In this document: piece after piece, positions 1 through 41,341 of the stretch | Position numbering within the stretch: position 1 is the stretch's first letter | Layout: each line of letters starts with the position of its first letter | Assembly (NCBI GenBank): GCA_036378675.1 | Contig: DASUWA010000004.1 | Span: 1-41,341 of the forward strand | Source of the DNA: Acidimicrobiales bacterium | GTDB lineage: Bacteria > Actinomycetota > Acidimicrobiia > Acidimicrobiales > Palsa-688 | Direction of reading: 5' to 3' | Length of the DNA: 41,341 bases | Notes under the pieces: generated by a model | What the model was told of the DNA's origin: nothing | Databases searched by the model: none | What the model saw: the letters and a program-made list of their open reading frames with translations, nothing else | Position numbers and translations under genes: made by a program

Positions 1-1
1 C

Positions 2-751
2 GGCGTGATGCGCGCTCGGGATCTGGACGAGGCGATCGAGTTTCAGAACACTCCTTTATATGGGCTGACTGCGGGGCTGCACGCGCTGGATCCGCTGGAG
101 ATCTCGCAGTGGCGCGATCGGGTGCACGCGGGGAACCTCTACGTGAACCGAGGGATCACCGGAGCGATCGTGCGCCGGCAGCCCTTCGGCGGGTGGAAGC
201 ACTCGGTCGTCGGTGCCGGCGCCAAAGCCGGGGGTCCCAACTACGTGGCGAGCCTGGGGTCGTGGGAACCCGCGGGTTCGCTGCTTATAGCCGTCGACCA
301 GTTTCGGTCGCAATGCGCGGACGCGTGGGAGCGAATGCGGTCGCCGGTCGATTTCACTGGTCTCGTCGCCGAGTCGAACGTTTTTCGTTATGTGCCGCTT
401 CGTTCGGTTCTGCTTTGCGCCGGGCTCGCGGCCGGCGAGAAGGAGGTCGAGCTCGCGCTCGCGGCGGCTTCGGTGTGCGGCGTAGCGGTGAAGGTTGTTG
501 CTCACGCGGAGGCTGCCGACGCGGTGCTCGCCGGCGGGGTCGACAAGGTTCGGTTGATCGGGATGGCGGACATGAGGTTGCGGACGGTGGCGCGGGATGC
601 CGGTCTTTGGGTTGATGACATCCCGGTTGTCCTCGACCCACGACGGGAGATCCTTCGGTGGGTCAGGGAGCAGGCGGTGAGCGAAACCCGCCACCGCCAC
701 GGAAACGTGACCAACCGCCGCCCGGGTTTGGTGCCGCTCGGAATGCTCTGA
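2..751 (+). CDS. C-terminal part of a delta-1-pyrroline-5-carboxylate dehydrogenase / PutA-type aldehyde dehydrogenase (5' end outside window)
   Basis: The reading frame is already open at the window edge, so this is a 3' fragment of about 250 codons. The segment FGGWKHSVVGAGAKAGGPNY near residue 65 is typical of the C-terminal end of P5C dehydrogenases, which oxidise glutamate semialdehyde to glutamate with NAD+ in proline breakdown. NLYVNRGITGAIV just before it is the usual cofactor-site strand of this family. About 160 residues follow the ALDH core, longer than a single-domain P5CDH tail, which suggests the C-terminal domain of a bifunctional PutA. The proline dehydrogenase half, if present, would lie upstream of the window. 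The family is clear; bifunctionality is an inference. Confidence 0.8.
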   Translation, partial: GVMRARDLDEAIEFQNTPLYGLTAGLHALDPLEISQWRDRVHAGNLYVNRGITGAIVRRQPFGGWKHSVVGAGAKAGGPNYVASLGSWEPAGSLLIAVDQFRSQCADAWERMRSPVDFTGLVAESNVFRYVPLRSVLLCAGLAAGEKEVELALAAASVCGVAVKVVAHAEAADAVLAGGVDKVRLIGMADMRLRTVARDAGLWVDDIPVVLDPRREILRWVREQAVSETRHRHGNVTNRRPGLVPLGML

Positions 752-760
752 ACCGAACGG

Positions 761-1456
761 TCAGGCGCTCAGCTCGGGGCCGTCAAAACGATCCACCGTT
801 GCGAATGTTTCGACTTCCGCACGCCGCAGCCTGGTCGGTCGTTTACCGTCCTTCGGGTAACCGAGCACGAGCGCGCCGGCGACCGCCCACCCGTCGGGCG
901 CCCCCAGGACTTTCAGCACTTCCGATTCGCTGTGAGCGAGCATGCTCGTGAACACCCCGCCGATGCCCACGTTGTGAGCTTCCAGGAGGATGCTCCACGC
1001 GAACGGGTAGATCGATGCACCCCCGATGAACGTGTAACGGTCGAGGTCGCGATCGACCGCGGCCAGGCCGCGAAGGTTTGCTAGGAGCACAAGGATCACC
1101 GGAGCGGAGTCGAGGTTCTCGGCGAACCCGGCCGGTCCGGCTGCCGACTGGGCAGCGATCTTCGGCGCCTCTTGCAACGCGCGGGCCTCGGCCTCCCGAT
1201 CGGTGACCGGTGCCCACGGAACCAGCCCGGCCGAACCCAGCGCCATGTACTCGTACCAGCCTTCGAGGTAGAGGTCGCGCAGACGGCGCTTGGTATCACG
1301 GTCCTTGACGAGGATCACCTTCCACGCTTGGCGGTTACCTCCGCTCGGGGCGTAGCGGGCCACATCGAGTATGCGATAGACGACCTCGTCGGGCACCGGG
1401 TGCTCGGCGAAGTCGCGTACTGCCCCTGTCGTCTGGAGAGCCCGTTCCAGGTCCAT
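761..1456 (-). CDS. Nitroreductase-family FMN oxidoreductase
   Basis: This 231-residue protein begins with the nitroreductase fold signature: AVRDFAEHPVPDEVV (the Arg binds FMN phosphate) followed by ARYAPSGGNRQAWK, the FMN and dimer contact. Family members are cytoplasmic FMN dimers that reduce nitro, quinone or enone substrates with NAD(P)H; the real substrate cannot be told from sequence. It lies 21 bases downstream of the thioesterase gene on the same strand, so the two are probably co-transcribed. No strong Shine-Dalgarno sequence precedes the ATG at 1456. Confidence 0.85.
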   Translation of the reverse strand: MDLERALQTTGAVRDFAEHPVPDEVVYRILDVARYAPSGGNRQAWKVILVKDRDTKRRLRDLYLEGWYEYMALGSAGLVPWAPVTDREAEARALQEAPKIAAQSAAGPAGFAENLDSAPVILVLLANLRGLAAVDRDLDRYTFIGGASIYPFAWSILLEAHNVGIGGVFTSMLAHSESEVLKVLGAPDGWAVAGALVLGYPKDGKRPTRLRRAEVETFATVDRFDGPELSA

Positions 1457-1477
1457 AAGAAAAGGTATCCCGCTTCG

Positions 1478-2251
1478 CTACTCGACCCTGCGCAGCAACA
1501 CTTCCTGGGCGACCGTGGCGAGATGGGTGCCGTCGGACGCGTAAACCTGGCCCACCGCCAAGCCTCGAGGCGTGCCTAAACCTTCGCAGCGAAAGTCGTG
1601 CAGCTGCCAGGCGTCCGCCGGAAACGGATGATGGAACCAGATGGCGTGGTCCAGGCTGATCCCGTTCCAGTGGCGTCCGGCGACGCCATCCAAGGACTGC
1701 TGCTGCGAACGGACTGCGTCTGTCGCGAGGTCGTCGGACAGATAGGCGAGAGCCGACGCGGCCAGGACCGCGTCGTCTGCTACGACGTCCGGGACTCTGA
1801 GCCACGCCATCGCGCGCCCTTCGCTCTCTTGTACGAAGCGGCGTTCGAAGAGAGGGCTCCAGCTGTTGTCGGGGACTGCGTCAGGATCGGGTGTCGTGGG
1901 GAACGGGGAGGGCACCCAGTACCGATCGGAGACGACCTGGGTGAAAGAGGCCGACATGTGAAGGATCGCCCCCATCGACTGGCGCGCGACGACAGCCCTC
2001 GTGACGAAGTTCCGACCGTTGCGCAGCCGGTCGACGTCGAAGCGGATCGGCTCGCTCGCGTCACCTCGCCTGATGAAGTAGGCGTGAAGGGAGTGGACCC
2101 GAAACGCCGGCTCCACGGTCGCCGCCGCAGCCCCGAGTGCCTGGGCGACGATCTGGCCTCCGTACAGGCCGCCCCACGGATAGCTCGGTCCGGTCCCGAC
2201 GTACATGTCCGGCTCGCGTTCGTAAAGGGTCATCATTTCGGCGAACTTCAC
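1478..2251 (-). CDS. tesB: Acyl-CoA thioesterase II (TesB-like)
   Basis: The 257 residues fit the double-hotdog TesB family, which hydrolyses acyl-CoA to free acid and CoA. Visible hallmarks are YGGQIVAQALGAA in the first hotdog, HSLHAYFIRRGD (the conserved strand after it), RNGRNFVTRAV, and SLDHAIWFHHPF in the second hotdog with its hydrophobic-acidic context. The start is GTG at 2251, with a weak CAGACT hexamer six bases upstream and no Shine-Dalgarno sequence. The nitroreductase follows 21 bases downstream, giving a likely two-gene unit. With the crotonases and acyl-CoA dehydrogenase nearby, it fits a lipid-degrading cell. Confidence 0.88.
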   Translation of the reverse strand: MKFAEMMTLYEREPDMYVGTGPSYPWGGLYGGQIVAQALGAAAATVEPAFRVHSLHAYFIRRGDASEPIRFDVDRLRNGRNFVTRAVVARQSMGAILHMSASFTQVVSDRYWVPSPFPTTPDPDAVPDNSWSPLFERRFVQESEGRAMAWLRVPDVVADDAVLAASALAYLSDDLATDAVRSQQQSLDGVAGRHWNGISLDHAIWFHHPFPADAWQLHDFRCEGLGTPRGLAVGQVYASDGTHLATVAQEVLLRRVE

Positions 2252-2270
2252 CGCGGCAGTCTGCCCGCGG

Positions 2271-2867
2271 TCAGCGCCAGAGGTCGACCAGGTCGATGCC
2301 TAGCTCGGCGAGCAAGCGGCGGAGCACCGGGAGCGACAGACCGCGGACCGTTCCGTCATTACCCTCGATCCTCTCGATCCACGGAGCCGAACGGCCTTCG
2401 AGGGTGAACGCTCCGGAAACGTGCAACGGTTCGTCGGTCGCTACGTAAGCGGCGATTTCCTTATCGGAAGGGTCGCCGAACCAGACCGTCGTTCCATCGG
2501 TGGCCGAGGCCTCTGATCCCGTCGCGGTGTCGATGACACAGTGCCCGGTATGCAGCACTCCGGCGCGGCCGCGCATCTGCCTCCAGCGGGCGGTGGCTTC
2601 GTCGGGGGAGAGTGGTTTTCCGGGTGCCGTCCCCTCGATTTCGAGGAGCGAGTCGCAGGCGAGCACGAGGTCAGCACCTTGGGGCAGCTTCGATGCCACC
2701 GCCCGGGCTTTCCGCTTGGCCAGCTCGAGGACCGCTTCGCCCGGCTTCAGGTGATCCACGCCCTCCTCGTCGACGTGGCTCGGGACGATCTCGGGCGCGA
2801 AGCCGGCGTCCTCCAGCAGGCGCCGGCGCGATTCCGATGCAGAGGCGAGGACGAGCCGGCGGTCCAT
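2271..2867 (-). CDS. maf: Maf-like nucleotide pyrophosphatase
   Basis: The protein hydrolyses non-canonical or excess nucleoside triphosphates to monophosphates and is linked to septum formation in some bacteria. The N-terminus LVLASASESRRRLLEDAGF carries the Maf signature, with SES in place of the more common SPR. ADLVLACDSLLEIEG supplies the catalytic Asp region, although the usual ACDT/VVxVDG form is altered. The frame is open 34 codons further upstream, but the ATG at 2867 puts the signature at residue 3-4, gives 198 residues (normal for Maf), and has TAGCCT seven bases before it. Transcription diverges from the helicase gene. Confidence 0.85.
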   Translation of the reverse strand: MDRRLVLASASESRRRLLEDAGFAPEIVPSHVDEEGVDHLKPGEAVLELAKRKARAVASKLPQGADLVLACDSLLEIEGTAPGKPLSPDEATARWRQMRGRAGVLHTGHCVIDTATGSEASATDGTTVWFGDPSDKEIAAYVATDEPLHVSGAFTLEGRSAPWIERIEGNDGTVRGLSLPVLRRLLAELGIDLVDLWR

Positions 2868-2874
2868 GCGGAAG

Positions 2875-2880
2875 AGGCTA
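2875..2880 (-). promoter_or_regulatory. Leaderless -10 element of maf
   Basis: TAGCCT on the minus strand, seven bases before the ATG at 2867. It supports the shorter Maf start and a leaderless transcript. Confidence 0.5.
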
Positions 2881-2974
2881 GGGCCGGCCTTCACCGCGTG
2901 ACCGGGTAGGGAAAAGGAACCAGGGTTCCCAAACTCTACCCACTCAGGTCGAACAGGCGTTCGGTCCAAGGGGC

Positions 2975-2980
2975 TAACCT
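2975..2980 (+). promoter_or_regulatory. Leaderless -10 element of the helicase gene
   Basis: TAACCT seven bases before the ATG at 2988, with no Shine-Dalgarno sequence between them. Confidence 0.5.
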
Positions 2981-2987
2981 TCGGTCA

Positions 2988-5042
2988 ATGACGGAAGACG
3001 CGCCGAGATGGGCTCTGGGTCTCGACGAGGTGCAGCGAGGGGCGGTCGAGCACGAGGACGGGCCGCTGCTCATCGTCGCCGGCGCAGGCACCGGCAAGAC
3101 GCGGACGCTGGTTGCTCGGCTCGCTCGACTGGTCGACACCGGAACCGCGCCGGACCGGATCCTGCTCGTCACGTTCAGCCGGCGCGCTGCGGAGGAGATG
3201 ATCCGCCGACTGGCACCTTTGGTGGGTCCCGAGGTCGCCAGGCGAGTTCACGCCGGCACTTTCCACTCGGTAGCTCACCGGCTACTCCGGCAGCACGCCG
3301 ATGCTCTTGGATTGGGGGACGGTTTCACCGTCATCGACCAGGGTGACGCCGCGGACCTCATGCACCTGGCGAGGCAGGAAGTGGGAGGGGCCGAGGATGG
3401 GACAGGCCAGCGGAGGCGTCGTTTTCCGAGGAAGGACACCCTGGCGTCGGTCTATTCGCGGGTGATCAGCGCGCAGGAGCCTCTCGGACCCGTGCTGCGC
3501 CGGCACTTTCCCTGGGTGCAGGAGCATGAGCAGACGATCGGGGAGGTTTTTTCCGTGTACACCAGCAGGAAGAGGGCACAGTCGCTGCTCGACTTCGACG
3601 ACCTGTTGCTTTACTGGCGTGCCGCGGCGGCGGATGCCGCGGTGGGCGAGGCGCTCGCGCGCGCTTACGACCACGTACTGGTCGACGAGTACCAGGACAC
3701 CAACCTGCTGCAGGGCGAGATCGTCATGGCGTTGCGGCCCCGCGGCCGCCAATTGACGGTCGTCGGCGACGACGCGCAGTCGATCTACTCGTTCAGGGCG
3801 GCGACTGTGCGCAACATGCTTGACTTCCCGGCGCTCTTCCCCGGAACGACTTTGGTGAAGCTCGAGCGCAACTACCGCTCCACGCAGCCGATCCTCGACC
3901 TGGCCAATGCGGTGCTCGCGCAAGCGAGCGAGGGCTACAGCAAGCACCTGTGGACCGAGCAGGCCGGTGGAGGCAGGCCGGTGCTTGCGACGTGCCCCGA
4001 CGAGGCATCACAAGCTGATGCGGTTGCGGACGTGATCCTCGAGCATCACGAGGCGGGTGTCGCGTTGCGAGACCAGGCGGTGCTGTTCAGGTCTGCTCAT
4101 CACAGTGACCTGCTGGAGGTGGAACTTCGCCGGCGGGGGATCCCGTTCGTGAAGTACGGAGGGCTGCGTTTCCTCGAGGCAGCGCACATCAGGGACTTAC
4201 TCGCCGCCTTGCGCGTCCTCGACAACCCGAAGGACGGGCTCGCGTGGTACCGCCTGCTTCAGCTGATGGAGGGTGTTGGGCCGGCGGGCGCTCGGAAGGT
4301 GATGGAGCGAATCGGCGTGTCTTCGGATATGGGTGACCCGCTCGCGGTGTTCCTCGAAACCGGCGAGTGCCTTCCCGTCCGGGCTTCGGGGGATTTCCAG
4401 TCCCTCGGCGGCGCCCTTTCCGATTGCAGGGGGGAGACCTGGTCTCCGGGCGCTCAGGTAGACAGGCTGCGCGAGGGCTTGGACCCCCTGCTCCGGCGCC
4501 GCTACGACAACCCCGATGTTCGCCTACGAGACCTGGACGCCTTGGGGCGGCTGGCCTCGGGCTACGAGACCACGGCGCGGATGGTTGCGGAGCTGACCCT
4601 CGACCCGCCGGCGTCGACTGGTGACCTGGCAGGTCCGCCGCTCCTCGACGACGACTACGTGATCCTGTCGACGGTGCATTCCGCGAAAGGAGGCGAGTGG
4701 CGGGTCGTGCACATCATCGACGCTGCCGAGGGAAGGTTCCCCTCGGATATGGCGACCGGCAGCCGCGGGGAGATCGAAGAGGAGAGGCGCCTTTTCTACG
4801 TGGCGGTCACCCGAGCCAAGGAGCATCTGCATATTTATGCACCCCTGCGCTACCACCACAGCGGGCCGTTCGGGCGAGGGGACAAGCACAGCTACGCGCA
4901 GCGAAGTCGTTTTCTGCCGCCGGAGGTCGATCTGCTCCTTGAACACCGCCCGGTGAGAGCGCGAGACGAAGATCTCGCTCTGCCGGCGCCGGCGGTGGCC
5001 TTGCCGGCGGCGGTCGACGAGTCGCTCAGGGGGCTGTGGTAG
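2988..5042 (+). CDS. UvrD/PcrA-like superfamily 1 ATP-dependent DNA helicase
   Basis: The 684-residue protein has all SF1A helicase motifs in order: Walker A AGAGTGKT at residues 31-38, motif Ia LLVTFSRRAAEEM, Walker B VDEYQDTN near 233, motif III VVGDDAQSIYSFRAA, motif IV LERNYRS, motif V STVHSAKGGEWRVV and motif VI ERRLFYVAVTRAKEHL. It should translocate 3'-5' on single-stranded DNA and act in repair. The length is near that of PcrA/UvrD, but the tail is short and without a clear C-terminal RNAP-binding tudor segment, so I do not assign uvrD or pcrA. The start is supported by the upstream TAACCT. Two hairpins follow the stop. Confidence 0.9.
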   Translation: MTEDAPRWALGLDEVQRGAVEHEDGPLLIVAGAGTGKTRTLVARLARLVDTGTAPDRILLVTFSRRAAEEMIRRLAPLVGPEVARRVHAGTFHSVAHRLLRQHADALGLGDGFTVIDQGDAADLMHLARQEVGGAEDGTGQRRRRFPRKDTLASVYSRVISAQEPLGPVLRRHFPWVQEHEQTIGEVFSVYTSRKRAQSLLDFDDLLLYWRAAAADAAVGEALARAYDHVLVDEYQDTNLLQGEIVMALRPRGRQLTVVGDDAQSIYSFRAATVRNMLDFPALFPGTTLVKLERNYRSTQPILDLANAVLAQASEGYSKHLWTEQAGGGRPVLATCPDEASQADAVADVILEHHEAGVALRDQAVLFRSAHHSDLLEVELRRRGIPFVKYGGLRFLEAAHIRDLLAALRVLDNPKDGLAWYRLLQLMEGVGPAGARKVMERIGVSSDMGDPLAVFLETGECLPVRASGDFQSLGGALSDCRGETWSPGAQVDRLREGLDPLLRRRYDNPDVRLRDLDALGRLASGYETTARMVAELTLDPPASTGDLAGPPLLDDDYVILSTVHSAKGGEWRVVHIIDAAEGRFPSDMATGSRGEIEEERRLFYVAVTRAKEHLHIYAPLRYHHSGPFGRGDKHSYAQRSRFLPPEVDLLLEHRPVRARDEDLALPAPAVALPAAVDESLRGLW

Positions 5043-5091
5043 GCGCCGTCGTGGGCAGGGAGGTGGGTGCAGGCGAAGAAAGGCCGCCGAG

Positions 5092-5135
5092 GCCCGAGGG
5101 CCTCGGGCAACCCGCCGCCCTTCGGGCAGCGGGTT
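5092..5135 (+). terminator. Tandem GC-rich hairpins after the helicase gene
   Basis: Two stem-loops abut. Positions 5092-5108 form a 7-bp stem (GCCCGAG/CTCGGGC) with a 3-base loop. Positions 5109-5135 form AACCCGC/GCGGGTT plus an inner GCCC/GGGC with loop TTC. There is no T-run. They lie 50 bases after the helicase stop and before the convergent zinc-ribbon gene, so a bidirectional terminator is the simplest reading. Confidence 0.55.
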
Positions 5136-5211
5136 ATCGGTTGCTGCTCGAACGCCCGTTGCGGGGCGGGGGACGCCGACGCTCGTTTCCTCGGCGATGA
5201 GGAGTGGTAGA

Positions 5212-5418
5212 TCAGTCCTTGGTCGCCACGAAGTTCGGGGTCACATTCGACACCGGTTCGAATCGGTCGGATTGCACGTCATGAGCGTCGCCCCTGATCG
5301 AGCTGACCAGCGCTTCTCGGCACGACCCACACGGACCCCAGAACCTCTCGGTCACCTCGGCGTTGCACCGGGGGCAGCTGAAGGTGGAGCTATCGGACAG
5401 TGAGATGTCGTCGGCCAT
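5212..5418 (-). CDS. Small zinc-ribbon protein
   Basis: This 68-residue protein has a CPRC ... CGSC pair (about residues 15-18 and 30-33), the spacing of a treble-clef or zinc-ribbon knuckle, followed by a polar tail. It has no signal peptide or membrane segment. It starts with ATG at 5418; TACGGT lies twelve bases upstream, so any leader would be short. It sits between the convergent helicase gene and the secreted hydrolase, which is transcribed in the same direction from further upstream. A zinc-binding regulatory or nucleic-acid-linked role is possible, but no function can be assigned. Confidence 0.7.
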   Translation of the reverse strand: MADDISLSDSSTFSCPRCNAEVTERFWGPCGSCREALVSSIRGDAHDVQSDRFEPVSNVTPNFVATKD

Positions 5419-5474
5419 GGTGGGTCTGGAACCGTAACGCGCTCATAAGGCCAGCCGGTGGATGCCCCCGCTGA

Positions 5475-6413
5475 TCAGGAAAGGCCGAGCGCTGCAGAGC
5501 AAGCCGGCCACTGGCCCCAGCCCGACTCAGACTGGAGCTTCTGGGCCGCCTGGTCCTGCATCCCTGGAGGTTCGAGGTCGGCGCGCCCGGGGTAGCCGAG
5601 GTTGCTCCACGTCGACTGGCTGAACTGGTAGGCCCCGTAGAAGCCGTTGCCGGTGTTGGCCTGGTAGTTGTCGCCCGACTCGCATTGGCGAAGCTGGAGC
5701 CAGACGCCCCCGGCGCCCCCGCCCGAAACTAGGGAGCGGACGACGGTCACGATGCCGCCGTTCACCGGCAGACCTTGCGTCCGGGCAGCCTCGAGGGACC
5801 CGAGCTTGCTCTGCAGGCTCGTTAACTGAGCCTGCTCGGCCTCGGCCTCTCGGAGGGCCGCCGCCCTGACGGCGGAAACCTTGTCGGCGGCAGCCTGGGT
5901 GGCCAGCTCCTGGCGCTCCAGGTTGGCCGCCGCGGCGCTCAGCTGGGTCTGCTCGAAGCGGTACTGGTCGACGGTGTCGGTCATGTCACCAGTCGCCACC
6001 TGCAGGTATTCGGCCCGGATCGAGGGATCCGCGCCCGCGGGCAGGTTTCCGGTCGAGGTGACCGTCCCGCCGGTGTAGCTCAGGATCGCCTCCTTGCGCA
6101 GCGCATTCTCGTCGGTCGAGACCTTCTCTCGAAGTTGGGCGATCTGCGCCTCGTCTGAGGCCACCTGCTGGCCCAGTATCTCGGCCTGCAGGCTCGCCTG
6201 GTCGTAGGCGAGTGCGAGGCTGTGGATGGCGCTGGCGCCGGCCGAGACCTGGCCCTGCAGGGCCGCGATCTGCTGTTTTGTGGCCCCGATCTGGGCGCCG
6301 CCGTTTCCGCTCGGATCCGCGCCCGCCCACGTGGAGGGCCCCAATCCCGACAGCACCAGGGGCGCGCCGAACAAGACAACGGCAACGATCCTTCCTGCCA
6401 TCGTCCGCTTCAC
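5475..6413 (-). CDS. Secreted coiled-coil protein with C-terminal Rpf/transglycosylase-like domain
   Basis: The predicted 312-residue protein opens with a signal peptide (KRT, then hydrophobic IVAVVLFGAPLVLSG, likely cut near TWAGA). A long Ala/Gln/Glu-rich coiled coil follows (about residues 40-215), then a C-terminal module with WLQLRQCESGDNY, GFYGAYQFSQSTW and WPAC. That module is the resuscitation-promoting-factor lysozyme-like fold, and the Glu of CESG (about residue 245) is the expected catalytic acid that cleaves peptidoglycan glycan strands. The coiled coil resembles the regulatory region of PcsB/RipA-type hydrolases. I chose GTG at 6413 because it gives a normal signal peptide; ATG at 6401 is possible, and the longer open frame to 6551 is not needed. 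Confidence 0.85.
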   Translation of the reverse strand: MKRTMAGRIVAVVLFGAPLVLSGLGPSTWAGADPSGNGGAQIGATKQQIAALQGQVSAGASAIHSLALAYDQASLQAEILGQQVASDEAQIAQLREKVSTDENALRKEAILSYTGGTVTSTGNLPAGADPSIRAEYLQVATGDMTDTVDQYRFEQTQLSAAAANLERQELATQAAADKVSAVRAAALREAEAEQAQLTSLQSKLGSLEAARTQGLPVNGGIVTVVRSLVSGGGAGGVWLQLRQCESGDNYQANTGNGFYGAYQFSQSTWSNLGYPGRADLEPPGMQDQAAQKLQSESGWGQWPACSAALGLS

Positions 6414-6646
6414 GAAGCCACGTCCGCGAAAGCCGGAGGCGGGCGCGGCTCGTAGGAGCCTCGCGATGCGTATCAAGTCGGTGGACGAACCTAGCCGCCT
6501 TCCCGCGGCCGAGTCCAACTGCGGGAGCCCCCGCAGGGACGCGGCAACCATTCGTAGCCAATACCCGCCGGCGCCCCCGGCGAATCGCCGCTAGGGGGCG
6601 CCCAGGACTGCTCGCACGGCCACCGTCGAGGACCCGAAGTCCGATC

Positions 6647-6662
6647 CGGAGAAAATTCTCCG
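6647..6662. promoter_or_regulatory. Palindrome, possible operator
   Basis: CGGAGAA-AA-TTCTCCG, perfect 7-bp arms with a 2-base centre, ends 15 bases before the aminotransferase -10 element. Its AT-rich core stands out in GC-rich DNA. It may bind a dimeric regulator. Confidence 0.35.
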
Positions 6663-6677
6663 TCTTCCTAGCCGCCC

Positions 6678-6683
6678 TACCCT
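6678..6683 (+). promoter_or_regulatory. Leaderless -10 element of the aminotransferase gene
   Basis: TACCCT eight bases before the ATG at 6692; no Shine-Dalgarno sequence. Confidence 0.5.
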
Positions 6684-6691
6684 GACCGGTC

Positions 6692-7861
6692 ATGGGCAGC
6701 CCCGGGAGGCCGTTTCTCAACCCGAGGTACCAAGCCTTCGGGACGACAGTTTTCGCGGAGATGTCCGCTTTGGCAGAGAGGACGGGCTCGATCAACCTCG
6801 GCCAGGGTTTTCCGGACGAGGACGGGCCACCGGAGGTCCTCGAGGCAGCAGTCGAGGCGATCCGGTCCGGCCGCAACCAGTACCCGCCGGGCATCGGCGC
6901 CGCCGAGCTCCGCCACGCGATCGCAGGTCACCAGAAGCGGTTCTACGGGGTGGATGTCGACCCGGACACGCAGGTGCTGGTCACCGCGGGGGCGACCGAA
7001 GCGATCACCGCGGCTGTCATAGCTCTCTGCGACCGGGGCGACGAGGTGATCCTGTTCGAGCCCTTCTACGACTCTTACAAGGCCGCGGTCGCCATCGCCG
7101 GCGCCCAGCCTGTCCCGGTTCCGCTCGAGCCGCCGGTTTGGACGTTCGACCCCGACCGGCTCGCGGCCGCCATCACCCCCCGGACCCGGCTGATCATCGT
7201 CAACTCTCCGCACAACCCCACCGGAACCGTTTTCCCTCGCGACCTGCTGGAGGCCGTCGCCCGTCTGTGCGCCGAACGCGACCTGATCGCGGTCACCGAC
7301 GAGGTCTACGAGCACCTGATCTTCGACGGGAATCACATTCCGCTGGCCACCCTGCCCGGCATGGCTGAGCGCACCGTGTCCATCTCCAGCGCCGGCAAGA
7401 CCTTCTCGGTCACTGGGTGGAAGGTCGGCTGGGTGACCGGCACACCCGAGCTCGTCGGCGCGGTCCGCGCCGTTAAGCAGTTCCTCACTTACGTAAACGC
7501 GGGTCCCTTCCAGCCGGCCGTGGCGGCCGGACTGTCGCTTCCCGACACCTACTTCCGAGGCGCCGCCGACGCTTTGAAGCAGCGCCGGGACATTCTCTGC
7601 GCGGGCCTCGAAAAGGCAGGGCTCGAGGTCCACCGGCCGGCCGCCACCTACTTCGTCGTGGCCGACATCAGCCCGTTGGGAGAAAAAGACGGACGCGAGT
7701 TCTGCCTCAACCTCCCCGCGCGCTCCAGCGTGGTTGCGGTTCCCGCATCGGCGTTCTACGACGACCCGACTGCACCGCGACCGCTCGTTCGCTTCGCGTT
7801 CTGCAAGCGCCTCGAAGTTCTCGAGGAAGCCGCGCGCAGGCTCGCGCTCGTATCGAAGTAA
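6692..7861 (+). CDS. Class I/II PLP aminotransferase (DapC / kynurenine-aminotransferase-like)
   Basis: The 389-residue protein matches fold-type I aminotransferases: INLGQGFPDEDGP near the N-terminus, GATEAI (PLP phosphate contact), NSPHNPTGTVF (Asn binding PLP), TDEVYEHL (Asp on the ring nitrogen), SSAGKTFSVTGWKVGW with the Schiff-base Lys, and RFAFCK containing the substrate carboxylate Arg. The GQGFPD and GKTFSVTGWK forms are typical of the kynurenine/glutamine transaminase and actinobacterial N-succinyldiaminopimelate aminotransferase group. A role in lysine/diaminopimelate synthesis is therefore plausible but not proven. A crotonase gene follows 27 bases downstream with its own -10 element. 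Confidence 0.88.
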   Translation: MGSPGRPFLNPRYQAFGTTVFAEMSALAERTGSINLGQGFPDEDGPPEVLEAAVEAIRSGRNQYPPGIGAAELRHAIAGHQKRFYGVDVDPDTQVLVTAGATEAITAAVIALCDRGDEVILFEPFYDSYKAAVAIAGAQPVPVPLEPPVWTFDPDRLAAAITPRTRLIIVNSPHNPTGTVFPRDLLEAVARLCAERDLIAVTDEVYEHLIFDGNHIPLATLPGMAERTVSISSAGKTFSVTGWKVGWVTGTPELVGAVRAVKQFLTYVNAGPFQPAVAAGLSLPDTYFRGAADALKQRRDILCAGLEKAGLEVHRPAATYFVVADISPLGEKDGREFCLNLPARSSVVAVPASAFYDDPTAPRPLVRFAFCKRLEVLEEAARRLALVSK

Positions 7862-7873
7862 GGCCCGCCCAGC

Positions 7874-7879
7874 TACCCT
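7874..7879 (+). promoter_or_regulatory. Leaderless -10 element of the crotonase gene at 7889
   Basis: TACCCT nine bases before the ATG at 7889. Confidence 0.45.
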
Positions 7880-7888
7880 GGCCCCCTG

Positions 7889-8671
7889 ATGGCAGAACGC
7901 TTTGGTGACGTGACAGTGGATGTCGGCGAAGACTTCGTTGCAGAGGTTGAGATCCATCGCCCACCAAACAACTTCTTCGATGCCTCGCTCATCCGCAACC
8001 TCGCCGACGCTTACTCGGCGCTCGACAAAGATCCCTCCTGCCGCGCGATCCTCCTCTGCTCCGAAGGAAAGCATTTCTGCGCCGGCGCTGATTTTCATCA
8101 GGAGAGCGACGCCGCGCCTCTGCCCACGGAGGGCGTGATGACCCTCTACCAAGAAGCCGTTCGGCTCTTCCGGGCGGAACTCCCCGTGGTCGTAGCCGTC
8201 CAGGGCGCTGCCATCGGTGGCGGGCTCGGCGTGGCTTGTTCGGCCGACTTTCGTGTGGGAGCCCCCGAAGCGCGCTTCGCGGCCAACTTCGCGCGGCTCG
8301 GCTTTCATCAGGGTTTCGGTTTGACCGTCACGTTGCCGCGCATTGTCGGGGAGCAGCGCGCGCTCGAGATGCTTTACACGGGCCGGCGGATCGGCGGCGA
8401 AGAGTCGGCGCGCATTGGCCTGCTCGACCGGCTTGCACCCCTTGACGGCCTGCGCGCCGCGGCGAGGGAGCTGGCCAGGGAGATCGCCGGCTCGGCGCCC
8501 CTCGCGGTCCGGTCGATCCGTCAGACGATGCGCGGGAATCTGGCCGACGAGGTTGCTCGCGCGACCGAGCGGGAGGACGCCGAGCAGACCCGCCTTCGCA
8601 CCACCGCCGACTTCGCCGAAGGCACCAAGGCAAGCTTCGAGAGACGGGATCCGGTCTTCACCGGGCGCTGA
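7889..8671 (+). CDS. Enoyl-CoA hydratase/isomerase family protein, lacking one catalytic Glu
   Basis: The 260 residues have the crotonase fold: oxyanion-hole strand HFCAGADFH, then GAAIGGGLGVACSADFRV and ALEMLYTGRRIGGEESARIGLLD. The second family Glu (E164 of rat hydratase) is kept in LEMLYTG. The first (E144) appears replaced: the aligned segment reads RFAANFARLGFHQGFG, with Phe at that place. A classical syn-hydration is therefore doubtful, and an isomerase, hydrolase or decarboxylase-like reaction on an acyl-CoA is as likely. An 8707-8744 hairpin follows the gene. Confidence 0.85.
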   Translation: MAERFGDVTVDVGEDFVAEVEIHRPPNNFFDASLIRNLADAYSALDKDPSCRAILLCSEGKHFCAGADFHQESDAAPLPTEGVMTLYQEAVRLFRAELPVVVAVQGAAIGGGLGVACSADFRVGAPEARFAANFARLGFHQGFGLTVTLPRIVGEQRALEMLYTGRRIGGEESARIGLLDRLAPLDGLRAAARELAREIAGSAPLAVRSIRQTMRGNLADEVARATEREDAEQTRLRTTADFAEGTKASFERRDPVFTGR

Positions 8672-8706
8672 CCGCCGGCTTCCTCGCAGCAGCGGGGAGC
8701 CTTAGT

Positions 8707-8744
8707 GGGTAGCGAAAATCGACCATGATCGATTTTCCCTACCC
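8707..8744. terminator. Long AT-centred inverted repeat between convergent genes
   Basis: 16-base arms (8707-8722 and 8729-8744) pair with one mismatch around the 6-base loop CCATGA. The site lies between the crotonase stop and the stop of the small membrane protein, so a bidirectional terminator is likely. There is no T-run, and the AAAATCGA/TCGATTTT core is unusually AT-rich here, so a protein-binding site is an alternative. Confidence 0.55.
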
Positions 8745-8752
8745 GGCCGTGC

Positions 8753-8920
8753 TCAGTGGACCCGGTGGTACGCCCAGTCGAGACCCAGGATTACCGCGGC
8801 CGCCAGCAACGCCACCATCACGACGGCGAAGATGAGATCCGCCTTACGGGTGAGCAGTCCGTAGATTCCGAGCAGCTGCGCCACCCCGAGACAAATGCCT
8901 GCAAGAACCAAAAGACTCAC
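8753..8920 (-). CDS. Small two-helix membrane protein
   Basis: A 55-residue protein read from GTG at 8920. The first hydrophobic segment (LLVLAGICLGVAQLLGIYGL) is followed by a charged turn TRKAD, then a second segment (IFAVVMVALLAAAVILGL) and the polar tail DWAYHRVH. Two transmembrane helices with a short cytoplasmic-type turn are clear; no family was recognised. The gene is convergent with the crotonase and ends at the 8707-8744 hairpin. Reading-frame quality, hydrophobic pattern and position support it, but the start has no obvious Shine-Dalgarno sequence. The 81 bases between it and the next gene (8921-9001) hold nothing else recognised. Confidence 0.6.
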   Translation of the reverse strand: MSLLVLAGICLGVAQLLGIYGLLTRKADLIFAVVMVALLAAAVILGLDWAYHRVH

Positions 8921-9001
8921 GCGTTGTCGGGGCCGGCGATACGCATCCGAGTAAGGGTAATGGCGCGACCTCGGCCGCGGCCAGCACCCCCTTCATTCCC
9001 C

Positions 9002-9541
9002 TCAGGGAATAGGCGGGGTCCACAGGTCGAGAGCGTCCTCGGCCAGCCACTCGATGTTGCCGTCGCGAACGCCGCTCGACGACACGATTCCGTGCTCCAA
9101 AGGAAGTTGCAGCACCAGCGCGCCGGCGGGAAGGTCCGCAGGCACGACGCCGTGTCGTGGCGCGAGGAGTACGCGGGGAAGCAGGGCCACGGCAGCATCA
9201 CGCGCGGAGCCCGACCCGCCGTACCAGCCGGGATCGGTGACCTGGAGCCACTTGTCGCTGCCGAGCACCACCGCGTCGTAGCCGGCGGCGATGTCGGAGA
9301 TCAGGCCGCCGTCGTTGACGGCGACCGAGAGCCATGTCCTCGTTGCTGCGACCGCGTCGAGGAGCCGGACACGTTGGTCGAGCTGAGAGACGCCCGAGTC
9401 CTTTTTTCCGAGTGGGGAGTTCGAGACAGCGAGGACGAGCCGGTCGAGGCCACCCTGCCGCCACGCCGCCTCGGCGATCGCCACGTGGGCGACCGTCGGA
9501 GGGTCGAACGTGCCCGGGTAGACCCCGACCGTCTCGCTCAC
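9002..9541 (-). CDS. Nucleotidyltransferase-fold protein (nicotinate-nucleotide adenylyltransferase-like)
   Basis: The 179-residue protein has the cytidylyltransferase-fold start VYPGTFDPPTVAHVAIAEAA and a C-terminal VSSSGVRDG that matches the ISSTxxR motif for ATP phosphates. Enzymes of this fold join a nucleotide to NaMN, NMN or phosphopantetheine. The usual (H/T)xGH motif reads TVAH here, with Ala for Gly, so substrate choice is uncertain. It starts seven bases after the ahcY stop and is surely co-transcribed with it. A link between adenosyl turnover and NAD or CoA synthesis is an inference from position only. Confidence 0.72.
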   Translation of the reverse strand: MSETVGVYPGTFDPPTVAHVAIAEAAWRQGGLDRLVLAVSNSPLGKKDSGVSQLDQRVRLLDAVAATRTWLSVAVNDGGLISDIAAGYDAVVLGSDKWLQVTDPGWYGGSGSARDAAVALLPRVLLAPRHGVVPADLPAGALVLQLPLEHGIVSSSGVRDGNIEWLAEDALDLWTPPIP

Positions 9542-9548
9542 GATCGGC

Positions 9549-10970
<1,422 letters not shown>

Positions 10971-10976
10971 TGGTGG

Positions 10977-10984
10977 CCTCCTTT
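10977..10984 (-). promoter_or_regulatory. Ribosome binding site of ahcY
   Basis: AAAGGAGG on the minus strand, six to seven bases before the ATG at 10970. It fixes the start and contrasts with the leaderless genes around it, implying an mRNA with a leader. Confidence 0.8.
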
Positions 10985-11013
10985 TTTGATGAGTTCCAGG
11001 TCTTGACGGGATC

Positions 11014-11135
11014 GGCTTTGCGTGGGACGAGTCGCTCTCCGGTAGATGGTTTTGTGGGACATCTCGCTTTTGAGGGACAAATGAGCGGCTAAGCGCCCCG
11101 GATGTCCCGAAGAAACCGAATGTCATACAAAACTC
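11014..11135. repeat. Intergenic element copy 1: three direct units, 24-base spacer, two inverted units
   Basis: Units resemble GGNTTTNTNNGGGACA. Left units end at 11028, 11061 and 11079. Inverted units start at 11103 (TGTCCCGAAGAAACC) and 11121 (TGTCATACAAAACTC). Exactly 24 bases separate the third left unit from the first inverted GTCCC. The same architecture and spacer recur at 28102-28211. Multiple terminal repeats of this kind resemble ends of IS21-type elements, but no transposase is present; a MITE or regulatory repeat is equally possible. Confidence 0.6.
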
Positions 11136-11256
11136 AGCTCGGAGCGCGACGCAACACGCTCGCCGGGCCGGGGCCTTCAGGCCCTTCCCGTCTGGTCGGC
11201 CCGGACACCGCCAGCATACCTTGCGGTTGAGGGCCCCATCCGTGTCGAACTCACGG

Positions 11257-11262
11257 TACGTT
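11257..11262 (+). promoter_or_regulatory. Leaderless -10 element of the LmbE-like gene
   Basis: TACGTT six bases before the GTG at 11269; it decides among several possible starts. Confidence 0.5.
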
Positions 11263-11268
11263 CAACCC

Positions 11269-11982
11269 GTGGAAGACGTTCCCGATCGCATCCTGGTCGT
11301 GTTTGCCCATCCCGACGACGTCGACTTCGGTGCCGCGGGGAGCGTTGCCCGTTGGACCGACGCCGGTGCCACGGTGACGTATTGCGTAGTGACGGACGGG
11401 GCTGCCGGCGGCTCGGATCCATCGGTATCCCGGGACCAGATGCGCGTGATTCGCCGGAAGGAGCAAGAGGCGGCCGCGGCGGAGGTGGGGGTCAAGGAAC
11501 TGGTGTGGCTCGGGTACCCGGACGGGCAGGTCGAGGCGTCGATCGAGCTGCGCAAGGACATCACCCGGGTTATCCGAGAGACCCGCCCGCAGCGCGTTCT
11601 GGCCCCGAGCCCTGATCGCATGTGGGACCGGATCTTCGCCAGCCACCCGGACCATCTCGCGGTCGGCGAAGCCGCGATGTGCGCCGTCTATCCGGACGCC
11701 CGCAACATCTTCGCGTTCCCCGAGCTGGCGGAGGCCGGCTTCCAGCCTCACACGGTGCCAGAGGTATGGCTCATGGGGGCACCCTCGTCCGACACCTACG
11801 TGGATGTCACCGATACATTCGATCGCAAGATGGCCGCGCTGCGCTCTCACGTCAGCCAGATCGGCGACCGCGAGGGGGAGCTGACCGACTTCGTCCGCAC
11901 GTTTCTCTCCGACAACGGACGACGGGCTGGATGGGTAGACGGTCGTCTCGCCGAAGGCTTCCGTCGCATCGTTACCGGTTAG
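11269..11982 (+). CDS. LmbE/PIG-L family zinc deacetylase (MshB/Mca-like)
   Basis: The protein (237 residues from GTG 11269) opens with RILVVFAHPDDVDFGAAG; the AHPDD motif (13-17) gives the zinc His and Asp and the catalytic Asp of this family. ASHPDHLAVGEAA supplies the third zinc His. Family members remove acetyl groups from GlcNAc-containing substrates, including mycothiol precursors and conjugates in actinobacteria. It is shorter than typical MshB and has no neighbouring mycothiol gene, so the substrate is open. The frame extends upstream to 11221, but TACGTT six bases before 11269 and placement of the motif favour this start. Confidence 0.82.
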   Translation: MEDVPDRILVVFAHPDDVDFGAAGSVARWTDAGATVTYCVVTDGAAGGSDPSVSRDQMRVIRRKEQEAAAAEVGVKELVWLGYPDGQVEASIELRKDITRVIRETRPQRVLAPSPDRMWDRIFASHPDHLAVGEAAMCAVYPDARNIFAFPELAEAGFQPHTVPEVWLMGAPSSDTYVDVTDTFDRKMAALRSHVSQIGDREGELTDFVRTFLSDNGRRAGWVDGRLAEGFRRIVTG

Positions 11983-11993
11983 ATCGCATCAGC

Positions 11994-12061
11994 ACGGCCG
12001 GGCGTGGGGCAGGGGCCCCCACGCTCCCGGAGGAGGCCGGGTTAGGGCCCCGGCCGGGCTC
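11994..12061 (-). repeat. Palindromic intergenic repeat, copy 1
   Basis: Read on the minus strand it contains CCCGG-CCTCCT-CCGGG, then GCGTGGGG paired with CCCCACGC around a 7-base loop, then CCCGGCCGT. It sits between convergent genes, in the 3' region of the acyl-CoA dehydrogenase transcript. Related copies lie at 17358, 22804 and 22871. It may act as a terminator. Confidence 0.6.
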
Positions 12062-12063
12062 GA

Positions 12064-13263
12064 TTACAGAGTTTCCGAGAACGGCTTGTCCTTGTCGACC
12101 CTCGGCTCGGGCGGCAGCCCGAGGACCCTCTCTCCGAGGATGTTGTGTTGGATCTCGTCGGTGCCGCCACGAATCGACAACGACGGGCTCATCAAGAACA
12201 TCGTCTCCCACTCGTCCGGATCATCCGCACCAACGGTTGCTTCCGCACCCTCGGTCGTCATCCCTAGCGATGCCAGTTTCTTTATGAACGCCGTGCCGCG
12301 CAGCTTCGACAGCGAATCCTCCGGACCGGGCGGCCGCCCGGCGGCCCGCTCCGCCTTTGCTCTCTCCGCAGACCAGCCGGCGATCCTGTACTCCGCGATC
12401 CGGGAGGCGAGTTGATCGCGAAGAACCGCGGGTGACGCTGAATCTGGGATCCTCGCGGCGAGCCGGCGCATCTGATCGAAAGTGACCCCAAGCCCGCCCC
12501 CAAGTGCTCCGCGCTCGAAGGAAAGGCAGGTGATCCCGACCGCCCAGCCCTGCCCGATATCACCGATCCTGTCGGTGTCGGGAAGCCACACGTCGTCCAT
12601 GAACACTTCGTTGAAATGAGCGTCGCGGTTCATCTGCACGAGCGGCCGCACTGTCACGCCTCGCGACGACATGTCGAGACCGAACGCGGTGATGCCCTTG
12701 TGCTTGGGAATGCTCGGATCGTGTCTCGCCAACAACAGACCCCACTCGGAGTAATGAGCCCTCGACGTCCACACCTTCGATCCGGTGATTCTCCATCCAT
12801 CACCGTCCCTCGTTGCCCGCGCCTTGAGCCCGGCGAGATCGGAGCCGGCGTCAGGCTCTGAGAACATCTGGCACCAGATCTCCTCGCCGCTTCGCAAGGG
12901 TGGGAGCCAGCGCGCCTTCTGCTCCACGTTCCCGTGGGCGAGAATGGTCGGCCCGACCAGGTCGATGCCGACGAGGAACGGATAAAGGTCCGGTGCTTTG
13001 AACCCCGACAGGACGGACCTGACCACGTTGGCTTCGGCCTTGCCGAGACCCATCCCGCCGTACTCGACGGGCCAGGTCGGAACCGCGAACCCGCCGGCAG
13101 CGAGAAGTTTGAGGTAAGCGCGCCCCGAGTCGAGGTCGTCACTGCCGGCGCCGAGCACGGCGACGCGTTCCGCGGAGTCGCGGCGCTCGAGCAGCTGCGA
13201 CAGGCGCGCTCCGGTCTCGCGTCTCAGGGCGTCGAGCTCTTGGGCGTCAGGTTGGTTGGGCAC
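12064..13263 (-). CDS. Acyl-CoA dehydrogenase (FadE-like)
   Basis: The 399-residue protein fits the FAD acyl-CoA dehydrogenase family: VPTWPVEYGGMGLG near residue 65, IWCQMFSEPDAGSDLAGLKARA (flavin contact), WRITGSKVWTSRAHYSEWGLL and C-terminal GGTDEIQHNILGERVLGLP. It should introduce a 2,3 double bond into an acyl-CoA and pass electrons to ETF. The usual catalytic Glu before GT in the last segment is Gly here (RGGTDEIQ), as in many actinobacterial FadE proteins whose base lies elsewhere or which pair with another subunit. Its GTG start overlaps the ferrochelatase stop by 17 bases, implying coupled translation. Confidence 0.88.
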   Translation of the reverse strand: MPNQPDAQELDALRRETGARLSQLLERRDSAERVAVLGAGSDDLDSGRAYLKLLAAGGFAVPTWPVEYGGMGLGKAEANVVRSVLSGFKAPDLYPFLVGIDLVGPTILAHGNVEQKARWLPPLRSGEEIWCQMFSEPDAGSDLAGLKARATRDGDGWRITGSKVWTSRAHYSEWGLLLARHDPSIPKHKGITAFGLDMSSRGVTVRPLVQMNRDAHFNEVFMDDVWLPDTDRIGDIGQGWAVGITCLSFERGALGGGLGVTFDQMRRLAARIPDSASPAVLRDQLASRIAEYRIAGWSAERAKAERAAGRPPGPEDSLSKLRGTAFIKKLASLGMTTEGAEATVGADDPDEWETMFLMSPSLSIRGGTDEIQHNILGERVLGLPPEPRVDKDKPFSETL

Positions 13264-14260
13264 TGTTGATCGAATCTACCGATCCCGAAGGGCAGCAACC
13301 GGTCCGGCACGGAAACAGTGAGGCTGGTAAGTCGCCGATCACTTTCGGCGTCACCTCCGGATTCTCTGCTTCGGCCACCAGGTCAAGCACCATGCCCGCG
13401 AAGCGCGGATCGGTTCCGGGCGTCGGCGTCCTGATGAGCTCGATGCCGCGTTTGGCGGCGGTGTCCTTCGCGACGAGGTCGAGGTCGTGCACGACTTCCA
13501 TGTGGTCTGAGACGAAACCGATCGGCACGACGACGACCGTCTTCGTCTTGTCGTTCAGTTCGTTGATCGCGTCGTTGATGTCCGGCCCGAGCCACGGCTG
13601 TCCGGGACGCCCGGAACGGCTCTGGTAGACGATCTGCCAGGTGAGCGCGCCGGCGCTCTGGCCGACGACGTTCGCAACGTCGCAAAGCTCGCGTTCATAG
13701 TCGGACGCGCCTGCCATGGCCGCCGGGATGCTGTGGGCTGTCATCAGTACTGCAGCATCCGGGTGCTCTTTGAGCGCCTCACGCAACCCGTCGGCAAGTG
13801 GCTCGACGAATCCGGGATGGTTGAAAAAAGGTCGGAGTTTGATGACCTCGGGCGCGTCGAGACCGACACGTTCCCGCGCCGCCTCGATGTCCTCGATGTA
13901 CTGCCGGCAGCTGCTGTATGACGAGTAGGCCGAGGTGACAAACGCAGCAGCCCGTTCGATGGCGTCGTCGCGCATCTCCTCGATCACATCATCGAGGTAC
14001 GGGTACCAGTTGCGGTTTCCCCAGTAGACGGGCAGCTCGCGGTCTTGCGCGGTAAGGGTTCTTCGGATGTCGTCGATGAGCCGGCGGTTGAGCTCGTTGA
14101 TCGGGCTCACCCCGCCGAAGCGGTCGTACTGCCCGGCGACCTTTTCGAGCCGTTCCGTCGGGACGGCCCGGCCCCGGACGACGTTCTGCAAGAACGGCAT
14201 GACATCGTCGGGGCCTTCGGGGCCACCGAAAGATACGACCACGAGGGCATCGAACTTCAC
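13247..14260 (-). CDS. hemH: Ferrochelatase (probable coproporphyrin ferrochelatase)
   Basis: The 337-residue enzyme inserts iron into a porphyrin in heme synthesis. Signatures are VVVSFGGPEGPDDVMPFL, RFGGVSPIN, MTAHSIP with the metal-site His, and PIGFVSDHMEVVHDLD with the matching Glu. Cys118 (YSSCRQY) and C-terminal Cys318, Cys322 and Cys323 are candidate ligands for the [2Fe-2S] cluster known in actinobacterial enzymes. In actinobacteria this protein normally makes coproheme. Its start is GTG at 14260 with TAGGCT seven bases upstream. The acyl-CoA dehydrogenase overlaps its 3' end. Confidence 0.92.
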   Translation of the reverse strand: MKFDALVVVSFGGPEGPDDVMPFLQNVVRGRAVPTERLEKVAGQYDRFGGVSPINELNRRLIDDIRRTLTAQDRELPVYWGNRNWYPYLDDVIEEMRDDAIERAAAFVTSAYSSYSSCRQYIEDIEAARERVGLDAPEVIKLRPFFNHPGFVEPLADGLREALKEHPDAAVLMTAHSIPAAMAGASDYERELCDVANVVGQSAGALTWQIVYQSRSGRPGQPWLGPDINDAINELNDKTKTVVVVPIGFVSDHMEVVHDLDLVAKDTAAKRGIELIRTPTPGTDPRFAGMVLDLVAEAENPEVTPKVIGDLPASLFPCRTGCCPSGSVDSINSAQPT

Positions 14261-14267
14261 CGCCCCG

Positions 14268-14273
14268 AGCCTA
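14268..14273 (-). promoter_or_regulatory. Leaderless -10 element of ferrochelatase
   Basis: TAGGCT on the minus strand, seven bases before the GTG at 14260, inside the 36-base gap after the 3D-domain gene. Confidence 0.45.
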
Positions 14274-14296
14274 CGAGGCGGTGCGGGAATCCGTGC

Positions 14297-15658
14297 TCAG
14301 CTCTGCAACCACACCTCACGGTTCTGGGCGCCCCACGCGTTGCACTGCGCGGCCGTGGGCTCCCAGATGTCGAGGCGGTGACCGACGATCGAGCCCCCGG
14401 TGTCCTGTGCGATCCGAGTTCCGGCGCCGTCGACGTAGATGTGGCTTCCGAGCGGGATCACCGACGGGTCGACTGCGACGGTTTGGCTGTTGACCGGGGT
14501 GCCGGTCGCCGTGTTGCCACCCAGGTCGTAGCAGGTGACGAGGAACGTGCCGAGCGGCCGTCCCTGCGGCCCGACGACCGAAGCGGCTCCTACGGTTGCC
14601 GGGGGATCGGGCGGAGGGGGAGTTGGCCTGGTCGCCGCCCAGTACCCGGCTCCGTTCCGGGCGGCACCGATGGTTGCCACCTGGGTGCCGGACGGCTCGG
14701 TGGCGAGCGAACCGAGATAAGTCGCGTCGCCGAAGTTGAAGACTCCGCCGTCGGCCGCGGCGAGCCAGTACCCGCGGCCGCTTGTCGACGAGGCGATGCC
14801 CACTATCGAGGCGTTGAGATGCTGAGCGCCGGTGGAACCGAAGTAGCCGGCGTCTCCGAAGGTGAAGACACCCCCGTCGGAACCGACCAGCCAGTAGCCG
14901 GCTCCGGTCGGGGTGCCCGCAAGGCCGACGATCGGCTTGTTGAGCTGCACCCCGCCCAACGAACCGTGAAAGGCCGCGTCCCCAAAGGTGAAGACGCCGC
15001 CGTCCGACGCGACCAGCCAGTACCCGTGCCCGGTGTGCGTCGAGGCGATCCCGACGATCGGGGAGTTGAGATGCTGAGCGCCGGTTGAACCGAAGTAGCC
15101 GGCGTCACCAAATGTGAAGACACCTCCGTCGGAGCCGACGAGCCAGTATCCGTTCCCGGTTGGCGTGGCGGCGATCCCGACAATGGGGGAGTTGACGCGG
15201 ATCCCGCCGAGCGATCCGAAGTACCCGGCGTCGCCGTAGTTGAACACCCCGCCGTCGCCGGCGGTGAGCCAGTAACCGTTGCTGGACGGGGTTGCCGCGA
15301 ACCCGGCTACCGGCTTGGTGAGGTTGGCACCCGGTCCGCCGAGCCCGGCGGCCGAGCCGAATCCAGCCACGGCACCGGGGGTGTTCGCCGGCGGTGAGGG
15401 AGCGCTGTAGGCGGCGTTGCTGATGTGCAGGGGGGTGTGGACGGCCGGGTTCGCCGACGTCCGCGACAGGTGGGTCTGGTTTCCGAGCAGGAGAAGGGGG
15501 CCTGCTGCCGCAGTGGCGGCCACGAGGGCGACCTGCTTGGGGAGGCGACCGGGGCGGCGCCGGCGGAAGCCGGCGGGTCTGGGGCTGGTGCGGCCGAAAT
15601 CAGGACGGCCTGTACCAACCCCGCATTCGGGCGTGGGACTGCTTTCAGTTGTGTTCAC
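14297..15658 (-). CDS. Membrane-anchored or secreted wall protein: five 42-residue repeats plus C-terminal 3D domain
   Basis: The 453-residue protein has a basic N-terminus (RRRRPGR), a hydrophobic segment (about 42-60) and a Ser/Pro/Ala-rich linker. About five and a half repeats of 42 residues follow (about 113-345), each with GYWL, DGGVF, FGDA and PIVGIA-like blocks. The end (about 360-453) is a 3D domain: VDPSVIPLGSHIYVDG, AQDTGG and HRLDIWEP, the fold with three Asp seen in MltA-type lytic transglycosylases and Rpf-linked proteins. The repeats look like beta-propeller blades. Repeats 2 and 4 are almost identical in DNA, suggesting recent duplication. The start is GTG at 15658; a CRP-like site lies about 215 bases upstream. 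Confidence 0.85.
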   Translation of the reverse strand: MNTTESSPTPECGVGTGRPDFGRTSPRPAGFRRRRPGRLPKQVALVAATAAAGPLLLLGNQTHLSRTSANPAVHTPLHISNAAYSAPSPPANTPGAVAGFGSAAGLGGPGANLTKPVAGFAATPSSNGYWLTAGDGGVFNYGDAGYFGSLGGIRVNSPIVGIAATPTGNGYWLVGSDGGVFTFGDAGYFGSTGAQHLNSPIVGIASTHTGHGYWLVASDGGVFTFGDAAFHGSLGGVQLNKPIVGLAGTPTGAGYWLVGSDGGVFTFGDAGYFGSTGAQHLNASIVGIASSTSGRGYWLAAADGGVFNFGDATYLGSLATEPSGTQVATIGAARNGAGYWAATRPTPPPPDPPATVGAASVVGPQGRPLGTFLVTCYDLGGNTATGTPVNSQTVAVDPSVIPLGSHIYVDGAGTRIAQDTGGSIVGHRLDIWEPTAAQCNAWGAQNREVWLQS

Positions 15659-15946
15659 TTTGGGGGGGAACCCTTTCGTCAGCGCGCCGGCCGCGAAGAG
15701 CTCTTCAGAGCTGAAGGATTAGGGGAAGCGACCAGCGCGGGCCTCCGCTGGAAAGGGGAATGGCGGAGGTTGGCTTACGGCGCCCCGTCGGCGGTCTCTA
15801 GGACGGTCACCCGGGCGCCTTGTCTTTTCTTGGCCGAATAGGTTAACGGCACTAAGCGTTGACGGTACGGATTGTGACAAACGTCACGAGCAGGTAGGTC
15901 TACTAAGCCTGGCTCACTACCCGCGTTTGACGGAATCGAATCACCG
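15659..15946. other. Long leader/promoter region of the 3D-domain gene
   Basis: 288 bases without a convincing gene. The CRP-like site is at 15873-15888; a minus-strand TAACCT lies near 15838-15843. If that is the -10, the mRNA leader would be about 170 bases, long enough for a structured regulator. It contains short inverted repeats such as GAGCTCTTC-type segments near 15700. I could not match a known riboswitch core. Confidence 0.4.
15873..15888. promoter_or_regulatory. CRP/GlxR-type binding site
   Basis: TGTGA-CAAACG-TCACG matches the TGTGANNNNNNTCACA consensus at nine of ten positions. It lies upstream of the wall-hydrolase-like gene; mycobacterial CRP regulates rpfA through a similar site. 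This is an inference from consensus only. Confidence 0.55.
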
Positions 15947-17326
15947 CTACTCGAGCAACACACCCGGATTGAGCAGCCCCGTGGGATCGAGAGCGGATTT
16001 CACTGCCCGCATGGCCGCAAGCTCCGCCGGCGACCGGGACAGGTGGAGCCATTTCGTCTTCGCCCGTCCCACCCCGTGCTCGGCGCTGATCGAGCCGCCA
16101 AGGCTGGCGACCAGATCCAGGACGGCTTCGTCGACGGTCTCGTCCTCAGGGTCAGGCCCCACAACGTTGACGTGCAGGTTTCCGTCCCCGACATGACCGA
16201 AGAGCACGAGTTGCGAGCCGGGGGCCGCCTTTTCCACCGCTTCTCGCACGCTGTCCACAAAATCCTCGAGCTGGCGGAGCGGCAGGGTCACGTCCAGCTT
16301 GTGCGGGATGCCGAGGGTCGAAATAGCCTCCGTGTGGCGCTCCCGGTAGGACCAAAGTCGCTCCATGCCGGCGGGGTCGGTCGCGGCGGCGGTCGCCGAC
16401 TCATCCAGCTCCAGCGCCATCAAGGCGTCGAACAACGACTCGCTCACGTCGCGGACTCCCGCGCACTCGACCAGCAGGTAGACCGGCCATCGCCGGGGCA
16501 ACGGATCCCCGGCGCCCGAGTAGGACGTGACCAGGTGGAGTCCGTCCTCGAAGAACAACTCGGCCGCCTGAAGCCCCTCCGCCCGCCGGCGCAGCACGTC
16601 GAGCGCGTCCAACGCCGATCCGACGCCACCGAGGCCCAAGAGCGCGACGACCCGCTCGTTCTGTGCCGGTACCAGCCGGAGGCGGGCCGCGGTGACGACT
16701 CCGAGGGTCCCCTCGGAGCCGACCATGAGCTGGGAGAGGTCATAGCCGGTGTTGTCCTTGACCAGCCCTCCCAGGCGCGACACCGCCGTCCCGTCGGCGA
16801 GGACAACCTCGAGCCCGATCACCTGGGCGCGCGTCGAGCCGTACCGAAGCACGTGCAGCCCGCCGGCGTTCGTCGCTACGAGGCCGCCGACTGTTGCGCT
16901 GTCCCGGGCGGCCAGGTCCACGGGGAAGGACAACCCCACCTCACGTGCGGCCTGCTGGAGGCGTGCGAGGGTGACGCCCGCACCGGCGGTGACCTGCGCC
17001 GCCACAGGGTCGGGTTGCTCCATCCAGGTCAACCGGGAGGTGCTCAACACGACCGGGGCGGGCCCCGCCGGTCCGGGAACGGCGCCCCCGACCAGCCCTG
17101 TGTTTCCTCCCTGCGTTACGACCGGAACTCCCGCGCCGGCGCACGCAGCCACAACTCGTGCGACCTCGTCGGTCGACTCCGGGCGAACGACCAGCAGCGC
17201 AGCCCCGTTGAACCTCCTGGTCCAGTCCGTCTCGAACGCCGCCTTGGTGCCAGGATCGGTCAGGACGTGGCCCGGGCCCACGATCTCGGCTAGATCCGTC
17301 TCCAGACGGGCCAGGGACTCGGGCAT
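15947..17326 (-). CDS. FAD-linked oxidase, GlcD / D-2-hydroxyglutarate or D-lactate dehydrogenase type
   Basis: The 459-residue protein has the VAO-fold FAD domain: VVRPESTDEVARVV, VVTQGGNTGLVGGAVP, RDSATVGGLVATNAGG and VKDNTGYDLSQLMVGSEG. A C-terminal oxidase domain follows with FGHVGDGNLHVNV (metal and substrate His), SISAEHGVGRAK and the terminal KSALDPTGLLNPG. These enzymes oxidise D-2-hydroxy acids (lactate, glycolate, hydroxyglutarate). No GlcE/GlcF partners are adjacent, so a stand-alone D-2-hydroxyacid dehydrogenase is likely. It starts with ATG at 17326; GAAGAT six bases before is a weak -10. Confidence 0.88.
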   Translation of the reverse strand: MPESLARLETDLAEIVGPGHVLTDPGTKAAFETDWTRRFNGAALLVVRPESTDEVARVVAACAGAGVPVVTQGGNTGLVGGAVPGPAGPAPVVLSTSRLTWMEQPDPVAAQVTAGAGVTLARLQQAAREVGLSFPVDLAARDSATVGGLVATNAGGLHVLRYGSTRAQVIGLEVVLADGTAVSRLGGLVKDNTGYDLSQLMVGSEGTLGVVTAARLRLVPAQNERVVALLGLGGVGSALDALDVLRRRAEGLQAAELFFEDGLHLVTSYSGAGDPLPRRWPVYLLVECAGVRDVSESLFDALMALELDESATAAATDPAGMERLWSYRERHTEAISTLGIPHKLDVTLPLRQLEDFVDSVREAVEKAAPGSQLVLFGHVGDGNLHVNVVGPDPEDETVDEAVLDLVASLGGSISAEHGVGRAKTKWLHLSRSPAELAAMRAVKSALDPTGLLNPGVLLE

Positions 17327-17357
17327 CCAGTCATCTTCGCAGTAACACTGACCCGCC

Positions 17358-17412
17358 GGGGCCCCTAACCCCGGCTCCTCCGGCAGGCGGGGACCCCATC
17401 CCCGCCGCCGGC
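17358..17412 (+). repeat. Palindromic intergenic repeat, copy 2 (degenerate)
   Basis: GGGGCCCCTAACC, then CCGG-CTCCT-CCGG, then GCGGGGA paired with TCCCCGC around five bases. It lies in the divergent region between the oxidase and a crotonase. Order of parts matches copies 1, 3 and 4. Confidence 0.5.
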
Positions 17413-17426
17413 AGTAACGGCTCCCT

Positions 17427-17452
17427 TAGCATTGACCACGGCCGAGGGAGGT
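17427..17452 (+). promoter_or_regulatory. -10 element and ribosome binding site of the crotonase gene at 17461
   Basis: TAGCAT at 17427-17432 is a possible -10. GGGAGGT ends at 17452, eight bases before the ATG, and fixes the start. Confidence 0.55.
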
Positions 17453-17460
17453 ACCGCCAG

Positions 17461-18297
17461 ATGACCGAGCAAGCAGCCGAGCAAGCAGCCGAGCGTGTAA
17501 CCGTTGCCATCAAGGAGGGTGTCGCCGACGTGCGGCTGAACCGGCCGGACAAGCTCAACGCCCTCGACCAGGCGATGTTCGACGCGCTCGTCGAGACCAG
17601 CGCGAAACTCGCCGCCGATCCCTCCGTACGGGCCGTGGTCCTATCAGGCGAGGGGCGGGGTTTCTGCGCCGGCCTCGACTTCACGTCTTTCCAGGCGATG
17701 GCCAGCGAAGGGACCCGGGGCCGGGTGCGGCAGCTCGGGGACCGGCCGCCCGGGCGGATCGCCAACCACGGCCAGCAGGCCGCCTACGGGTGGACGGAAC
17801 TGCCGGTGCCGGTCATCGCGGCGATCCACGGGGTGGCCTTGGGCGGAGGCTTCCAGGTAGCCCTGGGCGCCGATATCCGGATCGTGGCGCCCGACGCGCG
17901 GATCTCGGTCCTGGAGATGCGGTGGGGGCTGATCCCGGACATGACCGGCACCTTCATGCTGCGCCAGCTGGTCGGCCTCGAGGTGGCGAAGGAGTTGACC
18001 TTCACCGGGCGGATGGTCTCGGGCGAGGAAGCGCTGAAGCTGGGACTGGCGAGCAGGGTCACCGACAAACCTCGCGAAGCGGCGCTCGAGCTCGCTGCGC
18101 AGATCGCCAGCTCGAGCCCCGACGCGATTCGGGCCGCGAAGCGGCTCCTCAACCAGGCCGGCCAGATTCCCCTCCAACAGCAGCTGCTCGACGAGTCCCG
18201 GGAGATGGGCGCGTTGATCGGCAGCCCCAACCAGGTGGAGGCGGTGGCCGCATATTTCGAGAAGCGACCGCCTGTTTTCGCCGATCCGCACCTATGA
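17461..18297 (+). CDS. Enoyl-CoA hydratase (crotonase) with both catalytic Glu residues
   Basis: The 278-residue protein carries the crotonase pattern: NRPDKLNALDQAMFD, GEGRGFCAGLDFTSF (oxyanion hole), GVALGGGFQVALGADIRI, then SVLEMRWGLIPDMTG and LEVAKELTFTGRMVSGEEAL. Both active-site Glu positions (rat E144 and E164) are kept, in VLEM and AKEL, so hydration of 2-enoyl-CoA is plausible. The N-terminus has a small duplication (EQAAEQAAE, a 12-base repeat). The gene has its own ribosome binding site and diverges from the FAD oxidase. A short acidic protein follows after 37 bases. Confidence 0.9.
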   Translation: MTEQAAEQAAERVTVAIKEGVADVRLNRPDKLNALDQAMFDALVETSAKLAADPSVRAVVLSGEGRGFCAGLDFTSFQAMASEGTRGRVRQLGDRPPGRIANHGQQAAYGWTELPVPVIAAIHGVALGGGFQVALGADIRIVAPDARISVLEMRWGLIPDMTGTFMLRQLVGLEVAKELTFTGRMVSGEEALKLGLASRVTDKPREAALELAAQIASSSPDAIRAAKRLLNQAGQIPLQQQLLDESREMGALIGSPNQVEAVAAYFEKRPPVFADPHL

Positions 18298-18322
18298 CCC
18301 GCGGAACCGCCGCCACTGCCTC

Positions 18323-18328
18323 TAATCT
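18323..18328 (+). promoter_or_regulatory. Leaderless -10 element of the small acidic protein gene
   Basis: TAATCT six bases before the GTG at 18335. Confidence 0.5.
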
Positions 18329-18334
18329 GGAGTC

Positions 18335-18613
18335 GTGACCGAAGCCCCCGCTCCGATCAACGAAATGGACGACGAGTCCGTCAACCCCGAGGACGCGGAC
18401 TCCGTCCTGGCCGCTTTCCGCCGCCAGCTCGAAGGTCAGGTGTCCGTGCCGGCCTCCTTGGTCCAAGACACCCTGCTCGACCTCTGGGGAGTACTTCCCG
18501 AAGGAGAGTCCAGGACCGAGGTCGAGCGCTGGCTGACCGAGACCCTCGAGCGGAACCTCTACGCGGTCTCCGACGTCGACGCGAGGCTTTCGACCGTCTT
18601 CTCGGACAACTGA
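18335..18613 (+). CDS. Small acidic protein of unknown function
   Basis: The 92-residue protein is strongly acidic at its N-terminus (EMDDESVNPEDADSV) and then predicted helical (VLAAFRRQLEGQ, WLTETLERNL). It lacks Cys, a signal peptide and membrane segments. TAATCT six bases upstream supports the GTG start. A 5-bp hairpin (CCCGC-GGAA-GCGGG near 18639-18652) follows 25 bases after the stop and may be a weak terminator. No family was recognised. Confidence 0.65.
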   Translation: MTEAPAPINEMDDESVNPEDADSVLAAFRRQLEGQVSVPASLVQDTLLDLWGVLPEGESRTEVERWLTETLERNLYAVSDVDARLSTVFSDN

Positions 18614-18693
18614 CCAGAGCCGATCACAACTGATCAAATCCCGCGGAAGCGGGTACCGTCCTCTGGCGGCGCGCGACTGAGAGGCGTGCCAGG

Positions 18694-18698
18694 GGAGG
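18694..18698 (+). promoter_or_regulatory. Ribosome binding site deciding the dienelactone hydrolase start
   Basis: GGAGG lies only two bases before ATG 18701 but eight bases before GTG 18707, so GTG 18707 is preferred. TACCGT at 18654-18659 is a possible -10. Confidence 0.5.
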
Positions 18699-18706
18699 AA
18701 ATGAAC

Positions 18707-19405
18707 GTGGCTGAGAACTCGAACCCTCGCCAGAACGTCACTTTCGCGAGCAACGGAAGCGAGGCTCACGGTTACCTCGCGTTGCCGCCTTCGGGCAGCG
18801 GCCCGGGCGTGATCGTGATCCAGGAATGGTGGGGTCTCACCACACATATAGCGAACATCGTCGACCGGCTCGCACAGGATGGCTTTGTCGCCCTCGCGCC
18901 CGACTTGTATGGCGGATCCACCACCCACAACGCCGATGAGGCCGGGCGGCTGATGCAAGAGCTGCCGGTGGATCGGGCGGCACGCGACCTCCGCGGTGCG
19001 GTCGACTATCTGCTCTCGAGGGACGAGGTCACCGGTGAGAGGGTCGGGATCGTCGGTTTTTGCATGGGCGGGGCGTTCGCCCTTCAGCTCGCCGTTCAAG
19101 AAGGCGGGAAGATCGCGGCAGCGATCGCGTATTACCCCGTGGGCAGCCTTCCCGATGACTACGCCGGCCTGCAGGCGGCTGTGCTCGTTCACGTCGCCGA
19201 GGGAGACCAGTTCGTTCCCGCCAGCCAGGCCGACCAGCTAGCTGAAAAGATCGCTGCCGGCACCGGCCGCAAACCGGAGCTCATCCGATATCCCGGTGGC
19301 CACGCCTTCAACAACCACGACAACCTCCTCGGAACCTACGACTCCGAGCTGTCCAAGAAGGCTTGGGGCAGCACGGTCGCGTTCCTAAGACAGCACCTCG
19401 GTTAA
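18707..19405 (+). CDS. Dienelactone hydrolase family protein
   Basis: The alpha/beta hydrolase (232 residues) has the dienelactone hydrolase triad: Cys119 in GFCMGG, Asp167 in EGDQFVP and His199 in GGHAFNN, plus the conserved Glu of VIQEWWGL that moves with the Cys. Known members open dienelactones in aromatic degradation, but the family also holds general esterases. No aromatic-pathway genes are nearby. The 3' end overlaps the convergent ABC ATPase gene by four bases (TTAA shared by both stops). The start choice (18707 rather than 18701) rests on Shine-Dalgarno spacing. Confidence 0.88.
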   Translation: MAENSNPRQNVTFASNGSEAHGYLALPPSGSGPGVIVIQEWWGLTTHIANIVDRLAQDGFVALAPDLYGGSTTHNADEAGRLMQELPVDRAARDLRGAVDYLLSRDEVTGERVGIVGFCMGGAFALQLAVQEGGKIAAAIAYYPVGSLPDDYAGLQAAVLVHVAEGDQFVPASQADQLAEKIAAGTGRKPELIRYPGGHAFNNHDNLLGTYDSELSKKAWGSTVAFLRQHLG

Positions 19406-20202
19406 ACCTCCCTGGCTCGGCTGTGCCACCGGCCGGCCGATCCTTCGAGAAGCAGCTCCATCCCGAACGTCGCCGAAAGTGAGGAGGCCGTCAGGCAATC
19501 CTCGATCGGCCCAGCGGTCACCAACCGCCCCTCCCTCAGCAACAGCACGTGGGTGAATCCAGACGGGATCTCCTCCACGTGATGGGTGATCATCACGATC
19601 GGGGGGCTCGACGGGTCAACTGCGAGGCCTCCCATCCGGGCGACGAGACGTTCGCGACCTCCCATGTCGAGGCCTGCTGCAGGTTCGTCGAGAAGGAGCA
19701 GAGACGGTTCGGTCATCAGAGCTCTCGCCAGGAGCACCTGCTGTCGCTCGCCGTCCGACAAGACTCCGAAGGGTCGATCCTCGATAGCCGCGAACCCGGC
19801 CTGGGCGAGGAGGCCACGTGCCCGCTCGAGCTCGGCTTCGGAGTAGGCGTGCCACCACGGCTCGAGCGCGCCATGAAGCGCGGACACGACGACCCCTGTA
19901 GCGCTTACCGAAGGGACGAGTTTCTTGGCGACGGCGGACGAGACCACGCCTATGTGCTCGCGAAGCCGGCGAACGTCGACGCGCCCAAGCCGGTGTCCGA
20001 GGATATGGACAGTCCCTCGAGTCGGATGGAGATAGCCGGATGCCAGCTCGAACATGGTCGTCTTGCCCGAACCGTTGGGACCGAGAACGACCCAGCGCTC
20101 GCCGGGCTGGACGGTCCAGTCGACGGAATGAAGGATCGGCGTGGCCAGACGGTCGAGGTCGACTGCCTCGAAGCGAAGCGCGGCTTGGGGACCATTTTTC
20201 AC
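19402..20202 (-). CDS. Stand-alone ABC transporter ATP-binding protein
   Basis: The 266-residue protein has Walker A GPNGSGKTT, the Q-loop area around VVSSAVAKKL, signature LSDGERQQ (Asp for the usual Gly), Walker B LLLLDEPAAGLD and the H-switch ITHHVEEIP. The HHVEEIP and final region resemble the ModF/YlmA-like group of single ABC proteins. No permease or binding protein is adjacent, so it may serve a distant transporter or a non-transport role. It starts with GTG at 20202 and diverges from argS. A long plus-strand open frame across it is the non-coding extension of argS. Confidence 0.85.
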   Translation of the reverse strand: MKNGPQAALRFEAVDLDRLATPILHSVDWTVQPGERWVVLGPNGSGKTTMFELASGYLHPTRGTVHILGHRLGRVDVRRLREHIGVVSSAVAKKLVPSVSATGVVVSALHGALEPWWHAYSEAELERARGLLAQAGFAAIEDRPFGVLSDGERQQVLLARALMTEPSLLLLDEPAAGLDMGGRERLVARMGGLAVDPSSPPIVMITHHVEEIPSGFTHVLLLREGRLVTAGPIEDCLTASSLSATFGMELLLEGSAGRWHSRAREV

Positions 20203-20211
20203 GAGCCCCTG

Positions 20212-20217
20212 AACCTA
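20212..20217 (-). promoter_or_regulatory. Leaderless -10 element of the ABC ATPase gene
   Basis: TAGGTT on the minus strand, nine bases before the GTG at 20202. Confidence 0.4.
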
Positions 20218-20220
20218 CGC

Positions 20221-20226
20221 GACGAT
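20221..20226 (+). promoter_or_regulatory. Possible -10 element of argS
   Basis: GACGAT six bases before GTG 20233; first base deviates from TANNNT. Only four bases separate it from the divergent TAGGTT element. Confidence 0.3.
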
Positions 20227-20232
20227 GAAAGG

Positions 20233-21969
20233 GTGCCCGGTGTGTACCAGACCCTCGATCAGCGTCTCAGAGAGGCCTTTGACTCCGTCGTGCCGGGAAC
20301 CGATCCGGTCCTCCGCCCATCGACTCGGCCCGGTATCGACTTCCAGGCGAACGGGGCGATCGCGGTCGCCAAGCGCCTGGGTTCCAATCCGGGGCAACTG
20401 GCCGGCGAAGTCGTCGCAGCCGCCCGGCTGGAAGAAGTATGCAGCTCGGTCGAGGTGGCACCCCAGGGTTTCATCAACCTCACCCTCGACGACGGATTCC
20501 TTGCACAATCGGTGCAACAGCAAGCCACAGACCAGCGCCTCGGAGTTACCCCGGCGGAAACCCCGCGCACCGTCATAGTCGACTATTCGAGCCCGAACGT
20601 GGCGAAGGAGATGCACGCCGGACACTTGCGCACGACGATCATCGGCGACGCACTGGTCCGGATGCTCACCTTCGTCGGCGAGCAGGTCGTCCGCGAGAAC
20701 CACGTCGGCGACTGGGGAACGCCGTTCGGGATGCTGATCGAGCACCTGCTCGACATCGGAGAGGAAAACGCCGCCCACGAACTGTCGGTGGGAGACCTCG
20801 ACACCTTTTACCGCCAGGCCCGCACGACGTTCGACGCGAGCCCCGAATTCCAAGAGCGCAGCCGGCGACGCGTGGTCCTTTTACAGTCAGGCGATCCCGA
20901 GACCATGCGACTCTGGCGGATTCTCGTGGATGCGAGCGTCGCCTATTTCGACGAGGTCTACCAGGTTCTGGGTGTGCTCCTCACCGACGACGACATCTTC
21001 GGAGAGAGCTTCTACAACCCCCAGCTCGCGACCGTCGTCGAGGAGCTCGATCAGAAGGGTCTGCTGCGGGAGAGTGAAGGGGCGCTGTGCGTTTTCCCCG
21101 AGGGTTTCACGAATCGCGAAGGCGAGCCGCTGCCGCTCATCGTGCAGAAGAGCGACGGGGGCTATGGCTACGCGGCAACCGACCTCGCCGCGATCCGTGA
21201 CAGGTTCGGGCGGCTCGGCGCGGACCTTGCCCTCTACGTCGTCGGCGCACCACAAGCGCAGCACCTGGCCATGGTGTTCGAAGCCGGAACCGAGGCGGCC
21301 TGGATCCCAAAGGGGAAGGAAGCGGTTCACGTCGCGTTCGGCAGCATCCTTGGATCGGATCGCCGCCCGTTCCGATCGCGCTCGGGCGATTCGGTGAAGC
21401 TCATCGAAGTCCTCGACGAGGCTGTCGCGCGAGCGGCTGCTGTGGTTGAAGCGAATACCGAGCTAAACGCGGCCGAGCGCGTTGAGGTCGCGAGGATGGT
21501 CGGCATAGGCGCGGTGAAGTACGCAGACCTCTCGACCGATCGGATACGTGACTACATCTTCGACTGGGACCGAATGCTGTCGTTCGACGGCAACACCGGG
21601 CCCTATTTGCAATACGCGAGGGTGCGTTGTCTTTCGATCTTTCGGCGGGGAGAGATCGATCCGCAGCCGTATGCAACTGGTGCTGTCCCAATCGTGCTTG
21701 GCGAGCCTGGAGAACGAGACCTCGCATTGCAGTTGGCCGGTTTTCCCGAAGCGGTCGGCTCTGCGATCGAAACTTGGAGCCCGCACAAGCTCTGCTCTTA
21801 TCTGTTCGATCTAGCCGGCGCGTACACCACGTTCTTCGAAACCTGTCCGGTCCTCAAGGCTCCGGATCCCGCGGTTCGCGACAGCCGGCTCGCGCTGTGC
21901 GGAATAACCGCGTCAGTTCTCGGCGTCGGTCTCGCGGTGCTAGGCATCGAGACTCCCGAGCGGATGTAG
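20233..21969 (+). CDS. argS: Arginyl-tRNA synthetase
   Basis: The enzyme (578 residues from GTG 20233) charges tRNA-Arg. It has the N-terminal Add-1 domain, then VIVDYSSPNVAKEMHAGHLR with the HAGH form of HIGH, ENHVGDWGTPFGML, GYGYAATDLAAI, and the SRSGDSVKLIEVLDEA region that in most ArgRS replaces a standard KMSKS. The DALR anticodon domain ends it (YLQYARVR, then a Leu/Ala-rich tail). GTG 20233 or GTG 20242 are the possible starts; the open frame far upstream is antisense to the ABC gene. A crotonase gene begins 11 bases after the stop. Confidence 0.93.
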   Translation: MPGVYQTLDQRLREAFDSVVPGTDPVLRPSTRPGIDFQANGAIAVAKRLGSNPGQLAGEVVAAARLEEVCSSVEVAPQGFINLTLDDGFLAQSVQQQATDQRLGVTPAETPRTVIVDYSSPNVAKEMHAGHLRTTIIGDALVRMLTFVGEQVVRENHVGDWGTPFGMLIEHLLDIGEENAAHELSVGDLDTFYRQARTTFDASPEFQERSRRRVVLLQSGDPETMRLWRILVDASVAYFDEVYQVLGVLLTDDDIFGESFYNPQLATVVEELDQKGLLRESEGALCVFPEGFTNREGEPLPLIVQKSDGGYGYAATDLAAIRDRFGRLGADLALYVVGAPQAQHLAMVFEAGTEAAWIPKGKEAVHVAFGSILGSDRRPFRSRSGDSVKLIEVLDEAVARAAAVVEANTELNAAERVEVARMVGIGAVKYADLSTDRIRDYIFDWDRMLSFDGNTGPYLQYARVRCLSIFRRGEIDPQPYATGAVPIVLGEPGERDLALQLAGFPEAVGSAIETWSPHKLCSYLFDLAGAYTTFFETCPVLKAPDPAVRDSRLALCGITASVLGVGLAVLGIETPERM

Positions 21970-21980
21970 AGGCCGTCGCG

Positions 21981-22754
21981 ATGCCCGACGCGGTACGAAT
22001 CGAAAAGAGTGGTCCTGTCACTACGGTGATCCTCCACCGACCAGAAGCCAAGAACGCGGTGGACCGGCCCACCGCGGAAGCTTTGGCGCAGGCGTTCCGA
22101 GAGTTCGACAACGACGCCGGCGCTTCCGTCGCCGTTCTCTTCGGTGAGGGAGACACTTTCTGCGCCGGCGCGGATTTGAAGGCGTTCGGCAGCGACCGCG
22201 TAAATCGCGTTGCCGCGGACGGCGACGGACCGATGGGACCGACACGCATGGTTCTCTCCAAGCCGGTCATCGCGGCGGTCAGCGGTTACGCGGTCGCGGG
22301 CGGGCTAGAGCTGGCGCTTTGGTGCGACCTGAGGGTCGTCGAGGAGGACGCGGTGTTCGGGGTGTTCTGCCGGCGCTGGGGGGTGCCTCTGATCGACGGC
22401 GGCACGGTCCGGCTTCCGAGGCTCATCGGCGAGAGCCGTGCGTTGGAGCTGATCCTCACCGGGCGACCCGTCCACGCCGGCGAGGCGGAGCGGATCGGCC
22501 TCGCCAACCGGGTCGTTCCGAACGGGGCCGCCCGGCAGGCATCCGAGGCGTGGGCAGCGGAGCTTGCCGAGTTCCCGCAAGTCTGCATGCGACAGGATCG
22601 CCTTTCCATGCTCGAACAGGCAGGGCTAGAAGAGGCGGACGCCGTACGAAACGAGCTCGAGCACGGGCGGATCTCACTGGCGAGCGCGGAGGTCGGCGAT
22701 GGCGTCGATCGATTCCGCGCCGGCGCCGGCAGGCACGGCGACTTCACCGCCTAG
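21981..22754 (+). CDS. Enoyl-CoA hydratase family protein with Cys at a catalytic Glu position
   Basis: The 257 residues show HRPEAKNAVDRPTAEAL, GDTFCAGADLKAF, GYAVAGGLELALWCDLRV and RALELILTGRPVHAGEAERIGL. The second family Glu is kept (LELILTG). The first appears as Cys in VFGVFCRRWGVPLIDGG, so it is unlikely to be an ordinary hydratase. This FCRRWGVPLIDGG form is common in a group of actinobacterial crotonases of unknown reaction. It starts 11 bases after argS, so the two are probably co-transcribed; the longer open frame from 21627 overlaps argS and is rejected. Two palindromic repeats follow. Confidence 0.87.
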   Translation: MPDAVRIEKSGPVTTVILHRPEAKNAVDRPTAEALAQAFREFDNDAGASVAVLFGEGDTFCAGADLKAFGSDRVNRVAADGDGPMGPTRMVLSKPVIAAVSGYAVAGGLELALWCDLRVVEEDAVFGVFCRRWGVPLIDGGTVRLPRLIGESRALELILTGRPVHAGEAERIGLANRVVPNGAARQASEAWAAELAEFPQVCMRQDRLSMLEQAGLEEADAVRNELEHGRISLASAEVGDGVDRFRAGAGRHGDFTA

Positions 22755-22803
22755 CCCGCAACGACACCGACCCGTCGGGCCCCATAACACGGACTTGGCC
22801 CCG

Positions 22804-22845
22804 CCTCCTCCGGAGCATGGGAACCCCGCCTCCATGCCCGGCCGT
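22804..22845 (+). repeat. Palindromic intergenic repeat, copy 3
   Basis: 42 bases, about 90% identical to copy 4 which begins 67 bases later. It contains CCTCCTCCGGAGC, then GCATGG paired with CCATGC, then CCCGGCCGT. Confidence 0.65.
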
Positions 22846-22870
22846 CACACGGACCCGGCGGTTATCCCGG

Positions 22871-22912
22871 CCTCCTCCGGAGCATGGGGACCCCACCCCC
22901 ATGCCCGGCCGT
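22871..22912 (+). repeat. Palindromic intergenic repeat, copy 4
   Basis: CCGG-CCTCCT-CCGG followed by GCATGGGG-ACCCCAC-CCCCATGC, an 8-bp stem with a 7-base loop. The equivalent stem in copy 1 is GCGTGGGG/CCCCACGC, so one base pair changed on both sides. Its last base touches the -10 of the next gene. Confidence 0.65.
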
Positions 22913-22917
22913 AGGAT
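22912..22917 (+). promoter_or_regulatory. Leaderless -10 element of the 2-hydroxyacid dehydrogenase gene
   Basis: TAGGAT six bases before the ATG at 22924, directly after repeat copy 4. Confidence 0.5.
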
Positions 22918-22923
22918 CGGCGT

Positions 22924-23847
22924 ATGTCCATGCCGCCTCGGATCGCGATCGGGCCGAAGAGCGCAGCGTTCGCCGAGAACGCAGTCAGAGCTGGCGGGGG
23001 ATTACCCGTGAAAATCGACGAGCCCGCCGAAGCCCTCGTCTGGCTGTCCGCGCATGACTTGGATTGTTTGAGCGAGGTCCTCGAGGACCGGCCCGACCTG
23101 CGATGGGTGCAGCTCCCCTTCGCCGGCGTCGAACGGGCGGTCGAAGCGGGGATCATCGATTCGAACCGCCTGTGGACCTGCGCAAAAGGGACTTACGCGG
23201 AGCCCGTTGCCGAGCACGCGCTGGCCCTCGCCCTTGCCGGCCTTCGCTGCCTCACCGAGCGAATCCGAGCGAAGACCTGGGGTTCACCCGCGGGTGTCTC
23301 CATTTACGGCCAACCGGTCACCATCCTCGGGGGCGGTGGGATCGCGACCGAACTGCTGAACGTTCTCCACCCCTTCGCCGTTAGGACGACCGTCGTCCGC
23401 CGGCTCGACGTCCCGCTCGCCGGCGCTACCGAGACGTTCACCGTCGACCGGATAGGTGACGCCGTCCGGGGAGCGCGGGTGGTGTTCGTGGCTCTGGCGC
23501 TCACCCCGGAGACCGAGCGCATCGTCGACGCCAAGCTCCTCGAGCAAATGGGCGAGCAGGCATGGCTGGTCAACGTCGCGCGCGGGCGTCACGTCGACAC
23601 CCACGCGCTCGTCGAGGCGCTTCACTCCGGGACCATCGCCGGCGCCGGCCTCGACGTCACCGATCCGGAACCCCTTCCCGACGGGGATCCGCTCTGGACT
23701 GCGCCCAACTGCATCATCACGCCGCATACCGCGGACACGTGGGAGATGGTCCTGCCCCGACTGTCCGAACGCATCCGGGATAACGTCGCCGCCTTCGCCG
23801 CCGGCGAACCTCTCCGCGGTCCGGTCGACCCGGAGGCTGGTTACTGA
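22924..23847 (+). CDS. D-isomer-specific 2-hydroxyacid dehydrogenase
   Basis: The 307-residue protein has the NAD-binding motif VTILGGGGIATELL, VVFVALALTPETERIVD, the catalytic Arg in NVARGRHVDTHAL, the catalytic Glu in DVTDPEPLPDGDPLW and the catalytic His in IITPHTADTWEM. Members reduce 2-oxo acids (hydroxypyruvate, glyoxylate, phosphohydroxypyruvate types). It is shorter than SerA and has no ACT domain. The next gene appears to start by CTG overlapping this gene's TGA stop, so the two form a coupled pair; the partner is PLP-dependent and threonine-synthase-like, which suggests an amino-acid-related route, as inference. Confidence 0.88.
   Translation: MSMPPRIAIGPKSAAFAENAVRAGGGLPVKIDEPAEALVWLSAHDLDCLSEVLEDRPDLRWVQLPFAGVERAVEAGIIDSNRLWTCAKGTYAEPVAEHALALALAGLRCLTERIRAKTWGSPAGVSIYGQPVTILGGGGIATELLNVLHPFAVRTTVVRRLDVPLAGATETFTVDRIGDAVRGARVVFVALALTPETERIVDAKLLEQMGEQAWLVNVARGRHVDTHALVEALHSGTIAGAGLDVTDPEPLPDGDPLWTAPNCIITPHTADTWEMVLPRLSERIRDNVAAFAAGEPLRGPVDPEAGY
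23832..23836 (+). promoter_or_regulatory. Ribosome binding site before the CTG start
   Basis: GGAGG ends seven bases before CTG 23844, inside the end of the dehydrogenase gene. Confidence 0.55.
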
Positions 23848-24887
23848 CCTGGCGAGAGGTTTGCCGGCGCTGCGGCCTGATCCAGCCGTTCGCCGGAAGG
23901 TGGCTGTGCGACTGCGGAGGTCTCCTCGACCTCGCCGGCCCACCGGCGGACCCCGTAGCGGACCTCCCGCCGCAGCCGTGGTCGATGTGGCGATACGGCA
24001 GTTCGATTCCTCCCGTCGAATCCTGGAAAAAGGCGACGCTCGGCGAGGGAATGACCCCCCTCGTCGAGATCTCCCCGGGTTTGTCGCTCAAGCTCGATCA
24101 GGTCTCGCCAACAGGATCCTTCAAGGACCGCGGGGCTGCGGTGCTGGTGTCGCTTGCCGCGGACCTCGGGGCCGGCACGGTCGTCGCGGACAGCAGCGGT
24201 AACGCGGGAAAGGCCGTCGCCGCGTACGCGGCGCGTGCCGGTCTGCCCGCCGAGGTCTACGTTCCTTCCGGCACTGCGGAGACGAAGTGCGCCGCCGCTC
24301 GAGCTAGCGGGGCCGAGGTCATCGTCGTCGACGGCGACCGGTCGGTTGCGGCTGCGGCCGCGAGGGCGCGCGTCCTGGACCCGTCGGCGTTCTACGCCAG
24401 CCACGTGTACCAGCCCGCGTTCGTACACGGGGTTAAGACCATCGCGTACGAGATCTGGGAGCAACTCGGCGGCGCGGCTCCCGGGACGGTCGTCGTTCCG
24501 GCAGGGAACGGAACTCTCGTCCAGGCGATGTGGCTGGGCTTTTCCGACCTGAACAGAGCCGGCCGAGTTCGCGGGTTGCCTCACATCGTGGCGGTTCAAG
24601 CCGAACGCTGCGCCCCGATCGCGGGTCTTACGATCGCCGAGTCACCGACGGCAGCCGCGGGCATCGCCATTGCCAATCCTCCTCGCGTCGGCCAGGTGAG
24701 GGCGGTCGTGGTTGCATCTGGGGGCCAAGTCGTGACCGTCTCTGAGGACGAACTCGAGCCCGCGCAAGACGAGCTGGCGAAGATGGGGATCGCGGTGGAG
24801 ATCACGTCGGCGGCGGTATGGGCGGCTTGGAAAAGGGGAGCCGCCCCCGCAGACGGATCTGTCGTGATCGTCCTCACTGGCCGCTGA
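23844..24887 (+). CDS. Threonine-synthase-like PLP enzyme with N-terminal zinc ribbon, probable CTG start
   Basis: From CTG 23844 the 347-residue protein begins with a zinc ribbon, Cys at 7, 10, 22 and 24 (VCRRCG ... WLCDCGG), as in threonine synthases and relatives. The fold-type II core follows: SPTGSFKDRG with PLP Lys94, DSSGNAG for the phosphate, and VVPAGNGTLVQ. There is no ATG, GTG or TTG between the in-frame TAA at 23781 and the ATG at 23985, which would delete the ribbon. CTG overlaps the preceding TGA (CTGA) and has GGAGG seven bases upstream. Threonine synthase (homoserine phosphate to threonine) is likely but a related lyase cannot be excluded. Confidence 0.8.
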   Translation: MTWREVCRRCGLIQPFAGRWLCDCGGLLDLAGPPADPVADLPPQPWSMWRYGSSIPPVESWKKATLGEGMTPLVEISPGLSLKLDQVSPTGSFKDRGAAVLVSLAADLGAGTVVADSSGNAGKAVAAYAARAGLPAEVYVPSGTAETKCAAARASGAEVIVVDGDRSVAAAAARARVLDPSAFYASHVYQPAFVHGVKTIAYEIWEQLGGAAPGTVVVPAGNGTLVQAMWLGFSDLNRAGRVRGLPHIVAVQAERCAPIAGLTIAESPTAAAGIAIANPPRVGQVRAVVVASGGQVVTVSEDELEPAQDELAKMGIAVEITSAAVWAAWKRGAAPADGSVVIVLTGR

Positions 24888-24889
24888 GC

Positions 24890-27523
24890 TCAGCGGTCGA
24901 GGCTCGTGTCGTCCAGCAGAACGGTCTTGATCTCCCACGGCGGAAGCTCGAAGCGCTCCTCCCAGCGCCCGAGCTCTCGACCGCACAGATCCACGAAGAC
25001 TCCGCCTCGGCTGGGAATCTCGACCGGGTCGGCTCGGTCGGAGGGGTTGAACACGCGCATCTCTATCCGGTCTCCGTACCTGCGAAGCGACGACACCTTT
25101 GCGCCGTGCACCTCGAGGCGCGAGCCGCGAGGCGGCAGTTTTCCGGTCGCGGTGCTCGGCACGACAGGCATCGGTGTCCACAGATCCTCGGCGAGCCGCC
25201 AGGGATCCGCGTCTCCGACGACGAGGGCGTACCGCGCGCTGACCGGTCCGAGCATCTGGGCATCCTCGACAGGTATCGGTGGCCCGGCGATGTTCGGCCG
25301 CGCGGCGGTTGCCGGTCTCGAAAGGATTCCGGTCGCCCGCAATATGGTCAACGCAAGCGCGGACCCATCGTCGATCAGCTCGTACTCGCGTACTCCTTCA
25401 TGGAGGATCGTCAGACCGCCGGCCGACACGAACCCGCGGGCGGGGTAAGTGGAGAGAGCCGGCTCACGTGGGCCACCCTCCGCCTTTTTCCTGGTGACAG
25501 AAGCGAAAACGCATCCCGCCGTGGTCGTCTCGGTCGGCGTTGGCAAGCGGAACTCCGTGCGCAGCCGGTGGTCACGGCACGGGTTGTCGAACCTCGTTTC
25601 GACCCTGACCGCCCTCTCGCCGGCGACGAGGACCAGGTCGGTCGTCACCTCGACCTGACGAAGGGAGCTCGTGCCGAGGCCGGCCGGCCACTCGAAGCTG
25701 CGCACGATCCGAAGCCGGCCCCGGACCGGCCCGGATTCGAGGACGTGGACTTCGACGTTGTCGGGGAGGTCGACCTTGGTCTGCGGGCTAGGAGGGGAGT
25801 AGTTGTAGGTGTCGCCGGCGTCAGGGCCGTCGACGAGCCGGTCCAGCCCGGTCAGATCGCCAATCGAGAACGTTCCGAGGTGAGGGTCGACTGTCAGGCG
25901 GACGAGTCCGTTGTCGAGCCGGTCGTTGTCGGCCCGTACCGGCTCGAACGGTAGCGGCTCGGGCGTCCAGGCCGCCCATCCGAACCCGGGTACGTCCCGG
26001 ATGAGAGCGACCACCTTCTGGGCCGGCGGCCGGTCTACGCGCACGGTCAGCGGTGCGTCCGGTCGGGCGCCGGCGAGCGCCCACGCCTCGGCGATGGCTG
26101 AGGCGGTGGTGGGTTCTGGCCGGCGGGATGGGTCGTAGACGAGCGAGAGCTGCGGAACCCCGTCCTCGACGGCGACGGTCGCCTCGGTGCATTTCCCCGC
26201 CTCGCCGAGCCACCCCTGAGCGGTCAAGTCGCCGAGGACCTGCCCGAGATCGGCTCCGGTCGCCCGGCGGGCCTCGGTGCCACCGGGTTCGTGACCGAGG
26301 ACCTGGGTCCCATCGGGAGGGATCTCGCCGGGAAGGACCAGCTCGACGGCCCCAGTTCGGGGGTGCGCCGAGGGGTTCAGCACGACCGGCCCATTGCTGT
26401 CGGTGGCGACGCCTGCGATGTCGGAAGCGTCCTGGATCACGGTCGCGGCGAGGGAGGAAGCGACGTCGTAGCGGTGGAGGACCGCCCGGGTCACCTCGTC
26501 GGATGAACAGGCGCAGATCGAGTCGTGGGCCGAGTTACGGATGGTCTCCAGCCACGCCCGGTCGAGGGTCTCCTGCGGCCAGAGGTCGGGGGGCAGCCAA
26601 AGCACCGCGAGGGGCTCGGCCAGCCGCTCGAGGGTGATTTCGGCGGCCGCGGCCGCGGCTTTGATGTCCGTCCGGTTGGAGACCGTCCCGGCGAGGATGG
26701 GGGCGCGGGCGCCGCTTCGAAGCTCGCCGGACCAGCAGGGCATGCCCTCCGTAGGCGCCTGGTCGAGGTAGTCGGGGAGCGAGGTGAGGGAGAACCGGTA
26801 GCGGTCCTGGGCGTGGTTTGCGCCGGCCAAGACCGCGGGAACGAAGGGCTGGATGCTTTGGTGATCGGTGCCGTTCATCAGCAGCAAGGGCGATTCCGGG
26901 CCGTCGAGCAGCTCCCCGGACTCTGCCTCGAGCGCTTCTACCCGACGGACGAGGGCCGCCGGGTCGTCCGGCAGGAAGGCCCCGTTGGCGTAGCCGACCG
27001 GGAGGTACTCGGCCCGGACCCGGCTTCCGTCGGGGGCCTGCCACCAGAACGCGGTCCGCCTGATCGCGTCCGGGACGCCGCGCCACACGACCGCGTGGCC
27101 GATGCCGGCGAGGGTGAGCAGCTGTGGCATCTGCGAGTTGTGGCCGAACATGTCCGGCAGGTAGCCGACGTGTTGGGCCGGGCCGAAGGAGCCCGCTCGC
27201 TCCATCCCGAGCTGCAGATTGCGGATGATCGTCTCGCCGGACACGCAGAACTCGTCCATCAGCACGTACCAGGGCCCGATGTTCAGGCGGCGTGCGGTCA
27301 CGAGCGCTTCGATCCTTTTCCGGGCCCCTGGGCGGATGGCGAGGTAGTCGTCGAGGAGGGCGACCTGGCCGTCGAGAAGGAAGGCGGGCCAGTCGGAGTC
27401 GTCCTCCAGGGTGTCGAGGACACCTTCGATGACGCCGGCCAGTCGGAGCTGGAAAGCCTCGAAGGGGACATACCACTCGCGGTCCCAATGAGTGTGTGCG
27501 ACTACCGGTACGGGGCGTGACAC
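24890..27523 (-). CDS. GH38 alpha-mannosidase-like glycoside hydrolase
   Basis: The 877-residue protein starts with the GH38 zinc motif HTHWDREWY (His10, Asp14... in HxHWD order). It continues with GPWYVLMDEF, the nucleophile motif GYLPDMFGHNSQMPQL (Asp124) and the second zinc segment NSAHDSICACS. Long beta-sandwich domains fill the rest. GH38 enzymes cleave alpha-mannosides with retention; the short N-terminus without signal peptide puts it in the cytoplasm. It ends two bases from the convergent threonine-synthase-like gene. The start is GTG at 27523 with TAGCCT eight bases upstream. A GH13 enzyme lies 8 kb away, but no sugar transporter is nearby. Confidence 0.9.
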   Translation of the reverse strand: MSRPVPVVAHTHWDREWYVPFEAFQLRLAGVIEGVLDTLEDDSDWPAFLLDGQVALLDDYLAIRPGARKRIEALVTARRLNIGPWYVLMDEFCVSGETIIRNLQLGMERAGSFGPAQHVGYLPDMFGHNSQMPQLLTLAGIGHAVVWRGVPDAIRRTAFWWQAPDGSRVRAEYLPVGYANGAFLPDDPAALVRRVEALEAESGELLDGPESPLLLMNGTDHQSIQPFVPAVLAGANHAQDRYRFSLTSLPDYLDQAPTEGMPCWSGELRSGARAPILAGTVSNRTDIKAAAAAAEITLERLAEPLAVLWLPPDLWPQETLDRAWLETIRNSAHDSICACSSDEVTRAVLHRYDVASSLAATVIQDASDIAGVATDSNGPVVLNPSAHPRTGAVELVLPGEIPPDGTQVLGHEPGGTEARRATGADLGQVLGDLTAQGWLGEAGKCTEATVAVEDGVPQLSLVYDPSRRPEPTTASAIAEAWALAGARPDAPLTVRVDRPPAQKVVALIRDVPGFGWAAWTPEPLPFEPVRADNDRLDNGLVRLTVDPHLGTFSIGDLTGLDRLVDGPDAGDTYNYSPPSPQTKVDLPDNVEVHVLESGPVRGRLRIVRSFEWPAGLGTSSLRQVEVTTDLVLVAGERAVRVETRFDNPCRDHRLRTEFRLPTPTETTTAGCVFASVTRKKAEGGPREPALSTYPARGFVSAGGLTILHEGVREYELIDDGSALALTILRATGILSRPATAARPNIAGPPIPVEDAQMLGPVSARYALVVGDADPWRLAEDLWTPMPVVPSTATGKLPPRGSRLEVHGAKVSSLRRYGDRIEMRVFNPSDRADPVEIPSRGGVFVDLCGRELGRWEERFELPPWEIKTVLLDDTSLDR

Positions 27524-27531
27524 CGCGATGG

Positions 27532-27537
27532 AGGCTA
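27532..27537 (-). promoter_or_regulatory. Leaderless -10 element of the GH38 gene
   Basis: TAGCCT on the minus strand, eight bases before the GTG at 27523. Confidence 0.5.
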
Positions 27538-27558
27538 GGCAGGTTGCCCGAGTCGTGC

Positions 27559-27623
27559 TACCTTCTCATGGCAACGAGGGTGCAGCATCGATTCACGAGC
27601 AGATCCCTCCCGGCTTCGGCCGG
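27559..27623 (+). promoter_or_regulatory. Possible promoter and structured leader of the cold-shock gene
   Basis: TACCTT at 27559-27564 could be the -10, although no good -35 is seen. The leader would be about 115 bases. It contains CCGGC-TTCG-GCCGG at 27610-27623, a stable UUCG tetraloop hairpin. Long structured leaders are usual for cold-shock mRNAs. Confidence 0.35.
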
Positions 27624-27666
27624 AGGCCGTCGGCTCCGTCTCAGGACGAGAGCCGCTCCGGCCAGG

Positions 27667-27674
27667 AAAGGAGG
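27667..27674 (+). promoter_or_regulatory. Ribosome binding site of the cold-shock gene
   Basis: AAAGGAGG, eight bases before GTG 27683; it decides against the TTG at 27677. Confidence 0.8.
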
Positions 27675-27682
27675 GATTGCTA

Positions 27683-27886
27683 GTGGCGACAGGAACCGTT
27701 AAGTGGTTCAACTCAGAAAAGGGCTACGGGTTCATCTCGCAGGAAAGCGGGCCGGACGTCTTCGTGCATTTCAGTGCGATCGAGGGCAACGGGTACCGAA
27801 ACCTCGAGGAGAACGAGAAGGTGGAGTTCGAGGTCAACCAGGGTCCGAAGGGCCTTCAGGCGGCCAACGTACGCCGGCTCGGCTAG
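27683..27886 (+). CDS. Cold-shock protein (CspA family)
   Basis: The 67-residue single cold-shock domain has [15 protein letters not shown] (RNP1) and DVFVHFSAI (RNP2), then [20 protein letters not shown]. It binds single-stranded RNA and DNA as a chaperone and is normally abundant. One of only a few genes here with a perfect Shine-Dalgarno sequence and a long leader, fitting high translation. It is followed by a 390-base region holding a 9-base tandem repeat and the second intergenic element. Confidence 0.93.
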
Positions 27887-27929
27887 CCAGAGCCCATTGA
27901 TCCCGACGGGCTGCTGGCCCGCCGGTCAA

Positions 27930-28001
27930 GTCCGTGACGTCCGTGACGTCTCTGACGTCTGGGGTGTCGGTGATGTCTGGGACGTCTGGGATGTCTGCAG
28001 C
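27930..28001. repeat. 9-base tandem repeat, eight units
   Basis: Eight consecutive 9-mers, each starting with GTC: GTCCGTGAC twice, GTCTCTGAC, GTCTGGGGT, GTCGGTGAT, GTCTGGGAC, GTCTGGGAT and GTCTGCAGC. The first two are identical and the others diverged. Confidence 0.75.
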
Positions 28002-28101
28002 CACCGCGTTCTTTGGCGGTGCCGTGCCGTTTGGTGCGGCGCCGCTTTCCATTTCGCGGGGAGTCCCGGCTGTCTTCTGTTGTCCGCCCGGGCGGGTGGC
28101 C

Positions 28102-28211
28102 GACTTTTCCGTGGCAAATGGCTTTCTCCGTGACAAATGGATTCTCCGGGACAACGCGCACGGTTCGCGTCGCATACGTCCCTCAGAAGCCAGTTGCACC
28201 GCAAAAAACTC
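28102..28211. repeat. Intergenic element copy 2: three direct units, 24-base spacer, two inverted units
   Basis: Left units end at 28116 (CCGTGGCA), 28135 (CCGTGACA) and 28153 (CCGGGACA), spaced 19 and 18 bases. After exactly 24 bases the inverted units GTCCCTCAGAAGCC (28178) and TTGCACCGCAAAAAACTC (28194-28211) follow. The plan equals that of 11014-11135. No coding capacity. Confidence 0.6.
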
Positions 28212-28276
28212 GCCTAGCGTGCCCCCTCGTCACAGGTCGAGGTTCGCACGCAGCGAGGTCACCGCGGCCGGGATGG

Positions 28277-28894
28277 TCACCCGGGCCCTCCCTCATGAGC
28301 GTCGAGCTGCTCGGGCGTGTCCAAGTCATCGAGGCAAAGGGGGTCGCCGGCGAAGGGCACCCAGGTGTCCTCCGGGACCAGCTGCGGCTTGACCTCGTCG
28401 ATGAGAGAGAACATCGATCTGCTTCCCCCCGCAAGCAGCCGCGACGCCGCCGCGAGATCCTCCGGCTCGTAGCGGGCGCACAGAGGTTGCGGCACGCCGC
28501 GGGAGAGAGGCACGACTGAACAGCCAGGTTGGTGGTTCGCCAACCATCCGAGCATGGCAGCGTTCAGCCGGGGCAGGTCAGTGGCGACCACCAGGACCGG
28601 TCCTTTCCAACCGATTCGCACGAGCTCGGTAGCGCCGGCGACGAGCGCGGCGAGCGGCCCTGCTTGTGGCGGCGACTCGGCAACGCGGGACAGGTGGCTG
28701 AAGCCCGGACCGACTTCGAGCGCGACCTTGGTCGCGGCTTCGAGAAGTCGCGCCGTCCTCTCGGCGAGCGTGAGTGACATCGGTTCGCCATAACCGCTGC
28801 CGGACGATGGCAATCGGAGTGCCGCTTTGTCCGTTCCCATCCGGGCGCTACGACCTCCGGTCAGCAGCAATCCCGCGGTGTCCACGGTGGACAT
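28277..28894 (-). CDS. MobA-like nucleotidyltransferase (molybdenum cofactor guanylyltransferase family)
   Basis: The N-terminus AGLLLTGGRSARMGTDKAAL is the LLxGGxSxRMGxDK nucleotide-binding loop of MobA, and VLVVATDLPRLNAAML gives the Mg-binding Asp. MobA attaches GMP to molybdopterin; related members act on other cofactors. No molybdenum genes are nearby. The start is uncertain: ATG 28894 places the motif at the usual distance, while ATG 28912 and GTG 28981 also lie in frame (the last with GAGGAT five bases upstream). From 28894 the protein has 205 residues. The next gene diverges. Confidence 0.75.
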   Translation of the reverse strand: MSTVDTAGLLLTGGRSARMGTDKAALRLPSSGSGYGEPMSLTLAERTARLLEAATKVALEVGPGFSHLSRVAESPPQAGPLAALVAGATELVRIGWKGPVLVVATDLPRLNAAMLGWLANHQPGCSVVPLSRGVPQPLCARYEPEDLAAASRLLAGGSRSMFSLIDEVKPQLVPEDTWVPFAGDPLCLDDLDTPEQLDAHEGGPG

Positions 28895-29008
28895 TGTGCC
28901 CCGCGGGGACATTGGCGATTCGCCGGCACGCGCGCGCCCAGAGCGTTCGTTCAGTCCGCCCAACGTGTGAACAAATTCCACAACGGATCCTCAACTTCGC
29001 ACCGGCAG

Positions 29009-29827
29009 ATGCCGACAACACAATCGGTGGTGCCTGACTCGCCCTTAAGAGTGCGGCAATCCGGGCGGGTAGGGAGCGCCTGGCTAGTCGCGGCCGGGAT
29101 CACTCTTGGTGTCCTGGCAGGCGTCATCACGCCGGGTGCCGCGGCGGCGTACGCCAACCCCTCACATGGCTCCGCCGGGGCCCCGGTCGGACACGGAAAC
29201 GGCAACCCCCACAATCAGACCTCGTCCGTGCAGACCCAATCGTCTAAATCGTCCATGATCCAGGCTGCCTCGACATCTGCGACTTCTTCGTCGCAACCGC
29301 CCGGCCACTCGAAGACATCGGGCGGCGTTCACGCCGCGTCGCTCGAGCCGGATTCGGGTTCGAGCACCATTTCAATTCCCGGCAACTGCCAGTCCCCTCA
29401 GTGCCAGGCGGTGGAAGCGACTTTGGCCCAGCTTGCGGGATCGCCGCCAGGCCCATCGGCGCAGACTCCAACTTCGTCGACGACTGTCCCGTCGGCCGGC
29501 CGTAACACGATCGTTCCCGGGCGGGTGCTCGCTTCGAGTCGGCCCAGACCCGCCGTCCGGGGCGCAAATCCCACAACCAACAAACCCTCCCTGGCACCAC
29601 CTGCGCCGACTAACACCGGCCCGTCCGTGCTCGACGAACCGATGCAACTCGCAACGGGCGGCTGGCAGGGGATTTCGCTTCAGGCCGCTACCAGCCTCCG
29701 CATACCGATTCTCTTCGGAGCGGCTGTCTTGCTGTTCGTCTTGCTTCAGGCTCTTGTGGATCGACGCGATCCAAAGATGACCCGCGCCCCTGAGCGCGGC
29801 GAAGACGACAGCATGGGATTCTCTTGA
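29009..29827 (+). CDS. Surface protein: signal/anchor helix, Ser/Thr/Pro-rich stalk, C-terminal transmembrane helix
   Basis: From ATG 29009 (272 residues; GTG 28967 also possible) the protein has a hydrophobic export segment (SAWLVAAGITLGVLAGVITPG), ending in AAAAYA, a likely signal-peptidase site. A long stalk of Ser, Thr, Pro and Gly follows, with a small CQSPQC knot mid-way. Near the end lies a second membrane helix (IPILFGAAVLLFVLLQAL), then a charged tail (DRRDP). This suggests an extracellular sensor or stalk anchored by its C-terminal helix. Its TGA stop overlaps the TTG start of the diguanylate cyclase gene, so they are made together. No family recognised. Confidence 0.75.
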   Translation: MPTTQSVVPDSPLRVRQSGRVGSAWLVAAGITLGVLAGVITPGAAAAYANPSHGSAGAPVGHGNGNPHNQTSSVQTQSSKSSMIQAASTSATSSSQPPGHSKTSGGVHAASLEPDSGSSTISIPGNCQSPQCQAVEATLAQLAGSPPGPSAQTPTSSTTVPSAGRNTIVPGRVLASSRPRPAVRGANPTTNKPSLAPPAPTNTGPSVLDEPMQLATGGWQGISLQAATSLRIPILFGAAVLLFVLLQALVDRRDPKMTRAPERGEDDSMGFS

Positions 29828-31443
29828 CGGTGGCCGCCCCCTTTCCGGCGGCTATCCGGGAGGGGGCGCACGAACTAACCAGCCTCGAAGAGCGTTTGGG
29901 CCTCCTCCTCATGGTCCGGATCGGGACCGTGGGATTCGTCGTTCTCACCGCGCTCTTCGCGTCGGCGCAGGTCGGCTTCGGGATCACGGACATCGGGCCG
30001 ATATCCGCCACCTACCTCACGATCGTCGCGAGCGCGGAGTGGTACCGGCGAAAAGGGCGGCGTGGTCGCATGACCCTGCACCGCTTGCTCCTGCCGCTCG
30101 ACGCGGTGTACCTCGCACTGGTGAGCGCGCCCTCCGGTGGTCCCCGGAGCCAGCTGGTCGTCCTGTTCGCGGTGCAGCTGATCGCCGTCACACTGCTGGT
30201 GAGCGAACGGGCCGGCCTGCGGATGGCGCTTTGGGACTCGTTCCTGTTCATACTCATCCCGACTCTGTCGTTGTCGGCGAGGATCGGCTCCTTCCTGGGC
30301 GTCCGCGCGGTGGCGGCCCCACGGGCCTCGGAGACAGCGCTCGCCATAATGGGCTTCTGGGCCGTCGCACTGTGCACCGCGTTCTTCTCGTCGGTCAGCG
30401 AGCGCGAACTGCGCCGCAGCAAGGCTGAGCTTTCGGAGCTTGCCGGGATGGCCGCGGCGATGGAGCTTCTCCACGCGGAGGAGGAGATCTTCTCGATACT
30501 GCTCTTGACGGTTACGAGGGCCTTCGGATTTCGAAGGGCGGCGCTGTGGTGGGTGCGCGGCAACCGACCGAGAGGACTGGTCCTTTCCCCGGGAGGCGAC
30601 AAGACGGAGTCGTTCTCGGTTCCCGAAACTGCGCGGCACGACAAGGTCGTGAGGTTGGTCTGGGATTCGAGGAGCCCGATTCTCGTCAAGCACCTCAGCC
30701 TCGATGACGACCCGGCCGCTGCTGGCATGCTGCCCCATTCCCGCAACGTCGTAGTCCTCCCGATCCAACTCGAAGGCGGCGACCTGGGCGTGGTGCTTTT
30801 GGAGCACGGAGGCCATCCTTTTACCTCGAGGTTGCCCAAGCGGGTGCTGCTGATGCTCAGCCAATTCGTCGGCCACGCAGCCCTCTCCGTGCGCAACGCC
30901 CGGTTGCTAGACGAGCGCGAGCGGCTCGCCACCATCGACGGGCTCACCGGGGTCTCGAACCGAAGACAGTTCGATCACGTGCTGTCGAGAGAGGTGAGCC
31001 GTGCGGAGCGGTCGTCCGAACCGCTCGCGCTCGTCATCTTCGACCTCGACCACTTCAAGATCGTCAACGACACCCAGGGCCACCTCGCCGGCGACGAGGT
31101 GCTGAAGGCGTTTGCGGGCATTCTGAGCCATGCGGTGCGCGAGATGGACGTCGTAGCGCGCTACGGAGGCGAGGAGTTCGCTTTGGTCCTCCCCCGATGC
31201 GACCAGAACGGGGCCGTTCTGGTCGTCGAACGGGTGACCCGGGGACTTCGCCTTTCGGAAGCCCTTCAAGGTGTGACGGTCAGCGCCGGCGTGGCGTCCC
31301 TGCCCGCCAACGCCGCGGACGGGCGTGAGCTGATCGAGGCCGCCGACGAGGCGCTCTTCGAGTCCAAGCGTGCGGGACGCGACCGGTGGACGGTTTCGGC
31401 CCGGCACCCCAACGGGGACCGGCTGAGCAACCACCCCTCGTAG
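29824..31443 (+). CDS. Membrane diguanylate cyclase: multi-helix N-terminus, GAF, GGDEF
   Basis: The 539-residue protein has about six hydrophobic N-terminal segments (residues 20-200), a GAF-like domain (about 205-345) and a GGDEF domain with DGLTGVSNRRQFD, FDLDHFKIVND and GGEEF at 448-452. REMD at 439-442, five residues before GGEEF, fits the inhibitory I-site RxxD. It should make cyclic di-GMP from two GTP with product inhibition. It starts at TTG 29824, overlapping the surface protein's stop, or at GTG 29830. The surface protein may feed it an external signal; that is an inference from coupling. Confidence 0.9.
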   Translation: MTVAAPFPAAIREGAHELTSLEERLGLLLMVRIGTVGFVVLTALFASAQVGFGITDIGPISATYLTIVASAEWYRRKGRRGRMTLHRLLLPLDAVYLALVSAPSGGPRSQLVVLFAVQLIAVTLLVSERAGLRMALWDSFLFILIPTLSLSARIGSFLGVRAVAAPRASETALAIMGFWAVALCTAFFSSVSERELRRSKAELSELAGMAAAMELLHAEEEIFSILLLTVTRAFGFRRAALWWVRGNRPRGLVLSPGGDKTESFSVPETARHDKVVRLVWDSRSPILVKHLSLDDDPAAAGMLPHSRNVVVLPIQLEGGDLGVVLLEHGGHPFTSRLPKRVLLMLSQFVGHAALSVRNARLLDERERLATIDGLTGVSNRRQFDHVLSREVSRAERSSEPLALVIFDLDHFKIVNDTQGHLAGDEVLKAFAGILSHAVREMDVVARYGGEEFALVLPRCDQNGAVLVVERVTRGLRLSEALQGVTVSAGVASLPANAADGRELIEAADEALFESKRAGRDRWTVSARHPNGDRLSNHPS

Positions 31444-31519
31444 GAGAACGAAGGTCCGGCAGGCCCCGGAGCACTCGAATCGCTGCGGGCCCCCGGTCGT
31501 CGCGTGGCAGGCTGAGTCG

Positions 31520-32800
31520 GTGCCGTCACTGTTCGAAGACCTGCGCTGGCGAGGCCTGGTCCACCAGATCACCGACAACGAGATCCTCCCGGCTCGGCTC
31601 GACGCCGGCGGCATGGTTCTGTACATCGGCTTCGACCCGACCGCCGACAGCCTCCACGTCGGCAGCCTGCAGCAGCTCGTGATGCTGAAACGGTTCGAGC
31701 TGGCCGGACATCGTCCGATCGCTCTCGTCGGGGGCGGAACCGGAATGATCGGCGACCCGAGCGGCAAGACGGAGGAGCGGGGCCTCCTCGACGACGATCA
31801 GCTGAGAGCGAACCGGGACGCGGTCTCGGCTCAGATCGCCGGTTTTCTCGGCGTCAGCGGCACGTCCGACGGTCCCATCCTGGTCGACAACGCCGAATGG
31901 CTAGCCGAGGCCAGGCTCCTGGAGTTCCTCCGCGACGTCGGGAAGGTCTTCTCGGTCAACGAAATGGTGCGCAAGGAGTCGGTGCGGGCACGGCTGGAGG
32001 GACGCGAGCAGGGTCTGTCTTTTACCGAGTTCAGCTACATGCTTCTGCAGTCGTGGGACTTCTTGCAGCTGTTCGAGCGATACGGGTGCGAGCTCCAGCT
32101 GGGGGGGAGTGACCAGTGGGGCAACATCATCGAAGGCGTTGACCTGATCCGGCGGCTCAGGGGAGCGGCCGCCTACGGGCTCACGTCACCCCTCGTCACG
32201 AAGTCCGACGGAACCAAGTTCGGCAAGACGGAGTCCGGCAACGTCTGGCTCGACCCGAAGAAGACGTCGCCTTACGAGTTCTTCCAGTTCTGGGTCAGAA
32301 CGACCGACGGGGACGTGCCGGACTACCTGCGGCGGCTCACCTTCCTTAGCAGAGAAAGGATCGAGGAGCTCGAACAGGAGCTGAAGGAACACCCCGAGCG
32401 AAGGGAAGCCCAGCGGGCCCTCTCGTTGGAGCTCACCGCGATGGTGCACGGCGCAACCGAAGCGCAAAAGGCCGAGGAGGCGGCCGCCGTGCTGTTCACC
32501 GAGGGGATCACCCGTCTCGATCCCGAAACCCTCGAGGCCGCCCTCGCCGACGCCCCGACCACTCCGATCCGCCGTACAGCGATCGAGCAGGGGCTGCCGA
32601 TCGTCGAGGTTCTGGTCGAGACGGGACTGGCTTCGTCGAAAGGCAACGCCAGGCAACTCCTGAAGCAAGGCTCCATATACGTGAACGGCATGCGGGTGGG
32701 CGAGGAACGGTCGCTCGGCACCGATGACGTCATCCATGGGCGGTGGATCGCACTACGCAGAGGAAAATCCCACCAGCACATCCTCCTGTTGGAGGACTGA
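31520..32800 (+). CDS. tyrS: Tyrosyl-tRNA synthetase
   Basis: The 426-residue enzyme has FDPTADSLHVGSL (HVGS at 46-49, the HIGH equivalent), the tyrosine pocket LQSWDFLQLFERY, GGSDQWGNI, the KMSKS loop as KFGKT (233-237) and a C-terminal S4 RNA-binding domain with SSKGNARQLLKQGSIYVNG. It charges tRNA-Tyr. The start is GTG at 31520; CAGGCT six bases upstream is a weak -10 and no Shine-Dalgarno sequence is seen. The 76 bases between the cyclase gene and tyrS show no gene or strong hairpin. Confidence 0.94.
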   Translation: MPSLFEDLRWRGLVHQITDNEILPARLDAGGMVLYIGFDPTADSLHVGSLQQLVMLKRFELAGHRPIALVGGGTGMIGDPSGKTEERGLLDDDQLRANRDAVSAQIAGFLGVSGTSDGPILVDNAEWLAEARLLEFLRDVGKVFSVNEMVRKESVRARLEGREQGLSFTEFSYMLLQSWDFLQLFERYGCELQLGGSDQWGNIIEGVDLIRRLRGAAAYGLTSPLVTKSDGTKFGKTESGNVWLDPKKTSPYEFFQFWVRTTDGDVPDYLRRLTFLSRERIEELEQELKEHPERREAQRALSLELTAMVHGATEAQKAEEAAAVLFTEGITRLDPETLEAALADAPTTPIRRTAIEQGLPIVEVLVETGLASSKGNARQLLKQGSIYVNGMRVGEERSLGTDDVIHGRWIALRRGKSHQHILLLED

Positions 32801-32822
32801 ACCCAGCCCGTGAACCAAGTCA

Positions 32823-32861
32823 GTGAAACTCAGCCGTGAAACTCAGCCGTGAAACTCAGCC
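32823..32861. repeat. 13-base tandem triplication at the HIT gene end
   Basis: GTGAAACTCAGCC three times in a row. The third copy overlaps the stop codon (complement TGA at 32856-32858) of the HIT gene, so the copies are duplications of that gene's 3' end. Confidence 0.75.
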
Positions 32862-33281
32862 GTTGAGCGCCTCTCGGATGCTGGCGGCAAACTCCTCAGC
32901 CTCATCGTCGCTGTCGTAGTGGGTCCTGGGCCACAAGAAACCGCGGAGACCGTCCTTGCGCCGGCGCGGGATCACGTGCAGATGGACGTGGGGCACGCTC
33001 TGGCTGATCACGTCGTTCAGTAGGAAAAGCGTCCCGTCACAGCCCAAAGCCTTGCGCTGGGCGCCGGCGACCCTCCTCCCGGCCTCGGTCAGGCCGCACA
33101 TCAAGTCGGGAGTGAGCTCAGACACCGTCTCTACGTGCGTTCGTGGCAGGACCAGGGTGTGACCCTTGAAGACCGGCCGCACGTCCAGGAACCCCACCAC
33201 CTCCGAGTCGTCGAACACCCAGTGCCCGGAGTCCTCGCCGGCGATGATCCTGTCGAACACGCATCCCGGGTTGGTGACCAC
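32856..33281 (-). CDS. HIT-family nucleotide hydrolase/transferase
   Basis: The 141-residue protein has the histidine triad HVHLHVIPRR (about residue 100) with conserved CVFDRIIAGED at its N-terminus and GHTLVLPRTHVETV. HIT proteins hydrolyse nucleoside phosphoramidates or dinucleoside polyphosphates. The GTG at 33281 is the only good start; GACCCT eight bases before it is a weak -10. It is convergent with tyrS and divergent from the DUF3151 gene, with only 32 bases between the starts. Confidence 0.9.
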   Translation of the reverse strand: MVTNPGCVFDRIIAGEDSGHWVFDDSEVVGFLDVRPVFKGHTLVLPRTHVETVSELTPDLMCGLTEAGRRVAGAQRKALGCDGTLFLLNDVISQSVPHVHLHVIPRRRKDGLRGFLWPRTHYDSDDEAEEFAASIREALNG

Positions 33282-33313
33282 AACCTCTCAGGGTCGCGCG
33301 ACGATGGGAGGCT

Positions 33314-33763
33314 GTGTCGGACCAATCGGATCTATCGCTGACAACCGGACCACCAGAGACGATCCTCCCGTCCCCTCCGCCGGATGCGCTGGCCGGCCTC
33401 CAAGATGCGCTCAAGGCGCCGGAGGGATCCCGCCGCGACGCGGTCGCAGCGGTCGTTGCCCGCCATCCGACCTTCCTGGATGGTTGGGCGGCGCTTGCAT
33501 CCCTGGCCCGCGACGACGTCGAGGCTTACGCGTACGCGAGGGTCGGCTACCACCGGGGCCTGGACGCCCTGCGGGCGGCCGGCTGGCGCGGGTCCGGCTA
33601 CGTGCGGTGGGGGCACGAGAGCAACCGCGGCTTTCTTCGATCGTTGGATGCCTTGCGGGCTGCAGCTTCGGGGATCGGTGAGAACTCAGAAGCCGACCGG
33701 TGCGCCACTTTCCTCCGTCAGCTCGATCCGGCGTGGGGATCCTCCTCAGGTCCCGGCCGGTAG
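33314..33763 (+). CDS. DUF3151 family protein
   Basis: The 149-residue protein has the run EAYAYARVGYHRGLDALRAA followed by GWRGSGYVRW and HESNRGFLRSLDAL, the hallmark of the actinobacterial DUF3151 family of unknown function. It is soluble, with a Pro-rich N-terminal tail. It starts at GTG 33314 and is followed 9 bases later by the flavin-reductase gene, then the RNase D-like gene, a likely three-gene transcript although the second gene has its own -10. Confidence 0.8.
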   Translation: MSDQSDLSLTTGPPETILPSPPPDALAGLQDALKAPEGSRRDAVAAVVARHPTFLDGWAALASLARDDVEAYAYARVGYHRGLDALRAAGWRGSGYVRWGHESNRGFLRSLDALRAAASGIGENSEADRCATFLRQLDPAWGSSSGPGR

Positions 33764-33766
33764 TCT
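33761..33766 (+). promoter_or_regulatory. Leaderless -10 element of the flavin reductase gene
   Basis: TAGTCT six bases before the GTG at 33773, overlapping the DUF3151 stop codon. Confidence 0.5.
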
Positions 33767-33772
33767 CTGCTG

Positions 33773-34312
33773 GTGGCCGACCACGAGTTGGTAGGTCCAT
33801 TTCCTGCGGGTGTGGACCCCGACGCTTACGACCGGGCCCGCCGGCGGATCCTGTGGGCGATGCCTAGCGGCCTTTACGTGCTTGGAAGCGCCGCCGATGG
33901 ACGGCGCAACCTGATGACGCTCAACTGGGCGTCGCAGGTCGCCACGAATCCCAAGCTGGTCTCGGTCAGCGTCGAGGTCGGGGCGGTGACCCACCAGCTG
34001 GTTCGCGACGGCGGGGGCTTCGCGCTGAACATCCTCTCCCGGGAGGATCGGGCGATCGTCCGCAAGTTCGTCAAGCCTCTTGAAGACAGTGGTGACACGG
34101 GAAGCTTGGGCGGTTTCGACGTCAAAGAGGCGGCGACGGGCTCACCGATCCTTGCGGTTGCTCTTGCCTGGCTCGACTGCGAGGTGCGGCATGAGGTGCC
34201 CTGCGGGAGCCACACCGTTTTTATCGGCGAGGCGGTTGCCTGCGGCGGGGAGCCGGATGACGATGCCGAGGTCCTTCGGATGGAGGACACTCGGATGAGC
34301 TACGGCGGCTGA
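33773..34312 (+). CDS. Flavin reductase-like FMN-binding protein
   Basis: The 179-residue protein fits the flavin_reduct domain: SGLYVLGSAADGRRNLMTLNW near residue 35, PKLVSVSVEVGAVTHQLV, FALNILSRED and VPCGSHTVFIGEAVAC. Such proteins bind FMN and pass electrons from NAD(P)H, often for monooxygenases or as general flavin reductases; partner unknown. The next gene is in the same frame 24 bases after this stop, with no canonical start codon between. Its GTG start is supported by TAGTCT six bases before. Confidence 0.87.
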   Translation: MADHELVGPFPAGVDPDAYDRARRRILWAMPSGLYVLGSAADGRRNLMTLNWASQVATNPKLVSVSVEVGAVTHQLVRDGGGFALNILSREDRAIVRKFVKPLEDSGDTGSLGGFDVKEAATGSPILAVALAWLDCEVRHEVPCGSHTVFIGEAVACGGEPDDDAEVLRMEDTRMSYGG

Positions 34313-34322
34313 CCCGCCGGTC

Positions 34323-34328
34323 GAGGAG
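34323..34328 (+). promoter_or_regulatory. Ribosome binding site before the ATT start
   Basis: GAGGAG, eight bases before ATT 34337. Confidence 0.55.
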
Positions 34329-34336
34329 CGCCTTCC

Positions 34337-35515
34337 ATTTACGACCTGATCACTACCGAGGGTGACCTTGAAGCGCTCGTCAAGCGCCTGTCCTCGGCGC
34401 GGCGGTACGCGCTCGACACCGAGTTCCACCGCGAGCGGACCTACTGGCCTCAGCTCGCCCTGGTCCAGATCGCGTGGGACGGGGACGGGTCCGGCCTGGC
34501 CGGCGTGGCGGTAATCGACCCGATGGCCGTCGACGTGCGCCCGCTCGCAGGGGTTCTGGCCGGGCCCGGCCTGATGGTCGCCCACGCAGCCGAGCAGGAC
34601 CTCGAAGTGCTTGAGAGGTCGTGTGGCCGGGGACCCTCTCGCCTGTTCGACACCCAGGTCGCAGGTGGGTTCGCAGGGTACGGCTCTGCGAGCCTCTCGA
34701 CTTTGTCCCAGGCCTTCCTCGGAAGAGAGGTTCCCAAGGGCGACCGGCTGACCGACTGGCGCCGTAGGCCGCTCACCGAATCGCAGCTTGCATACGCGGC
34801 CGCGGACGTCGAGCACCTCATCGCGCTGGCCGATTCCATCATCGTGGAGCTCGAACGGCGGGGGCGGCTGGGGTGGGCGGAAGAGGAGTGCGAGATGCTC
34901 CGTACCCGTCCCCACGGAGGGGGCGACCCGGTTCGTGCGTGGTGGAAGCTTCGCGACTCGCGATCCCTCAAAGGCGGCGCCCGAGGCGTCGCCCAGGAGG
35001 TCTCCGCGTGGCGGGAACGGCAGGCCCAGAAGGTCGACCTGCCGGTCCGCTCGGTCCTGCCCGATCTGGCGGTCCTGTCGATCGCCCATCGCCCACCTGC
35101 TTCGGCGAAGGCGCTGTCGGAGGTGCGCGGGCTCGAAGGGCGCCGGCTTCGAGGCGAGGTGGCTGACGAGGTGCTCGAAGCGGTCGAGAGAGGCCGGCGT
35201 CTCCCGGCGGAGCAGCTGGTCCTGCCTCCTGCAGACGAGGTCCCGCGCGAGATGCGAGCCGCCGTGGCTCTTCTCATGGCATGGATCGTGCAGGTTGCCC
35301 GGGACGAACGGGTCGACACGACGTTGCTGGCCACCCGTTCGGACGTGGCCGCACTCGTCAGGGGCGACCCGTCCGGGCGCCTTGCGAAAGGCTGGAGAGC
35401 GGAGATGATCGCCGGTCCGGCGAAGGCGTTGATCGAGGGCCGGGCATCGCTCGCTTTCGACGGGACCGACCGGCTGGTTCTCGAGACCCGCTCCAGCCGA
35501 CCCCTGAAGAGCTAA
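34337..35515 (+). CDS. RNase D-like 3'-5' exonuclease with HRDC domain, probable ATT start
   Basis: From ATT 34337 the 392-residue protein has DEDD exonuclease motifs: ALDTEFHRERTYWPQLALVQ (Asp27, Glu29), VAHAAEQDLEVL and YAAADVEHL, then an HRDC domain (PDLAVLSIAHRPPASAKALSEV) and a tail. RNase D trims 3' ends of tRNA and other stable RNA. Between the in-frame TGA that ends the flavin reductase (34310) and the GTG at 34505 there is no ATG, GTG or TTG, and the GTG would remove exonuclease motif I. ATT has GAGGAG eight bases upstream; CTG 34346 is an alternative. The 3' end overlaps the GH13 gene by four bases. Confidence 0.82.
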   Translation: MYDLITTEGDLEALVKRLSSARRYALDTEFHRERTYWPQLALVQIAWDGDGSGLAGVAVIDPMAVDVRPLAGVLAGPGLMVAHAAEQDLEVLERSCGRGPSRLFDTQVAGGFAGYGSASLSTLSQAFLGREVPKGDRLTDWRRRPLTESQLAYAAADVEHLIALADSIIVELERRGRLGWAEEECEMLRTRPHGGGDPVRAWWKLRDSRSLKGGARGVAQEVSAWRERQAQKVDLPVRSVLPDLAVLSIAHRPPASAKALSEVRGLEGRRLRGEVADEVLEAVERGRRLPAEQLVLPPADEVPREMRAAVALLMAWIVQVARDERVDTTLLATRSDVAALVRGDPSGRLAKGWRAEMIAGPAKALIEGRASLAFDGTDRLVLETRSSRPLKS

Positions 35516-37146
35516 CCCGGTCCGAGTACGGCCGCCCCGTCGGGCCCCAGACGCAAGAACGAACTGCCTCCGGCGCCGTCCAGTTCCGTCGCGCCCGCGC
35601 TGACCTGGACCGACCACCCTCCTTCAGGAAGCTGAACGGACACTGCCGCGTCGGCGAAGTTCACCGCGACAACTCGCAGGTCGTTCTGATGCTCCCGCAC
35701 GAAGACGAGCACTCCCTCCGGGGACTCCAGCCACCTAAACGACCCAGACTGCAGCGCCGGCGAAGCCTTCCGCACCGAGAGGATCCGTCGATAGAGCCAA
35801 AGCATCGATCCATCGTCGATCTGCTCCCGGGCGACGTTCTTCTCTCCGTCAGCACCGGGAGGCCAGGGCAGCCAAGCGTCCGGCCCGCCGGCCCATCCGT
35901 GAGCCGGGGAGTCGTCCCAGGGGATCGGAGCCCGGCAGCCGTCGCGCCCGCCGGGGTCGACCTGCCGCTCCGGCGGTATGACTGCGTCTTCGAGGCCGAG
36001 CTCTTCCCCCGCGTAGAGGAAAGGGGTCCCTCTCAAGGTCAGCAGGAGGACGGCCGCCGCCCGTGCTCTCGCCTCGGTGCCGTAACGGGTTCGGTGGCGC
36101 GGGTTGTCGTGGTTGGACAGGACCCACGTGGGCCACCAGCCTCCCGGGGCGAGCATCGCTTCGACGTGGTCGATCTGCCGGCGCCATGCCGACGCCTTCC
36201 AGGGCGCGCGGAGCGGGTGGAAGTTGAACGCCAGGTGGAGCTCGGGCTCTTCTCGCGTCCCGTAGTAAGCGGCGGAGTCCTCAGGAGACGGCAGGACGAT
36301 CTCCCCGACGATCATGCGAGGAGGCTCCGGCCATCCGTCCACGAGGATGCGCATCTCGCGGATCATGGGGTGGACGGACGGGTCGTTTATGAGTGCCGCC
36401 ATCGGGATCGGAGCGAGATCGTCCGGTAGATCGGGCAGCGCGGGGTCCTTGCCGATCCCGTGGACGACGTCCATCCGAAAGCCGTCCACGCCCCGGTCCA
36501 GCCAGAACCTCAGCACGTCGTGCATCGCCGCCCGCACATCGGGATTGGTCCAGTTCAGGTCGGGCTGCTGGGGAAGGAACAGGTGCAGGTAGAACTGACC
36601 GGTCTGCTCGTCCCACGTCCAAGCCGGCGGGAAGTCGGTTCCGCCGATGCCCAAGAACGCCGCTCTCCAATTGTTGGGCCAATTGTTGTGCCAATTGTTG
36701 TGCGGGCCGCCGGGTGAGCCGGCCGGTCCGGAGCCGCCGGCGCTGTCGGGGCGTCCGTCGCGCCACCAGTACCAGTCACGACGCGGGTTGTCCTTGGACG
36801 AACGTGACTCGGCGAACCAAGGGTGTTGATCGCTGGTGTGGTTCGGGACGAAGTCGACGATGACCTTGAGCCCCAGCCGGTGGGCGTCGGCCACCAGGGC
36901 GTCGAAATCGGCGAGTGAACCGAAGAGCGGGTCGACGTCGCAGTAGTCCGACACGTCGTAGCCGAAGTCGGCCATGGGCGACCGGTAGAACGGGGAGATC
37001 CACAGCGCGTCCACGCCCAGCCAGCAAAGGTGGCCGAGGCGGCTGCGGATCCCCTCGAGATCTCCGACCCCGTCGCCCGACGAGTCCGAAAACGACCTCG
37101 GATATATCTGGTAGACCACCGACCGCTCCCACCAGGGAGCCGTCAC
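35512..37146 (-). CDS. GH13 alpha-glucosidase / oligo-1,6-glucosidase-like
   Basis: The 544-residue TIM-barrel enzyme has the GH13 regions: WWERSVVYQIYPRSF at the start, DFVPNHTSDQHPWF, GFRMDVVHGIGKD with the nucleophile Asp, MIVGEIVLP with the acid/base Glu and VLSNHDNPRHRTR with the third Asp. It cleaves alpha-glucosides such as maltose, isomaltose or sucrose relatives; no signal peptide, so cytoplasmic. The loop HNNWHNNWPNNW is an in-frame expansion of a 12-base unit. The GTG start overlaps the upstream 75-residue gene's stop by four bases, so the two are coupled. It is convergent with the RNase D-like gene. Confidence 0.9.
   Translation of the reverse strand: MTAPWWERSVVYQIYPRSFSDSSGDGVGDLEGIRSRLGHLCWLGVDALWISPFYRSPMADFGYDVSDYCDVDPLFGSLADFDALVADAHRLGLKVIVDFVPNHTSDQHPWFAESRSSKDNPRRDWYWWRDGRPDSAGGSGPAGSPGGPHNNWHNNWPNNWRAAFLGIGGTDFPPAWTWDEQTGQFYLHLFLPQQPDLNWTNPDVRAAMHDVLRFWLDRGVDGFRMDVVHGIGKDPALPDLPDDLAPIPMAALINDPSVHPMIREMRILVDGWPEPPRMIVGEIVLPSPEDSAAYYGTREEPELHLAFNFHPLRAPWKASAWRRQIDHVEAMLAPGGWWPTWVLSNHDNPRHRTRYGTEARARAAAVLLLTLRGTPFLYAGEELGLEDAVIPPERQVDPGGRDGCRAPIPWDDSPAHGWAGGPDAWLPWPPGADGEKNVAREQIDDGSMLWLYRRILSVRKASPALQSGSFRWLESPEGVLVFVREHQNDLRVVAVNFADAAVSVQLPEGGWSVQVSAGATELDGAGGSSFLRLGPDGAAVLGPG
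36667..36702 (-). repeat. 12-base in-frame triplication inside the GH13 gene
   Basis: CCAATTGTTGTG-type unit three times (first GGG variant), coding for repeated NNW/H units in a loop before the catalytic Asp. Most relatives have one NNW at this loop, as family knowledge. Confidence 0.75.
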
Positions 37147-37370
37147 TCCCCGGTTCCCGCCCGCAGGTCGACGGTCAGTGTCAGCACGCCGTCCTCGATC
37201 CGGCCGGTGGCGTCGCCGATGATGGCGTAGTCCTGGAAGTCGATCCTCGCCTGGTCCACGAAACGCTTCCGCTCCGGCCCCTCGACCGGCGGTATCTGCC
37301 GCTGGCGGACCGCCTTCGCACGGGCCTTGAAGCGCTCGATCATGGCCTCCACGTCCAGCTCGTCAGGCAT
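37143..37370 (-). CDS. Small conserved hypothetical protein coupled to the GH13 gene
   Basis: The 75-residue protein is helical and charged at first (VEAMIERFKARAKAVRQRQ), then PPVEGPERKRFVDQARIDFQDYAIIGDA and a beta-rich tail (GVLTLTVDLRAG). I recall similar short proteins in actinobacteria but cannot name a family. ATG 37370 has TAAGGT six bases upstream. The stop overlaps the GH13 start (GTGA), a sign of coupling. Confidence 0.7.
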   Translation of the reverse strand: MPDELDVEAMIERFKARAKAVRQRQIPPVEGPERKRFVDQARIDFQDYAIIGDATGRIEDGVLTLTVDLRAGTGE

Positions 37371-37376
37371 GGTCCT

Positions 37377-37382
37377 ACCTTA
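37377..37382 (-). promoter_or_regulatory. Leaderless -10 element of the 75-residue protein gene
   Basis: TAAGGT on the minus strand, six bases before ATG 37370, directly beside the inverted repeat at 37384. Confidence 0.5.
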
Positions 37383-37383
37383 A

Positions 37384-37462
37384 GCAGCGTCGCGCCATGA
37401 GAGGCCGAGAAAGACGCCGTACCCGGCGTCTTTCTTAGGCGGGCAATTCTGCGACGCTGCTA
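37384..37462. repeat. Nested inverted repeat (outer 11 bp, inner about 12-15 bp)
   Basis: Outer arms AGCAGCGTCGC (37384-37394) and its exact complement (37452-37462). Inside, AGAAAGACGCCG and CGGCGTCTTTCT (37409-37436) pair around TACC, with a bulged extension GCC/GGC. The base TAA flanks both outer arms (37382-37384, 37462-37464). It lies between divergent genes, so it is not an ordinary terminator. Confidence 0.6.
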
Positions 37463-37527
37463 ACTACCACCTAGAACTGGGAAATTCGCCGACGCGCCTA
37501 CGAACCCGATACCCGCGAGGCGGCGAT

Positions 37528-37533
37528 ACAATA
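37528..37533 (+). promoter_or_regulatory. -10 element before the small CxxC protein gene
   Basis: TACAAT, a near-perfect -10; no convincing -35. Transcription would start near 37540. Confidence 0.45.
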
Positions 37534-37582
37534 GGCGTCCAGCCCTGAAATGGGATTTGTCTCGATCTACGGGGAGCTCCAC

Positions 37583-37771
37583 GTGAAAAAGGGACGGCAT
37601 CGGCGCTTCGAGGAAGCGCGGGCACTAAAGCGCTTAACCGAGGAACACGTAGAGCCTTGCGCTGAATGCGGTGCCATGCCCGAAGCGGACCACGCGTCCT
37701 GGTGTCTGGCCATGGAGGACGAAGAAGAGGAGTACCCCGAGTACTCCGACACGGAGCCGCGCCGGGCGTAA
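37583..37771 (+). CDS. Small acidic-tailed CxxC protein
   Basis: The 62-residue protein (from GTG 37583; ATG 37550 would give 73) has a basic N-terminus (KKGRHRRFEEARALKRL), then PCAECG and a third Cys (SWCLAM), and a very acidic tail (EDEEEEYPEYSD). GTG 37583 is preferred because GGGGAG lies six bases before it. The Cys pattern suggests a small metal or redox site with three visible Cys plus His. A near-perfect -10 upstream supports expression. No family recognised; it is convergent with the Cys-rich protein. Confidence 0.55.
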   Translation: MKKGRHRRFEEARALKRLTEEHVEPCAECGAMPEADHASWCLAMEDEEEEYPEYSDTEPRRA

Positions 37772-37777
37772 CTCGGC

Positions 37778-38524
37778 TCAGGCGCGGTTCTTGCGCCTCA
37801 CAGCCGGATGGGGCAGCGGGGTCCAGGATTCGGACGGTCGCTCGCGCAGGTAGGCGGCGAGCTTGGCGTACACCTTCTTCCCGACCATCTCGGTCAGTTC
37901 GTCGCGCATGCTCTCGAACACGGGCTTCTTCGACCCGAACGCCTCGGGGGCTTCGGTGCACCACCAGTGGAACTCGGCGCCGCCCTCTCCCCAGTGCCGC
38001 CGTTCCCACTCGCCGACCATCGAAACGACCCGTCCCGACGCGTCGGTGACGTCCTCCCTCCGCAAAGGAAGCTGCCAGCACACGTCGGGCTTCATGTCGA
38101 GAGGACGCACGCCGCGCTTCATTGCGACCTGGTGCAACGCGCAGCCAGGTCCGGTCGGGAAGCCCGGCCGGTTCAGGAAAATGCAAGCGTCGTCGACGAT
38201 GCGGGTGACCTTGGTGCCGTCGTCCTGCTTCTCGATCACGCCCCGGCGCCGCCCGATCTTGGCGAACTGCCATTCGTCGTCGGTGAGGGTTTTGGCGGCC
38301 GCCTTCACCCTGGCCACGTCAGCCGAGTCGGTGAAGTGCGCGCCGTACGAGCAGCACCCCTGAACCAGCTCCGGCGCGGGCCCGGTCAGAACCCCCTGGC
38401 AACCCCGGCCGAAGATGCACTCCCACCCCGAAAGTAGGAACGTCACGTCGAAGATCCAGGTTCGCTCCTCGTCGGGATCCTCGAAGCTCACCCACTCGTG
38501 GCTGCTGGCGGGAACCTTCGCCAC
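37778..38524 (-). CDS. Cys-rich conserved protein (YkgJ/DUF3109-like pattern)
   Basis: The 248-residue protein has spaced cysteines: ECIFGRGCQG, GCCSYGAHF, ACIFLN, GCALH, DVCWQL and WCTEAPEAF. These suggest a zinc or iron-sulfur cluster, as in YkgJ and DUF3109 relatives; the exact family is not certain. It is soluble, and rich in Trp. The GTG start shares one base with the TAG stop of the M20 peptidase (TAGTG), so translation is coupled. Confidence 0.7.
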   Translation of the reverse strand: MAKVPASSHEWVSFEDPDEERTWIFDVTFLLSGWECIFGRGCQGVLTGPAPELVQGCCSYGAHFTDSADVARVKAAAKTLTDDEWQFAKIGRRRGVIEKQDDGTKVTRIVDDACIFLNRPGFPTGPGCALHQVAMKRGVRPLDMKPDVCWQLPLRREDVTDASGRVVSMVGEWERRHWGEGGAEFHWWCTEAPEAFGSKKPVFESMRDELTEMVGKKVYAKLAAYLRERPSESWTPLPHPAVRRKNRA

Positions 38525-39900
38525 TACGCCGCCCCCAGCTCGAGCAGAAGTTCGCCCGCAGCAAGCAGGCCTTTCCAGAACTGATCCATGACCATCCGTT
38601 CGTTCGGAGCGTGTATGCGGTCGCCTGGTAGTCCTACTCCGAGAAAAAGGACGGGCGCCGCGAGTACCCGGCCGAGTGCTTCCTCAGGGCCGCTTCCACC
38701 TTCACGGGTGAACAGCGGCGGATTGCCCCAGACCTTCTCAATGGCGCTTACGAGGGCGCGCATGGAGGGATGATCGACCGGAGTCAGTGCCGGAGCCACG
38801 CCTCCCTCCGGGGTCACCTCGAGCGACACCGCATCAGGCACCCTATCGCCGAGCCACGCGCGGAACGACGCTTCGACCTCGTCGGGTCGCTGGTCCGGCA
38901 CGAGCCGGAACGCGACCTTGAAGCCCGCGGTGGCGGGCACGATCGTCTTGATTCCCGGTCCTCCGTAACCGGAGTGGATGCCGACGAGCTCGGCCGTCGG
39001 GCGCACACCGACCCGCTCGAGAGAGCTGAAGCCCTTCTCGCCCTCGAGGTACGGGACGCCACCAGCCGCCGCACGGAACTCTGCTTCGTCGAACGGCTGG
39101 GCATCGAGCGACGCCTGCTCTTCCGGTGACAAAGACCGAACCCTGTCGTAGAACCCCGGCAGCGTCACCCGGCCGGCACCGTCCACCAGGCCTGCCGCGA
39201 TTCGCGCTGCGATCCGCGCGGCGTTCGGCACCGCTCCTCCCCACATGCCGCTGTGGAGGTCGATGGTCGCGGTGCGGATCGCGACGTCGAAGGCCACCAA
39301 GCCGCGCATGCCAACGGTCGACGAGGGAGTCTCCTGAGAGATCATCCCCGTGTCCGACACCACGATGACGTCACAGCTGAGCAGCTCCGACTGATCCTTG
39401 AGCAGCGCCTCGAAGTGGGCGCTGCCTACTTCCTCTTCTCCTTCGATCAGCAACTTCAAATTTACGGGCAGCCTCCCGTCGCGGCGAAGCAGCCCTCGTG
39501 CAGCCTCGATCTCGTAGAGCACCTGGCCCTTGTCGTCGATCGCCCCTCGGGCGCGGCACTCGCCGTCGACGATCACCGGGTCGAACGGTGGCGACTTCCA
39601 TTCGTCGAGAGGATCGGTGGGCTGCACGTCGTGATGCCCGTAGACGAGGACCGTCGGCGCGTCCGGGCCGGCGTGCAGCCAGTCTGCATAAACGGCAGGC
39701 AGCCCGGGCGTTTCGAGAAGATTGACGTTCTGGAGGCCTGCGTCGCGCAGCAGGCCGGCGCAGAACTCGGCCGACTTGCGGACGTCACCGGCGTGATCCG
39801 GATCGGCCGAGATGGAAGGGATTCTCAGCCATTCGAACAGGGTGTCGATGATCCGCTGTTCTTCCGCGTCGCGATAGCCCGCCAGCGCCAACTTGGCCAT
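38524..39900 (-). CDS. M20-family dipeptidase
   Basis: The protein (458 residues from ATG 39900) has the co-catalytic zinc motifs: YGHHDVQPTDPLDEW (His89, Asp91), RGAIDDKGQ (bridging Asp), EGEEEVGS (Glu pair), SDTGM and the C-terminal IHAPNERM His. SGMWGGAVPNAA and the dimer domain fit the PepV/CNDP-like group that splits dipeptides or related N-acyl compounds in the cytoplasm. The open frame to 40005 overlaps the divergent lipoprotein gene; ATG 39900 is favoured by TACCGT seven bases before. Confidence 0.9.
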   Translation of the reverse strand: MAKLALAGYRDAEEQRIIDTLFEWLRIPSISADPDHAGDVRKSAEFCAGLLRDAGLQNVNLLETPGLPAVYADWLHAGPDAPTVLVYGHHDVQPTDPLDEWKSPPFDPVIVDGECRARGAIDDKGQVLYEIEAARGLLRRDGRLPVNLKLLIEGEEEVGSAHFEALLKDQSELLSCDVIVVSDTGMISQETPSSTVGMRGLVAFDVAIRTATIDLHSGMWGGAVPNAARIAARIAAGLVDGAGRVTLPGFYDRVRSLSPEEQASLDAQPFDEAEFRAAAGGVPYLEGEKGFSSLERVGVRPTAELVGIHSGYGGPGIKTIVPATAGFKVAFRLVPDQRPDEVEASFRAWLGDRVPDAVSLEVTPEGGVAPALTPVDHPSMRALVSAIEKVWGNPPLFTREGGSGPEEALGRVLAAPVLFLGVGLPGDRIHAPNERMVMDQFWKGLLAAGELLLELGAA

Positions 39901-39907
39901 TCCCTGC

Positions 39908-39913
39908 ACGGTA
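39908..39913 (-). promoter_or_regulatory. Leaderless -10 element of the M20 peptidase gene
   Basis: TACCGT on the minus strand, seven bases before ATG 39900. Confidence 0.5.
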
Positions 39914-39932
39914 GTTGACCCTGGGCGTCGAA

Positions 39933-39938
39933 TAACCT
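39933..39938 (+). promoter_or_regulatory. Leaderless -10 element of the lipoprotein hydrolase gene
   Basis: TAACCT eight bases before GTG 39947. The two divergent -10 elements are only 19 bases apart. Confidence 0.5.
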
Positions 39939-39946
39939 CAGCGCCC

Positions 39947-41341
39947 GTGTTGACCACACACAGGCGGGTGATGGCGGCTTCGGCCGCCGCTGGGTTGCTC
40001 GTCACCGCCTGCTCGAGCGGGCAGTCGCGGGGAGCCCTTCGCCACGTCTCTTCGACAAGCAGTTCCGTCGCGTCAACTACGAGGGTTCCCGCGTCGACGA
40101 TTCAGTGGCACGCCTGCTCGGGATCCGAGGGGCCTGCTCATTTTCAGTGCGCCACCATCTCGGTCCCACGCAATCCGGCAGATCCGTCATCCGGCACCAT
40201 CCTGATGGCCATAGACAGGCGGCCGGCGAACGGCACGAAGTTGGGTTCGCTCATCGTCAATCCCGGAGGTCCCGGCGCGTCGGGGGTTGATTCGCTTCCC
40301 GAGTTGGTCGGTCCGATGCCGAACGACGTGCTCGCCAACTTCGACGTTGTGTCGTTCGACCCGCCCGGGGTGCAACGCACCGCTCCGATCGTCTGCCTGG
40401 ACAGCGCTGGTCTTCAGAACTACTACCACGTCGACCCTGAACCAGTCACCCAGGCCGGCTTCGACGCGCTCGTTCAGGCCGATAGGACCTTTGACACGGG
40501 CTGCCAATCCAGAAGCGGTGCGGAACTTCCCTATGTCAGCACGGCGGACGCCGCCATGGACATGGACGTCCTTCGCCGGGATCTCGGCGACAACAAGATC
40601 ACCTACCTCGGCTTCTCTTACGGGACGCTACTTGGGGCGGTCTACGCCAACCTGTTCCCTCACAACGTTCGAGCGATGGTCCTCGACGGCGCCTTGGACC
40701 CGTCTGTCGGCGTGATCCCTGCATTGGACCAGCAATCGGCCAGTCTCGATGGGCAGCTGAGACAGTTCTTCGCGTCCTGCGAACAATCGTCCTGTGCTTG
40801 GAAACCGTCGGGTGATCCCATGGCTGCCTACCAGGCTCTGTTGTCGAAGGTCCGCAGCACGCCGTTGAAAGTGACCGGGACCACGAGGACGGTGGGACCG
40901 GCGGAGTTCGTCTACGGGACGGCGGTGACCCTGTACTCGACCGCCACGTGGCAGGAGCTGGCGGTGGCGCTCCAGGCGGCCAGCGCGGGCGACGGCGGCC
41001 TATTTCTTCGGTTCTTCGATGCCTACACCGGACGCCAGGCGGACGGCAGCTACAACAACCTGTTCGAGGCCAACCCGGCGATCAACTGCGCGGACGCGCC
41101 GGCGCCGACCATCTCCCAGCTCCAGGCGGACGTCCCCGCCGCCCAGGCCGCTGCACCCGTCTTCGGGGTGCAGAACCTCTACAGCGAGCTCGGCTGCTCG
41201 GTCTGGCCGATCCCTGCGAGCGGCAAGCCGGGCCCCATCCACGCAGCGGGGGCCCCTCCGATCGTCGTGGTCGGAAGTACCGGCGACCCGATCACTCCCT
41301 ACCAGTGGGCTCAGTCGCTCGCGTCTCAGCTGCAGAGCGGG
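39947..41341 (+). CDS. Lipoprotein alpha/beta hydrolase (TAP-like peptidase/esterase), 3' end outside window
   Basis: An open frame of 465 codons runs off the window edge. It starts at GTG 39947 with a lipoprotein signal: THRR, a hydrophobic stretch and lipobox LVTAC (Cys22), so it is exported and lipid-anchored. A Ser/Thr linker precedes the hydrolase fold: LGSLIVNPGGPGASG (oxyanion strand), FDVVSFDPPGVQRT, the nucleophile elbow GFSYGT (Ser224), and GSTGDPITPYQ with the acid Asp447. The catalytic His lies beyond the window. TAP-like relatives release N-terminal peptides or act as esterases (mycobacterial lipoprotein proteases). It diverges from the M20 peptidase gene by 46 bases, suggesting a linked peptide-use role. 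Confidence 0.88.
   Translation, partial: MLTTHRRVMAASAAAGLLVTACSSGQSRGALRHVSSTSSSVASTTRVPASTIQWHACSGSEGPAHFQCATISVPRNPADPSSGTILMAIDRRPANGTKLGSLIVNPGGPGASGVDSLPELVGPMPNDVLANFDVVSFDPPGVQRTAPIVCLDSAGLQNYYHVDPEPVTQAGFDALVQADRTFDTGCQSRSGAELPYVSTADAAMDMDVLRRDLGDNKITYLGFSYGTLLGAVYANLFPHNVRAMVLDGALDPSVGVIPALDQQSASLDGQLRQFFASCEQSSCAWKPSGDPMAAYQALLSKVRSTPLKVTGTTRTVGPAEFVYGTAVTLYSTATWQELAVALQAASAGDGGLFLRFFDAYTGRQADGSYNNLFEANPAINCADAPAPTISQLQADVPAAQAAAPVFGVQNLYSELGCSVWPIPASGKPGPIHAAGAPPIVVVGSTGDPITPYQWAQSLASQLQSG

Follow-up and report, generated by a model that had tools for sequence, protein, structure and literature searches.

The infC gene, which encodes initiation factor 3 (IF3), starts with AUU, AUC or AUA and is autoregulated by IF3. 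The E. coli gene for RNase D, rnd, is under translational regulation, and Binns and Masters reportedly found in 2002 that the AUU start of E. coli pcnB limits poly(A) polymerase. This limit is also described in PMC1780047 and PMC9410913. AUN start codons outside infC are already known, in pcnB and in S. aureus ccpN, and Streptomyces sigR likewise has a non-canonical start. According to PMC5472188, the infC start in Streptomyces is ATC, and sigR, which starts with GTC, is repressed there by IF3. Mapped starts in S. aureus include AUU and AUA, which gave about 10% of AUG in poor medium and, for one of them, as much as 30% when the medium was rich (PMC13009471), and mycobacterial reporters with a Shine-Dalgarno (SD) site initiate robustly from ATT, which made up 9.8% of the selected pool, with ATC weak (0.2%) and CTG not enriched (0.03%) (PMC4633059). 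The first-pass annotation had stated that ATT starts are known for very few genes; this holds for E. coli (PMC9410913) but not for S. aureus and mycobacteria.

The window, by which we mean the whole 41,341-nt stretch of DNA analysed, carries an rnd gene with the following features in and around its start region.

33773 to 34312, + strand: upstream gene, flavin reductase-like (Pfam PF01613), with a GTG start and TGA 34310-34312 at its end
34323 to 34328, + strand: Shine-Dalgarno site GAGGAG, duplex of -7.3 kcal/mol with CCUCCUU, 8-nt spacer
34337 to 34339, + strand: ATT, proposed rnd start codon, from the SD spacing and AUN in other genera
34337 to 35515, + strand: rnd, RNase D, 392 aa, exonuclease domain at 3-172 and HRDC domain at 217-283
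34415 to 34423, + strand: codons of exonuclease motif I, D27-T28-E29, from the alignment with E. coli RNase D
34505 to 34507, + strand: GTG, first canonical in-frame start, residue 57, past motif I

The unusual start of rnd is confirmed. The stop-to-stop frame (34313-35515, + strand) is open throughout its 400 codons, and in the window sequence it holds no ATG, GTG or TTG between TGA 34310-34312 and GTG 34505. As the first-pass annotation had it, every canonical codon in frame lies downstream of motif I (D27, E29), and ATT 34337, with GAGGAG eight bases before it, again came out as the best initiator after the stop of the upstream gene. CTG 34346 and ATC 34349 were rejected as starts, being non-canonical too and having no SD at a suitable distance. 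The gene is single-copy in the window genome (G000), a draft assembly of 75 contigs. An exact search of this assembly for the 16S tail gave no match, hence the anti-SD was not seen there.

When read from ATT, the protein matched Pfam DNA_pol_A_exo1 (PF01612) with an E-value of 1.5e-30, and an HRDC domain (PF00570, E 9e-11) followed the exonuclease domain. In a gap-free alignment, D27 and E29 fell opposite D28 and E30, the catalytic residues of E. coli RNase D. In this alignment, made with PDB entry 1yt3, window residue 2 pairs with residue 3 of the E. coli protein at the alignment start. The 5' end of rnd in E. coli MG1655 reads TTG AAT TAC, and the E. coli protein with this TTG start begins one residue further upstream than the window protein, placing the ATT within one residue of a known start. 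The D-x-E of DEDD exonuclease motif I and the HRDC domain that characterise RNase D are both present, and judged from its domains and alignment the predicted protein is RNase D.

E. coli rnd thus encodes the orthologous enzyme and has a weak codon at nearly the same place, but its TTG is a canonical weak start. Like rnd, infC has an AUN start behind a clear SD, and this codon is ATA in infC here; unlike infC, rnd has a product other than the factor that reads the codon, and control, if any, would run one way with no feedback loop. E. coli pcnB also encodes an enzyme of RNA 3' ends, whose supply is limited by AUU according to the accounts cited above, but it is a different enzyme in a different phylum, and the relatives of rnd vary among AUU, AUC and AUA. 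Outside infC, Streptomyces sigR is another actinobacterial gene that combines a non-canonical start with a strong SD; it differs in that its start is GTC rather than AUN, that it was bench-tested and that it encodes a sigma factor (PMC5472188). S. aureus cvfC1 (AUU), ccpN and citZ (AUA) share AUN starts with rnd, and S. aureus infC, cvfC1 and ccpN have an extended SD as rnd has an SD; these cases belong to another phylum and to other functions, and were supported by ribosome profiling (cvfC1, ccpN) and reporters (PMC13009471). In the open-licence literature we found no report of an AUN start for RNase D, and nothing on point for non-canonical starts in Acidimicrobia with RNase D or for translational regulation of E. 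coli rnd or of RNase D with UUG. RNase D looks like an addition to the known set of genes with non-canonical starts.

Comparison of starts among orthologues, a check proposed in the first-pass annotation, revealed an AUN codon and an SD at the homologous place in relatives. An rnd match was present in 28 of 32 family genomes, and 28 family loci were compared. The nearest genus (G007, 74% identical) has TAGGAG, a 7-nt gap and then ATC at residue 1; G001 has AAAGGAGG, 5 nt and ATC at residue 1; and G029 has AGGAGGGG as SD and ATA at residue 2. In G010 (locus L003) there were AUC candidates only, with a weaker SD of -5.6 kcal/mol, and we graded this case as likely, not clear. The non-canonical start is thus kept in three other genera clearly and in a fourth probably, so that, with the window, AUN occupies residue 1 or 2 in five genera, none of which has a canonical start from -35 to +6. 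The SD was -6.8 kcal/mol or better in four of these five (window ATT, G007 ATC, G001 ATC and G029 ATA). Translation from GTG 34505, which would yield a protein lacking motif I, has in its favour that this is the first canonical start in frame, but the stretch from residue 2 to 56 can be aligned with E. coli RNase D as well as the relatives, and motif I would be lost; moreover, G007 and G029 likewise lack any canonical codon before motif I is reached, and in G001 the sole one is a GTG at residue 15 without SD. We give this route almost no credence. Orthologues without motif I, named beforehand as the outcome that would speak against the unusual start, were absent from the family: DTEF was found in 27 of the 28 loci, and the 28th, L014, has it too. 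Separately, locus L023 (G013) has an SD before GTA at residue 2, where its genus-mate G029 has ATA, which points to a possible GTA start; a GTG is also present at -31. The one named isolate at genus level, Acidiferrimicrobium (L033, on the same contig as L010), has GTG candidates rather than AUN.

To judge how often such an SD occurs by chance, we set the threshold at the weakest of the four clear cases (7-mer duplex of -6.8 kcal/mol or better, spacer 5-7). Among 25 family rnd genes, an SD at this threshold stood before 4.05% of 6500 internal codons and before 2.3% of 218 internal AUN codons, so the SD sites at the proposed starts are more than chance would give. In the 24 nt that precede the proposed start, the window and G007 agree at 6 positions, and the agreement ranges from 3 to 11 positions across five relatives. 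Codons 2-56 showed pN of 0.25 and pS of 0.56 against G007; the contrast was weaker for codons 2-26 alone (pN 0.35, pS 0.62 with G007; pN 0.41, pS 0.46 with G006). A base error masking a true ATG or GTG, or decay of rnd into a pseudogene in the window genome, might be suspected because the assembly is a draft. It is however extremely improbable, since pN is below pS over codons 2-56, the frame is open with motif I intact, and separate genomes of other genera carry ATC, ATC and ATA. On these three codons the ATT is unlikely to be a sequencing accident, and sequencing error was rejected.

The flavin reductase gene and rnd share one frame in the window genome, and the upstream stop lies 24 nt from ATT. 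This arrangement would suit a route in which rnd is reached by read-through of TGA 34310 or by a frameshift in the flavin reductase gene, with a fused product of about 580 aa as the result. The distance from the upstream stop to residue 1 is 10 nt in G007, 133 nt in G001, 99 nt in G029 and 44 nt in G010, and the frames are 0 in the window, 1 in G007, 1 in G001, 0 in G029 and 2 in G010. Hence the stop is out of frame in G007, G001 and G010; G029 is in frame, yet its stop is the 99 nt away and a further in-frame stop lies between it and the rnd start. In addition, the similarity between G000 and G007 is gone upstream of the start. With distances and frames varying in this way, neither read-through nor frameshift nor tight coupling looks like the usual route to rnd, and we regard a fusion protein as barely credible; read-through or frameshift from the upstream gene was ruled out by the stop positions in the relatives.

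We next consider how far the trait extends. The rnd set of 117 loci comprised 113 from family and order genomes and four named records (L035-L038), one of which, L036, is not assigned to the order. An rnd match was present in 237 of 298 order genomes, and of these 80 outside the family were taken, from the top of the ranked list, so that remote rnd genes are under-sampled. Six loci repeating contigs already in the set and two fragments were dropped, and L075 and L088 share the tested stretch. A canonical codon was found at residues -14 to +6 in 100 of the 117 loci, SD not being required, and only at -15 to -35 in nine; one ran to the contig edge. The seven loci with no canonical codon from -35 to +6 are the five AUN genera, L036, which has ATC at -4 behind GGGGG, and L118. 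The last of these (G270) has a CTG at residue -7 behind AGGGGA. In the phylum check, where rnd matched in 86 of 149 genomes, 21 of 30 loci were used: 19 belonged to other classes, one to the window's class and one to its order. The other nine were the window itself and eight loci of its order. In four of the 21, motif I went unrecognised and the locus was positioned from the alignment. Among these mostly more distant loci, 20 of 21 had a canonical codon at -35 to +6. These counts, 100/117 and 20/21, indicate that the AUN trait is concentrated in one family clade. The exception in the phylum sample, L287 (G345), had no canonical codon in that range, and no SD-backed near-cognate was found there.

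In a protein tree of 34 rows, the five AUN rows fell within an 11-row clade of modest support (81/89), together with L007, L005, L006, L008 and L041, which have GTG, and L023. The GTG codons of this clade lie at -1, -4 and -5, and none is at residue 1. At least three changes between AUN and canonical starts are needed on the tree, or four with L023 and L036 scored as non-canonical. Given these GTG positions, an AUN start may have been ancestral and then lost, or it may have been gained several times.

The infC gene of the window genome itself has ATA behind AAGGAG with no canonical codon near. At the aligned start of infC, 27 of 30 family loci (L046 and L156-L182) have ATA preceded by an SD that reaches the -6.8 kcal/mol threshold, the remaining three being unreadable at the 5' end. 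A canonical in-frame codon was also listed in 10 of these 27, among them an ATG at -13 with a strong SD in L175, so ATA is not the sole candidate everywhere. In several infC loci an out-of-frame ATG was seen between the SD and the ATA (AAGGAGTGATGTCGCATA). As controls we used two further genes. For tyrS, all 19 close orthologues had a canonical start no more than one codon away from the aligned position; they come from a set of 29 loci, whose ten remote members (27-40% identity) were excluded. The flavin reductase gene had a canonical start in 22 of the 24 loci with a match (32 given), and the other two were cut by the locus edge.

Taken jointly, we consider it likely that AUU 34337 is the codon at which translation of rnd begins, that little RNase D is made and that its synthesis is sensitive to IF3. 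A start at AUU appears very likely from the alignments and the SD. Low-efficiency initiation there under IF3 control, by which RNase D would be held low, is probable, and we infer it from the ATA of infC here together with the Streptomyces, mycobacterial and S. aureus data. The initiator tRNA would read AUU 34337 as fMet, with the GAGGAG site offsetting the poor codon pairing. Since AUN starts are rejected by IF3, RNase D would be made at a small fraction of the AUG level, and when IF3 is scarce or less active its synthesis would go up, as for E. coli infC and Streptomyces sigR. The rare start and the AUN codons in relatives suggest that RNase D is made slowly on purpose, and from the biology of IF3 elsewhere and the infC ATA here the codon may sense initiation fidelity. 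If IF3 control were important, wider conservation would be expected, and the local distribution of the trait counts against this reading.

The same pattern could arise with no regulation at all, if a strong SD leaves the start codon free to change between AUU, AUC, AUA and GUG, with RNase D simply in low supply. Drift of this kind is consistent with the alternation of AUN and GTG starts within one clade, with at least three changes on the tree, and with the strong SD sites in all four clear AUN cases. On the other hand, tyrS showed no AUN drift in any of its 19 orthologues, and infC, a known IF3 sensor, carries AUN in the same family. Both points weigh against drift without being decisive, and we hold it to be possible though unlikely.

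If the AUU start of rnd is functional, an exoribonuclease joins the few genes restrained by their start codon, and initiation fidelity would have a link to RNA 3'-end processing. Related genera alternate among AUU, AUC, AUA and GUG, a natural series in which to test what such a codon is for. Start prediction by gene finders rests on ATG, GTG and TTG (PMC5472188), so that genes like rnd are trimmed or lost; a trimmed RNase D from the window would be without catalytic motif I.

A gene for a SpoU-family methyltransferase was seen downstream of infC (L189, 16575-15694, - strand; also L295-L323). Of its 30 family loci 28 could be aligned, and CTG stood at the aligned start in 14, with TTG in three, GTG in two, ATG in two and other codons in seven at the same position. 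Eight of the 14 CTG rows had no canonical codon at -35 to +12 and six had one. The alternation of codons suggests that the aligned codon is the start; the absence of CTG enrichment in the mycobacterial reporters argues against a CTG start. From their sequences, infC, rnd and the SpoU-type gene suggest a set of RNA genes behind non-canonical starts. That in this family of Acidimicrobiales-type actinobacteria they form an IF3-controlled regulon (AUA in infC, CUG in the SpoU-type gene, AUU, AUC or AUA in rnd), in which RNA processing and ribosome making would rise together when IF3 is short, seems to us doubtful and quite improbable.

Finally, 798 kb of the window genome were compared with 448 kb of G007 for orthologue pairs with both 5' ends inside. 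This gave 73 non-overlapping pairs, a sample from which no unbiased rate can be taken because the rnd and infC regions were sampled on purpose. Three pairs had no canonical start in both genomes, namely rnd, the SpoU-type gene and what by eye we judged to be an apparent shadow frame. The canonical codon was missing in one genome only in five pairs, infC among them, the G000 infC having in this comparison a TTG 24 codons in. In both genomes of five further pairs, including tyrS, the nearest canonical codon was more than 12 codons away from where similarity begins. Elsewhere in the window, a gene for a PLP-dependent enzyme (Pfam PALP; 23844 to 24887, + strand) has as its best start CTG 23844-23846, which overlaps the upstream stop as CTGA behind CGGAGG with no canonical codon there; its G007 orthologue has GTG at the matching codon.
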